This document shows positions 1 through 64,000 of a DNA stretch of 64,000 nucleotides, piece by piece. The position numbers and the translations under genes were made by a program. The notes under the pieces were generated by a model that made no database searches, was not told the DNA's origin, and saw only the letters and a list, made by a program, of their open reading frames with translations. The stretch is from Utricularia gibba (Eukaryota > Streptophyta > Magnoliopsida > Lamiales > Lentibulariaceae): contig NEEC01000017.1 in NCBI GenBank assembly GCA_002189035.1, positions 806,001-870,000 on the forward strand, in the 5' to 3' direction. Every line of letters starts with the position of its first letter. Position 1 is the first letter of the stretch.

Positions 1-178
1 AGAAAACTCAACAATTCCCACTAAAGATGCGGCTTCAACCAAAGAAGAGAAATCTCACAGAAACCTCAACGTCAAAACCATCATGAGCATATACAAACAA
101 TCATAGATCAGAATGGGACAGGCCACATTTTAAAGGCCATACAAAACGACAAAAGTATAGGGGAAATTGAAAAAATAC

Positions 179-1625
179 CTCAAACTGCTCCAAAGTCGCG
201 TATGATCCATTTCCCAGCTTCTTCCTGACAGTGGAAAAAGCCATTGGGTGCTTTATTACATCATGGTAATCTGGGAGCTGCATCAAAAACAACTAAAAAG
301 GTTTACGAATTGCAAATAGATACTCAAGATACTTAAAAAGGTTGTATCCGGCATACCTCTTCAGGATCAACTGGTTCGGCATAAACACCATAAGTGTCTT
401 TCCTGGTCAAATTAGAGGATGTAAATTAGAATCAGCCCTTTAAATCTATAATGACCATGTTCACTCAATGCATCAATGCACCCAATTTCCTCTGAATTTC
501 GTCCAAACACGCATTACGAACTCAGAAATCAAGATGCCAAATGTTAATGACATACTTCTGAAGCTTGTCCAGAATCAACTCCAAGGTCTTCTTATCAGGC
601 AACGGCTGCCCTTGTAAACTATTACTAGCCGTCACTGTATCATACAAAACGATTAGTCATCAGCAACGGGTATTTGCACAATCCATTAGTTGTGACGCCG
701 CTTTTTTTTTAATGAATAAAGTAGCACTAAAGAGGAAGATTAATCAAACCTGGATTCGAGTCTTCGCCTCTACGCAAGGGCTTCTTCCTAGTAATCTGTC
801 AACAATTCACATAGTTTGTTGATAAACTTCCCAAAAAGCTAACTAAAAGTAGCGAAACACCCCAGCCTAAATTCAGTTGCATATGTAAATTCGTAGAACC
901 CAGTAACCATAACATAACCCCACCCTACAAGGCACAGCGAAGTATAGGTGACAAAAGACACGTGTGTTGGTCTCCCGATGATAAGGGGGAAAAGGTGACT
1001 CTGTTGTGGGAGTATCAAGAATAATTAGACAAGACTCATGCAAATGGCGCAGCATGTTTCGGAAGGAGAAAGCTCTGCTGAAAGACTGAGAAGCAGAGCT
1101 TTTAGATTCTGTGGGGTTTACCCAGAAAACACAAAGTAGCCTAATACGCATTTCGACAAATCATCCCATTCGATGGAAGAAAATTACCTCTTGATCATTC
1201 CCTTCACTGTAATTCTCATCGTGATTGGGGCCATCATCCTCGTCAATCTCATCAATTATCTTCCTCCTCTTATGCGACGGCCCATCTGACGAAGACTGCG
1301 AGAAACCCGGAGCGGTGGTTGTTGTCGTTGTTGCTGACCGGAGCTGCCCGGTTTGGAGGTTGAGGAGATGGTTGAGCTTCTTCTCCCTCCGGCGCTGGTC
1401 CTCCTCGAAAATATCGTCCTCATCGAAGTAGTCATCGAGGTCAAAAAGATACCTAACATTCCTCCGACGCAAACTCCGGCGAACGTCCGGCTCCGACGGA
1501 TCGGAGTTGCGCGTACGAGCTGTGCTGTTCAGCTTGCTCTTCTTCTTCTTGTTGTGGCCCATAATCATACGACTTTTGTCTCCTAGTTCTGCTGCAGTAG
1601 CTGCCCTTTTTCTCTCAGCAGACAT
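179..1625 (-). CDS. Bromodomain-containing protein, 5' part (runs off the left edge)
   Basis: Chromatin reader; bromodomains bind acetyl-lysine on histones. Exons in gene order: 1625-1188, 605-556, 402-357, 277-179; phases join exactly (438 + 50 + 46 + 99 nt). The first exon encodes a basic, low-complexity nuclear N-terminus (RRSLRRRNVRYLFDLDDYFD, then acidic runs and a Thr stretch). The next exons give PLPDKKTLELILDKLQKKD, the start of the bromodomain, and LPDYHDVIKHPMAFSTVRKK, the ZA-loop region. The Asn-bearing BC loop would lie in exons beyond base 1. The family resembles the plant single-bromodomain proteins of the BRD13/At5g55040 kind. The start ATG at 1625 is preceded by no better in-frame ATG. 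The 3' part is missing, so length and any C-terminal domains are unknown. Confidence 0.88.
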
Positions 1626-2094
1626 GGGAATTGGGAACGGGAACTCAACCTCAACTCAACCCTTTACTCTCACGCACTAGTCATCCCCGACCTCGTGCTG
1701 CTGCAGGATCAAGAAAAAACAAAGGCGTACACTTTGGATTTTTCACTTTCAGAGATTCACTAAATAAAGCCAGATCTAACAGCTGTGCCTGGCTAATATT
1801 TTCGATTTCAGCAAGCAAAGCCACATACAAGGGAATGAAACCGGAGCCCCATCTCCGACAACTAAATACTATAGATTCCCCGTCTGATCCCAGCGTCCGG
1901 CCACAGGCAAATTTAGGGTTCAGTTTACCTTCTCCCGAGTGGAATTTTACTGCAACCAAAACCCAACTTGACTTTTCTTCACTTTTTGTCATTTTTTTAC
2001 ATCCATATACCTTCCTTTTTTTTTATTACTTTTCAAGAACTTAAAAATAATAATGTTGAACTAAAAATAGCTGAAAATAGAACATATATTCTTC
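1626..2094. other. 5' flank of the bromodomain gene
   Basis: This should hold the leader and promoter of the minus-strand bromodomain gene. ORFs here on either strand have no recognisable domain. No clear TATA element stands out. Confidence 0.4.
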
Positions 2095-2440
2095 TTATTT
2101 TTTGAAACGAAAAGCTACAAACTTACGTAACGCGTTCATCACCTTGTTCTGTTCACTTGAAATTTGCCCCAGCCGCATCTTGAACCGGAATCGCAAGGTT
2201 TCCAAATCACGCTTCTCTTCTTCAACAGCATCGCATCTCGTTTTCAAAATCGCGACTGCAGGCTTGAAATTAGGGTCCGTTTCAGTAACGTCGAAAAAAT
2301 GCAATTAGAGACAGTACTGCTCTCACCTGACCGACTCTTTCTGTAACTTCAGACCAATCCAAATTCCACCGCTCAATCAAAATGCTCTGCTCCACAATCC
2401 TGAACTGAGCTCTCCAATCACGGAAACTGATCTCCTTATC
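2095..2440 (-). pseudogene. Coding-looking fragment, possible relic or unannotated small gene
   Basis: Two minus-strand blocks read like real protein. The block at about 2440-2335 encodes DKEISFRDWRAQFRIVEQSI and continues to a GTCAG|GTGAG-type donor. The block at 2304-2095 encodes NFKPAVAILKTRCDAVEEEK and a charged, coiled-coil-like tail ending FRFKK and a stop. A stop lies just upstream of the first block, no ATG is in frame, and the two blocks are in different frames with only about 75 bases available for an intron. It could be the 3' end of a gene whose first exons are lost or diverged, or a decayed copy. I do not recognise the family. Confidence 0.35.
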
Positions 2441-4078
2441 TGCGTCTTAATCGTAGTCTAATCCACTGAACACAAGAAAACTGTTTCAGTATCTGGGCCA
2501 TTTTTTTTAATTTTATTTCTTCATGGGCCTGGACCCGCTACACTGAAAACTAACCAGATGGGCCCAAGATCCATTATTAATTTTCCTCTTTTTGAAATTA
2601 AATGCTTTTATAATCTCCGATGACTAATATACTTTAAATAAAATTAACTATTTTTAAGTAAAACCGCATGTTTTATATAAATTTAATTCTTAAATTACAT
2701 TAAATCTGGTTTATTATACAGGTCCAAAACCATTAAAACCTTACTAAAACTATTTAAAATAAAATATGAAAAAATATTCGAGGGATTGTTGGTAATAGAG
2801 AGTCGTGACGGCTTGATATTTTTGACTTGGAAAGAACAACTACCGCAACAAGAAGAAATCAAACACAAGCTCTAATATTCCAATTCCCTCACTAATATTC
2901 AAAACCCATCGGGATGGTTGAAATTCATTGTCATATTTTAAATTTCATCGAAATTTCGTATTTTCAATTTATCCCCAAATAAAATATTTTCTAAATTTAA
3001 AATTTTAAACCCTTGTTCCGCATAATGAGAATGTAAACATACGTATTAAGGAGATGTTCTGCTCATTTTTCTCATTTTAGAATCTCATTATATTAAAAAT
3101 GAGAATGAAGTTGTTTCTATATTTTATAAATAAAATATTTTTTTAAGAATGAGAATTTAAATCGTGTGAGAATAAAGAATAAAAAAGTATCTTTGTTCTA
3201 TTTATTTTTTATATTCTTATTATGTAAAATAAAAATATAACAGAAAAATGTATAAAGACATATCCTAAGACTATGTTCGGCACATATTCCGATTCTCATT
3301 TTTTGTCACAATATAAAAAGCTTAATAATTATGTAAAACACAACTATTTCTCATTTTCTAAAATAAAAAAATGTCAATTTATGATTCTAAAAAATAACGC
3401 ATAAATGCAAAATAAATCATTCTGCTAATTCTAATTTTCCATTTTCATTCTAATAATTTCTTATTATCTATTTCAATTTCTTTCCTTAAATTCATTCATC
3501 AGTTTTTTATTTCCAGAATTTTAATGAATTAAATGTTAAATCTGTAAACTGTCATTTGAATATTATTGCAAAGTAATTTTATAATTTCTTTTTAAAGATA
3601 TAGAATCGAAACTTATTTTACTTAAATTTTCTCATTTTTTAATTATTTTTTAAAATTATAAAACACCAACTCATTTTAATAATAATAATTATTATTATTA
3701 TTTAAGAAACTATTTGAATAATATGTATAGGCTTATAATTAAGTGGGCATGGAGCGGGTGGTTGATGATGAGTGGATCCACAGGAGAGCGAGCTCCTCCA
3801 CCTACCCTACGCAACAGCTTTACAGTTGAATTGCAACGGAACACTGTGCAACGCATGTTTTAGTCGTTTAGAGCATTTAATAAAATAAAATGGAGTTGGC
3901 ATCCCTTTGTCAATGCCCACGTGCGCTTCCTTTCGGACACAACTAACACACGTGCTTCTTCAAGCCCCTCTCTCTCTCTCTCTCTCTCTCTCGCTCTCTC
4001 TCACATGGATGGTAGAATCCGTTTACGTCCCTCGCCCGCAATCCATGGCTGGCTGGCTGGCTTCCAAGTTTCTGTTTT
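2441..4078. other. AT-rich intergenic DNA with repeated CTCATT/GAGAATG motifs
   Basis: No gene is visible. From about 3010 to 3480 the motif ATTCTCATT or its complement recurs many times, and the phrases TGTTCCGC, TGTTCTGC and TGTTCGGC each precede a CTCATT run (about 3014, 3055, 3275). That looks like degraded MITE-type insertions, but no clean terminal inverted repeats could be paired. A CT microsatellite lies at 3968-4002, in or near the MAPKKK 3' untranslated region. Confidence 0.4.
3968..4002. repeat. (CT)n microsatellite
   Basis: Alternating CT run broken once by a G near 3993. It sits just downstream of the stop of the MAPKKK gene in that gene's orientation, so it is probably 3' UTR or just beyond. 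Confidence 0.9.
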
Positions 4079-5365
4079 TTAACTGGGAATGTTAGTTGAT
4101 TCTTGTTTCGTTGGGGAAGTGAAGAGATTGGGAGATGAAGTAAACGTGGAGAAGAATTTATGACAGGTTTGATCGAAAACGATACAGGGTGAGGGATCGT
4201 GTTCCTCTGTGACACTACGACTATCAAAATTGGATGGGGCTTCTGATTCGTCATCAATTATATTTGGTGATCGGGAGGGCTCTTCGTTCTGATGTGAAGA
4301 TGATGATTCTTGCACGTCGTTTCCTCGGATCTTCATCCAGTCTTGCTGGTCGCCCCAGTTTGGGAAATTGGAACCCGACTCGCTTCCGATCAAGCAGAGG
4401 ATCCTGATCGCCGGAGGATCTGGAGACGAGGGGATCGCTCTGGAGGATTCTGGATCCTCCATTTGGTCCCAAAATGCTTGATCCACCACACTCGTCGGAG
4501 ATTCTCTGGTGGGTACTCTGAAATTGCCGGAATCCTCATTGATGAAGGGGTGGTGTAACAGCTCTGCCGCCGTCCACCGCTCACTGGGGTCTTTCATAAA
4601 GCACCTAGCGAGGAAGTCCTTGGCTGTGTTCGATAGCGGATCAGGGAACTGCAGCGCGTCACTGGAGTAAGCTACTCTGTGAAGGACAGAGACGGGATCC
4701 TTGATCTCCGGCCAGGGATTAGATCCCGTCGCCATTTCGACGACTGTGCAACCTAGAGCCCAAATATCTGCCGAATACCCCTGACTCTCCCCTCGAGCGA
4801 CTTCTGGCGCCATGTACGCCGGCGTTCCGGCGATCGCAGATTCGCCAATTCCTCCCCATTTCGCACATCCAAAGTCGCCGATCTTAACCTCTCCGTCGCG
4901 AATCAAAATATTCTGCCCTTTGATATCACAGTGCACGAGCCCTTTACCATGGATATAGTCCAATCCCTTCACAATCTGATGAGAAAAATACTGAATACTC
5001 TTCTCATCGAGCGATCCCCCTCGGCTCCTAATCAGATCGGAAACCGTACCTCCGGCGGCATACTCCATAAAAAGATTAAACATCGCTTTTCCTCCATCGC
5101 GCGTCACATCGGAACCCAAGCACTTCACGACGTGCGGAGAGCATAGCTCCGACATCACGCGCTCCTCATTCCGCAGCCCACTGGAACAACAGAGATCAGA
5201 TGACTTAACGGCGAATACCTCGCCGGAAACGGCGGTTGCGAGGTAGACGGTAGCGGAGGAACCGCGGCCGATGACCGGACCCCGTTTCCATTCCATTTCA
5301 GAAAGACTCCGAATTGACCCCTCCCTCAAAGCATCGCGTCGCAGGTGCCCACCGGAGGCGCCCAT
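4079..5365 (-). CDS. MAP kinase kinase kinase, MEKK subgroup (MAPKKK15/16/17/18-like)
   Basis: Single-exon Ser/Thr kinase of 428 residues. This size and the intronless layout are typical of plant MAPKKK15-18, which act upstream of MKK3 in ABA and stress signalling. The kinase domain begins at about residue 25: glycine loop VIGRGSSATVYLA, ATP lysine in FAVKSS (K54), HCDIKGQN catalytic loop (D147), DFGCAKW (D164) and GTPAYMAPEVA (180-190). It ends near HHPFI. The C-terminal 150 residues are Ser/Pro/Glu-rich with no domain I recognise. The N-terminal extension is short. Next to GGP the gene sits head-to-head across about 2 kb containing a CCACGTGG G-box, and Arabidopsis MAPKKK15/16 also lie close to VTC5/VTC2, which favours orthology with those two. 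Confidence 0.93.
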   Translation of the reverse strand: MGASGGHLRRDALREGSIRSLSEMEWKRGPVIGRGSSATVYLATAVSGEVFAVKSSDLCCSSGLRNEERVMSELCSPHVVKCLGSDVTRDGGKAMFNLFMEYAAGGTVSDLIRSRGGSLDEKSIQYFSHQIVKGLDYIHGKGLVHCDIKGQNILIRDGEVKIGDFGCAKWGGIGESAIAGTPAYMAPEVARGESQGYSADIWALGCTVVEMATGSNPWPEIKDPVSVLHRVAYSSDALQFPDPLSNTAKDFLARCFMKDPSERWTAAELLHHPFINEDSGNFRVPTRESPTSVVDQAFWDQMEDPESSRAIPSSPDPPAIRILCLIGSESGSNFPNWGDQQDWMKIRGNDVQESSSSHQNEEPSRSPNIIDDESEAPSNFDSRSVTEEHDPSPCIVFDQTCHKFFSTFTSSPNLFTSPTKQESTNIPS

Positions 5366-5794
5366 TTATAGGCGAGAGTGGTTCTGATTACGTGTACGCG
5401 AGCACAGGTAACCATGCGTGGACCTCGTGAAGAAAGAATCCTGTCGGACTACTCCACTTTTCACGATTCCGGGAATTTAACCCCCGCCGACGCTCCGCCT
5501 CCGTCGGTGACGGCCACAATTAATTCATCTCACTCTTCCTCAACTTTTCTTACATTATAATAACTAATTTTAAAAATACTAAATATAAAAATCAATAATT
5601 TGACAGACTTCTAAAACAGGTCCACCCTTTTTTTCGAGTTAATTTGAAAAATACACACTGTAGTCTTTTACTGTGTTTAGAAAACTATCCGTGTATTTTT
5701 TTGTGTTTAGTGTGTGTGAGAGAAATGTACAGTAGTTAAATTTCAAAATGACCCCCTTTTTCTCCCCCACATTGACCTTTAGATCCACAATTGG

Positions 5795-5802
5795 CCACGT
5801 GG
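5795..5802. promoter_or_regulatory. G-box/ABRE palindrome CCACGTGG
   Basis: A perfect palindromic G-box between two divergently transcribed genes, 430 bases upstream of the MAPKKK start codon. bZIP and bHLH factors bind this core. ABA induction of MAPKKK17/18-type genes makes it a plausible functional site, but a single match can arise by chance. Confidence 0.35.
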
Positions 5803-7000
5803 ATGTAAGATTTAGACTCGTGTTGACGTAAGCCCGACCACGAGTTTGGGTGGGTAAATTAGCATAATATCCTTACTTTCCAAATCAATTTACTAAAAGA
5901 GCGTGTTGCCACGTCGACGGCGGACCCTTGTGACCCTCGTGGCGGCAAGGTCGACGCGCCGCCGTTCAGTTACTCCGCGGCCCAATCAGATTTCAAAAAG
6001 CCAAGGCCCATTAAACCTCGTGGGCTATTTATGCCTAGGTTCATGAGAACCAAGAAACAAATTCCCCACCACACATTCTACCATAATTAAAAAAAGAAAA
6101 AAATCGAAAATGAAATATCCAGACCATTTTAATTTGTTTGTGTAAGGTGAAGTGACTCTTATGATGGTATACCACATTAGTTATGGACTGAAAAGAGAAT
6201 AAAATTAAATAAAATATCATTTATGATTTTTTTTTTTTAAAAAAACGTTATATCATGAAGATTGAATGTATGAAATGAATAATATTGTGCAAGATGATAG
6301 AATCAAAACCAAACCTGGGCACGTACCAATGATAGCTCGTTGAATGTTTAAGAAGATGAGAGTATAAGGCTAAAGATTTAGTAATATAATCTCTCTTGAT
6401 TAAAGATAATGATGTGCTTAAATAAAGGAAAATCTCATAATTTTGTATGAGGTTTGTTATCTAAAAAGGTAGAAGATTGGATGCCCGCATTTAGGGTTTA
6501 GGACATATTATATTTTATAAACATAAAATAATGAAATCTTCAAATGATCTGAGGTGCCTATGTAGTGATTTGAATATTGTATCATATAATAAAGTATTCA
6601 GTGTATGATCTAATACATGGTATGAAATCTTCATGGAACATATTATTTGAGGTGCGTTGTGGGGCCGGACCCCGATAGTGGTTGAGCCAATCACGTCCAC
6701 ACGAGAAAACTTGATAATGGAGCGAATGGATAAGAACCACAAGATGTGTCCAAATTGGACTCACCGTACCACCGTGTATTCATTTGGCGTCCAAATGACA
6801 ACACCGTGGTCTAGTCTCCACCGCACTCCTCGACTCATTCTAACAACTTTTTTCTTTCCTTTTAACTAAATCTGGGACTTGTCGATCATGGGATTCATGT
6901 CTTGTGTAAAAGTCGTTTTGAAGCGTAAATTATTTATATAAGTATTGGATTAAATTATAATTCAATCGTTTTTGAAATAATATTTGGAATAGTGATTTTA

Positions 7001-7090
7001 TTTGGAAATATTTGTGATGATTATTGAGAGATGGGGACATAAAATAATGATAAAAATGGGTTTGGAAATATTTGTGATTATTATTGAAAG
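7001..7090. repeat. 60-bp tandem duplication in the GGP upstream region
   Basis: The words TTTGGAAATATTTGTGAT followed by ATTATTGA and AG occur at 7001-7030 and again exactly 60 bases later at 7061-7090, differing at two positions. It is a recent local duplication just upstream of the presumed leader. Confidence 0.75.
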
Positions 7091-7297
7091 GAGGTGGCGA
7101 TTTAAGAATGGGTGTCCGTATTAGTCTGGCGGCGGGGCCCGGTGTCGAATATTCTATCGTGCGCTTGGGTCTTTAAAGGGAGCTAGGGGTGCCCTTATCT
7201 CGATCGCACCCCTCGTCGGAATCCTTCACTGAGAATCGCTGGAGTCTGCGCGCAGGTCTCTTGGGGGTGAAACCCGGGCCGACGAGTTGTTGACATC

Positions 7298-7471
7298 ACG
7301 GCTGTTTTATTAGCAATTCGTCGGAGCTTACATGTCCGAAAAGTACGACGCAAGGGTTGTGTGACCGAGAGCAACCCTTCGCCGCACGGAGGACGCGGAG
7401 CTTTGCCGTCTGAAGGGGGGTGTCCTTCAGATCTTCTGTTTCTTGCTGGAGGGGGTCGTTTTCTCCACTAA
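7298..7471 (+). CDS. Conserved-peptide upstream ORF of GGP, ACG start
   Basis: A 57-codon ORF in the 5' leader of the GDP-L-galactose phosphorylase gene. It has no ATG in frame. It runs from an in-frame TGA at about 7269 through ACG at 7298-7300 to TAA at 7469-7471. The C-terminal part reads SPHGGRGALPSEGGCPSDLL followed by FLAGGGR, the peptide known to be conserved in plant VTC2/GGP leaders. In that family, translation from a non-canonical ACG is required for ascorbate-dependent repression of the main ORF, which gives feedback control of vitamin C. The ACG position, peptide and spacing (about 110 bases to the main ATG) all fit. An 11-codon AUG ORF (7332-7364) overlaps it in another frame. 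Confidence 0.93.
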   Translation, partial: TAVLLAIRRSLHVRKVRRKGCVTESNPSPHGGRGALPSEGGCPSDLLFLAGGGRFLH

Positions 7472-7580
7472 GGCGGCACCTCTGTTTTTGTAAATTCGTT
7501 CGTGTCTCCTGACTGTTCGTACGTCTGTGTTGTTTCTGCTATCTTCTGTTTAACGAGGGAGTGTGGTGTTGAAGACGATG

Positions 7581-9473
7581 ATGCTCAGGATTAAGCGGGT
7601 TCCTACTGTTGTTTCTAATTACCAGAAGGACGAGGCTGAGGATGGCGGCTGCGGCCGCAATTGTCTTCGAAGTTGTTGCCTTCCTAGTAAGTGTTCCATG
7701 CTTTCTTGATTGGTTGATCTGATTGATTTATGGTAGACTGTTTATTAACTACGGCCTTCTTTTGTTTTGTCCAGAGGCGAAGCTGCCTTTGTATGCTTTT
7801 AGGAAGGTCGAAAATATTGATCTTGAAAAGGAGATTATTGCCTGTGGAAATGAAGACACCTCGGTGGATTTCCTCAACTCCGTTGTGCTGGCTGAGGTAA
7901 AAACTCAATTCACGATCTCGTTGTTATGATATGGGCTAAGCACTGACTGGCTATCTCTCTTGTTTTCAGTGGGAAGATCGTATGCAGAGAGGCCTCTTCC
8001 GCTATGATGTTACTGCTTGTGAAACCAAGGTTTGCCTTTTTGCCCATCTGTTTCCTAAATTAGATGGTAGTTTGATCTGGTCATAACTTATTGCTTAGTT
8101 ATTCGGCGTTCTCTCCTCAATGATGGAAGAAAGAACAAAAAAGTAGGAGGTTTTTTATTTGTGTAGAGTTGAGAATTATTTTTCTGACTGCTGACTTTGA
8201 TAGAATAGTCCAAGTGTGAACATTTTTTCTATGGCGTACAGAATTTTTGTTTTTTTAGTGCCACGAAAGTCTTTTTATCTGCCTGCTGTTATTTCGAATT
8301 CTTAGCAGTTGATTGTGTTTATTAGGTGATTCCTGGAAAGCACGGATTTATTGCTCAGCTGAATGAGGGAAGACACCTCAAGAAGAGGCCAACTGAGTTC
8401 CGCGTTGATAAGGTTTTGCAGCCATTTGATGAGAACAAGTTCAACTTCACTAAGGTTGGCCAAGAAGAGATCCTCTTTCAGTTTGAGCCAAGCAAGAACA
8501 GCGTTGCTCAGTACTTCCCTAGTGCACCGGTGAATAGCCAAAAGCTGCAGAGTGTTGTAGCCATCAATGTATGTAACTGGTTCTTGTTTTCAACCCAGCT
8601 AGCATTTTCTTATCATTCAGTTAAATTTTGCAGGTTAGTCCTATTGAATATGGGCATGTGCTCCTCATTCCTTCGATCCTTGAACGCCTTCCTCAAATGA
8701 TAGACTGTGAAAGCTTCTTACTTGCTCTCTACATGGCTGTAGAAGCAGGGAATCCGTACTTCCGTGTTGGCTATAATAGCTTGGGTGCCTTTGCAACTAT
8801 CAACCATCTTCACTTTCAGGCTTATTACTTGGAGATTCCTTTTCCAATCGAAAGGGCGCAGTCGAAGAAGATAGCCACCACAACTAATGGGGTGACAATA
8901 TCTGACATTCTGAATTTCCCTGTTAGATGTCTGGTTTTTGAGGGTGGTAATTCTCTCAAGGATCTATCGAATGCTGTCTCCTACTCATGCATTTGCTTGC
9001 AAGAGAACAACATCCCTTTCAATGTGCTCATTGCAGACTCCGGGAGGCGTATTTTCCTCATCCCCCAGGTTAGATTCGAACTCAAACCATTATCCTTTAG
9101 CTCCCTTGCATCAGGAAACATCATCTAACTTTCTGAATGGGCGCAGTGCTATGCAGAAAAGCAGGCTCTCGGTGAAGTGAGCCCCGAGCTGCTGGACACA
9201 CAGGTGAATCCTGCAGTTTGGGAGATCAGTGGGCACATGGTGCTGAAACGCAAGGAGGATTACGATGGGGCAACTGAGGAGAAGGCATGGAGGCTCCTTG
9301 CCGAGGTATCCCTCTCCGAAGAGAGACTCCAGGAAGTGAAGGAGCTCATATTTGCTGCCATCTGCAATGAGACCAAGGCCGAGGAGGCTACTGCCAATGC
9401 CACCATCCCTGCACCATCTCGTGACAATGTCGACTTTCTCCCAACCCCCCCAGCCAAGATGGTCCCTGTCTAG
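7581..9473 (+). CDS. GGP: GDP-L-galactose phosphorylase (VTC2/VTC5 type)
   Basis: First committed enzyme of the Smirnoff-Wheeler ascorbate pathway: GDP-L-galactose plus phosphate gives L-galactose-1-phosphate plus GDP. Exons: 7581-7686, 7775-7896, 7970-8029, 8326-8568, 8634-9068, 9147-9473. They sum to 1293 nt, giving 430 residues (Arabidopsis VTC2 is about 440). The N-terminus LRIKRVPTVVSNYQKDE is the family signature. The HIT-superfamily catalytic motif is H235-L-H237-F-Q239 in INHLHFQAYYLEI. An ATG at 7578 directly precedes the chosen ATG at 7581; MLRIKRVP is preferred because homologues begin that way. A conserved ACG-start uORF lies in the leader and should give ascorbate feedback on translation. 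Conserved residues look intact. Confidence 0.97.
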
Positions 9474-10172
9474 ATGAAACAGGGCGCCTCTCCTATAACC
9501 CCAAGGTCGCATAAACCATCTCTTTCTGAGAGGGCGCTTCTGCTATTGGCCTCAGACCTCAGAAGCAGCTCCCCTTTTGTTTGTGTTAATCGTGCAGTGT
9601 CAGTGTATGTGCTACTTCCGCTGTTGGATATCATTCTTCTTCTTGTGTGTAAATGCATCAAGGCTGTGGAAATGCTTTGTTCTTATCATCTTCACATCAA
9701 ATGTGTGCGCTGTGTGAAATTTGTGTAAAATGTTGGGGGCGCTCGGAAATAATATAAATGAGGAAAGGGGTAAGATTGTAATTTCATTTGGGAGGAGAGG
9801 GGAGAGGGTACGGATATGGAATCTATATAGAATTTTCTCGGGCGCTCTGTGATGGCGTTGCCCTGCTCAGGTTTTATGGTGCGTGCCCTCACCTCACCTC
9901 ACCTCACCTCGTCGCTCGCTAACAAAAGAAACGATTTTTAGACAAAAACGAAGCTTCTCTTTGCCGCAAACAAATTACCCGCCAAAAGGTTAATTTTTAA
10001 GTTTCTTCTTTAACGATTTTTCACACAGGGGAATCTTTCGCCTCCAAGGGTTCGTTTTCCTACCCAATTCATTCCTTCACATGGGTCTTCGTCCTATGCA
10101 GGTTTCGTTGCAGTCGCATCTTCGCCACGTGGGTTGTTGGGCGATTTGCTTCCTGGGTTTTGATTTTGTTCC
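9474..10172 (+). other. GGP 3' UTR and PHD-gene promoter/leader
   Basis: The GGP 3' UTR probably runs to about 9750 (AATAATATAAATGAGG near 9746). A pentanucleotide run (CTCAC)n lies at 9887-9910, in a position that fits the PHD gene promoter or leader. A second CACGTG core is at 10126-10131, close to the PHD start codon. No further gene is seen. Confidence 0.5.
9887..9910. repeat. (CTCAC)n short tandem repeat
   Basis: About five perfect copies of the pentamer, upstream of the PHD-finger gene. C-rich pyrimidine repeats are common in plant leaders. Confidence 0.85.
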
Positions 10173-13100
10173 ATGGAATCGACTCCAGATGTTGCTTTAC
10201 CCGTTGCGCCGGAATTGAAAATCCATGGTAAGAGGCCGTTGCCGGAGGTGGAGGATGGGCATGTATCGGAGAGCTTGGCTCCGAAGAGGGTTAAAAGGAT
10301 GAATTCCGGCTTTGAAGAGGACGTGAAGAAGGTAGCCGAGATAGTGTTAGTTTTGTCGGCTTTGGGGAAAATGAGGGGAGGAAAAGGTCCGACCGATGTT
10401 GAAAAGGAATTGATGGAGACTGCCAGGAGTAGGTTAGCGAAGGCTTGCGAGGGTTTTACGCCCGGGGAGGTTTTTCCCAAGGACGCTTTTGGTGGGTTGA
10501 TAGAGGATTTGGGTCTTAATAAATTGAAGGATCAAAGGCTAGGTTTTCGTCCACAGAAGATATCCATTGCAGAAAAGTTGGCAGTTTCAATGAAAAAGGT
10601 CTGTCTTTTGACAAAGAAACTGGGTTTTAACTTTTCGATATATTTTTCTGTCCTCCCCATTTGATGCAACTTCATTCAATTTGAGATTCCTTACGTTATA
10701 TTACCAGATTAGATTGCCAAGTGATGAGTGGTGCGTATGCTGAATAAAATGCCAGTGATTCTGGAGCTTTTCCCATTTCTATTGAAACATGCTTAGTGTG
10801 TGGTATGTGCAACAATGATGAGCCATGACGAAAATTATGTCATCCCTTCTTTGTACTTTTTTGTTTGTTTGTTTGATTTCGGTGCTGGATCCTCATTGTC
10901 ATTTTTTTTATCAAATGATTCATCTCCGTCTGGGACGATTGTTATATTTGCCATTGCTGTTACTTCTGCTTCAACTGATTGTTATGATGATTTTTTTTCC
11001 CCTCATTGTTAGATGGCAAAAGCGGAAGAATTTGCTATTAGGTCTGCTCAGTCAACTCATCACCCAGAGAGTACTGTGCCTGCTGCTGAAGGTCGAAGTG
11101 AGTTGCATCCCATACGAACGTCAATATCAGATAAACCAATTCATGCGTCACTCTCCAGTGGAGGCTTGCAGCCTGGCCGTAACAGTAGTGTAAGCCCAGC
11201 ATCTCGTTCGTATCAGCTTCCCACCAGTGAGATTAGACCAATACCCTTGAGTGGAACAGCCCTTCCTAGAGATGATAGTTTGCACCTTAGATCAGACAGA
11301 AGATTCAGTGTTTCTACACATCCATCTCAGGCACAAGGTAAAAAAAATATTGATTTGCGTCTAAATGATTTTCTTTTTTTGTCAAGCATAGGATTTTTTT
11401 AGGTTGAGTGTATGCTAGTTAATTTTACTTGTATTCACTGATCGGCCGTAGATACCTCTAAATAGGGCTTGCTGTTCCTTTTTAGTCAACTTCTAGCCAC
11501 TCAAATTTCATGCTCCATGATGAAAAATTTCTTTTTAACGTAACAAGGCTTTTTTATAGCTTCTCATTATTTCTTTGGAAGATGTGCCCTGATGAAGAGC
11601 CATTTTGATACCCGTTCTATATCACTTGAGTTACACTAAGCCTCTATTATTTGCACAGCAGCAAACTACTCTGCTAACTCAGTGGCAAAAGCATCAACCT
11701 GGCAAGTGCAACATCATGCACCCGTGTCCTCAAATTTAGGATCTGATGTTAAAGTGCCTCTGCATAATGCTAGATCAGGATTTGTTCCTCAAACCACATC
11801 CAGAACATTTTCTGCTCAGACAATTGGAGGACTCCACCCACAAGGTGTTAGCCCTGTTCAGACGCTATCTTTGAGAAATACACATACTGAAATTGTGAAG
11901 ACTGTTCAGAAATTATTGAGGCCACAGGTTACTGAGAGCCCTACATGGGATCCACCTTCTAGAGATTATATGAACAAGGCTTTGACCTGCCAAATCTGCA
12001 TGTCCATGGCTACAGATGTGGATAGCATATTGATATGTGATGCTTGTGAGAAAGGGTATCATTATGCTAAATGCCTTGGCATGAAGGAGGTTCCAAGAGT
12101 AGAATGGCACTGCGCAAAATGCTTATCTTTGAGTAATGGCAAACCTTTACCTCCAAAATATGGCCGTGTCATGAGAAATGCTAATACAGATAAGATACCT
12201 TCAAATTCAGACACTGGACCAGCCTCCACAAGTATTCGGTCTGATGCTTCAGATGAGAAGGTCAGCCATCCAAGGGCATTCCTGAATGGTAGCATTGCAT
12301 TGGGGAGCAATAGTAATGTTGCTCTACATATCTCTGGGTCACCCCCCAGTGAGCCAAAGATGCTGGGGAGCACTAATTCATCTTTTGGTACTTCTCCTGA
12401 AAGTTTGAAGCCTTCCAATCCCATTGACACTTCAAGAACGTCTGTGGGTACACATTCGGATTCAAAACAGAATCCAACTGCAGAGGATGCCAATTTTGTT
12501 GATACATTAGTTGATGCTCCCAGTTGCCTTGAAACAAGCTCATTTGGGAAATCATGTGATGATTATGTCATGCTGGCAGACTCAAAAGACTCGCAGCAAA
12601 ATGATAGTGTTCCACATAAAGATAATGAAGACTTGCACAAATATCCTACTGAAAGTATCTTGAGTTCCAGCAATGTAAACCAGGACGTATCTTCTGTAAG
12701 TGAAACTCATGCAACCCATTGGATTGGTGAACCCATTCAAGTCTCTGGAGAAAATTATTTTTACGCATCTTGCTATATCAATGGGAATTCATATAGTGTC
12801 TCGGATCATGCTCTTATGCTCCTTGACAGTGGCAAGATTATCCCTGCAAAGATACAGGCATGTGTCATTTTTTTTTTGCTAGTTTTTTCATTCATCTTAA
12901 ATTGCGTGTGTTGATGATTTTTTTTTTTTTTTTTTATCAAACGCATTTACTTACTGTGCATAACGTAAAGAGGGAATATCTTCTTCGCAAGGAGCTGTGC
13001 CTGTTAACCAAATGGTTAAATTGCAGGCTTTTTGGGAAGATAAAACCAATGCAACGAATTGGGTCACTGCAAACCAGTGCTACTTTCCAGATGATTTTCC

Positions 13101-13653
13101 AGAATCTGTTGGACGTCCATGTGGCTTAGAAAACAATGAGGTCCGTTTCCATTTCATATTTTTGGAGTATTCATTCATTCAAGCTTTGTCTAGTAATAAA
13201 AATGCAAAACAAGGAAATCTACGTCGGTTTAAGGCTTTTGGAATAACTTCTGCTGCAGGTTTGTGAATCCACCCATAGTCATTCCTTCCCGATTAGTTCG
13301 ATATGTGGCCCTTGTCTTGTCCTTCCTCCTAGAAAATTTTCGGAAGAGAGTGAGCAGAGAGCTCGTCTGGTGGAACAGCCCATCGGTCATTTGCCTCCAC
13401 TTTATCTCTGCAAGTAAGCTTGTTGTGACATGGTTCCTCGCTTCCCCCCTGCATTTTCTCAAAAAAAGCTCACTTTTGGATAGTTTTTGCTGAGTTTTAT
13501 CGACAGAGCAAAGTTGGGTTTTTTCGTGCAAATATTGATGGGGTGTGTGTATCCAATAGGGATCATTCTCTCTACTGACTATACGGTTTTCTTCCAACTG
13601 GCAGATGGGTATACGATGAAGGAAAAGGACTCTTCAGGGATGCTTCCTTATGA
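10173..13653 (+). CDS. PHD-finger protein with C-terminal BAH-like region
   Basis: Putative chromatin reader of 755 residues. Exons: 10173-10598, 11013-11337, 11659-12857, 13027-13140, 13259-13413, 13605-13653; total 2268 nt, in frame. The N-terminus is a helical, charged region (DVKKVAEIVLVLSALGKMRG). A Ser/Thr-rich linker follows. A canonical PHD finger then reads CQICMSMATD...CDACEKGYHYAKCLG...WHCAKC, with Cys4-His-Cys3 spacing. The last third (WIGEPIQVSGENYFYASCYI to PPLYLCKWVYDEGKGLFRDA) looks like a BAH-type fold. The closest family I recall is Arabidopsis At3g20280. The intron after 12857 needs a GC donor, and exon 3 begins at a tandem CAGCAG acceptor. Histone specificity cannot be told from sequence. 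Confidence 0.85.
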
Positions 13654-14556
13654 GAAGGGAACTGGCACTTCCATGTAGTTAGGTGCGTAATTCACATTGT
13701 TCGTATACTTGGAACAAAGTGTTTAATCAAAACTGCTTCTGGTTCAAAGTACTCTCCGTCTGGTTACTGTACGAGTATGCATGAAGAACTCCTGTATCTG
13801 TGGATTTCGCATTGAAAATCCCCCCCGTGTGATTACTCCACTAGTAGGTTGTTGCTGCAGAATAGCCCTTGAATTTGGCTTTTGTATGCAAAGTAGTTGT
13901 GACTGTGCGCGTTTGAGACGGGAGTCAAGAGTTTGTCTAAAACGCGAATGATCATCAGAGGATTTCCAATACGAAGGATTTGAAATTGTACTCCAGAGGA
14001 TTTAACAATCCTACGATCATCTTAGGAGTCGATATGCAGTAGTTAAGCCTCAAAAGATACAAACATCTAAAGGGGAACCGTGGAACTATCCATGGTGTGC
14101 TTGGAAGAGGCTCAGTTGCAGAAATGTGAGATGGGGCAGCCTCCTGGTTCATGGGAGAGAGCTCCCATTGGTTTGCGGTCCAATGGCTTTGTTTGTGCTA
14201 AGTTGGCTGGCTGGCTGGACTTGGGGATGCTGCAACAAGATGGTTTCCTGCTCTCTGTTCATCGATTCATGAAACCTTACGGGGACTTGACTCCATCACA
14301 GACGGATGGTCAATGGTGGCTCTTCTCCTCTTCCCAGGAACGAGTTTCAGTGACCAGAGCTGCACAGAAGAGAAGGAAAAGAATCGGTCGTTGCCTAAAG
14401 TCTTTCAACAACTGTATACGCTACCCACGATTCACGCACTTGTATGAGAAAGAAAAAACCTGCCTTTTTCACATTTCAACAACTGTCCGCCATTGATAAA
14501 CCCCACTGGTAGCTGAATTGGGCGGCGGAGCCCTAATTGCGACTGCGAAGGGAGGA
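13654..14556. other. Intergenic: PHD 3' UTR and protease promoter
   Basis: An ORF at 14080-14496 (plus) has no domain, no splice-consistent extension and a random-looking composition, so I do not call it. A short TGGC repeat lies at about 14203-14217. Otherwise nothing is recognised. Confidence 0.4.
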
Positions 14557-15045
14557 ATGGAGAAACTGCGAGAGATATCTCCGTTTGTGAAAGAGGCGTT
14601 TCAAAAAACCCTCCGGGTTGCTGAATTCCTCTGCTCCCTCCACGTCGCCGACACCTATCTCTGCTCCATCGCGAAGCTCGTTGGTCCAAGCATGCTCCCG
14701 ACGTTCAATCACGGTACCATTGCTCTGACGGAGAGGATTTCCGGCCGTCGGGGGAAGATCGAGGTCGGAGACGTGGTCCTGATTCGCAGCCCTGAAAACC
14801 CTAGAAAAGTGATCACGAAGAGGATAAAGGGCATGGAAGGGGACACGGTTTCTTACCTCAGGGAGAATGGGGAGACGCAGAGGGTCGTGGTGCCGGAAGG
14901 GCATGTCTGGATCGAAGGTGACAATTTGGCGATGAGCAGAGATTCAAGGATCTATGGTCCTGTTCCTTCTGCTCTTCTGCATTCAAGACTTTTCATGGTG
15001 GTTTGGCCCCCTGAAGATTTCAAGTTTATCAGCAAAGCTCACTGA
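14557..15045 (+). CDS. IMP1: Mitochondrial inner membrane protease subunit 1 (signal peptidase I family)
   Basis: Single-exon ORF of 162 residues, serine peptidase S26. IMP1 with IMP2 removes sorting peptides from proteins delivered to the mitochondrial intermembrane space. Box B is GPSMLPTF with nucleophile S45. Box D is VITKRIKG with general base K88. Box E is GDNLAMSRDSRIYGPV. An N-terminal hydrophobic stretch at about residues 20-42 could anchor the protein in the inner membrane. The ATG at 14557 gives the normal family length. A longer reading frame opens upstream but lacks an ATG. Homologues I recall usually carry introns, so the uninterrupted frame is worth noting. Confidence 0.9.
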   Translation: MEKLREISPFVKEAFQKTLRVAEFLCSLHVADTYLCSIAKLVGPSMLPTFNHGTIALTERISGRRGKIEVGDVVLIRSPENPRKVITKRIKGMEGDTVSYLRENGETQRVVVPEGHVWIEGDNLAMSRDSRIYGPVPSALLHSRLFMVVWPPEDFKFISKAH

Positions 15046-17308
15046 CTTTCTTGCTTCCTTCAACTGTTGTTACCATAAGAACATTGCTGCCTGAATCAAG
15101 TTCCCAACTTCTTGCTCACCAACATAAACATACATACCGTGATCACCTGCAACGTTGGACTACAGCCGCTGTCCGATTAGAACTGGATAAAGATGGAGTC
15201 TTGAAGGGGAATTTTTTCAAGAGTACGAGGATGAAAATGAAGCCATCATCACCCTTCCCTCGAATTCTCTTCAAAACGCAGACAGCTGAACCATGGACTA
15301 CGGTCCAGCCTCAGCAACAAATGACCATTTGGAGCCTGTTTTCTGAATCAAATCCAATCTTTTAGCAAAACACGGAGCTTCTTCTCTCAACCACTGAAAG
15401 CATGCATCGAAGATTCAGTTCACACAAACACAATTTCAGGAGAATATAACTCATAATCAGACGAAGAAGCACAGCTGAGCTTTGAAAGGAGCAGATGACT
15501 CCTGCTGCTTGTGTGATTCTGGGCCGCTCAGTTTATTTTACAGGCCCACTACGAGCCCTTGGCCCAGCATTCGTAAACCACATCCTTTTATTAAAGTCTT
15601 TCACATTGTTTTGAAAAACATTTTAAATTTATTTTTATTTTTAGAAAAGTAAAAAATGGAAATAGAATTCAAAGGAATTTGATAACCCATTTTTATTTTT
15701 AATTTATATTCACTATAAATTGACAAATACTTCTTAGTATAATTAAAACTATTTTCAAATATTTGGTGGAATATAAAAGGCTAATTTGTAGTAAATAACA
15801 TGAAAATTTGATGAGTAGTAGTAGTATTTAATCTCACAGATTAAATATATTTGAATTTTTTATTCTATATAAAAATTATAATAAAAACATAATTCATCTT
15901 TACAATAGGTTATATTAATCATATGGTATGAAATATATTATTATCCCTCTACTCCAAAAAGAATATTTTATTCATCCACTGATTTCATTTATACGACTAA
16001 TTTTTTTTTTTAAAAAACCAATCTTTCTTTAAATAACAAAATATACATCACATTTTATTAGATCTTTTATTTGTATACAAACGAATATCATCATATCTAA
16101 TTTTCAACGAATTCATTCGAAAATGTCGGATTAGATTTTTTATTAATATAAAATATTCCTAAAATTGTTCGAAATTAGGTCATTTTCACAACTACTCACA
16201 TTTAAAACAAAAAGGGAGAAAATAGTTTTTTTTAGGGAAAAAAAGGGGGGGAGGGGCCGACACATGGGCCACGTGATATAATAACTGTCCGTCCCTTATC
16301 GGTGTCGAAATCTTGCGGCCCACATGGATTCTAGGCAGGAGGAGGTGGGACCCATTGCCGCGGATTCCGGTCTCGGCTTCTCATAAATCCTCCCTCGCAT
16401 TCCCATCCATTTTTAATAAATTTTAGAATTAAAATATAGTTTATAAATACTCTTTTGAGATTTATAAAAATGTTTTCTAATATTTTAATACTATCCATAC
16501 TATAAAAATCAATTTATACTATTTATAAAAGTAGATTTTATTAATTTAACATCTATTATTTTGATGTATATAATCCGTAATATTCAATAACTGACATTAT
16601 TAGTCTTTAATTGGACAAAATTTTGACGAAATTAGTACTCAACTAATGATTCTAATTTATTGAATATTAGAGAACTAACTATATTAAGTATTCAAATAGT
16701 AAAAAAATTATAAATACTTAAAATATAAAAATCTATTATGCCAAGCTATAAATGGAAAAGGAAAGATGTAAGGAGCAGGCAGCCCCGGGCTTTTGTTTGT
16801 GCGCCCAAGTCTGTTTGTTCCTTACAAGGTGTGGTGTGGTCTGAATGAAGAATAATGCATCGCCTCCCGGGGTTCTTTCTTTTTTATTCCCTCTGGTACT
16901 GACGCCATCCACAGTACACATCAACTCTCAGGAAAAAGAAAAAAAACAAGGGGGGAGGAGGGGAGGGGGAAACAGCAGTAGCAGATACAACACGAATCTA
17001 GAAGGAAGGAAGGAAGATGGAACAAGCCAAAGAATGCAAAAATGGGGTTCTGTTGAAGAGCAAGGAGGCAGCACCTGGGGGGATGATCCTCCGTCCTGGC
17101 CGCTCTGATCTGGAGGGACTCAAACAAAACAAACCTCGTGTCTTCACCGGAAACTCGCCATTCTTGCCCGGAAACATTCATTCCTGTTAGCCCGACCCGA
17201 CCACGAGTCGGGGTACATGTTTATAGAATCCATAGCGATACAGATGCGGTTCACAATCCACACGTTTCCCAATTCCTATGCTACTCTTGAGAAAAAAACT
17301 GGAATAGC
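15046..17308. other. AT-rich intergenic DNA between IMP1 and the RNP gene
   Basis: The left part (15046 to about 15600) should include the IMP1 3' UTR. It holds a cluster of GGCCCA/TGGGCC words at 15518-15565. From 15600 to 16740 the sequence is over 70 percent A+T with poly(A/T) runs and no ORF. GGCCACGTGA lies near 16268. 16850-17308 is probably the RNP 3' UTR, on the minus strand. No gene is supported. Confidence 0.45.
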
Positions 17309-19124
17309 CTAAGCAGCTACCCCTGGAGGAGGAAAACACAGGCAAGTTCAGTTTTGTTGCAGAATTTGATATTCGAAAGCTTCTGGTGCTAGTGTGTAGC
17401 TTCTGTCAATGGAAAAGCATTCAGATCAGCCCACACATGTATGTATGTATGTATCTATGCATAAACTTGTGTTGCGCTCTGCACTAGATGGACGACAGGG
17501 GGTTGCATATTAATTACCTCTACTGGATTGTCTATTTGGAACATCGTAGCCTACTCCATAATCATCGGACTCGCTCGAAGCAGCATTTTCAGAATTGCCA
17601 AGCCCGAAGCCAGCGAAGGAAGCAGACCTTCCAAGGGCGGTAGATGTGGTTTGCCAAGTACGATCGCCGTAGATAGAGCCGGAGCCACCAGCACCATGGT
17701 AGAAATCCCCGTATGGTGGCTCGTATTCTCTGCTTATGTTAGCAAATGAAGATGATGTGGTGACACCATTTCCACTGTTCCTCCCAAATCCTGTGCCTCC
17801 CAAGTTGTAGCTGTTTTCCCCGCCTCCAAAACCACCATTGAAGCCTGAAGAGCTCACTCCAAGCGAGGAAGCGATAGGAGAAGTGCCCCAGTTGGCTCCT
17901 ACGTTTCCAAACACTCCAAAATTCCCATTTCCAGAACCAAGGTATGAATTGAAGCCGGAGTTACTAGATGAAGTGCTGAGACCACCATTTTCCCACATAC
18001 TCCTTGGCGCTATAGTGATAGAACCCCTTGTGCTATTTGTAGTGTAACCAATAGGAGTACTGTAACGGCCCTGGTTGCTACTGATGTAAGGATTCAGGAC
18101 ACGGCCAAAGCCAATATTGTTGCTAATGTTTGCACCCCCTCCAAAGCCAACATTCAATCCTTGGTCCATATTCACACCCACCCCAAAACCAGGAGAACTG
18201 AAAGGTGATAAACCACCACGACTACTTGATAGGGGACTGTATCTACCATCCATTCTGACTCCATATCCTCCAAATGAGCTCATATTATATCCCTGGGGAT
18301 AGTTACTTAGGAAGTTGTTGGTACGGCCAAAGCCATAATTGCAACTGAGAACAGGGCTTCGGCTGGGGCCAGGAGACAATTCTTTAGGTACAGCTCTCTT
18401 TACCTCTACCATTTTACCATTTAACTCATGAAATGTCTTGTGTAACACCCTGTCCACAGCATCCTCTGAATCATAAGTTATAAAACCAAAACCTCTAGGC
18501 CTTTGGGTGTTATGGTCATACATCACGACAACGTCTGTTATCATGCCAAACTGATTGAAGTAGTTTTTAAAGTCATTTTCAGTGACCGTGGAGGGCAATC
18601 CCCCGACAAAAATCTTTTTAGTTCGACTAGGTACTGGTGATCCCTGAATGCTGCCACTGATTCGGTTCATCAGGTGCTGATCGTCCCTTGGAACAGCTTT
18701 CTTGGCTTCCACCTGGAAGAAACAACAGCAAAAATTTCAAAAAATGACTCAAGGCACAAGCACATTATCCTTAAAAAAACCCATCCACATCTAATGCAAA
18801 ACAAAGAAAAAAGGAACAAACTTCAGCATCCTCACTCATACCACTTGCAGCTACAGAGGCTCCAAGGAAGTCATTTCTAGATCATTAGGCTAAAAGACTT
18901 ACAGTTCGTCCATCAATTGTGTGCTTCTCCTTTACCACTTGTTCAGCAACAGCAGGATCAGCAAAGACAATAAAGCCAAATCCTCGAGCACGGCCTGTAG
19001 CGCGATCTCTCATGATCACAGCCTCTATTACTTCTCCATATACTCCGAAATACTCTTTGAGACGATCCTCGTTAGTGTCCCATGAAATCCCACCAATAAA
19101 AAGCTTCCCTTGATCCATTTCCAT
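17309..19124 (-). CDS. hnRNP-like RNA-binding protein, two RRMs and glycine-rich tail
   Basis: Plant hnRNP A/B (RNP1/musashi-like) protein, probably in nuclear RNA processing. Exons in gene order: 19124-18903, 18712-17518, 17322-17309; total 1431 nt, 476 residues. RRM1 covers about residues 6-78, with RNP2 LFIGGI and RNP1 RGFGFIVF. RRM2 starts near residue 105, with RNP2 IFVGGL and RNP1 RGFGFITY. The remainder is Gly/Ser/Asn/Phe-rich, low complexity and likely phase-separating. The last exon was assigned because reading through the donor at 17517 adds only one residue before a stop, whereas splicing to 17322 gives SSRGVAA, which matches the NRGIAA ending of family members. A leader intron in 19130-19750 is likely. 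Confidence 0.93.
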
Positions 19125-20579
19125 CTTCTATATAATGTTAACAAGCTCCCTAAGTTTGACACACTTCATTTGATCAAAGAAAAAAAAGTCAGGAAATAAT
19201 ATTGTACTCTTTAATACAAAAGTTAGCTTGATCATGAAGTTGCAAAACTAGAATCGGACGTAATCTAACGACCAAGCAACATGCTCTCATTGATTCAATC
19301 ACGAAACCACGCAGATCAAAGATGACCAATACAGAAACGAAAATACCAATTGGGAACAATCAAAAAGGCAGGTGTAACAGATCAAACCCGGGAAAACATA
19401 AATCCGACGACAAAAAACAAAAAAAAGGGGGGAAGAACAACAACTCACCCAGAAAAACAAGAGCCCAACAAAAATCAATTTTAGATATCAGCTGGGGAAT
19501 GTAGGATTCAATCTAAAATCATCGGATCCTCATGAGATTTGATTCAACTCACATAGACCTAAAAATCCAAATCAAGGGCGATACCCACAACCAGAAAAAT
19601 CCATAACAATCATCAAATGTTGGTTTCAATGCCTCACCATCAGGGTCGAAACGAAAATTAGGGTGAAATCAAGATCTAAATGAGGGAGCAATACACACAG
19701 AAAAGAGAAGGTACGCTCCCTTCTCTCCTTCTTTTCCTTCCCCTCCTCCTCCTTCACCTTCTCACCCCCAAAAGTCCTCCTCTTCCTTTTCCTGGTTTAT
19801 TCCACTTTTTTAACGAACACCCCAAAAACAAAACACACCAAAAATAAATCAGAAAACCAGCTGAATTCTCCCGAAAATCCATTTTATTTCACCCCCCCAG
19901 CCCAAGCCAAGATAAGGTGGTTGGCCTTCAACGTGCGATTGTTGGCAAAATGGACATCTCCGGCGCCAGAATTTGCCCTGTCCGAAATGAATGAAATATT
20001 CTTCTCAATTTTTTTGCAATAACAAAAGGTGAGCTGTAATTACCATAAAAACCCCACAATTATTTATTTATTTATTATTATGATTATTTTATTTACCGAT
20101 TGCTAAATAAAGTAAAGCAACATAATCCGGATTTGAGTTAATTGCAATTACCTTTTTGCCACTCGATAAAATTAGTTAAATAAATATAGAACATGGCATT
20201 TGGACCACATGTGACGTTATTGTCCCTCCCTCACACTTTCACTTTTGGGGATCCTAAAGACAAATATTGCCCCCAGGCGAACCAAGGAATTCGGCCTGTT
20301 TGCCTATTTATGATTTTAATGCACAAAATACTATGAAAATATTATTTTTTAAATAAAAATAATGTAATAAAATACATTTTTTATTTACACAAAACCAAAC
20401 AAGACTACTCTCCCTACGCCCCTAGCTGCTGTTTTAGGGTGAGTTGATGGGCCTGTTTTTGTTTATTACGAGTTGATGGGCCTACGCCCATTTGAAAATG
20501 GATCCGGGTCCCGGGTTTTGTGGCGGCTCCTGAGTCGGCGGAATTCCGGGTTAGGACCTGTGTATGGTATTCGCCGACG
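19125..20579. other. RNP leader/promoter and FRIGIDA-like promoter (divergent)
   Basis: The pyrimidine-rich block at 19705-19800 (A/G-rich in the sense of the RNP gene) looks like the transcribed leader of the minus-strand RNP gene. 19970-20400 is AT-rich with no ORF. A duplicated GAGTTGATGGGCCT lies at 20441 and 20470, just upstream of the FRIGIDA-like start. Confidence 0.45.
20441..20483 (+). promoter_or_regulatory. Duplicated site II element upstream of the FRIGIDA-like gene
   Basis: GAGTTGATGGGCCT occurs twice, at 20441-20454 and 20470-20483, each containing TGGGCC. TGGGCY site II elements bind TCP factors and mark promoters of growth-linked plant genes. The pair lies about 100 bases before the ATG. 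Confidence 0.5.
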
Positions 20580-22692
20580 ATGAATTTGAGGAGCTTGGAT
20601 TCGATCGAGGCGGCTCTGGGTATGGTTGATGGGAAGAAGAGGAGGCTGAAACGGGCCTTCGACGAGCTGCAGTCGCGCTCCCATTTGCTGTCCTCCTTCA
20701 GTATCAAATGGGAGGATATCGATCTTCACTTTAGGTCTCTTCATTCTGAGCTCCTTGCTCAGTTGGAGGTTATCCGGGGATCCGAAGCTTTTGGGAGTAA
20801 TAACCTCTTGCAATCGGAGAGTGTGGAGGATGCGTTTTCCGTAGCGTCTTCTGTTCCGGCCCCGCCGGAAATGAAGTCTCTTTGTGAGAAGATGGACGGA
20901 TTGGGGTTGCTGCAGTACCTAATCGACCGTCGGAAGGAAAGGGCTGAAGTTGGGGCTGAATTATTAGATGCGTTCAAGCATTCTCCGGACCCGGGTTCGA
21001 TGGTTTTGGATGCACTTGGTGGATTTTGGGATGGGAAGATGCAATTGAGGTCAGTCTGCGTGATACTGTTGGAGGACTTGATGAGGTCTGGATTGCAGAT
21101 TAAATCAGAGGCGAGGGAGCGTGCGATGGCTGTAGCAGCGGAGTGGAAAGTGAAATTGGGGATCGCAGATGATGGTACTGAGGGTGAGGAAGAGAAGGAG
21201 GGACCAGAAGAGCAGCTAGGGGAGTAGATGGGCTCGCTTATTTGCACCTGTTAGCCACCTACAAACTGATGAATGAAGGCATATATGATTTGAGTGAGCT
21301 GGCTGAGTGTGTTGTTCGGAGTCCCGGGTACCGGCAGATCGTTGAGCTGTGCCGTATCCTTGTTTTGGACTCGCAGATTCCTGGTAATCAATCACTTGTT
21401 TTACCTTGCTCTTGCATCAAGGATCATTAATTGGTTACTCTATGGCCAAAATTTTTACACTTTGGAGATGTAAACCATCAGCATGCTTAGATATCTGTTT
21501 ATTTTTTCTGCACCTTCAGTCTAAACAAATGAGATGTTGATGGCATCAATTCCTCTCAGATGTCATCCTGAGGCTTATCGGTATGGGCAAGCGGCTGCTA
21601 GCTCTCAAATTCATTTTTGAGTTCGGGCTTACTGATCAGTTCCCTCCAGTGCCTTTACTGAAAGCCTATGTACTGGATTGCCAGAAAGCTGCTCAAAAGT
21701 CTCGTAAGAGTGGGAAGAGTTCTAATCAGTCATTGGTGAGATTTCTGGTTTTCGAGCTTGATATATAAGATGCCGATACCATTTAATACCATCAAGGATA
21801 TAGCTTGTTATGATGGTGAAAGAAAAATCTGCCTCGTGGATTCATAGTCATGTTCCTTTTTTTTTTTTTGAAATTTTTTTTTTAACTACCGAAAGATACA
21901 TGGGCTCCAGCATGCTTTTGTTCTTTGCCGTCAGGTCCAATTATGACATTACTTTTTCCGATAGTGCGTGCACCTTGTCAGTGCTTTTGATTTCCTTAAA
22001 TCTTATCATGTATGTGAAGCAATGCTAAACATCATGTTAGTAGAATGCTCTACTCTGAAACTTGGGTTGCTCCGCTCCCCAAATTAAATGCTGAATGTAA
22101 GAGATATGGCAGCTGTGTGTGTGATTCACAGGATTTGCTGACACACATTTTTATGTAGAATGATGCAGCAGGAAGTGAGATCAGTACGTTGAAGACAGTG
22201 ATCAGGTGCATGGAGGATCATGGTCTGGAATCCCAGTACCCAAAAGATGAACTGATGGCACGTATAGACCGGCTGGAAATAGAAAAGGCTGCCCGGAAAA
22301 AGTCCCCATCCGGCGTTGCAGCACAGCCCAAGCATCTGGTAAAGAAACCCAAGCTCAATGGAAGGAAACAAGTGAAGAAAGCCAGCGGCCCATCTACTTC
22401 CATCCCCAAACGTCATGCTCCTGCCATCCTCCCTCCTCCACAGCATCTTTTTCCGCCAGGGACGCTTCTGCTGCCTGATCAGTCAGCTCCATACCTGGCT
22501 GGTGCCTACGGCGCCACCGCCCCTTTTGCCGCCGGTTCTGCAAATTTGGATCCATCTGCAGGCAAGTACAGGCTTCCAGGTGCTCACATTGTCTTTTCCG
22601 GGAGCAGAGGTCCATTTAACACCAACCCACATTCTGTAGAAACCAATGGGCACCTTGTTCAACATGACACAACATTAGGTTCTTCCGCATGA
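20580..22692 (+). CDS. FRIGIDA-like protein, reading frame broken by one base
   Basis: FRIGIDA family protein (Frigida domain, flowering-time and chromatin scaffold). Exons: 20580-21383, 21560-21735, 22159-22692. The frame from MNLRSLDSIEAALG runs to a TAG at about 21226, but the conserved continuation GVDGLAYLHLLATYKL is in another frame. The break falls in GGGG at 21219-21222. One more G restores a frame of 505 codons, and all later splice phases then fit exactly. Recognisable blocks: LCEKMDGLGLLQYLIDRRKE, YRQIVELCRILVLDSQIP, LLALKFIFEFGLTDQFPPVP and ESQYPKDELMARIDRLE. The C-terminus is Pro/Gly-rich. The break is either a recent null mutation or a consensus error; the clean downstream frame favours error. 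FRL subgroup not assigned. Confidence 0.85.
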
Positions 22693-23156
22693 GCCATTTT
22701 CAACACATGCCTTCCCTTTGCATTGATAGGACCCTTTTGCCCCTCATCATGGACCTAAAATTCATTCTAAATCTAACTTTCAGAATGGTGAATATGTAAT
22801 TTCACGTGTACGGAATTCCAACCCTCAATAAAATAAAAGAAAATGTATATTATTTAAAAATTGAATATTTAATCTTAAATCTGGAATTAAATACAGGTAA
22901 TGAATTATTTGGGATAGAGAGAGAGGTTGGAGACAGAAAACAGTGAAATGACTTATCTTGTAATAACTGGTGCCGTACTCTTACAACTGACACAACATGA
23001 AATTACGTGCATACCCCTGATAAAAATACCAAAAAAAAAAATAAATAGAATAAAAAAAAGATATTTCGACAGTGGTAAGTGAAGAGTAGTAATAATAGAT
23101 GGGTTGGGTTCGGGTTTTCCTCTGACAATCTTCTTCCTCGCCATAATTTCTCATCG
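22693..23156. other. FRIGIDA-like 3' UTR and WRKY promoter/leader
   Basis: Short interval with an AATAAAATAAAAG polyadenylation-like stretch near 22827 and an A-rich tract at 23030-23060. The WRKY leader probably starts around 23070. Nothing else is recognised. Confidence 0.45.
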
Positions 23157-26061
23157 ATGGAAGGTTGTCACTCGCTCCCCAACACTGAGCTCTCGCCCAG
23201 GGAAGTTCCCGTTTTCCACCCTCCGGATCAGGTGGCTGACGCCGCCGTGGGATCGACTTCAGGCGCCAAGTATCGCTTGATGTCTCCCGCCAAGCTCCCG
23301 ATCTCTAGGTCGGCTTGCATTACCATTCCTCCTGGGCTCAGCCCCACAGCTTTTCTAGACTCGCCCGTGCTTCTGTCTGACATAAAGGTTGCATTTCTGC
23401 TGTTTCTTTTGTAAGAGGGGTACTTGTTTACATTTTGTCTGCTTATTTTCTTTTAGTTTTAGTTTTGTTTACAGCAGGGGGGGAGGTGTCTGGGCAGCGG
23501 AGTTCTTTGTTGTGGATAGTGGGGTTTCGATTCGGATCCGATATTGACTCGTTGTTCCGTGGCTGTCAACCTATCCTTTATGCTTGTGATGTCAATAACA
23601 TGAGACTGTTCTCCACCTAAAAAAGTGAAAGTGTGTGTTCAGATGCCTAGCCTGATTTCTCTTTTGTTTTGAAGGAAAACGATTTTTTCGACTTTGCTTA
23701 TGGCTTACCAGGCAGACTGGTAACTGAGTTCTGTTATTCGAGGATGCATTTAATAATGTTGGTTGGAACATGTTTGTTTGGGAATTGCCTTATGCTCCTC
23801 TAGATAATTGTGTTGATGTGGATTTGATCTCTAGTTACTTTCTCATCATTTTTTTGCTCTGAAAATTTATGGGTGTCTGAGCACTGCAAATTTGGGTCTT
23901 GGGACCATTAGATTCTGATGCTTGCATTCGGCCTTTGAGAATATTTTCAAGGGCAGAGCTGTAAGCGGATAAGGATGTCAATTTGATATGCCATCCTTTT
24001 CTGATAGAATCTTACTGCTGCACCTTTCTTATATAGTTAGTTAGTGAGATGATTTCATAGCAATCTAGTGCTAATGGAAAATGTATTAGTTCTAGTGTGT
24101 TTCCTCCCTGAAAATAATGTGCCTTTCTTCATTCTGCTGTTCATATGATTTCTTCCTTAGATATGCGTATTCATTGTCTAGTTGATGTTCATTATGCAGG
24201 CTGAGCCTTCTCCAACTACTGGTTCCTTTTTCAAGCCTCAGGCGATGCTAGGATCTGGTCAAAATGCTGCAGTTCCGCTAGAAAATCATTATCCAACCAG
24301 CAAAGATATCAATTCAGGATCTTCAAGCAGTTTTGAATTTAGATTTCACACTGGGGCTAGTTCCACATCAGGATCTGAATCCACTGGGGTGTCGGTAGAG
24401 CCATAGCACTTCATTTACATCCTGTTTTATTATGAATCTAGTTTTCTGTTTACTTTTCCTTGTTTATCCATTCTAACATCATGCTTATTCTTTTATGTTA
24501 CAGATTCCGCCTGGATTGGCTAAAATGCGGTCAACTAGCAATCAGGATCAATCTTATATGCATCCTCCTTCAGCGTCCTCTGCTCCAGCAGGTGAGGATG
24601 CACCCTTTTGCAAAGCCTCAGCTACTGATGAGTTTAGTCAGGAAGGGACATTGTCTAGAGGCATCCAAGCATCATCTTCTGATCACAAAGATGGGATATG
24701 GTCAGCTGGTGGCGACAGAACGTCAGATGATGGATATAACTGGAGGAAGTATGGACAGAAACTGGTCAAGGGAAGTGAATTTCCACGAAGCTATTACAAA
24801 TGCACTTTCCCAAACTGTGAGGTGAAAAAGATATTTGAACGCTCTCCAAGTGGCCAGATTACAGAGATTGTGTACAAGGGTTCACATGACCATCCAAAAC
24901 CGCAAGCTGCACGCCGACACAATTCTGGTGTAGTTGTGCCTGCTCATGAGGATAAAATGAACAAGGTCCTCCCCCTTTCCGGTCATGAGGGTACTTTTCT
25001 ATGCTCTGTGCTAATTCTCACTTAATATTGCATAATTTTGACACATTGTCTGCTATTCAAATTATCTATGTCACTAAAAAAAGAAGCCTCATGTGTTGTT
25101 TATTGATTTACCAATTCTAGAGGTTCAAACTCGAGAATGTTATTGATGTTTATTTATTTTACTTTTCAAATAGACAAGTTCAACTCCAGCAATCTGGAGC
25201 AGAATGGCTCCCCTGGAGTCTCTCTTTTACAAGCAAATGAGGAAGGTTTGGAGGGTGCCGGATCACAACTTCCAGGTAGCACTGAAGATGCTCAGGAGGA
25301 TGATCCATTTATAAAGCGACGGTATGGCTTGCTTGCTTCATGATGCTCATTACCATGAACTTTCTCTTATTGGTGCTTGAGAAATCCACAACCAGGAAAC
25401 TGGAGGACTGCATGGATGTCACTCCAGTTGTTAAGCCAATCCGGGAACCGCGGGTGGTTGTTCAAACAGTCAGTGAGGTTGATATATTGGATGATGGATA
25501 CCGTTGGCGTAAGTATGGCCAGAAAGTTGTAAGAGGAAATCCAAATCCCAGGTATGCAATTCTTGATTCCACAAGATGCACTTGACAAGAGGAATCTTGA
25601 TCATTAGCGTTTGATATTTCCTTGCAATGTGCTTCAGGAGCTATTACAAGTGCACGAACTCTGGATGCCCAGTGAGAAAGCATGTGGAGAGGGCATCTCA
25701 TGACCCTAAAGCTGTGATAACTACTTACGAGGGCAAGCACAACCACGAAGTCCCAACTGCCAAAAGCAGCAACCACGACTTCCCTGGAAGTGCACCACCC
25801 CCATACGGCGGAGGTTCAAAGCTCAGCGCACAAGACCATGCTCCGATCAGCCTCGATCTCGGTGTTGGAATGAGAACCAGTGAGCCAGTGCAAGGTGCTG
25901 TGGAGTCTGTTCCCGCCCTGGCTGCGGTCCATGCCACACCAGAACCTGGTTGCTATGGCACTCTAACGAATACTTATGGAGTTCGAGAAAGCCCTGCTGT
26001 TCTTCCTTCTAACCAATGCCCACCAATGCAAACAGTTGGAAGAATACTTATGGGGCCTTAG
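23157..26061 (+). CDS. WRKY transcription factor, group I (WRKY20-like)
   Basis: Nuclear DNA-binding regulator with two WRKY domains that bind W-box TTGAC. Exons: 23157-23387, 24200-24394, 24504-24990, 25174-25321, 25396-25551, 25638-26061; 1641 nt, 546 residues. The N-terminal WRKYGQK starts at W222, with zinc ligands in YKCTFPNC and HDHP. The C-terminal WRKYGQK starts at W391, with YKCTNSGC and HNH. An intron splits the C-terminal domain at NPNPR|SYYKC, the conserved position in group I. A Ser/Pro N-terminal block ([18 protein letters not shown]) matches the D-motif, the MAPK-docking phosphorylation region of group I WRKYs. Exon 3 is called to the donor at 24991; a donor at 24966 would break the frame. 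Closest family recalled is WRKY20. Confidence 0.94.
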
Positions 26062-27839
26062 ATATCCCTTCAACACTTGATCTAATGGTATGTATGCCCT
26101 CTGAGTTTACCTCCAAGTGAGAGGATCAATTGTATGCTTATCCTCACCAGTAGGCCCTCCAGGATACAGCAACACGACTCGCTCAATTTCCTTGTGTAAA
26201 TTATTCATTAGCTGCAACTTCATTCTGTACATTCTCGCTATGCTGGCTGATTGTTGCAGTGGAGTTTTCTTTTCTGGATATTCTGACATCAATGTTTCAC
26301 ATCAGGCTTTGCCTTAAAAGGGTTTTGGTGCTCTTCTAAAGGTCATACCTTTGAAGATGTTGTCTTTTTTGTTCACAGGTTTCGAGAACTAAACAAAGAC
26401 CAGAATTCATTCTATTACAACAAGCCACCAGCCTAACAAAATCACCATCTGGCTGTGGAATAACCAGCTACTTTTGCAGAATAAATTCATTGAGTCATCA
26501 AAATATTACAACAACGCTATTTTTACAGACAACCACTGAAGTAACAACTTGTTTTTCTATTGAACATCCATTGGATTCATGTTCATTGAAATAAAAAAAC
26601 ACATACTCTCTTATCCCTTTTTATTTGTGATCATGGTATAGGAGCAAATTATGAATCCAAAGTGATTATCATGTCCAATTTTGCTGCTTGACACCATGAC
26701 GGAGGAAGCCTTGCGTCGAGTGGTTGTATTAGAAACCACTTATGTAATCTGAGATACATTAAAATCAACCAATATGAGGGATTCTCAATGGCAAGAATTT
26801 TCACTTCGAAGCCGAACATATTATCCATTTTATACAATTTACTTTTGGAAAAATCATTTTAGAATTGATTTTATGAGAATTGAAAATTATGATAAAATGA
26901 GAATTGATATATATTTAGAAATATATTTTTAGAATGATTATTATAAAATGAATTCATATTTGAAATATAAAGCATGATAATTTATTTAAATAAGAAAATA
27001 ATATATTTATTCATATTTATTAATAATTATATTTAAAAATTCATAATTTAAAATTATAAATATATAATTTATATTACAAAAAAATTATATAATTTTTATT
27101 AATTTAATTTAAATATATTTATATTAAAATCATAATTTAAAAATTAATATAATTAAATTAGTTATAAAAAATTATTATAATTGTAATTTCAATTTTAGCA
27201 TTATTTCTTGAAAATCAATTCTTATAAAAAAAAACTATCATTACATACATATAAGTGAATTTATCCTCAAAAATTAATTCCTGAAGAATAGAATTTAATA
27301 TATATTTAGAAGACCGTTATTCGGTTATCGGTTCAATTCAATTTTATTTCAATTAGCCTCAGCATCCATCATGTGGCCGGATCGCCATCTCCCATTACAA
27401 ACGGAGGTTGTCTGTCATCTCGGCCCCTTCCGTACTTATGAGGGGTACAATCGTCAATTCCCATCCATCCATCCATGGAATCCCCTCCGCCGAATCTCCG
27501 CATAGTCTTCACAACCTTACGTCCACGTTTCACTAACCAGTTGTCGAGTCATCTTCTCTCAAAGCAAAGAAACGGACAAATTTTGTCCTCTGTAGCTAAT
27601 CATTTACCCACGGAATTTCTTACTATTTTGATCTTCATTAGCGCACGTGGCCTAATTATATATAGACAAGGGTGTGAGATTACACTAATTATTATTATTT
27701 TTTGAAATTTCGAAAACCGAAACTCACCCGAAATCAAATTTAAATTCAAGACAAATGTTACATGCCGGTTATTTTAAGCTTGGAGGGTGGGGGATGGGGA
27801 TGGGGATGGGGATGCGGGAAACCGAGCACTTGATTCCAT
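26062..27839. other. WRKY 3' UTR, AT-rich spacer and G-rich repeat
   Basis: 26062 to about 26600 is probably the WRKY 3' UTR. 26840-27300 is extremely AT-rich, and its ends (ATTTTAGAATTGATTTT near 26857 and AAAATCAATTCTTAT near 27212) are loosely inverted, which might be an old MITE. An ORF at 27475 has no domain. A G-rich repeat lies at 27783-27818. Confidence 0.4.
27783..27818 (+). repeat. (GGGGAT)n G-rich tract with G-quadruplex potential
   Basis: Five G-runs of three to five bases are separated by one or two bases (GGGTGGGGGATGGGGATGGG and onward). The tract lies 20-60 bases downstream of the SAT stop codon, on the strand opposite to that transcript. Confidence 0.8.
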
Positions 27840-28762
27840 CTAAATCACATAATGAGACCACTGGGAATGTGATGTCTGGTCCATGGTTAAGCTGGGGATG
27901 GTCTGCAGCTTCCCTCCCAGCAGTCTCGCCGGGTTCCCCACCGCCGTCGTTCTTGCCGGAATGGGCTTCAACACGACGGACCCTGCGCCCACCTTAGCTC
28001 CGTCTCCGATGGTTATGTTCCCCAGGACGCAAGTCCCTGCGCCGATGAGCACACCGTCGCCGATCTTGGGATGCCTGTCTCCGGCTTCTTTTCCGGTGCC
28101 ACCCAGGGTCACGTTATGCAGGATCGCCACGTTGTTTCCGATGACGGCCGTCTCTCCGATGACTACGCCGGTGGCATGATCAAGCAGAATACCTCTACCT
28201 ATTCTTGCACCGGGATGAATGTCCACTGCGAATACCTCAGAGGCCCTGTTCTGCAGCAGTAAAGCAAGAACTTTCCTTCCATTGCGCCATAGATGATTAG
28301 CAATTCTATATGCTTGACAGGCTAGAAATCCCTTGTAATGCAGGAAACAATGAACATAGCTGATGCAGGCGGGATCCCTTTCTCTAGCCATCCTCAAATC
28401 ATCAGCAACAGCTCCCATGATCTCACGATTTTCGTCAAGAACATTGATGAACACATCATACAGGCTTTCAGAACACAAACTGGCACCGCTCAACTTCATG
28501 GCAAGATAATTTGCTAAAGAGGACTCCATAGATTCATGAGATAGAATTGAACTGACGTAATACTGGGATAACACAGGCTCGATATCGGCATCTGACCTTG
28601 CTTCAGCTCTAATCATCTTCCACAAATCATCAACTTTCGCATCAGCATCATTTGAAACAGGGAATGGAAACTGGGCCTGCAGTAGGTCACAAACCCAGTT
28701 AGCACAAGCTCATCTAGCTTGGGATTCGGCTGAGGAACCTCTGTTCTTGCACAAACCGCCAT
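27840..28762 (-). CDS. Serine O-acetyltransferase (SERAT2-like)
   Basis: Makes O-acetylserine from serine and acetyl-CoA, the rate-limiting step of cysteine synthesis, in complex with O-acetylserine (thiol) lyase. Main exon 28676-27840 (837 nt). A proposed first exon is 28762-28739 (MAVCARTE), joined across a 62-base intron with branch-like GTGCTAACT and CTGCAG; the total is 286 residues. An N-terminal helical SATase domain (DDLWKMIRAEARSDADIEPV) precedes a left-handed beta-helix (ARIGRGILLDHATGVVIGET; GNPARLLGGK). The C-terminus ends WSHYVI; the terminal Ile is the residue that inserts into the OAS-TL active site. SERAT2 proteins usually have a longer organellar presequence, so the N-terminus is the weak part of the model. 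SAT beside RPS10 is also seen at At3g13110/13120. Confidence 0.9.
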
Positions 28763-29499
28763 GAAAAGGGAACTGGGGTACCAAAAACAAGCCCAAACCA
28801 GATGAAAAAAAAGCCGCAGCTTGAGCAGGGAAACCAGGAGCCGCAAGTATATATAGACCAAATAATCTGAGTCGAAGATGATGCTTGTCTGATGTGGGTA
28901 GAAGCAGAAAAAAGAAAAAGCACCCGAACACTCAATCAAGCCCTTCATAATCCGAAAGGACCAAAACCCACGATCATGGGCGGGACCAGCTAGCCCATGT
29001 TTTGTTTTATTTCCCGCTTGTAGTTTCCTTCACTTTTTTCAAACGCGTGCGTTGCAGACGTATGTAACTCAATGGAGATTGCTCGTCGCACTCCATTAGC
29101 GGGTCCCCGGAACCGGAGAAACAATTATAGCCTTGCAGAAGGCGACGATGAGGAAACAATCATGAAAAAGGGGAAGAGAACACGTCCAAAAGAGCACACA
29201 TCCATTTCTTTTTTAATCGAAAAAGCGAGTCTTCCATTCTGGATTTACGTCATCTGGTTAATGTTTAAACAAGCTAAGCAGACCATAAAAAACAAGCACC
29301 CTGATTAGTGCACAAGTAGAGCATCGCCATCGCAGCCTACTCATACTGTCTCATAACCTTATCTCTGTTCATGTTGTAGTGTTGGAAGCTGTGTAGGAGA
29401 TGAGGCGTTTTATAGTAGAAAAAAACAAGCCCAAAATACAAATACTCAACACCTTTCCTAGTTTTTTTTTTGTGGTGAAAGAGGAAGGTTGGGGTGAGG
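28763..29499. other. SAT leader/promoter and RPS10 3' UTR
   Basis: 28763-28950 is open in several frames with hydrophobic codons but no recognisable transit peptide. An ORF at 29072-29308 (plus) has no family I know. 29320-29499 is probably the RPS10 3' UTR. Confidence 0.4.
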
Positions 29500-30564
29500 C
29501 TAAAGCTTGACCTCAACATCGACGCCGGCGGGGAGATCAAGCTGCATCAAGGAGTCGATTGTCTGGGCGGTCGGGTGGAGAATGTCGATGAGTCGTTGAT
29601 GGGTTCTGATCTCAAAATGGAATCTTGCATCCTTGTGGACATGGGGAGATTTAAGAACACAGTATATCCTCTTTTTTGTTGGCAGTGGAACAGGTCCCAT
29701 GAACTTGGCGTTGGTAGTCCTCGCAGCATCCATTATCTGCTTGCAGGAGTCCTCGATTAGAGGCACCCAGTAAGATCTTAACTTGATCCGAATCTTCTGC
29801 TTCGGTGCAGCCTGAGAAAAGAAAGGAATGCAACTCATTTCATCATAACAGTGCAAGGGGAATGAGGACCATTGAGGTTTCTCCTTCATATTCGAGTTCA
29901 TCTGTAATGCTACACTAACGAACGACACATAATGTGCTATACGATAAAAAAGACTGCTTGCCGAAGCCCACTGTCTTCATTTTCTAGGATCAACAGCGAG
30001 GAATCAAAATACCAAGATCTCTCAACTACGAGAACGCAACATGAAACTACAATGTGACCAGGTTTACTTGAAAAAGCAACTACCCGGGAGCAGATAGAAT
30101 GAATTCCTTATAAGCCTACACGAGTCAAATTTTCCAAAAGAAACTTGCTTCGTAGGAGCTTATCTTCATCTTGACACATCTACATTCTACACTCAAAAGT
30201 TCTTTACAAAGTAAAATGTAACACAAAAGAAACGAAATTTACCACTTCGGAATCCGCCCCCAAACTTATCGTTGAAACCGAAGAGTCCTCACCGCCCTTC
30301 ATACAAAAAAGAACCCCATTAGAACAAATCAAGCTAGAAGCACTCTAGTTTTAGGAGGAATAAAACCTCAACGGATACGGATTCGACATTGGCATCCAAC
30401 ACCCGAGGTGGAGCAAAGGTCCTTGGCGTGGTCTGCGGATACGATTTCAAACTTCCAAAATTGATAGCAGAAAACGAAATCCTGTTCCTTGCAGATACGT
30501 TCGAAGAAGTGCTTAACGGAAAAACTACGGCCGCCGGAGAAGTAGATGAAATCGAAACCATCAT
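29500..30564 (-). CDS. RPS10: Plastid ribosomal protein S10 (uS10c), nuclear-encoded
   Basis: Component of the chloroplast 30S head. Exons in gene order: 30564-30367, 30296-30243, 29811-29500; 564 nt, 187 residues from the first ATG (a second ATG follows immediately). The first exon is a Ser/Thr-rich, acid-poor transit peptide (SISSTSPAAVVFPLSTSSNV). The last exon carries the whole S10 fold: KQKIRIKLRSYWVPLIEDSC, VPLPTKKRIYCVLKSPHVHK and RTHQRLIDILHPTAQTIDSL. Upstream lie two TGGGCC words (30643, 30662). Confidence 0.95.
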
Positions 30565-31114
30565 TGCTTCCAGCTTCTCTATCCAGACCTCCGGAATCCT
30601 ATCTTCAACTCGCGGTTATCCATTTCTCGCGTCCGCAGAGGTTGGGCCAAGCTTTCGATTATGGGCCGGACAACGACCCAATTTAAACTTACCATATTTA
30701 AAAATATTTTCAATATTATTTTTATTTTTTAAAAAGTAAAAAGTAGAATTAGAATTTTTTTGAAGAAATAAAAACATATATGTCTGTTTTGAAAAAGTTG
30801 CAATAAGAGAGATATGGAGGTTGAGGATGAAAAACATTTTCAAGAATTTAATCGTAAAAATAGAAATGAAAAAACAAAATTAATTGTTTTATTATTTCTA
30901 TCTCTTTTTCATTTTTAATTATATTTAAAAATTATTTGTATCAAAAATATAAATAGAAATAAAAAATATTTTATGTAAAATTATTTTTAATAAAAACAAA
31001 AATAAAAATAACATTAAAAAATTTCCTAGAATTAGTAATTTCTAATTATGCTTCATACTCGTAATAAAACGACCGTACGTCGTCACCATCCTCAGATCAC
31101 ATACAAGAAACGGT
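30565..31114. other. RPS10 promoter and ZIP 3' flank
   Basis: 30640-30670 has two site II elements (TGGGCC at 30643-30648 and 30662-30667) just upstream of the RPS10 start. 30690-31050 is AT-rich without an ORF. Confidence 0.5.
30643..30667 (-). promoter_or_regulatory. Paired site II elements of the RPS10 promoter
   Basis: TGGGCC occurs twice, 19 bases apart, about 80-100 bases upstream of the RPS10 ATG. Site II pairs are typical of plant ribosomal-protein and organelle-biogenesis promoters. Confidence 0.5.
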
Positions 31115-32354
31115 TCATGTGTCCCATATCATGACAATTGCTATAACAGCAACCCCACACAAGACAGCCAAAAACCTGTAGCTCTGAGTGTCCACAGGCA
31201 CAGGCACACTCTTCTGAGGTTTATACCCTTTGGTTATCAGATGGTTGATGCAGACGTACACAAAAACTCCAGAGGCCAATCCCATGGATATTGCATAGAT
31301 CCAGTCTGCAACTCTTCCCTGCGCAGTAGCATCGATGATGATGCCGATGGCCACACCCAGTGGGCTGGAGATGGCGAACAGGAAGGCGTACACTGCACAG
31401 GAGAGCAGGGGGCGGTTTGGGATCATTCTGAGGAGGGCGATTCCCATTGCAACGGCTGCAAATATCTTGTGCAAGCAAACGGTCCACAGGGTTCGCCACG
31501 CAGCTTCCTTGGTCTCAGCTACTCCGATTGCGATTCCTTCGAAAATGGAGTGGAAGCAGAGGGCTGCGATGAGGAGGATGCTGTCACCAACGGAAGTTGC
31601 AGTTGAAAGAGAAGCAGCTCCGTGATGAGATTCTTCTGTTGGATCATCCTGAAAACATGAATGGTCTTCACAGTGGGAAAGAGCAAGTTTTCATCATGTG
31701 TAAATGGAATGTTCGGTCTCTTTTACCTTGAAGCTTGGAGGTGATTTGTTTTCAGGATGAGGAGCAGCTGCTGCTGCAATAACAAGAGGAATATCTCTCA
31801 ATGCAGTTTAAATGTAAATTGCGAAGAAAACAGAGCATGCCAGCAGATAGCCTCAACACACCAAAAAAGGATGTAATCTTGAACTGAAAATCTGGGAACA
31901 AACCTTCAACAGAAGAAGGCCCATTTTGAGAACCGGTTCCATGCTTGTTATAAACACGAGAAACAGTGCAATCAGCAAACATAGTCATCAGATATCCAGC
32001 GCAGGCAAGCATGAAAGCAAAAGGGTAATCCACGCTCGTTAGATCATCGAATGTCGCATTCGAGTCATCTAGGAAATGCATCAAAGAGGTCCCTAAAAAC
32101 ACGCCGCCGGCGAACTGGGTACCGAGAACCAAAAACCCCTCGTTCCATTTCATGAAGTACGGCGACATCCCTCCGGCGAAAGTAGCAACAAACACGATAA
32201 TTAAACACCATATTTTCACCAGTACCAAGGCTGGGGACCTGAGATTGGGCTTCCCCGCCGGAGAAACGGAGCCGGAGTCGGAATCAACGCCGTACGCAGT
32301 GACGGAGAGGACGAGGAGGAGAACCAAAGCCAGCAACATACGGGCTTCCCCCAT
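31115..32354 (-). CDS. ZIP family metal transporter (ZIP2/ZIP11-like)
   Basis: Zinc/divalent-metal importer. Exons in gene order: 32354-31904, 31773-31727, 31648-31115; 1032 nt, 343 residues. Signal peptide [19 protein letters not shown] helices include [37 protein letters not shown] and [19 protein letters not shown] histidine-poor cytosolic loop ([20 protein letters not shown]) follows. The metal-site helices are [19 protein letters not shown] (TM4) and [17 protein letters not shown] (TM5), with the conserved HxxxE and HK. Three further helices end at MIWDT. Exon 2 begins at a tandem CAGCAG acceptor, so one Ala may be variable. The TTG-started extension to 32378 is rejected in favour of MGEARML. 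Arabidopsis ZIP11 is also next to TIM50. Confidence 0.94.
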
Positions 32355-32674
32355 CTGGGTCTCGGAAAATTTGCGCAATCACAGCACAACTACTTGAGTT
32401 TGTTGTCTTCTTGGTGGGAGGAGGAACCCATTTTGAAGCATAGCTAAAAAAGAGGCGACTCCGGCATTGAAGTACTCGCCATGCTGGTGAACTGTATTCC
32501 GAGTTCGGAAAATGCTCTTTTTTCTGACGTACTAATAACGCAATACACTACAGTACTGATCATGACAGATATAACCAGTGAAAAGACTCATTCTCATGAG
32601 AAGTACGACGCAACAGAAAAAATGGTCAAACTCAGTGCCATTAAAGAATCCGGATTCCGCAAGGATGGGGATGC
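32355..32674. other. ZIP promoter/leader and TIM50 3' UTR
   Basis: A 320-bp interval between two minus-strand genes. It must hold both the TIM50 polyadenylation region and the ZIP promoter. No motif stands out. Confidence 0.4.
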
Positions 32675-34850
32675 CTAGCGCCTCCAGAAAGGGCCTTGCC
32701 TGTTTTCTTGCATTCGCCTGTAGAAAAGGAGATGGGTTAGTTCTCTGTGAATGGAGGTATCAAATTGTTCTTGCATTCGCCCGTAGAGATGGATGTGTTT
32801 AATGCAGGTTTTGCAGTTCAAAATAAGCATAAACCTTTCAAGCCCCTTCGACCTCTGAATGAACTCCTTGGCTATGTCTTGCCCTTGATACGAAGCTATA
32901 ACGGCTCGAATATCAGCTTGTGGGTGTTTTGCGACAACTGCAATGACCATTGTTGAGTTGGAGTTTAGACAAAAAACTTCACGACTCAATCTCAACAAAT
33001 TGGGTAAATATGAAATTTCAGGGGGCTCACATTCCAGGAATGGGATGAGATCTAATAGTGCGGTGTCATCGATGTCGCCTTGCCATGCTTTGATTTCAAT
33101 GGAATTTTCAGGTTGAAGGCTGCTCTCTAAGGCATGACCACTAATGTAAATGATTCTTTTTGGGTCACGGTTCAACTTTGAAAGATCCTGTAGATGGATT
33201 AGGGCGGGTTTTAAGTGACAAAAGTTGATATATATGTAAAGATAAATTCCCACAGAAATGTACCCTGTAATGCTTGCCATTAATATATCTTGTTGCTCCT
33301 CGTGCAAGCCTATAACGAATGCTGTGTTTCGTATCCAATTTCTCGATAATGGGATCAACATACTGCAGTTGGAAGAGCATGATTGAATATTTCATAGAGA
33401 AAGTGGGAAGGCTAAACTAGTTAATGAGAAAAAAAAAAGAGTATGCCTTTATTCAAATGAAGAACTTACCATATTTAATTGATCCGAATATATTACAATC
33501 TCATAAATCTGACCTAACTGCTCAAGGAAGGCGTCCACGCCAGGCCTTTTGAAAGTTCTCCACCCTCTCTCTCGCTTTATAAACACAAGTACATATTCAG
33601 CATGACAAACGTATACCATGATAAGAGAAATGGCATGACCGTTGCATGATAAGAATTTAGATGAGGTTACATACCTTCCAGTCAGAAAATACTAGCGTTT
33701 CATTCAGATCGAGCACAAGGGTAAATACAAACTGTTTTTCCACAGGATGCAAATCAGGAAGAAGTTTATCTGATGTTGGTTCAGTGAACTCCTGCAACAA
33801 ATAAATGGGAAAAAAGTCATGCTGTAATTACATGATTACAAAAAATATAACTAACTGCATGAAAGTTGAATAATTATCACTCACAAGGACTTTTTCTTCT
33901 GTAAGCCTTCTCGTTTGTAAATACAGTTCCACCAATTTTGCGGGCACTGCATCATGAATAGGACTTGAATAATGATAAACGCCAAATTATACGCAGGATA
34001 ATTGCATAAAAATGGAAGCAGTAAACTCAATCAGTTCTCAATTGCAATGTTTTAAGAAAAATATTTATACCTGTTAATGCACCAAAAGTTGTATAAGCCT
34101 TAAATTTCTGCAATGACAGCAAGAAAACAATGCCTATTTTTAACATCTCAATAAACAAAAACATAGATGCTCAATCATAATAAGGCATCAGAATCTATTA
34201 AGCTTTCAACATCGTAGTTCGAATGACATAGGTAAAGGGAGAAAAAAACGTACGCCAAAAAGTTTATATTACAAGAGACTAACATACATATCAAAATTAA
34301 GTGCAAGGGTGCTGTCAAACGCACATCAAACGGAGATGCATCATCACCAATTGTCAGCTTAGCAGCACGAAGTTCCTTTGTCATCTCATCTATTTCGTTG
34401 GATGAATATGCTGCAAAAGCCACTATGTTAACTTCCATCCAGATGCAGAAAAACAATGTACAACTTCCACCCAAATCTTCTAGCAAGAAAGCGTCATTAA
34501 AGACAAAAAAACCGCTTATTCACGTTAAAGTTCAAACACCAGTCACTAACTATTATAATCGTTGAAGGAGAAGGCAAAAAACCAAGTTTGTAAATACCGT
34601 ATGTAGCATATCCACCAGCACAAACACCACCAGTCAGCGCTGCAATAACGCCATACTTCAAAAACCTCCAGGGACTCTTCCCTGAGCGATCATCAGATAT
34701 CGACGGCGGACCATCTGGCGGCGGAGGGGGGTTATTAATAATCGATGAAGATAGAATAGTTTCTCGTGAAGGCTCAGAACAAAATCTCCGGCCACCGGAC
34801 CTCGATAATACAGAGAACAGCCGGGAACTTGATCGAATTAACGTGGACAT
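32675..34850 (-). CDS. TIM50: Mitochondrial import inner membrane translocase TIM50
   Basis: Receptor subunit of the TIM23 complex; it captures presequence proteins in the intermembrane space. Ten exons in gene order: 34850-34598, 34410-34325, 34107-34071, 33946-33885, 33791-33675, 33574-33470, 33362-33264, 33187-33031, 32937-32835, 32717-32675; 1062 nt, 353 residues. N-terminal Arg/Ser presequence ([20 protein letters not shown]), one TM segment ([20 protein letters not shown]) and an FCP1-like domain with [15 protein letters not shown]. The phosphatase DxDxT motif is DLNET, so the second Asp is lost as expected for a TIM50 that is not a phosphatase. The last exon's 3' splice site is duplicated 63 bp upstream in a dead form. 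Homologue: At1g55900. Confidence 0.94.
32705..32790 (-). repeat. Duplicated acceptor region of the last TIM50 exon
   Basis: On the plus strand TTCTTGCATTCGCC plus GTAGA occurs at about 32705 and 32768, offset 63 bp. In gene sense the downstream copy has CTACAG|GCGAATG (the used acceptor); the upstream copy has CTACGGGCGAATG, with the AG destroyed. Confidence 0.75.
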
Positions 34851-35079
34851 TTACGAGATCGCTGAGACTTTGGTGTGTTGGCAGCTGCAATTCGCAGGGT
34901 TTTACGCCAACGGGAAGTTGAAAGAAACTGAGGTTGGAGCCCAGATACAACATTATAATGACGCAAATACCCTCGCTTGTTATGATGGGCTTGGGCTCAA
35001 TCAGATCGAGCCCAAGTATATTATATTATGAGCAAGTCCGGAATGCGACACCCCCAGGGAACTGCTGCTGGTCCCCGGG
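34851..35079. promoter_or_regulatory. Bidirectional promoter between TIM50 and the PLP enzyme
   Basis: Only 229 bases separate the two start codons. TGGGCT site II words sit at 34986-34991 and 34992-34997, with inverted GCCCA at about 34942 and 35011. Two genes with probable mitochondrial products share the interval. In Arabidopsis the homologues are close neighbours too. Confidence 0.65.
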
Positions 35080-36879
35080 ATGTTGCCGGCAGCGAAAACT
35101 GCTGCCGCCACCGTGGCCGCGGTGTCCGCCGTATTGATGCTCTCTCAATTAATTATTAGCAGCATCCGGAATCGCTCGATCAGAAACATTGATATTCAGA
35201 AGCTCGGAAAGGGAATCGTCGCCGCTGTTGGGAACACTCCTTTGATAAGGATCAACAGCTTATCTGATGCAACTGGATGTGAGGTATTGTGTCGTCCGTT
35301 ACCTTTTTTATGTGTTTTTTTCATTTCCTTCCGTCGTTTTTTTCACGACATTTCTTATCTAATGGCTAGCAGATTCTAGGGAAAGCGGAGTTCTTGAATC
35401 CTGGAGGGAGCGTGAAAGATAGAGTTGCTGTTAAAATTATTGAAGAGGTTTTTTTTTTTTTCTGTGACCTTTTTTTTTTTTTTTGAGTTCACTGATATTC
35501 ATTTCTGGCGTCAAGAGGAATAAAAGTTGAGTGTTTTGTTATTTCTTTTTGCAGGCAATTGAATCTGGAGCACTGTGTCCAGGTGGGGTAGTAACAGAAG
35601 GCAGTGCTGGGAGCACGGCCATCAGCTTGGCAACAATAGCTCCAGCTTATGGATGCAGGTGCCATGTTGTTATTCCGGATGATGCTGCCATTGAAAAGGT
35701 ATAGGCACCCATTTCTTCAAAGTTAAATTTGCTTCACGGCCTAGAAAATACTATGGACCCGTTTAATCTCGAAAATGATTAGTAAAATTTCTGCTTGGTA
35801 TCTGTTCTGTCAATAATTTGTATTATCAATCCGCTGCTCCGCTCCCTGGATAAATTCCTGTGCTTTTTGCAGTTTCAAATTCTTGAGGCCCTTGGTGCAA
35901 CCGTGGAAAGAGTTCGTCCTGTTTCAATCACCCACAAAGATCACTTTGTCAATATCGCAAGAAAAAGAGCATTAGAGGCAAATGAGCTTCTCCTTAAGAA
36001 CAAAAACGATAGCAGAATTAAAACAAATGGATGCCCCCCAAATATTGAACCACAAGGTTCTAATTTCCCGGATTGTTGCAAAGGTGGCTTCTTTGCTGAT
36101 CAATTTGAGAACCTTGCTAATTTTAGGGCTCATTATGAGGGCACTGGACCAGAGATGTGGGAACAAGTTGGTGATAAGCTGGATGCATTTGTTGCGGGTG
36201 CGGGTACTGGTGGTACAGTGGCTGGAGTTTCTCGGTTCTTGAAGGTTGCTTTCTTCCTATACAAGTCAGTTGATTCACCTATTTAAGTGAAAGAGTATCC
36301 ATTTATTCAACAGGAGAAGAAGCCTGGTGTCAAGTGCTTTCTCGTTGATCCACCTGGTTCTGGTTTGTTCAACAAAGTGACAAGAGGAGTGATGTACACG
36401 AAAGAGGAGGCTGAAGGTCGAAGGCTGAAAAACCCCTTTGATACCATTACTGAAGGAGTTGGGATCAACAGATTGACCGAAAATTTCAAATTGGCTGCTC
36501 TGGATGGGGCTTTCCGTTGCTCTGATATGGAAGCTGTTGAAATGTCCCGGTATTTCACTTTTATCCATATTTGATTCTCAGTTGCTGCATGCCACCCTGA
36601 TGCTCTTGATACCTAGTGTAATTTTTTTCCCGCTAAAAATTGTTTTTCAGGTTTTTGTTGAAGAAAGATGGACTCTTTGTAGGAAGTTCTTCTGCCTTAA
36701 ATTGTGTTGGAGCCGTCAAACTAGCGCGGCAAATGGGCCCTGGGCACACCATTGTCACAATTCTGTGTGACAGTGGGATGAGGCATCTCAGCAAGTTCCA
36801 CAATCCCCAATACTTATCTCAACATGGCCTGAGTCCTTCAGCATCTGGACTGGAGTTTCTTGGCCTTGATGCAGGTTAG
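35080..36879 (+). CDS. PLP-dependent cysteine synthase-like enzyme (fold type II)
   Basis: Exons: 35080-35283, 35373-35447, 35555-35698, 35873-36244, 36314-36549, 36651-36879; 1260 nt, 419 residues. The PLP lysine is in EFLNPGGSVKDRVAVK. A phosphate-binding Gly loop AGAGTGGTVAGVSRFL is present. The substrate loop reads EGSAGSTA instead of the TSGNTG of true O-acetylserine (thiol) lyases, and an extra 30-residue insertion (KTNGCPPNIEPQGSNF) interrupts the small domain. A hydrophobic N-terminal segment (AAATVAAVSAVLMLSQLIIS) suggests membrane anchoring, as in the yeast mitochondrial homologue Mcy1. At1g55880 is the homologue I recall. Catalytic activity and substrate are unknown to me. Confidence 0.92.
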
Positions 36880-38243
36880 ATTTTATAAGCTTATTTCAGA
36901 ACCTAACGATTTCGTCACTACGAATGGATGAATAACTTTACTGACTACACGAGTGTTCTGGGAAATAAGCAATGAACATTATCTGTATTTCATTTATCCC
37001 TCTGCCTTCATTACAGAACAGCAAAAAAAATGACCGTGAACAGAATTAATTCTTCGGTTATTCCTAGTAAATGTTGCAAGAATGCCACCCACCATTAGAA
37101 ATCAGCATGTCCTGAATCACTGGTTCCATTTATTCGCAGAACAATGATGAAGAGTTCAAGATTCACATCCGGACTGCAAAACGATGGTGAAATTTTGCAG
37201 ATGCAGAGTCTCAAGATGGAAACACAACTGTTGGATTTTTGGCTTGTCAGGGAGTTTAGGTGAAAATACTGGACAGAATATGGAATGAAGGGCAAAACCC
37301 AGAAGTTGGAGGGGTTGAAACAACATTATTTGGGTATAGAGTGGAGTTATTGTTATTTGTTGTAGATTTCAGGTACTATACCCCGTGCAATTATAATGTT
37401 TTTGTGCGTGGTGCTACTGGAAAAAACAGGTTTCTCGGGCTGGTTTGCAATTTTGTAAAATTGATTTATCCCATAAATTATTGAAATAAAAAAATGAGGG
37501 AAAATCGCTACCTGTTACAAGTATTCAGTGCAGTCAGCGTCGATCCGGATTAGTAATAGACAAGGGAATCATGTCCGTTCATTCGACGACTTCTTTCGTA
37601 AACTGGATTCAAGCCGTTGATTTATGTTCTCTTGCAAAGTTTTCGCTCGCTGTCTTGTCAGGTTCTCTCCTCTCTACATGGCATTTAACCGGATTTAAAA
37701 TCCAGTTTGAAGTCCGCTCAAGTGAACGGGCAATTAGTTCGCACCTTCGAACTCGCTACTGAAGTTCGGGTGGGAGATCCGTCGTCTTGGTAGCTGAGGT
37801 TCCGTTTATCTGTAAGTTGGAAGCTGGACTCGTTTGTGTGTACTTTCTCTTTTTTTTTTTTTTTCTCTTTTTCTCTCTCTCTCTCTTGTTTTGTTTCTTG
37901 GGTTTCTATTTCTAATTTGGGCAGCTTTCAAGTTAGGGTTGAAGGTTCTGTTTGGGAAATTGTGGTTCTTGAGTTTCATGGATTTGTTACCGTGCTTATT
38001 AGGCATTGTGGAAGTGATTTTTGGTTTTAGTTGTTGGGTGATGGAGTTAGGATTTTAGAGACGTCGTTATGTGTTCTCCTCATCTTTATGAGTCCTGAGA
38101 ATTTCAAGGCAGTTTCTTCAACCGCTTTTGTTGTGTAACTGAAAGGATTATCCTTTTGTTATATTTATGATTCCACGCCCTTGGCTAAAATTTATCCTTT
38201 TTGTGGTCAGGGGATAAGAGCGATAAGTTCTATTGTATAAATT
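36880..38243. other. PLP-enzyme 3' UTR, DEK promoter and leader
   Basis: GAAATAAAAAAATGAG near 37483 is a plausible polyadenylation region. 37849-37890 is a T/CT-rich pyrimidine tract typical of plant leaders, and a leader intron before 38244 is likely. No coding region is supported. Confidence 0.45.
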
Positions 38244-41241
38244 ATGGATGAGGGTGATGCAGGGCTGGAGAAGCTTGAGTCAGTGACAGCATGTGACAAT
38301 TCTGTTGCAGAAAAAGCTCATTTGGAGAAAAAGGCAGAGGTAGAGGATGAGAAGGTCAAAGAAGTGAAGGAGAGTAAGTTGAGTGAGACAGATGATATGC
38401 AAGTTGATGAGTCCCAGGTTAAGAAATTTGAGGATGATGAAACACACAAGCGTGAAGAAATTGAAGATGGTATGGAGATTGAAAAGGCTGTAACTGAAGA
38501 AAATAAAGAAATTGTGGAAAAAGAAGAAGCCGAAGAAAAAACTGAAAATGCAGCGAATGTAGAGGGTGTAGAGGATGCTGTTGATGAGAAAGGCACTGAT
38601 GATAGCAAGAATAGTGGTAATGACGAAGTCCCTCAGGATCGAGATGGCAAGGAAAGTGGAGATGAGTCTAGAAAAGAGAGGGAATCAAAGGAACAACGCG
38701 TTCATGATGGTGATGCAGAAGCTGATGAGGTTAGAGATGAAAAAGAAAGCAAGGAAGATCATGGAAAAGAGAAAGGGTCAAAAAAACGAGCACGCGGGAA
38801 GAGTAGTGTGTCTAAAAAAACCTCACATCCACGAGAACATGCAGAGAAAGAGAATGAGAAGGAACATGCAACACCTCAAGAGAAGAAGAAGAAGGGATTG
38901 CAGCTCTCCTCGGAAGAGACCAAAACTCCTACTGCTTACTCAGCTGATCGTCCTGTACGTGAGCGAAAATCAGTGGAAAGATTGGTTGCCAGTATTGAGA
39001 AGGACTCTGGGAAGGATTTTCATGTTGAAAAGGTAGCAGCTCTATTCTTTTGGTCGTCATGCTTTAGGCTCTGAGAGCATTCATCTCTATGTGATATAGG
39101 AATGTGCTTGTTTCCGTTTTGCTCCTTAACATAGTGACTGTTTTCAGGGCCGTGGAACTGCTCTCAAGGATATCCCAAATGGTGAGCTTCCAACTCTTGC
39201 GTTTAAACTTATTTCAGCTAGTTATTTTTGTGTTTCTTTCATTCCATGCCACATTGCTTAGTTTTTTTCCTTTTCAATCTGAAACGTCAGTTGCCTACAA
39301 ATTGTCAAGAAAGAAAACTGAAGAGACCTTCAAATTTCTGCACACAATCCTCTTTGGACGTAGAGGAAAGGTAATAATTATGCAGCATGATTTTGTTCAA
39401 ATGTCATTTTTTTTCCTGGAGGGCACCTTTTTTCTATCATCATTTTTGTTATGCTCCAGGCTGCACAGATAAAGACCAACATATCAAGATTCTCTGGGTT
39501 TGTTTGGCATGATAATGAGGTAAGAGGAACGCGAGATGTAGTAATTTTAGTAGCTGATGTTTTTTTTTTCCGTTTATAAATGCCCATGTGTGTGTTTGAT
39601 GTGAAATTCATTTCAGGAAAAGCAAATGGCTAAGGTGAAAGAGAAATTTGAAAAGTGTGTTAAAGAGAAACTGGTTGAGTTTTGTGATGTTCTTGATATA
39701 CCAGTTTCCAAAGTCAATACAAGAAAGGTTTGTAGAGTCTCCATTACGCTATTAAAGCTTTTTATTATATAGAAATCTGATCTTGGTTTTTCTGTTTCGG
39801 CTTCACAGGAAGATCTAGTAGCCAAGTTGATTGAATTTCTCGTAGAACCGCATGCTATGACGTCTGAGTTAATTGCTGATAAAGAACAGGTTTTTTGGGT
39901 TCTTTTTAGTTGACTTTGCTGCAGTGACTCTGTATTGGCTTCCCTGACAACAAATGCTTTTTATCTGTCTTAAACCAGCCAAGCAAAACTAAAAAGCGAA
40001 AGAGGAGTAGCAATCCTATTCCTGAGAGCAGTTCGGCTTCAAAAGGCTCATCTAAGGTACTTTTTTCAAAGGGCAAGCTTTTTTTTTTCTTTCTTGGATA
40101 AAATGTATCATTGCTATTATTGGAATTGTTTTTTTCTCCAAGTGATATATTTGCAATTATTCAGAGTCAAAATAAGAAGAGCTCATCAAAAATGAGTGGA
40201 GGGGATATAAGTAAAGGTGTCCGGGATGATGAATCCGAAGAAGAGGAAGAGCATGAAGCATGTGATGGAGAGGGTACGAATGGAGTACTTGAGAAGTCAG
40301 AGAATGAGATGCCTGATGCTGAAAGCGACGATAAAGAAAGTGATTCCAGGGAATCCCCCAAAAACAAAACAGTGAAAAACTCCGGGGCTTCAAAAGCGTC
40401 TTCAAAAGAAAAGCCTGCTCAAAAGGCAGTTACAAAGAAGGTGACAGCCGCGAAGAAAATCAGTCCTCCACCCAAAAAGGCGCCAGCAAAATCTCCATCA
40501 ACCCAAACAAAGAAAAGCCAGGAGGAGGCAACGCCCAAAGCTTCTTCTGGTAAAAAGAAAGGCACGCCCCTTAAGAAGCCTTCTACTGCAAAGCAGTCAA
40601 CAAAAGAAGAAAGCGCTGGTTAGAGTTGCAAACTTCTCATTTTATTACCTTTTCTGGAGATTAAACTATTTAAAATGCCATTTTGCTCGAATGTGCTCTT
40701 TATCATATTTCTCTATTGACATCCTGTTGCTTTGGATAGGTCATGGCTTCATTCGTTGTCTTCCTTGCAGGGAAGAAGGTCATGAAAGCAAAGGAAAGGA
40801 TCGAGGAGAAAATGAAGCCAACAGATGATGAGTTAAAAAATGCTGTCTGTGAAATTCTCAAAGAGGTGGACTTCAACACGGTTAGTATTACTTCCATTTC
40901 AGACTTCCAAATTCCATTGTTCACACATCTAACCCGAATACTACTGATTACCTATCATGTAGGCCACGTTCACGGACATCCTGGTGATGCTCGGTGAGTC
41001 CCACATCACCTCCTACATTTCACTCCTCCCTGGCTTGTTCCAAGCTCCTCACTTTACTGGATGTGTGTGTTACCTTTCAGCCAAGCGGTTCAGTACGGAT
41101 CTGACATCAAGGAAAGCAGGGATAAAGCTAATGATTCAAGATGAACTCACGAAGCTAGCCGAGGCCGATGATGATGAGGAAGAAGAGGAAGAAGAAGGTG
41201 ACCTGGACAAGAAACCGTCCGCTAAAGATGTCAAGGTCTGA
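38244..41241 (+). CDS. DEK-domain chromatin protein (DEK3-like)
   Basis: Histone- and DNA-binding nuclear protein; plant DEK3 affects chromatin topology and stress responses. Eleven exons: 38244-39032, 39148-39181, 39291-39370, 39460-39519, 39617-39727, 39809-39889, 39979-40056, 40165-40618, 40771-40880, 40963-40993, 41081-41241; 1989 nt, 662 residues. The N-terminal 260 residues are an acidic/basic Glu-Lys-rich tract. A SAF-like/DEK core follows (YKLSRKKTEETFKFLHTILF; ISRFSGFVWHDNEEKQMAKV; LVEFCDVLDIPVSKVNTRKE). A Lys/Pro/Ala-rich linker comes next. The C-terminal DEK_C domain (PTDDELKNAVCEILKEVDFN; LTSRKAGIKLMIQDELTKL) ends in an acidic tail. Three exons are under 65 nt. Confidence 0.94.
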
Positions 41242-41684
41242 TGGCGCTTCCGGGTGACTAACTCAACAGCTACAGACATCCTACACTACACTCTCAGACC
41301 CCCTCTCTGCCAGATGCTGCTGCTGCTGCTATACATGTAGCTGTGTAGCTTCGTTTTTACCTCCCGTGGACGATGGCTGTAGAAAATTGTATCTGTAGGT
41401 TCCCATTTATCATCCCCAGGCGCACCATAGACCTCTGTAGAGCGATAAGTTGTTGATTCCGTGTGATTCCATCGTCTTCTCAACCTCTTCTTCATTATTT
41501 AAAATGAGAATTAAAATCAGTGAGTGAAAAGGTTTGCTTTCAGGGCTACGATGGTGCATTAGATTTGAAGACCTTTTTGAGTCTGCTACAAGTGAATGGT
41601 GTCGTAGATGCATGATATTTTTTCTTTTTTTTTTTTTGGCAATTTTGGTCCACGTACGGTGTGTGTGAGCGAGAGCCAGCCAGC

Positions 41685-42214
41685 CTACATCGGTCCACCC
41701 ATATCGGGCCACGGAAAGGACCAAAAGTCCGACTCGGAAACAGTGTCTCCGAAAAATGATCCTCCCATGCCTGTCTCGTAACCGCCGGCAGCTGCATCAC
41801 CGCCGACCCAGGCGGAGTAGCCACCGACGGAATCCTTGTCTCCTCTACTCAACGTGGCGTTCTTCTCCCCCTCGGTATCTCTAAAGCGCTGCAAGTAAAA
41901 TCTCAAGGGGCCATGTAGTTCTCGAATCCTAGGGTTGCCATCGCCCAGAGCAAATCGTCGCCGTTAATTGTCTTCCTTTTCTCCCGCTGACACTTATCGG
42001 AAGCCTCCCCTGTAATGAAGCTTATAAACTCTGATACGCACTCTTGCACGGTTTCCTTCGCCTCCTTGGATATTTTCGCATTCGCAGGTAACGCTTTCTT
42101 CATTATCCTGCTAACGTTCGCTATCGGAAGAAACTTGTCTTGTTCTCGAGGTGAACTTTCGCTATGGTAGTTCGTATCTCGATGAATTCCCCCTGATCCG
42201 TCGGAATCCAACAT
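41685..42214 (-). CDS. NF-YB transcription factor subunit, frame broken by one base
   Basis: Histone-fold subunit of the CCAAT-binding NF-Y complex. From the ATG at 42214 ([13 protein letters not shown]) the protein runs through the conserved core: [60 protein letters not shown] and [17 protein letters not shown] stop at 41903-41905 then truncates it. The expected continuation [15 protein letters not shown] is present in the next frame, down to a stop at 41685. One extra C (G on plus) in the run at 41907-41910 restores a single frame. The tail is Gly/Trp-rich. Core residues are those of the non-LEC1 class (NF-YB2/3/8/10). Without the extra base the last histone-fold helix is lost. Starts upstream of 42214 lack an ATG. 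Confidence 0.85.
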
Positions 42215-43514
42215 TTCTTCACCGGAAAATCGCCGTTCTCGAATATTTCTTTCAACTCCGAGACGGATACCGATCCTCTCAAGTTTCTTGAACAATCGAT
42301 CAGCCGACACAACTTCGCTTAAGAATCACGCGGCACCTCAAGGGATACAAATCTCATGCAACCTACAATCACAAGTAAAGAAGAATATAAATCAGTTCTG
42401 TAAAGTTTCAGACGACCAAACGCTTTCTGATCGGCGTTAATTACCGTCCCCGGCGCCGGCAGTCGCACTACGCCGCAGTGCCTCACCTACATGAAGCTTG
42501 GCGGAGAGGGAAGTTAAAATGAAAGTTGTGCGAGGTTCACCGAATCAAAAATGCTGCCATAATAAACTAATCTCGTGGTACACGTGGAGCGATGCACGCC
42601 GTCGGTTTCTGATAACTTGATCGAGTCGGATCTCAAACCGTCTATTTTTCACCGATCGAACGATCCCAACCGTTGACGCCGCATCTGGAACATGATCACG
42701 AACGTCCAATGGAAATTCATCTAGCGGCTGACATAATTAAATAATTCGAAAAACAAAAAAATTAGCAGCTACCTTATGGAGCCAGGAGACCTTCGTCTCA
42801 CAGCATTTTCTTGAACAAACACCGAAAACTCTGTTAATTCACGTTAAGCCAGAGAGGGGAGATGAATCCTGCCTCCTCTATCTTCATCTTTACCTTTGCA
42901 TAAAGATGGAGGATGCATATCGTCTTGCAGGGAACATATTCTCTCATTCACTGCTAATATTCCCGTACCCACTTCATCACAGCTGATGTGAGACACCACA
43001 TGCTAAGGAGGGAGTGTGTAAAGCAGCAATTTTATAGTACTATGCGGACAGTGGGAGAGGCTGGTCGAGCCAATGCAACTCTGGGGGTGCTCGGAATGGA
43101 TTGTGGGTAGCCCTGCGCTGCTTCATTTCATTGAATCCGTCTCACTGTTCTTCTGTTTCATGTTGTAAGGCATGGTCATGCTTCTGATTGCGACGCGTGA
43201 GATGTGTCTCAGACAAAGGAAGCCGCTGTAGAAACAAGTACTAGACGAAGGGAAAAGGTGTCTCGCCAAATGTTGTGGTGCTTGGATTATGTGGTTTTAT
43301 AGATACTGTGGAAGTGATGTGAATCTCAGCAGAATTTCACTCTCTGTTCTGTAATGTGTGGAAGGATGCTTACATGCACTGCAGGGGGATAGTGAAGAGC
43401 AAGCTTTGACCACATAATCGATGGAGAGCAAGATCATGGGCGTACTGTGTGTATAGAGTGCGTGCCCTTCTGCATATTCATGATAACACAGTGGAGATCT
43501 GGTAGCATGAGAAT
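42215..43514. other. NF-YB leader/promoter and region downstream of MIR156
   Basis: 42215 to about 42530 is probably the NF-YB leader, possibly with an intron. 42840-43514 contains no ORF of note and lies downstream of the MIR156 hairpin in its orientation, so part of it may be primary-transcript tail. Confidence 0.4.
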
Positions 43515-43625
43515 GGAGTAGTTATGTTGATGACAGAAGAAAGGGAGGACAATCCCACAAAGAACAGGGGAGCCTGTGTTCATTGCGGCCTGTGCTCACT
43601 CTCTTCTGTCAACAATTTTGCACTC
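43515..43625 (-). ncRNA. MIR156: MIR156 microRNA precursor hairpin
   Basis: The minus strand of 43592-43611 reads TGACAGAAGAGAGTGAGCAC, identical to mature miR156, the regulator of SPL transcription factors and juvenile-to-adult phase change. The opposite arm (43531-43550, read CTCCCTTTCTTCTGTCA on minus) pairs over 20 positions with two mismatches and one G-U. The stem extends towards the loop with further pairing (AATGAACACAGG with CCTGTTCTTTGTGG). Outside the duplex GTT/AAC pairing continues after one mismatch. The mature sequence is on the 5' arm, as in the family. A partial second copy of the mature sequence (GCAGAAGAGAGTGCA) lies at 43619-43635, just 5' of the stem. I know of no Arabidopsis MIR156 beside NF-YB. 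Confidence 0.93.
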
Positions 43626-43851
43626 TCTTCTGCTTGAACTTCACTAACCAGATTCTGCATTCACAGAGAATTAAGAAATTCACACACCTGCAGAAGAATG
43701 CTGCATCTGCTCTTGTGTTTTAACCACCGGCTTCGCAATCTCCATACATGCATGTGCGTGTGCAGGAGGAGGAGATGGGGATGCTTGAAATGTTGGATCG
43801 GTGGAGTGGGATTTATAGAGGGATGTTTCGCAGCAGCTTTTTCTTCTTTTC

Positions 43852-44061
43852 TCAGTTTACTGTGGTGCCGAAAAATGGTAACTTGTTTTTCTCCTTGATC
43901 GGACTCCGCCTAATCTCCTCTGGAACATCAAGCCATAGCGATCTCATGATTCGGTACTCTCCATGTGACTTCTTTTCTATTCCTGGAATACCAAACTCTC
44001 TCATCTTCAGCATTGCCCCTTTCTCTATGCCTGTTGCTGCTCCATCTACTTGATGCTTCAT
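43852..44061 (-). CDS. Candidate 69-residue ORF upstream of MIR156 on the same strand
   Basis: It starts at ATG 44061 (MKHQVDGAATGIEKGAML) and ends at 43852, about 240 bases before the miR156 sequence. The composition is protein-like (SLWLDVPEEIRRSPIKEK) without low complexity, but I recognise no family and there is no splice extension. If the MIR156 primary transcript begins upstream of 44061 this would be its longest leader ORF. It may equally be chance. Confidence 0.25.
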   Translation of the reverse strand: MKHQVDGAATGIEKGAMLKMREFGIPGIEKKSHGEYRIMRSLWLDVPEEIRRSPIKEKNKLPFFGTTVN

Positions 44062-44363
44062 GGTGCCTAACTTTCTTGGCGTGGGAACGAATAGACACGC
44101 ACAAAACACTTAGTACACATGAATTGCATTCATGTTCATGCTAATTACTCCTAAACGGCCACCTTGAACGTTTAACAGCAATGGCCACTCTGGTTTTTAC
44201 TGCACTGAGTATCTTTCCTCCTGCTGCTGCATTTATGTGTTGATCCGAGCGTTACACTTCATCCCTGACTCTACATGATCGTATCCGTGTTTCCTTTTTG
44301 GAGTTAAACGCGTGAAAAAGAGAGGTTCTTGAGCAGTCCCCAGATTCACACGCACCGCCTCCA

Positions 44364-44953
44364 ATGGCTCCTGCGTTCAAAAGCTTGCTGTTCTACGCTT
44401 CTCTTGCGGCTATGGCGGCCGCGGTGGCGGCGACCGGCGTTCAGTTCGAAGTAGGGGACACGAAGGGGTGGAGAAAACCATCAGGGAATGAGCATGAGAC
44501 TTACAATGAGTGGGCTGGAAGGCACAGGTTCCGAGTCGGGGATTCACTTCGTAAGCAGCTTCTGTTTTGTTACAAAAATATTCCTGGCGGCACAAGTTTG
44601 TAAATCTTTATTCATCAGACTTCAGTTACAAGAAGGACACCGTGATGGAAGTTACGGCGGCCGCCTACTCGACCTGTAACGCGTCCAATCCAATCGCCAG
44701 ATTCGACGACGGAGACACGGCCTTCGAGTTCGATCGGCCGGGCTGGTTCTACTTCATCAGTGGACGTGAAAGTCACTGCGAGGCTGGGCAAAAGCTCGTC
44801 GTTGTAGTGATACACGCCGCCGAGGAAGACATCCCGCCTCCAGGGCCCGCTTCTGATCCTCCCAAGGCCAACTCCGCCGCAGAGGTCTCCGCCGTCTCCT
44901 GCCTCGTGGCTGGCGGCTTCGCACTGGCTTTCTTGATGACCACCGCTGCTTAG
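44364..44953 (+). CDS. Early nodulin-like protein (phytocyanin without copper ligands)
   Basis: GPI-anchored plasma-membrane/cell-wall arabinogalactan-type protein. Exons 44364-44550 and 44619-44953; 522 nt, 173 residues. Signal peptide MAPAFKSLLFYASLAAMAAA. The plastocyanin-like domain starts VQFEVGDTKGWRKPSGNEHE and ends RPGWFYFISGRESHCEAGQK. The disulfide cysteines (STCN and SHC) are kept. The copper-binding His is replaced in KKDTVME and the Cys ligand is Ser in FYFISG, so it should not bind copper. A short Pro-rich linker (IPPPGPASDPPK) precedes a hydrophobic GPI-signal tail (VSCLVAGGFALAFLMTTAA). The single intron is at the usual phytocyanin position. Confidence 0.94.
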
Positions 44954-46179
44954 TCGTGCCCCTGTTGGGGTATCGCCACTGCCTGCTTTCAGTTGGACTT
45001 ATCCAATTACCATGAATTTCATCTCCTTCTCTTTAAAATTCCATTTCAAAACTCATATTTGGCCAATAAAAATATTCAAATTTGAGTTACAAAGCATACA
45101 AAACTCATATTTGATCAATAAAAAAAACATTAATTTTGATTGAATTATAATTAAATTCTGCCCGAATTGTCATTGGAGTGCGATTTGCTCGTGATTTATT
45201 CTGTATTTTAAAATAATTAAGATTTAATTACATTGAATATATTTTAAATTTAAAACATTTTAAACGGATTTAATCGTAATTCAACTGGGATTTTTTAAAA
45301 CATTGATTACAAATATAAAACACGTGTTGCTATAAAATTGTTTAATTGATAATATTTTAAGTATCAATTATGACATGTTTAATAGTATAGTAAGTATTAT
45401 AATGAATTTAAATTATTTGATTTTATATAAATAATATAATATATGTTTTATTTATAATAGATAGGTTATAATTATTTGATTTAAATAAAATATGCATTTG
45501 TAGTGTTTAGAAATAAAATATCAATTTTATACTTATTTATATTATTAATTTATCCTAATGACTTTGATTTTCAAAAAAAAAAAAAAAGAACATCAATCCT
45601 AATTTGAAGAGAAGTTTTGTGTAAAAGCCAAACACTTGAAATTTGACTTCAATAGATCCCATTGTCTACTCTACCTTTTATGTGAAGAATCAATTATTGA
45701 ATTATGCCGTAGACCCGGGAAATCCATTTTGGTCAGGAACGATCCCAACATCCGAAGGGGCTTTTTGAGCGAGTACCTGCATGAATATGACCTACCTTGC
45801 TCATGACTCCACATTTTATCCACTCATTTATAAACTGTAGTATTTAGTCATGAGAAAGAGCTTAGCACAATGAAAATATTGGATTAGAAGGGACTGAAGT
45901 GGGGATGGGTGGTGGATGACACAGCAAGCAAGGGCAAAAGCAATGGGACATGAGACAGATGGTAAAGATAGTAAGCAAGTGATAAGACAACATGACATAT
46001 TACAAATTTGGGTATCAAGTGTGTGAAAAAAATGGTTAATCTCAATTAAATTTTTTTGTCTAAATGTATGAAAGAGAGTATAAGATGACCACTTTTGACT
46101 TTTGTAAATGATCCAAGACAGCAAGAATATGATACTAATTAAATTTTAAAATATAATTATCAGATAAAAAAAATACTAA

Positions 46180-46467
46180 GAGTGTGTTTGGCTCATGGAA
46201 TTATATGAATTTAAAAGTAATATTATAAATTATAAGATATTTAGTTGATAAGTTTAAATAAATATATGAATACACAAGTTTTTTTTTAATCTCATGTATG
46301 CAGTTTTATTTAAAATTACACCTCTCTCTTACTTTACTTAAAACCACATAATTCCATTTTTAATCCCAATAATTAAATACTATTTATAAAATTAATCACA
46401 ATACATTAACTTTAAATTTAAATAAATTAAACCCATTTTATCCCATTCCCATCAACCAAACACTGCC
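46180..46467. mobile_element. Tourist-like MITE (PIF/Harbinger type), degenerate
   Basis: The left end GAGTGTGTTTGG and the right end CCAAACACTGCC (inverted GGCAGTGTTTGG) match at 9 of 12 positions, and similarity continues inward (CTCATGGAAT versus TTGATGGGAAT). The trinucleotide TAA flanks both sides (46177-46179 and 46468-46470), the target duplication of PIF/Harbinger elements. Length 288 bp, no coding capacity. Confidence 0.6.
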
Positions 46468-46899
46468 TAAATGTAGATTTACACAAACCTACATTTGAGG
46501 TAGGTTTTTATATAATGTCAAGTAAAACTTGAAGTGAATTAAAAATCAAGTCATTTATAAGATACTATGTGAAAAAAATAATCATTTATAATGTAAGTTT
46601 TTTAACTTAGTATATAAGAAAAAGTGTATGGATGACCATTTTTCTAAATTTTAATTAGAGAAACTTAGTGTGTATAAGTTTTTCTAATATCATGTGTTTA
46701 TAAGAACATATGAACCAAATATAATATTATTATTAAATTTACATGTTCGTCTTTCTAAACCAATCTACCAAGCATGCCCTAGTCAATCGATTTTAAAGCG
46801 GATTCCCATTTAGTATATCGTTCCTTAGTAGTGAATCAATGGTACAAAAAATGGAAGACACTCGACAAGGCGTGTTTCTTTCTAATTGCTATGGTTTAT

Positions 46900-47106
46900 T
46901 GGGCCTCATGGCCACCTAACTAATTTTCCCATATAATTATAATATATTATTATATTGTTTTACAATTTTCTCCTTTGGGGCTTGGGCCTTGAATGACAAA
47001 TTACTTCACCGTCTTTGAAAAGATTTTCCTCGTTTCCTTGTAGTGCTCATTGATTCGGTTCCTTGCCGTCACAAATCGCCTCGAAAAATCCTGTTGCGAA
47101 ACCCTA
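46900..47106 (+). promoter_or_regulatory. UPL promoter: two site II elements and a telo-box
   Basis: TGGGCC at 46900 and 46984, AAACCCTA at 47099. The site II plus telo-box pairing is typical of plant housekeeping genes. Confidence 0.45.
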
Positions 47107-47358
47107 GTTACTGGCGATTTTTCGGACGCTGCTTGTAAATATCATTAATCCGCAGGTTTGATCGAATTATTCGACTCTTAGCAATCATCGGAATACGCCG
47201 GTTCGATTACTTATTTGACACTGATTGAGTATTTGGAGCATGTGTTCGATAAATTTTGTTGGGTGGTTCTTGTTTCTTTAGGTACAGAATCAGTCTACAG
47301 ATTGATTACCTGCAGTGCCTTGAATCTGGAAATGGTCTCTTCGAGTTGATCGTAGGAG

Positions 47359-50300
47359 ATGAGGTTGAAGCGACGAAGGGCACTTGAAGTGGTTTGTGAA
47401 ATTCATATCGTTCTGTTGTTTCGCGCAATCTTTGTCTGGATTACAGCCCCGTATTTTTTAATCTAGTTTAAACCCTAGTTTCTGCACCCTTTTTATTACT
47501 TCACGGATTTGTATGCTCATCATCTAGAAAATCTTCTTAATTGCTTCAGTTTATGTCAACCGGAAGACGATAAATTTTAAATGGACACACATTTGTCTAC
47601 TAGAAACGCCATGTTTTTCCATCTATTGCTACGGATTCAAAGTGCAGTTGAATTTTGAGTTCTACATAAGATGGAGATGATGAATCTTCATTTTCTTTTT
47701 CAGCCTTCAAAAATCAAGTCTTTCATCAACCATGTTACCACTACACCATTCGAGAAGATAGAAGAGCCATTAAGAGGCTTTTCTTGGGAGTTTGATAAGG
47801 TGCAGTAGTCATTTAAGACCTATGCCGATTTTACTTTTCTCTAATCTTCTTTTTCTTTTTTTGACTCAGGGTGATTTCCATCACTGGGTTGATTTGTTCA
47901 ATCACTTTGATACCTTTTTTGAGAAGTTCATTAAGCCAAGGAAGGATTTACAGCTTGAGGACAATTTCTTGGGATCAGATCCTCCCTTTCCGAGGGATGC
48001 TGTATTGCAGATTCTCCGTGTTATACGAGTCATATTGGAAAATTGCACCAATAAGCATTTCTATAGTTCATATGAGGTAGATTGTTTCTGTGTATCTTTT
48101 TTTGGGAATTTTTGGACACAATTCAAGCCTCAACATGATTTCCGTTGAATACACATGCTTCACATTCATATGTGGTAATCTGATTGTTTTATGTTTTTTT
48201 TTCACTTCAAATAATTTTTTGTTTTTGGTGCAGAATCACTTATCATCCCTGCTTGCATCTACTGATGCAAATATTGTGGAGGCATGTCTTCAGACTTTGG
48301 CTGCTTTTTTGAAAAAATCCATCGGAAAATATATTACAATGGATGCTTCCCTCAATTCGAGATTGTTTGCCCTTGCACAAGGCTGGGGTGGAAAAGAAGA
48401 GGGCCTTGGGTTGATATCATGTGCTTTGCCAACCGGGCCTGATCCTATTGGGATTCAGCTGGGTAGCACCCTTCATTTTGAGTTCTATGCGACCAGTGAA
48501 TCATCAGATGAACCCTTGGCCGTTGAACAGCCAACTAGAGGTTTACAAGTTATTCATATGTGTGATGTGCACACAAGAGAAGAAACTGATCTTGAACTTC
48601 TAAATGAGTTGGTCATTGAACATAAAGTTCCTCAGAATTTGAGATTTTCTCTCCTCACAAGATTGCGATTTGCTAAGGCTTTTGGCACCATTGATGCACG
48701 CCAACAGTATACATGTATACGCCTGTGTGCATTCATCGTTCTTGTCCAGGCTTGTAGTGACGCAGATGTCTTGGTTTCTTTCTTCAATGCTGAGCCAGAG
48801 TTCATAAATGAGTTGGTCACCATACTGAGCTATGAAGATGCTGTTCCTGAAAAGATTCGTATTCTAAGTCTTCTTTCTTTGGTTGCTCTTTGCCAAGATA
48901 GGTCGCGCCAGCCAACCGTATTGACTGCTGTGACATCTGGAGGGCATCGTGGTATTATATCTAGCCTGATGCAGAAAGCTATTGGATCTGTTGTGAATAA
49001 TTCATCAAAGTGGTCAGTAGTTTTTGCTGAGGCTTTGCTATCCCTTGTGACTGTTTTGGTGTCATCATCGTCAGGCTGTTCAGCCATGCGAGAAGCAGGT
49101 TTTATACCAACCCTGCTACCCCTTCTGAAAGATACAGATCCTCAGCACCTACATTTGGTGAGTACAGCTGTACATGTTCTGGAAGCCTTTATGGACTACA
49201 GCAACCCAGCTGCTGCACTTTTTCGTGATCTTGGTGGCCTTGATGACACAATAGCCCGTCTAATGATAGAAGTCTCTCATGTTGAAAGCGGATTAAAGAA
49301 TAATCGTACAGACATTGACAATGATAATACAGAAGATGGTTCATCCTTAGGAGTTACGGAAAGTGCTGCTGAACTTGATAGTCTTCACCCTCTTTATTCT
49401 GAGGCACTAGTTTCTTACCATCATCGTTTATTGATGAAAGCTTTGCTACGTGCCATATCCCTTGGGACATATGCTCCTGGGACAACGGCACGTGTGTATG
49501 GTAGTGAAGAAAGTTTATTGCCTCATTGTTTGTGCAAAATATTCAGAAGAGCAAAAGATTTTGGTGGAGGTGTCTTTTCGCTGGCAGCCACAGTGATGAG
49601 TGATTTAATACACAAGGATCCTACCTGCTTTACCGTACTGGAAGCAGCAGGCCTTCCCACTGCATTCCTTGATGCAATAATGGATGGTGTTCTCTGTTCT
49701 GCAGAGGCAATTTCTTGCATACCTCAGTGCCTAGATGCTTTATGTTTGAATAATAGCGGCCTTCAAGCTGTTAGAGACCGCAATGCTTTGAGATGCTTTG
49801 TGAAGGTTTTTACTTCCAAGCAGTACTTAAGAGCCCTTGCTGCTGACACTTCAGGTTCCTTGTCCAGTGGACTGGATGAACTGATGAGGCATGCTTCTTC
49901 TTTGCGTGGACCTGGTGTTGATATGCTGATTGAAATATTGACTACCATAGCGAAAATTGGATCCGGACTTGAATCTGCTTCATCACTGGAGTCACCTAGC
50001 TGTTCTCATCCTGTTCCTATGGAGACTGAAACTGAGGATAGAGATGTGGTCTTAATAAATGATAGAGACTCATCCAGGATTGCGATTGGTGGAGAGCAAT
50101 CAACTGATCAACTCATGGATGCATCATTGACAAATTCAGAATCGTTTTTGCCTGTTTGTATTAGCAACACAGCTCGTCTTCTTGAGACGATTCTCCAAAA
50201 CTCTGATACATGTCGAATTTTTGTTGAGAAGAAAGGGATCGAGTCTGTCTTGCAGTTATTCACGTTGCCTATCATGCCCCATTCAGTTTCTCTTGGACAA

Positions 50301-53300
50301 AGTGTAGCTTTTGCATTTAAGAATTTTTCCCCTCAACATTCTGCTTCTCTTGCTCGTGCATTATGCTTCTTCCTGAGGGATCATTTGAAGTCAACAGAGG
50401 AACTGTTGACGTCAGTGGGTGGATTCCCACTTAAACAGGCTGATTCCGCTGTTAGAGTAAAGATTTTGAGATGTCTCTCTACTTTGGAAGGTGTTTTATC
50501 TCTTTCTAATTCATTGCTGAAAGGAACTACCACGATCGTGTCTGAACTTGGCTCTTCAGATGCAGATGTGTTGAAAGATTTGGGGAAGGTTTACAGGGAG
50601 ATACTGTGGCAAGTTTCTATGTGTTGTGAGTTGAAAGTGGATGAAAGGCAGAATGGCGATGTTGAGAATGACGGTAGTGATGCAGGCCCATCTACTGGGG
50701 CTGGAAGAGAGAGTGATGATGATGCCACAGCACCCTCTATTAGGTACATGAATCCAATATCTACAAGAAATGGTGCACACCCACCATGGGGTATTGAACG
50801 TGATTTTGTATCTGTTATACGTTCTAGTGAAGGCTTTAGACGCAATGGTAGACATAGCTTGGCTCGCCTGCGAAGTGGTAGAGCTGGTAGGCAGTTGGAA
50901 GCTTTTCATGTGGACTCAGAGGCTGGAGTAAATAATTCGGAATTCCTCTCATGGAACAAAGAAGATAACTCCTGAAACGCTGGTCTTGGAAATTGTTAAC
51001 AAGCTGGCTTCCACCATCCGCACTTTCATGACAGCATTAGTGAAAGGCTTTACATCACCCAACCGACGAAGGACTGAAACTGGGTCTTTAAGTTCTGCAT
51101 CAAAAAGTATTGGAGCTGCCTTAGCAAAAGTTTTTCTTGAAGCTCTTGGCTTCCCTGGATATACTGGATTTTCTGCAGTAGATGTTCTTACTGTGAAATG
51201 TCGCTATCTTGGTAAAGTGGTTGATGACATGGTGGGTCTCACATTTGATAGTAGGCGGCGCACTTGTTACACTGCAATGATCAACCATTTCTATGTCAAT
51301 GGGACTTTCAAGGAGCTTCTCACAACGTTTGAAGCAACAAGTCAGTTGCTGTGGACTGTCCCTTGTGCGATGTCCACACCTGATCATGATAAAAGTGGTG
51401 TTCTGAAACAATCCCATGGTTCCTGGCTTCTTGACACATTGCAGATTCATTGTCGAGAGTTGGAATATTTTGTGAACTCGAGTTTAATTCTATCATCAGC
51501 CTCATCTTCTCAAACCCAGCTTCTTGTTCAGCCGGTTGCAGTTGGTCTGTCAATTGGGTTGTTTCCTGTTCCTAGAGAACCCGAAGCATTTGTTCATATG
51601 CTGCAATCTCAAGTTCTGGATGTTGTACTTCCTGTATGGAACCATCCAATGTTTCCAAATTGCAGTCCTAGCTTTATTTCATCAATCATTTCACTGATAA
51701 CTCATGTATACAATGGTGTATTTGATCTGAAACAAAGTCGCAATGGAGTATCTGGATCTGCAAATCAGAGATATGTGCCTCCATCCCCTGATGAATCTAC
51801 TGTTGCAACTATTGTTGAAATGGGTTTCTCTAGGGCGAGGGCTGAAGAGGCTCTAAGAAGAGTTGAAACAAACAGTGTTGAAATGGCAATGGAATGGCTG
51901 TTTAGTCACAATGAAGATCCTGTTCAGGAGGATGATGAATTGGCTCGTGCATTGGCTTTGTCACTCGGAAGTTCATCTGAAAATCTGAAGGTTGACGGTC
52001 CTGATAAGTCTGCTGATATTCAAACAGAAGATGGCTCCCCCAAAGCGCCTCCTGCTGAGAGTATACTTAATGTTGCTATGAAGTTATTTCAGAGCAGTGA
52101 CTCAATTGTTTTTCCGTTGACAGATTTATTCAGGACGTTGTGCAGTCGAAATAATGGGGAGGATCGTACAAAGGTAATTTCTTATCTTGTCAGGCAATTA
52201 CAGCTTTGCCCACTTGACTTCTCCCAGGATAACCCCGCATTGGGAATGATATCACATACTCTAGCGTTGCTTCTCTCAGAGGACGCAAGTACTAGAGAGG
52301 TTGCTGCAGAAAATGGGGCTGTCTTGATTATTGATATTTTGGAGAATTTTACATCTCATTTTGAGCCCACAGATCATGTTGTTGTCCCGAAATATGTTAG
52401 CGCATTACTCCTTATTTTAGATAATTTGGTGCTTTCCAGACCCAAGATACCTGGTGATACTGATGAGGGTAATTTGCCTGGTTCGGAAAACAAAGTTGCA
52501 TCTGAGGATGCTGAGCAAAAATCGATTTTTGAGAAGGCAGACAAGGGTAATACTGTTCTCAGTGATCCTTCTGTTTTTGTAGCAATATTGGGAAAGCCAA
52601 CGGGTTGTTTGACTATGGAGCAGAGTCATAAGGTACTTGCAATTGCATGTGAGCTGATGAAAAGGCGTGTACCCTCTATGACTATGCAGGCTGTCCTTCA
52701 GTTATGTGCTCGTTTGACAAAATCACATGCGTTGGCTGTGCAGTTTCTTGAAAGTGGAGGGTTGGCTGCGCTTTTTAGCCTTCCCAGAAGTTGTTTTTTT
52801 CCTGGTTATGATACCTTCGCTTCTTCTATTGTAAGACATCTTATCGAAGATCCTCAGACACTGCAGACAGCTATGGAATTGGAGATTCGACAATCTCTTA
52901 GTGCCAACAGGCATGGTGGTCGCATATCAGTAAGGACATTTCTGACATCAATGGCTCCTGTTATATCCAGAGATCCAGAAGTTTTCATGAAATCTGTTGC
53001 AGCAGTTTGCCAGGTAGAGTCATCTGGAGGAAGAGCTTTCATCACGTTGTCCAAAGACAAAGAGAAAGACAAAGAGAAGGCAAAATCAACTGGTGAGACT
53101 GGAGTGTCAGTTAATGAAGTACGTATTAGTGAAAATAAGGTTCATGATGGGTCTGTGAAGTCTGCCAAGGGCCATAAAAAGATATCTGCATACCTTACGC
53201 AAGTGATCGATTACCTTTTGGAGATCATATTAGCCTATTCCTCAAATAAAGAGAATGAAATTGACAATTCAAATGCAATGGAAGTTGATGAGCCGAGTAG

Positions 53301-56300
53301 TAAAATAAAAGGTAAATCGAAGGTTGGTGAAACAACAAAAACAGGATCCGAGAGTTCGTCACATAAATCAGAAGCTCTAGCCAGAGTGTCATTTGTTCTG
53401 AAGTTGTTGAGCGATATCATACTCATGTATGTTCAAGTTGTTGGAGTTATTTTGAGACGGGATCTGGAACTGTATCAGCAGCGTGGTTCTAGCCATTTTG
53501 AATGTTTCGGACAGGGAGGCTTAGTTCACCATGTTTTACATCACCTTCTGCCCCTTTCAGCTGACAAATCTACTGGATCTGATGAGTGGAAAGATAAACT
53601 CTCTGAAAAGGCTTCATGGTTTTTGGTTGTGCTTGCTGGTCGATCTAGTGAAGGAAGAAGAAGGGTGGTGAATGAACTAGTCAAAGCTCTGTCCTTATTT
53701 ACAAAAATCGAGGGTAATTCATCTGTTAGTGTCTTATTACCTGATAAAAAAGTGCACGCTTTTGTTGATCTGGTATACTCTATTTTATCAAAGAATTCTG
53801 CTTCCGGAAACTTGCCAGGATCTGGATGCTCTCCTGATATTGCTAAAAGCATGATAGATGGTGGCATATTTCAGTGCCTCTCTAACATTATTCGGGTGAT
53901 CGATTTGGATCACCCTGATGCCCCTAAAGTTGTGAACGTTATAGTGAAATCTATGGAGTGCCTGTCAAGGGCCGCCAATACCAGTGAAGATATTGTCAGA
54001 GCAGATATTTTGAATAAGAAAAAAGTAAATGGCTCAGCTGGAAGGCCTGATGCAGAGCTTGCTGTAACAACAGCTTCTGGAAATTTAATGTCTTCTGAAA
54101 TCAGAAGCTCTGAACACAGAGAACCCAGTGCCACTGCCTCAGATTCCTTGCCTCAAGGTGATCAGCATGCAAATACAAACCAGTCGGTGGAACAAGAGAT
54201 GAGGATTGATGATGACCCATCTCCTGATAATCTTGGGGTGGACTATATGCGTGATGTGATGGAAGAGAGCGGTGATTTTTCTAACACTGAGCAAATTGAG
54301 ATGACCTTTCATGTAGAAAACAGAGTAGATGATGATATGAATGAAGAAGATGATGACATGGGTGATGATGGTGAGGATGATGAAGATGGAGAAGATGAGG
54401 ATGAAGATATTGCTGAAGATGGCACGGGTCTAATGTCCTTGGCTGATACGGATGTGGAGGACCATGATGATGCTGGCATGGGAGATGAATACAACGATGA
54501 TATTTTTGATGAGGATGATGATGATTTTCGTGAAAACCGAGTCATTGAAGTGAGATGGAGGGAAGCCCTTGATGGGCTTGATCATTTGCAGGTTCTAGGC
54601 CAACCGGGGACTGGGGGAGGACTCATTGATGTCTCAGCAGAAGCCTTTGAAGGGGTGAATGTTGATGATTTCTTTGGAATTCGCAGATCTTTTGGTTTTG
54701 AGCGCCGTAGGCAGGCTAGTAGAACATCCCATGAAAGGCCTGTATCTGAAAGTAGTCTTCAGCATCCTCTTCTTTTGCGGCCATCAAACTCTGGTGATTC
54801 GGTTTCTATTTGGTCGTCTGCTGGGAATCCTTCTCGGGACCCAGAGAGCATTTCTGCTGGTAACCTTGACGTTGCTCATTTTTATATGTTTGATGCTGCT
54901 ATTCTTCCTTATGACAGTGCAGCAACTAATCCATTTGGTGATCGATTGCGTATATCTGCACCTCACCAAATAGCTGATTTTTCTGTTGGTTTAGAGTCCT
55001 TGCGTGGATCAGGTCGGAGAGGGCCAGGTGATGGTAGATGGACTGATGATGGCCAACCCCAAGGTGGTGGCCAAGCAGCTGCAATTGCTCAGGCAGTTGA
55101 AGTGCAATTCATTTCACAATTAAGTGATGTGCCATCCAATAATGCTGCTGAGAGAGTTCCCCAGAGCCAAGAGGGGCATCCCACCACGGGGTTTGAAAGC
55201 CAACCTACTGTGGAAATTGATAACGACTCCAGTGCACAGGATGATAATCATGTCAGTAATGCGTATGACACGAATAATGAGAGAGAACAACTGCCAAGGC
55301 CCGTTGAAGTAGGCTCTTTTGTTGATTCTGGAAGATCTATTGAGTCTCTACATGCAGGGGAAGATGTGCGAAGTGACACTGGCAATGATAGTATGGAAAC
55401 TGGGGATGGGAACACAATTTATAGGGAACCGACCTTGTCTGGTTCTATTTCTCAGGATGATATGCCCACAGAAAGGCCTTCACAGGGTCTTCTAGGTTCT
55501 GGGGTGCAGCCATCCCAGCAGGAGGACCCCGGGAGATTCTCAGGTTTAAATACTTGTGTATTTTTCAAGCTTTTGCTGATTTCTGGATCTGAATCGTCAA
55601 TTAATGCTCACCTTGATGCTTCTGTTTCAGGAACTAGAGATGTTGAGATGAACCTCACGGAATCGGAAGGAGATCAGACTGGTCCGGGGTTACCTGTGCC
55701 AGAGCCATCATTGCAAAATAGGGTCCTTGTTCAAGAAGGTGGTCGGGCAAATGATAGCGCTTTTACTACTGAGTCATCTGATGAAAACGGTATAGACCCA
55801 ACATTTTTGGAGGCGCTTCCAGAGGACCTGCGAGCTGAAGTTCTTGCTTCACAGCAAGCCCCATCAGCTCAGGGTCTCTCTTCACAACAAGCTAGGTCTG
55901 CTCCTTATGCCCCACCTATTGCTGAAGACATTGATCCAGAGTTTTTGGCTGCTCTTCCTCCTGATATTCAAGCAGAAGTTCTTGCTCAACAAAGAGCACA
56001 ACGGATTGCGCAGGAATCTGAAGGACAGCCAGTTGACATGGATAATGCTTCAATAATTGCCACTTTTCCTGCTGATCTGCGTGAAGAGGTAGGATCATAT
56101 GCAGTAGACACCTTTAATGGATTTTTGTTGCTCACTGATCTTATGTCTTTTAGGTGCTTTTAACTTCTTCTGAGGCTCTGTTATCTGCATTGCCATCTCC
56201 TTTACTTGCTGAAGCTCAAATGCTGAGAGACAGAGCAATGAGTCATTATCATGCCCGCAGCTTTTTTGGAAGTCGTCAGAGACTTAATGGCCGGGGAAGT

Positions 56301-56984
56301 AGGCTAGGTTTTGACCGACAGACTGCAATGGATAGAGGTGTTGGAGTTACCATTGGTCGAAGGGCGTCTGTTGCTGAGAGCTTGAAGCTCAAAGAGCTTG
56401 AGGGGGAACCCCTTTTGGATGCTAATGGCTTGAAAGCATTAATTCGGCTCTTAAGACTTGCACAGGTACTCAATCTGTATGCTTTATTAGCAGGAAATAC
56501 TGATGTTACAGCACCCTCTAGTTAATAAGAATTCATAATCTGTCTTTTTAGTAAGTAGATCCACTTACTGATTATTTCACAGTTCTATTGTGGTTTATAC
56601 TACTTGAGCCTTTTTCTTCATTTCTTTTCTTTCTTTCTTTCTTTTTTTGTTTTTTTGTTTTGTTTTGGCTATCTGTATGGTGTCTACTCATTCAAAATTC
56701 TCCCGAACCGACCCACCTGTTTTGTAGCCACTTGGGAAAGGTCTACTGCAGCGGCTTTTCTTGAACTTGTGCTCACACTATGATACGAGAGCAACGCTTC
56801 TTAGGCTTCTTCTTGATATGATGAAGCCTGAGACAATGGGAACCACTGGCTCTTTGACTAAAATGAATACTCAGAGGCTTTATGGATGTCAGTCTACTGT
56901 TGTTTATGGAAGGTCTCAGCTGTGTGATGGTATGCGAATTTCCTCTTCCTGAAATGCGTTATTTTTGTTATAAAATCTTTGCTG

Positions 56985-57027
<43 letters not shown>

Positions 57028-60000
57028 CTATAGAAGTGAAATTTTATGAGATGTGTTAACTTCATACAGGTGTTCCACCCTTGGTCCTTCGACGGTCCCT
57101 TGAGATACTCACCTACCTGGCAACGAATCATCATGGTGTTGCAAGTCTCCTGTTCCATTTTGAGGGCCCAGAAACCCCTGAAAGTTCATGTCGTGATGAT
57201 AGCATAGGCAATAACGGGAAGGGCAAGGATCAAATTATGGGTGCACAGCATGAACTTGGCCCTTCAGAAGTTTCACAGAATAGGGATGTTCCTTTTATAT
57301 TACTCCTCAAACTTTTAAGTCAACCCCTTTTTTTAAGGAGTACTGTGCATCTCGAACTGGTATGCATTGATATACCGAAAAGTCATTACCCATCTTTGAA
57401 AATATATGAGCTCATATTTTCGTTTATTTGAAAATGAAGGTGATGGGATTGCTCCAAGTTGTTGTGTATGCAGCAGCATCAAAGGTGGAAAATCAGTCTA
57501 GGGCAGAAGAACCATCTTCTCACCAAGAAACCACATTGGAAAGTGCGGTTGAAGACCATACTAGTAACAATGAATCCCTAACTGAATCGCAGCAACATGT
57601 ACAAGATGAAAATGTAGTGGATGCCAAATCGGATGTTCAAAAAGCTGCAAGTGCAACTTCTGTTTTCTTACGTGTGACGCATTCTGATTTACATAATCTT
57701 TGTGGACTTCTTGGGCATGAAGGGTAATATGTTATCCACAAATGGTCTCCAGCATTACCATTTAGTAGTTTTCCATCATTTTGTTCTGTATTTTACTCTA
57801 CTTATGCCATAAAATGTAGTTTTCACAAACAATGTTTTCTATTTTTTCAGGCTTTCTGACAAAGTCTACACATTGACTGGGGATGTCCTTAGGAAGTTGG
57901 CCTCAGTTGCTGCTGCACATCGGAAGTTTTTCATTTTGGAACTTTCACAGTTAGCCCAGGTTTTGAGTAGCTCAGCTGTTGATGAACTTATTACACTCAG
58001 GGATACAAACATGCTGGGTTTGAGTGCTGGTTCAATGGCAGGGGCTGCTATGCTTCGTGTTCTTCAGATTCTCAGCTCTATTACTTCAGTCAAAAGTGAC
58101 ACTGCCAGAATAAATGATGAAGAACAAGAAGAACAAACTACCATGTCGAGATTACATGTTTCATTGGAGCCATTGTGGAAGGAACTAAGTGAATGCATCA
58201 GTACTATGGAATCACAATTGAGTCCAAGTCCCCTTTCTGCAGCTGTTTCTAACATTCAGGATTTGGTTCATGGCTCCTCTTCGGCATCCCCTGCTCTTCC
58301 ACCTGGAACCCAGAGACTCCTACCGTTCATTGAAGGATTCTTTGTGCTGTGTGAAAAATTGCAGTCAAGTAACTCAGTGGTGCAACAAGATCACTCAGAC
58401 ATCATTGGAAGAGAAGTGAAAGATTCTGTTGGGACTTCAACTATGTCAACTAGCAAGGGCATAGACTCTCATAAAAGATTTGATGGGTCTGTCACATTCT
58501 TAAGGTTTGCTGAAAGGCACCGACGTCTGCTTAATGTCTTTGTGAGGCAAAATCCAGGATTATTGGAAAAATCACTCTCTATGATGCTGAAAGCTCCTCG
58601 GCTTATAGACTTTGATAATAAAAGAGCTTATTTCCGATCTCGGATACGTCAGCAGCATGACCAGCACCTTTCTGGCCCACTTAGAATTAGTGTAAGACGG
58701 GCATATATTTTGGAAGATTCATATAACCAACTTCGCATGCGACCAAGTCAAGACCTGAAGGGCCGATTGAATGTTCATTTTCAAGGTGAAGAGGGTATTG
58801 ATGCTGGTGGTTTGACTAGGGAATGGTATCAAGTACTTTCAAGAGTAATATTTGACAAAGGAGCCTTGCTCTTCACCACTGTTGGAAGCAATGCGACGTT
58901 TCAACCAAATCCAAATTCTGTATATCAGACTGAGCATCTCTCTTATTTTAGATTCGTTGGCCGTGTGGTAATTACAATTTGATCCCTGTTGGCTTCAAGA
59001 TATGTATCCCTTGTGTTTTTTTTTTTCTTTTTTGGCTTCATCATATTGTTGTATTACTCCTTGTAGGTTGCAAAGGCCCTTTTTGATGGACAGCTGCTTG
59101 ATGTCTATTTTACTCGTTCCTTCTACAAGCACATACTTGGTGTGAAGGTGACCTATCATGATATAGAGGCAGTTGATCCCGATTACTACAAGAATCTGAA
59201 ATGGATGTTGGAGGTATATTTTTTTTTAATAAAAATTACATCCGTGATCTTTAAATTCATACAGTAATTTGGGAGTGGTGCTCTCCTCTGCAGAATGATG
59301 TCAGCGATATACCTGATCTGACATTCAGCATGGATGCTGATGAGGAAAAACACATTCTTTACGAGAAAACTGAGGTACTAGGATGCTTCTTTTCTGGACA
59401 TTTGCGAACTTACCCGCATGTGTGCGTTTCCTAACATGGTTCTTTATTCCCCTCTCGTGAAGGTCACGGATTATGAACTCAAACCGGGAGGAAGAAACAT
59501 CAGAGTGACAGAAGAAACGAAACATGAATACGTTGACCTTGTTGCTGATCATATCCTAACAAATGCAATCCGCCCACAAATAACTTCATTCCTTGAAGGG
59601 TTCAATGAATTAGTACCACGGGAGCTGATCTCCATTTTTAATGACAAGGAGCTCGAGTTGTTGATCAGTGGTCTTCCTGAAATTGATCGTAAGTCTGAAC
59701 GCCCTCTGACAGTTTTATAGCCTTTACCAAGGAACTTTTCATTTAACTTGGTGAATTTTCAGTGACGGATTTGAAGGCCAACACCGAGTATACAGGCTAT
59801 ACTTCTGCATCAAATGTCGTTCAGTGGTTCTGGGAGGTCGTTGATGGGTTCAGCAAAGAGGATATGGCCAGACTGCTACAATTTGTAACAGGAACCTCCA
59901 AGGTGCTTCATCTAGAACTTCATCATCCTGTTTCCGTTACAGTCATGTGCATTAGATAGATACCCAGAAACACCTTATCTTCTGGTTCAGGTTCCTCTGG

Positions 60001-60271
60001 AGGGTTTCAAGGCGCTTCAAGGCATATCAGGTCCACAAAAATTCCAGATTCACCGAGCGTATGGTGCTCCTGAGCGACTTCCTTCTGCTCATACATGGTA
60101 AGTTCAATTGCAGAGGTGGTTACGCTCAAATGTTTACTGCTTCGCTATTCTCATACAACCCCCTGCAGCTTCAACCAACTCGACCTCCCCGAATACTCCT
60201 CCAAGGAGCGTCTCCAGGAACGGCTCCTGCTTGCTATCCACGAAGCTAGCGAAGGATTCGGGTTCGGGTAG
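47359..60271 (+). CDS. UPL1: HECT E3 ubiquitin ligase UPL1/UPL2, one frameshift
   Basis: Giant ubiquitin ligase of the HUWE1 family. Exons: 47359-47391, 47704-47799, 47870-48076, 48234-55543, 55631-56088, 56154-56465, 56728-56929, 57070-57359, 57440-57723, 57851-58967, 59067-59213, 59294-59374, 59463-59688, 59763-59902, 59991-60097, 60169-60271. In order: N-terminal armadillo-like DUF908/DUF913 regions; UBA ([20 protein letters not shown], near 51810); UIM ([14 protein letters not shown], near 51937); a long acidic tract (about 54330-54540); UBM-type repeats ending [20 protein letters not shown] and [11 protein letters not shown]-terminal HECT domain with active Cys in SAHTCFNQLDLP, its codon split by the last intron; end EGFGFG. 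The frame breaks near 50943: dropping one T of GAATTCC links VNNSE to [14 protein letters not shown] and gives exactly 3704 codons (UPL1 is about 3680). UPL1 versus UPL2 is not resolved. Confidence 0.93.
55544..55630 (+). other. Stop-free 87-nt intron inside the UPL coding region
   Basis: GT at 55544 and AG at 55630 flank a segment that is a multiple of three and open in frame. Retention would insert 29 residues ([20 protein letters not shown] and onward). The pyrimidine-rich end and hydrophobic, non-conserved content argue that it is normally removed. Confidence 0.65.
56988..57025. repeat. (AT)n microsatellite in a UPL intron
   Basis: About 19 perfect AT units between exons ending 56929 and starting 57070. 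Likely length-polymorphic. Confidence 0.95.
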
Positions 60272-62934
60272 ACCAGATGACCCATGACTCCTCCATTCTG
60301 AATGTGTGGGGCGCTGCTGCATCCTCCCGGGGAGGCTCGCCCACTGAAGGAAATCTGGAGATTCATTAAGATGTTGCTTTCCTCCTCCTCCTGTGTATCC
60401 TGGGATCTGATCTGCTCTGCTCTGCCTTATAACAACAGCATTCCATCTGTTTCGTTTCTGTGTGGCCTGGTGCTCTCGATGACTGCTCGCATCTCGTCCC
60501 TGTGCCGTTTTTTGTTTACTTTTAAAGCATGTTGCGTTTTTTCCATGCAATTTGATTATACTTTGGATAAGCCTGCTGCCGTGCTCCATTCCACAGCTAA
60601 AAGATGCTGCCTCCATTTCTCGAATTCGTTAGAAGATCATCCCTCCATTTCTCGTCCTTGGCTTTTCCTAACGGCAGCCACCCGAGTTTTAAATGATAAC
60701 CCTCACGATGGTGAGTTTCTCTCGAAGGATGGGGGATTGTAGAGATAATGGCATAGTTTTCTTAAAAAATGAATTTATGAAAATCATCCAATTTTTAGAT
60801 GTTATTTAGATCAAGTATTTATTTTTTTTATTTTACATTTCGTTCCTTTGAGATATTTTATATTGAATGTTTGTCTATTTTATATTTCATTAATTATATT
60901 AAATATCATTTGATCGTTTGGATTATTTAGATACTGCTTATTTGTTCTTTATTTTAAACTTATATTATGTATCATTTAATTATTTAGAATGTTTTGGATT
61001 GAGTACTTGTTATTTATTATAAATTTATATTACATATTGTATAGTTAACTATTAATAGAATTGAATGTCCATTTATTATTTATTTTAAACATGTAATATA
61101 TGTCATTCGATGTTATGGCCGATCTAAATATGTAATATGTATCAAGTATTTGACATCATTGCTTTTGATCCAAATACACTATTTTTTCAAATATAATTTT
61201 ATATACAAGATAAAATTAAGAATATGTTACAAATGATTTCTTATTAAAATATGATGTGATGAAGTTGATGCTTGTTTTTCTAGCAAAGTTTTTTTATTTT
61301 GTATTTATTTGATTCCAACTCTAATGAGAATGAGAGAAAAGATGATTTTATATATGATACCGAATTTCTAGCAATTGCAAAAGATGGTATTTCGCCACAC
61401 ATCATTAAGACATATTTGATCTTTGAAATGCATTTCCTTGCACAAATGCAATTCTTCCTTGAAATAGATATCTGAATTAGTGGATTTGTTATGTAAACGC
61501 ACATTCTCAGCATCAATGCATTGCAGTTTGTTCTAAATCCTCATGTGAAGGAATATTATCATAATTTGATTCCAATATATGTCGTGCGCCATCAACAAAA
61601 GTGGAGCTTTGTATGTATTCTTTATCCTCATTTAATTACGGATCGTCATCATGAATAAGTGAGGTCTAGGATATGTACACAATCATGATTTAATTTTAGA
61701 TACGATATATTATAGTTGTATAATATTTATGGCATGTAACATGTAAATAAATCATAAATTATGATATCAAATAAAAACTAATTTTCAATGGATCCTTAAT
61801 GCCAATTTGGAATAGGCGAACATTTACATTTGTTTTTTTTTAAAGACTCAATCCTCATACCACTTTGGAACGAGTGTGCATTACATTTGCTTTCTTTTTT
61901 TTTTTTTTTTAAGGAATCAAGCTTTACTGTTAGATTAGATCGAAAGGACAATTTCAATAGTTTGTCTTTTTTTAAAAGACTCGATACTTTATACTAGTTT
62001 GGAATGGGTATACATTTTAATTTTTTTTGTTTGTTAAAGAACTCGATCCTTACTACTAATTCGAATCGATGAGCGATATTCACAACCATATAACTCAAAA
62101 TGTTTATAAAAATCCTAATCTTATGGCTGAAACCCATATGATTCTTCAAAATGATTAAAATTATTATACATGTATGATGATGGTATTAAGTGGTGCATGT
62201 TTTAGTTGAAATTAGATGGTATAGGATAGTTAATCAATGACAGTGCAATAGGAGGCCTCAATATTGCTATTAGAAATCCAAAGTATATAAATCCATCTTA
62301 AATTTTGAAGTTACAAAATTCAAAATGTAAGTGAGAGTATTTTGATTTGAAATCTCAATGTAGCAAATGCCATCAAAATTAATATCATAGAATTTTGCAC
62401 CTAAATAAATTGAAAATCAACATTGACACTAAACTTTTCATGGAGATAACATTCAACAAATGAATCAAAGAAATCGTAGATTTCAAAGGTGAGATAAATG
62501 ATTATCACCAAATTTCAAATATAAATAAAAATGTCAAATACAAATTATAATTAAAATAATTTTAAAAAGGGTATGAAGGTAATTACATAATTAGGTAATT
62601 TAAAAGTATTTTTTTTATTTAAGCATTGTTCAATTCATAACCTTCAAGGTCGCACTTTTTGTAAACGGTGCTTATTTATAATTATTACAGCAAGCATCGG
62701 ATGGAATCTGCTCTGCAATCAAATCAAATACAGAAGAGTTCCAGCGAAGTGTGGGGTCCATGAAAATATTATCCGAATTCTGGATGAAGCTGTTCCTAAT
62801 TTCCAGGAGAAATTTTTGAATTGGTTTTTGTTTTTGTTTTTGTTTTGTTTTTTTATTTGTTTTGTCGTTGATTGGGGGAAATCAGTGGATAATTTCAGTT
62901 GTCACTTCGTTGACGGCGGCGGCGGAGAGTTTGG
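60272..62934. other. UPL 3' UTR, AT-rich repeats and MYB promoter
   Basis: 60272 to about 60740 should be UPL 3' UTR. 60760-61200 repeats degenerate words (TTATTTAGAT, ATTTTAAACTTATATTA, GTATCATTTAATTATTTAGA), suggesting decayed tandem copies. 61790-62080 is a clearer minisatellite-like array. 62640-62934 is the MYB promoter/leader with a TTTTTG run at about 62820-62860. No gene is found on either strand. Confidence 0.5.
61790..62080. repeat. Degenerate tandem repeat, about 62-bp unit
   Basis: Four to five diverged copies each carry, in order, a CTTATACTA-like word, TTTGGAA, ACATTT, a long T run, TTAAAGA, and ACTCAAT/GACTCGAT. TTTGGAA occurs near 61805, 61865 and 61999, and the T runs near 61831, 61898, 61966 and 62020. 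Confidence 0.6.
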
Positions 62935-63538
62935 ATGGAACCGGGAGAGCCAAATTGGACCTGGAACGAGGACAAGGTGTTCGAAAATTGTTTGTTGGAA
63001 TTTGAAGAGGGCTGTCCCAATCGGTGGGAGAGCATCGCGGAGAGGCTCAGGACGAAATCGCCAGCGGAAGTTGAGCGGCACTATGCCGCATTGTTGAGCG
63101 ACGTGACGGCGATTGATGCAGGGCTGATTGATCTACCCAAGTATCAGGAGAGGGAAGTTCCTGTGCCGCAGGCACGCCAGAAAAACCCCAAGTCCGATAA
63201 GAAGCCGGCGGTTGTGCAGAGAAAAGTTGGGAAGCCGTGGACTGAAGAGGAACATAGGTTAACACGTTTTTTCCTTTATTTCTGCTCCCATCCTCTTTGG
63301 ACTGATCAGCAATGATGGAAAGAACCAACCTTGTTATTCTGTTGTATGATGCAGAAGGTTCCTTCAAGGTCTGGAGAAATACGGAAAGGGAGATTGGAAG
63401 AGCATATCAAGATACGCGGTTCAGACAAGAAATCCGACCCAAGTTGCGAGCCATGCTCAAAAGCATTTCGAGCGTCAAGAAAAGGAGGAGGCGAACAAGA
63501 AAAGGAGAAGCATCTTTGATTGCCCAATTCCTGAATGA
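62935..63538 (+). CDS. MYB-related transcription factor (SHAQKY class, DIVARICATA-like)
   Basis: Exons 62935-63257 and 63355-63538; 507 nt, 168 residues. The N-terminal SANT-like repeat reads WTWNEDKVFENCLLEFEEGC with ERHYAALLSDVTAIDAG. The second, DNA-binding repeat reads KPWTEEEHRRFLQGLEKYGK and GDWKSISRYAVQTRNPTQVA, then SHAQKHF. The class signature is SHAQKYF, so Tyr is replaced by His. The intron falls in EEHR|RFL, the usual position. The protein stops soon after KKRRSIFDCPIPE and is short for this class, lacking a long C-terminal tail. DIV/KUA-type proteins bind the I-box core GATAA or TATCCA. Confidence 0.92.
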
Positions 63539-64000
63539 TGCTCTGTGGCTGCTAAGCTTCCTAACCAATTTTATTCCCTTGATTTCATTGAATTCAGTAA
63601 AGGAATTCTAGTGCACTCTCTGATTTAGTTGTGTATGTTAATATATGTTAATGTTAGATGTTTAATTGATAATGGAAGTTTGATGCCCTTTTCAAGCTGA
63701 TGTTTATCTATATAGAAATTTTATTTCACATTATCATGCTGAATAAAGGGTCTTATTTCTGATAACAGGATAATCGGGCGCCTTTTCAAAATTTTTGTCG
63801 TAGTATTTGTTGCAGTTCACGTATTTTTCTGTAACATATATGGATCTGTATGAAAGTCCACGAAAAGTAGGTGGTCAATGGAAGTCTTTATGATGCCAAA
63901 GGTGTGTGGCAACAAGAAAGCAGTTGATCCAATTCTGTGATATGTGCACAGAAAGCTTGTTCCCCAACTGCCATTGTCTTCTCAAGAAGCAAGCATGTCT
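63539..64000. other. MYB 3' UTR and downstream DNA
   Basis: A T/A-rich stretch with AATAAAGG near 63742 as a possible polyadenylation signal. No ORF or domain is visible up to the window edge. Confidence 0.4.

Follow-up and report, generated by a model that had tools for sequence, protein, structure and literature searches.

The window, a stretch of 64,000 nucleotides of Utricularia gibba DNA, carries on its forward strand, at 7298..7471, an upstream open reading frame (uORF) that is almost certainly the orthologue of the published conserved-peptide uORF of GGP (VTC2/VTC5) and would act as in the published repression model. The uORF is thus a known kind of element at its expected place, already known and ordinary. 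The analysis extends the GGP uORF to a further plant, where both of the copies found after a duplication carry it. It also gives exact coordinates for an element that is missed by ATG-based annotation, and maps a constrained core (residues 11-55) against ends that change freely.

Translation of 7298-7471 (+) gave 57 residues followed by a stop, TAVLLAIRRSLHVRKVRRKGCVTESNPSPHGGRGALPSEGGCPSDLLFLAGGGRFLH, consisting of the ACG start codon (7298-7300), 56 more codons and a TAA. The earlier note had described an ATG-less frame of 57 residues with an ACG start at this position, and this proved correct to the base. The surrounding stop-to-stop frame (7271-7471, 66 aa) holds no Met, and its upstream extent is bounded by an in-frame TGA (7268..7270, + strand) located 8 codons 5' of the hexanucleotide AUC-ACG (7295..7300, +), which brings together both published candidate start codons (excerpts of PMC6878703). 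The ACG lies in a good context: position -3 is an A and position +4 a G, both in the window copy and in its paralogue. When the two copies were aligned, the conservation of the frame began at AUC-ACG: an indel was found immediately 5' of the AUC, and only 9/24 nt of the 8 codons between the stop and the AUC matched in an ungapped comparison. The onset of conservation and the context, both read from the two sequences, fit initiation at the ACG (or at the AUC). We considered a start farther upstream within the open frame, at 7271-7294, and rejected it because the frame is not preserved there between the copies. A Pfam search with the uORF peptide returned no family.

The uORF ends 106 nt (7472-7577) before the ATG of a gene that we annotated as GGP (GDP-L-galactose phosphorylase, VTC2-type), which places it in the 5' leader of this gene. 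The coding sequence (7578..9473, + strand, 431 aa) was reconstructed by eye from splice signals and from the paralogue as six exons, at 7578-7686, 7775-7896, 7970-8029, 8326-8568, 8634-9068 and 9147-9473. Its product contains the HIT-type motif HLHFQ (H-phi-H-phi-Q) and the motif KKRP, both given as diagnostic of GGP in the excerpts of PMC6878703. Comparison of the protein with Pfam and with PDB sequences (E up to 10 in both cases) yielded no family and no relative. The identity of the gene rests on the motifs, on the gene structure and on its likeness to plant GGP sequences. A short CTCAC repeat is present at 9888-9910, between GGP and the next gene.

We searched the genome from which the window comes (100,091,633 bases in 516 contigs) for further copies. 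The uORF peptide gave 2 matches among 2 scored candidates, the window itself and a locus on contig C480 (locus L007, 88% peptide identity), and a fragment of GGP gave 4 matches out of 5 candidates scored, every one of them at the same two loci; as the search scores only the best candidates, these counts leave room for a diverged third GGP copy. The uORF was therefore present at 2/2 of the GGP loci found, both uORF matches adjoining GGP, and the paralogous uORF likewise has 57 codons. Between the two GGP copies, Ks was 0.515 and Ka was 0.069. The C480 locus also matches the gene neighbouring GGP (window 4560-5517, 80% identity) and shares short stretches with window 14027-14278, which argues for a duplicated block instead of a lone transposed gene. 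As judged from these matches, the GGP neighbourhood is a fractionated duplicated block. The spacer between the uORF and the ATG measures 44 nt in the paralogue (L007 3174-3217) vs. 106 nt in the window, so that its length shifts while the uORF is kept.

The duplicated neighbour looks by eye like a protein-kinase-like gene (428-aa ORF, window 4079-5365, minus strand), and the L007 counterparts of the duplicated neighbours lie at 7-969 and 6086-6509. The gene in between (about 10174-13000), which by eye is PHD-finger-like, yielded DNA matches solely in the stretch immediately 5' of its ATG (9912-10089).

Conservation of the uORF was assessed on two sequences, both paralogues of a single genome. 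The copies share 149/171 nt of the uORF, whereas in the flanks the alignment has identical letters in only 72/153 columns over the 150 nt that precede the uORF and in 24/106 columns (62 of the 106 gapped) over the spacer. The 22 substitutions within the uORF fall 4, 5 and 13 times on codon positions 1, 2 and 3, respectively. Counted base by base and with codon 57 outside the count, 13 of them are synonymous and 8 non-synonymous in the ACG frame (frame 0), vs. 3/18 in frame 1 and 2/20 in frame 2, both of which are interrupted by stops in both copies. The frame-biased conservation from ACG to stop that the earlier note had proposed to look for was thus recovered, in this comparison with the same-genome paralogue, as a coding signature confined to the ACG frame. 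The signal was strongest in a conserved peptide core spanning codons 11-55 (L11 to F55; 7328..7462, +), where only 1/12 substitutions was non-synonymous, a number as low as this occurring in 0/50,000 random placements. For the whole uORF we obtained a Ka of 0.08, a Ks of 0.33 and a Ka/Ks of 0.24; the Ka/Ks of GGP was lower, 0.133. Five of the eight residue-changing codons are held by codons 3-10, and the last two residues (56-57) differ too, so that not every one of the 57 residues seems to matter. Within the limits of a comparison between two paralogues of the same genome, these values indicate purifying selection on the uORF peptide.

The position of the element, its ACG start, its length, the lack of an ATG and the conservation in the paralogue all fit its identity as the GGP/VTC2 non-AUG uORF. 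The peptide probably also resembles the published GGP uORF peptides. Scans for relatives of the peptide in two collections without plants left 0 confirmed among 75 pattern stretches (viral_contigs) and 0 confirmed among 589 stretches (genome_contigs).

The comparison with the GGP (VTC2/VTC5) uORF of Laing et al. 2015, as related in the excerpts of PMC11066809, PMC6878703, PMC12559526 and PMC7084844, revealed the same gene, the same leader position, an ACG/AUC start, no ATG, the same length class and a frame-conserved peptide. We found no material difference from the published descriptions in these excerpts; the uORF is present here in both GGP copies found. With 57 codons, it falls within the range of about 47-65 residues given in the literature: the rice uORF has 60 residues and an ACG start, and its editing raises ascorbate (PMC12559526, in part), a review gives 60-65 residues (PMC7084844, in part), and the wheat uORFs start at AUC or ACG and have 56 and 47 residues (PMC6878703, in part). 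In the same wheat excerpts, TaGGP1 resembles the bladderwort uORFs in its start codons and in its 56 residues, whereas the uORFs of TaGGP2 are 11 residues shorter by truncation, both bladderwort uORFs having 57 codons. The GGP uORF is described as kept from mosses to angiosperms (excerpts of PMC12559526, citing Laing 2015, and of PMC7084844), a large ribosome-footprint peak is reported at the annotated rice GGP uORF (excerpt of PMC11440899), and the passages of PMC7084844 and PMC11062462 agree with the general description of the element. The uORFs of SAMDC, PAO, S1 bZIP and XIPOTL1 (PMC6878703 and PMC11062462, in part) are similar in being metabolite-responsive leader peptides that alter translation of the main ORF, but they sit in unrelated genes.

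Repression by the GGP uORF has been established in other plants through reporters and edits, according to the excerpts of PMC11066809, PMC12559526 and PMC11066804. The excerpt of PMC11066809 gives an ACG start and presents the ascorbate feedback as proposed, the peptide as undetected and ascorbate itself as being without direct evidence of involvement. The earlier note had called the element the known cis-acting ascorbate sensor of VTC2-type genes; its identity as the non-AUG uORF of GGP/VTC2 is supported, but "known sensor" is too strong, direct sensing of ascorbate not being established according to that same excerpt. Following the published model, scanning ribosomes would initiate at the strong-context ACG in a fraction of passes and translate the 57-residue peptide, whose core would act on the ribosome during synthesis. 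The ribosome would then stall or drop off, so that fewer ribosomes would arrive at the GGP start codon, a repression that reporters have shown in other plants and that we infer here. High ascorbate would intensify the repression, so that vitamin C synthesis would be subject to feedback at its rate-controlling step, and GGP would be made when the ACG is bypassed.

The uORF could also repress by capturing ribosomes alone, its peptide sequence being incidental and ascorbate having no direct part. We consider this unlikely, since codons 11-55 keep their amino acids while synonymous sites vary, and since an altered amino-acid sequence abolishes the feedback according to the excerpt of a 2024 review (PMC11066804).

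Besides the ACG frame, the leader contains a nested AUG mini-uORF with a putative role (7332..7364, + strand), which lies in the +1 frame inside the ACG uORF and reads MSEKYDARVV followed by a stop. In the alignment with the paralogue, the nested frame reads MSGKYDARVV followed by a stop, the AUG, the length (10 codons) and the stop being kept and one residue changed. The context of the nested AUG is weak, both -3 and +4 being occupied by T. Two substitutions, at 7361 and 7363, have no effect on the nested peptide or its stop (V is kept and TGA becomes TAA) but jointly replace V by I in the ACG-frame peptide, whereas the third substitution in the nested frame, at 7339, exhibits the reverse pattern, altering the nested residue and being silent in the ACG frame. 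A His-Val pair encoded by CAT GTN is sufficient to generate such an AUG, so that the nested AUG may be a by-product of the ACG-frame peptide.

A possible RNA hairpin overlaps the end of this mini-uORF (7352..7379, +), with arms at 7352-7360 and 7371-7379 that form 9 pairs (one G-U) around a 10-nt loop. One could propose that the leader is double-coded: the nested mini-uORF, whose AUG is 17 nt 5' of the conserved hairpin and whose stop is in the loop, would catch ribosomes leaking past the ACG, and the choice between the ACG, the nested AUG and the GGP start would be set by RNA structure together with the nascent peptide. This scenario appears to us distinctly improbable. The excerpts describing the GGP uORF that our limited literature search retrieved make no mention of a nested AUG mini-uORF or of a hairpin, which says little about their absence from print.

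Alternatively, the conserved element could be mainly RNA: repression would be governed by the hairpin (7352-7379), by the nested mini-uORF (7332-7364) or by both, and the ACG frame would be carried along as a passenger. In line with this proposal, codons 15-32 (7340-7393) contain zero synonymous-only differences across 13.5 synonymous sites, while the longest such run in the 431-codon GGP coding sequence covers 9.3 sites. The hairpin arms are identical in the paralogue, both changes of the segment falling in the loop, and both of these preserve the nested V and stop. Set against this, the run has a P of 0.048 at the synonymous rate of the coding sequence and of 0.126 at the uORF's own rate, values which, like the other statistics on the hairpin and the nested AUG, refer to features picked after looking. 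Recodings that fold as well as the hairpin segment numbered 116/2000 (codon usage) and 44/2000 (uniform) for the window copy and 90/2000 and 41/2000, respectively, for the paralogue. The 8 Watson-Crick pairs of the hairpin were matched by 32/400 and 26/400 recodings, and the stem was unremarkable once G-U pairs were counted: 251/400 paralogue recodings attained its 9 pairs, and the window copy has a longer alternative stem of 10 pairs, itself attained by 152/400 recodings. The stability of the whole uORF was ordinary, 211/300 and 203/300 codon-usage recodings being at least as stable, and the substitutions beyond codons 15-32 are plainly codon-structured. A scan of the window against Rfam gave no match at gathering score. 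Altogether, the statistics on the nested AUG and the hairpin, which are drawn from two sequences, appear too weak for a claim, and we regard a mainly RNA element as highly improbable.

A riboswitch-like RNA was also considered and rejected as unproven, given the Rfam result, a shuffle z of -0.92 with 39/200 shuffles as stable, and the whole-uORF recodings that fold as well. Finally, the probability of a functionless chance open frame is practically nil, and we rejected it, since the uORF stands out from its diverged flanks as a conserved island (149/171 nt identical) and shows a coding pattern in a single frame.

A scan for bacterial-type promoters led nowhere, being uninformative for plant DNA. 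Elsewhere in the window, at 48081-58982 (+), there are very long open frames of 964, 1743 and 389 aa, which on visual inspection resemble a giant ubiquitin ligase of the HECT type.
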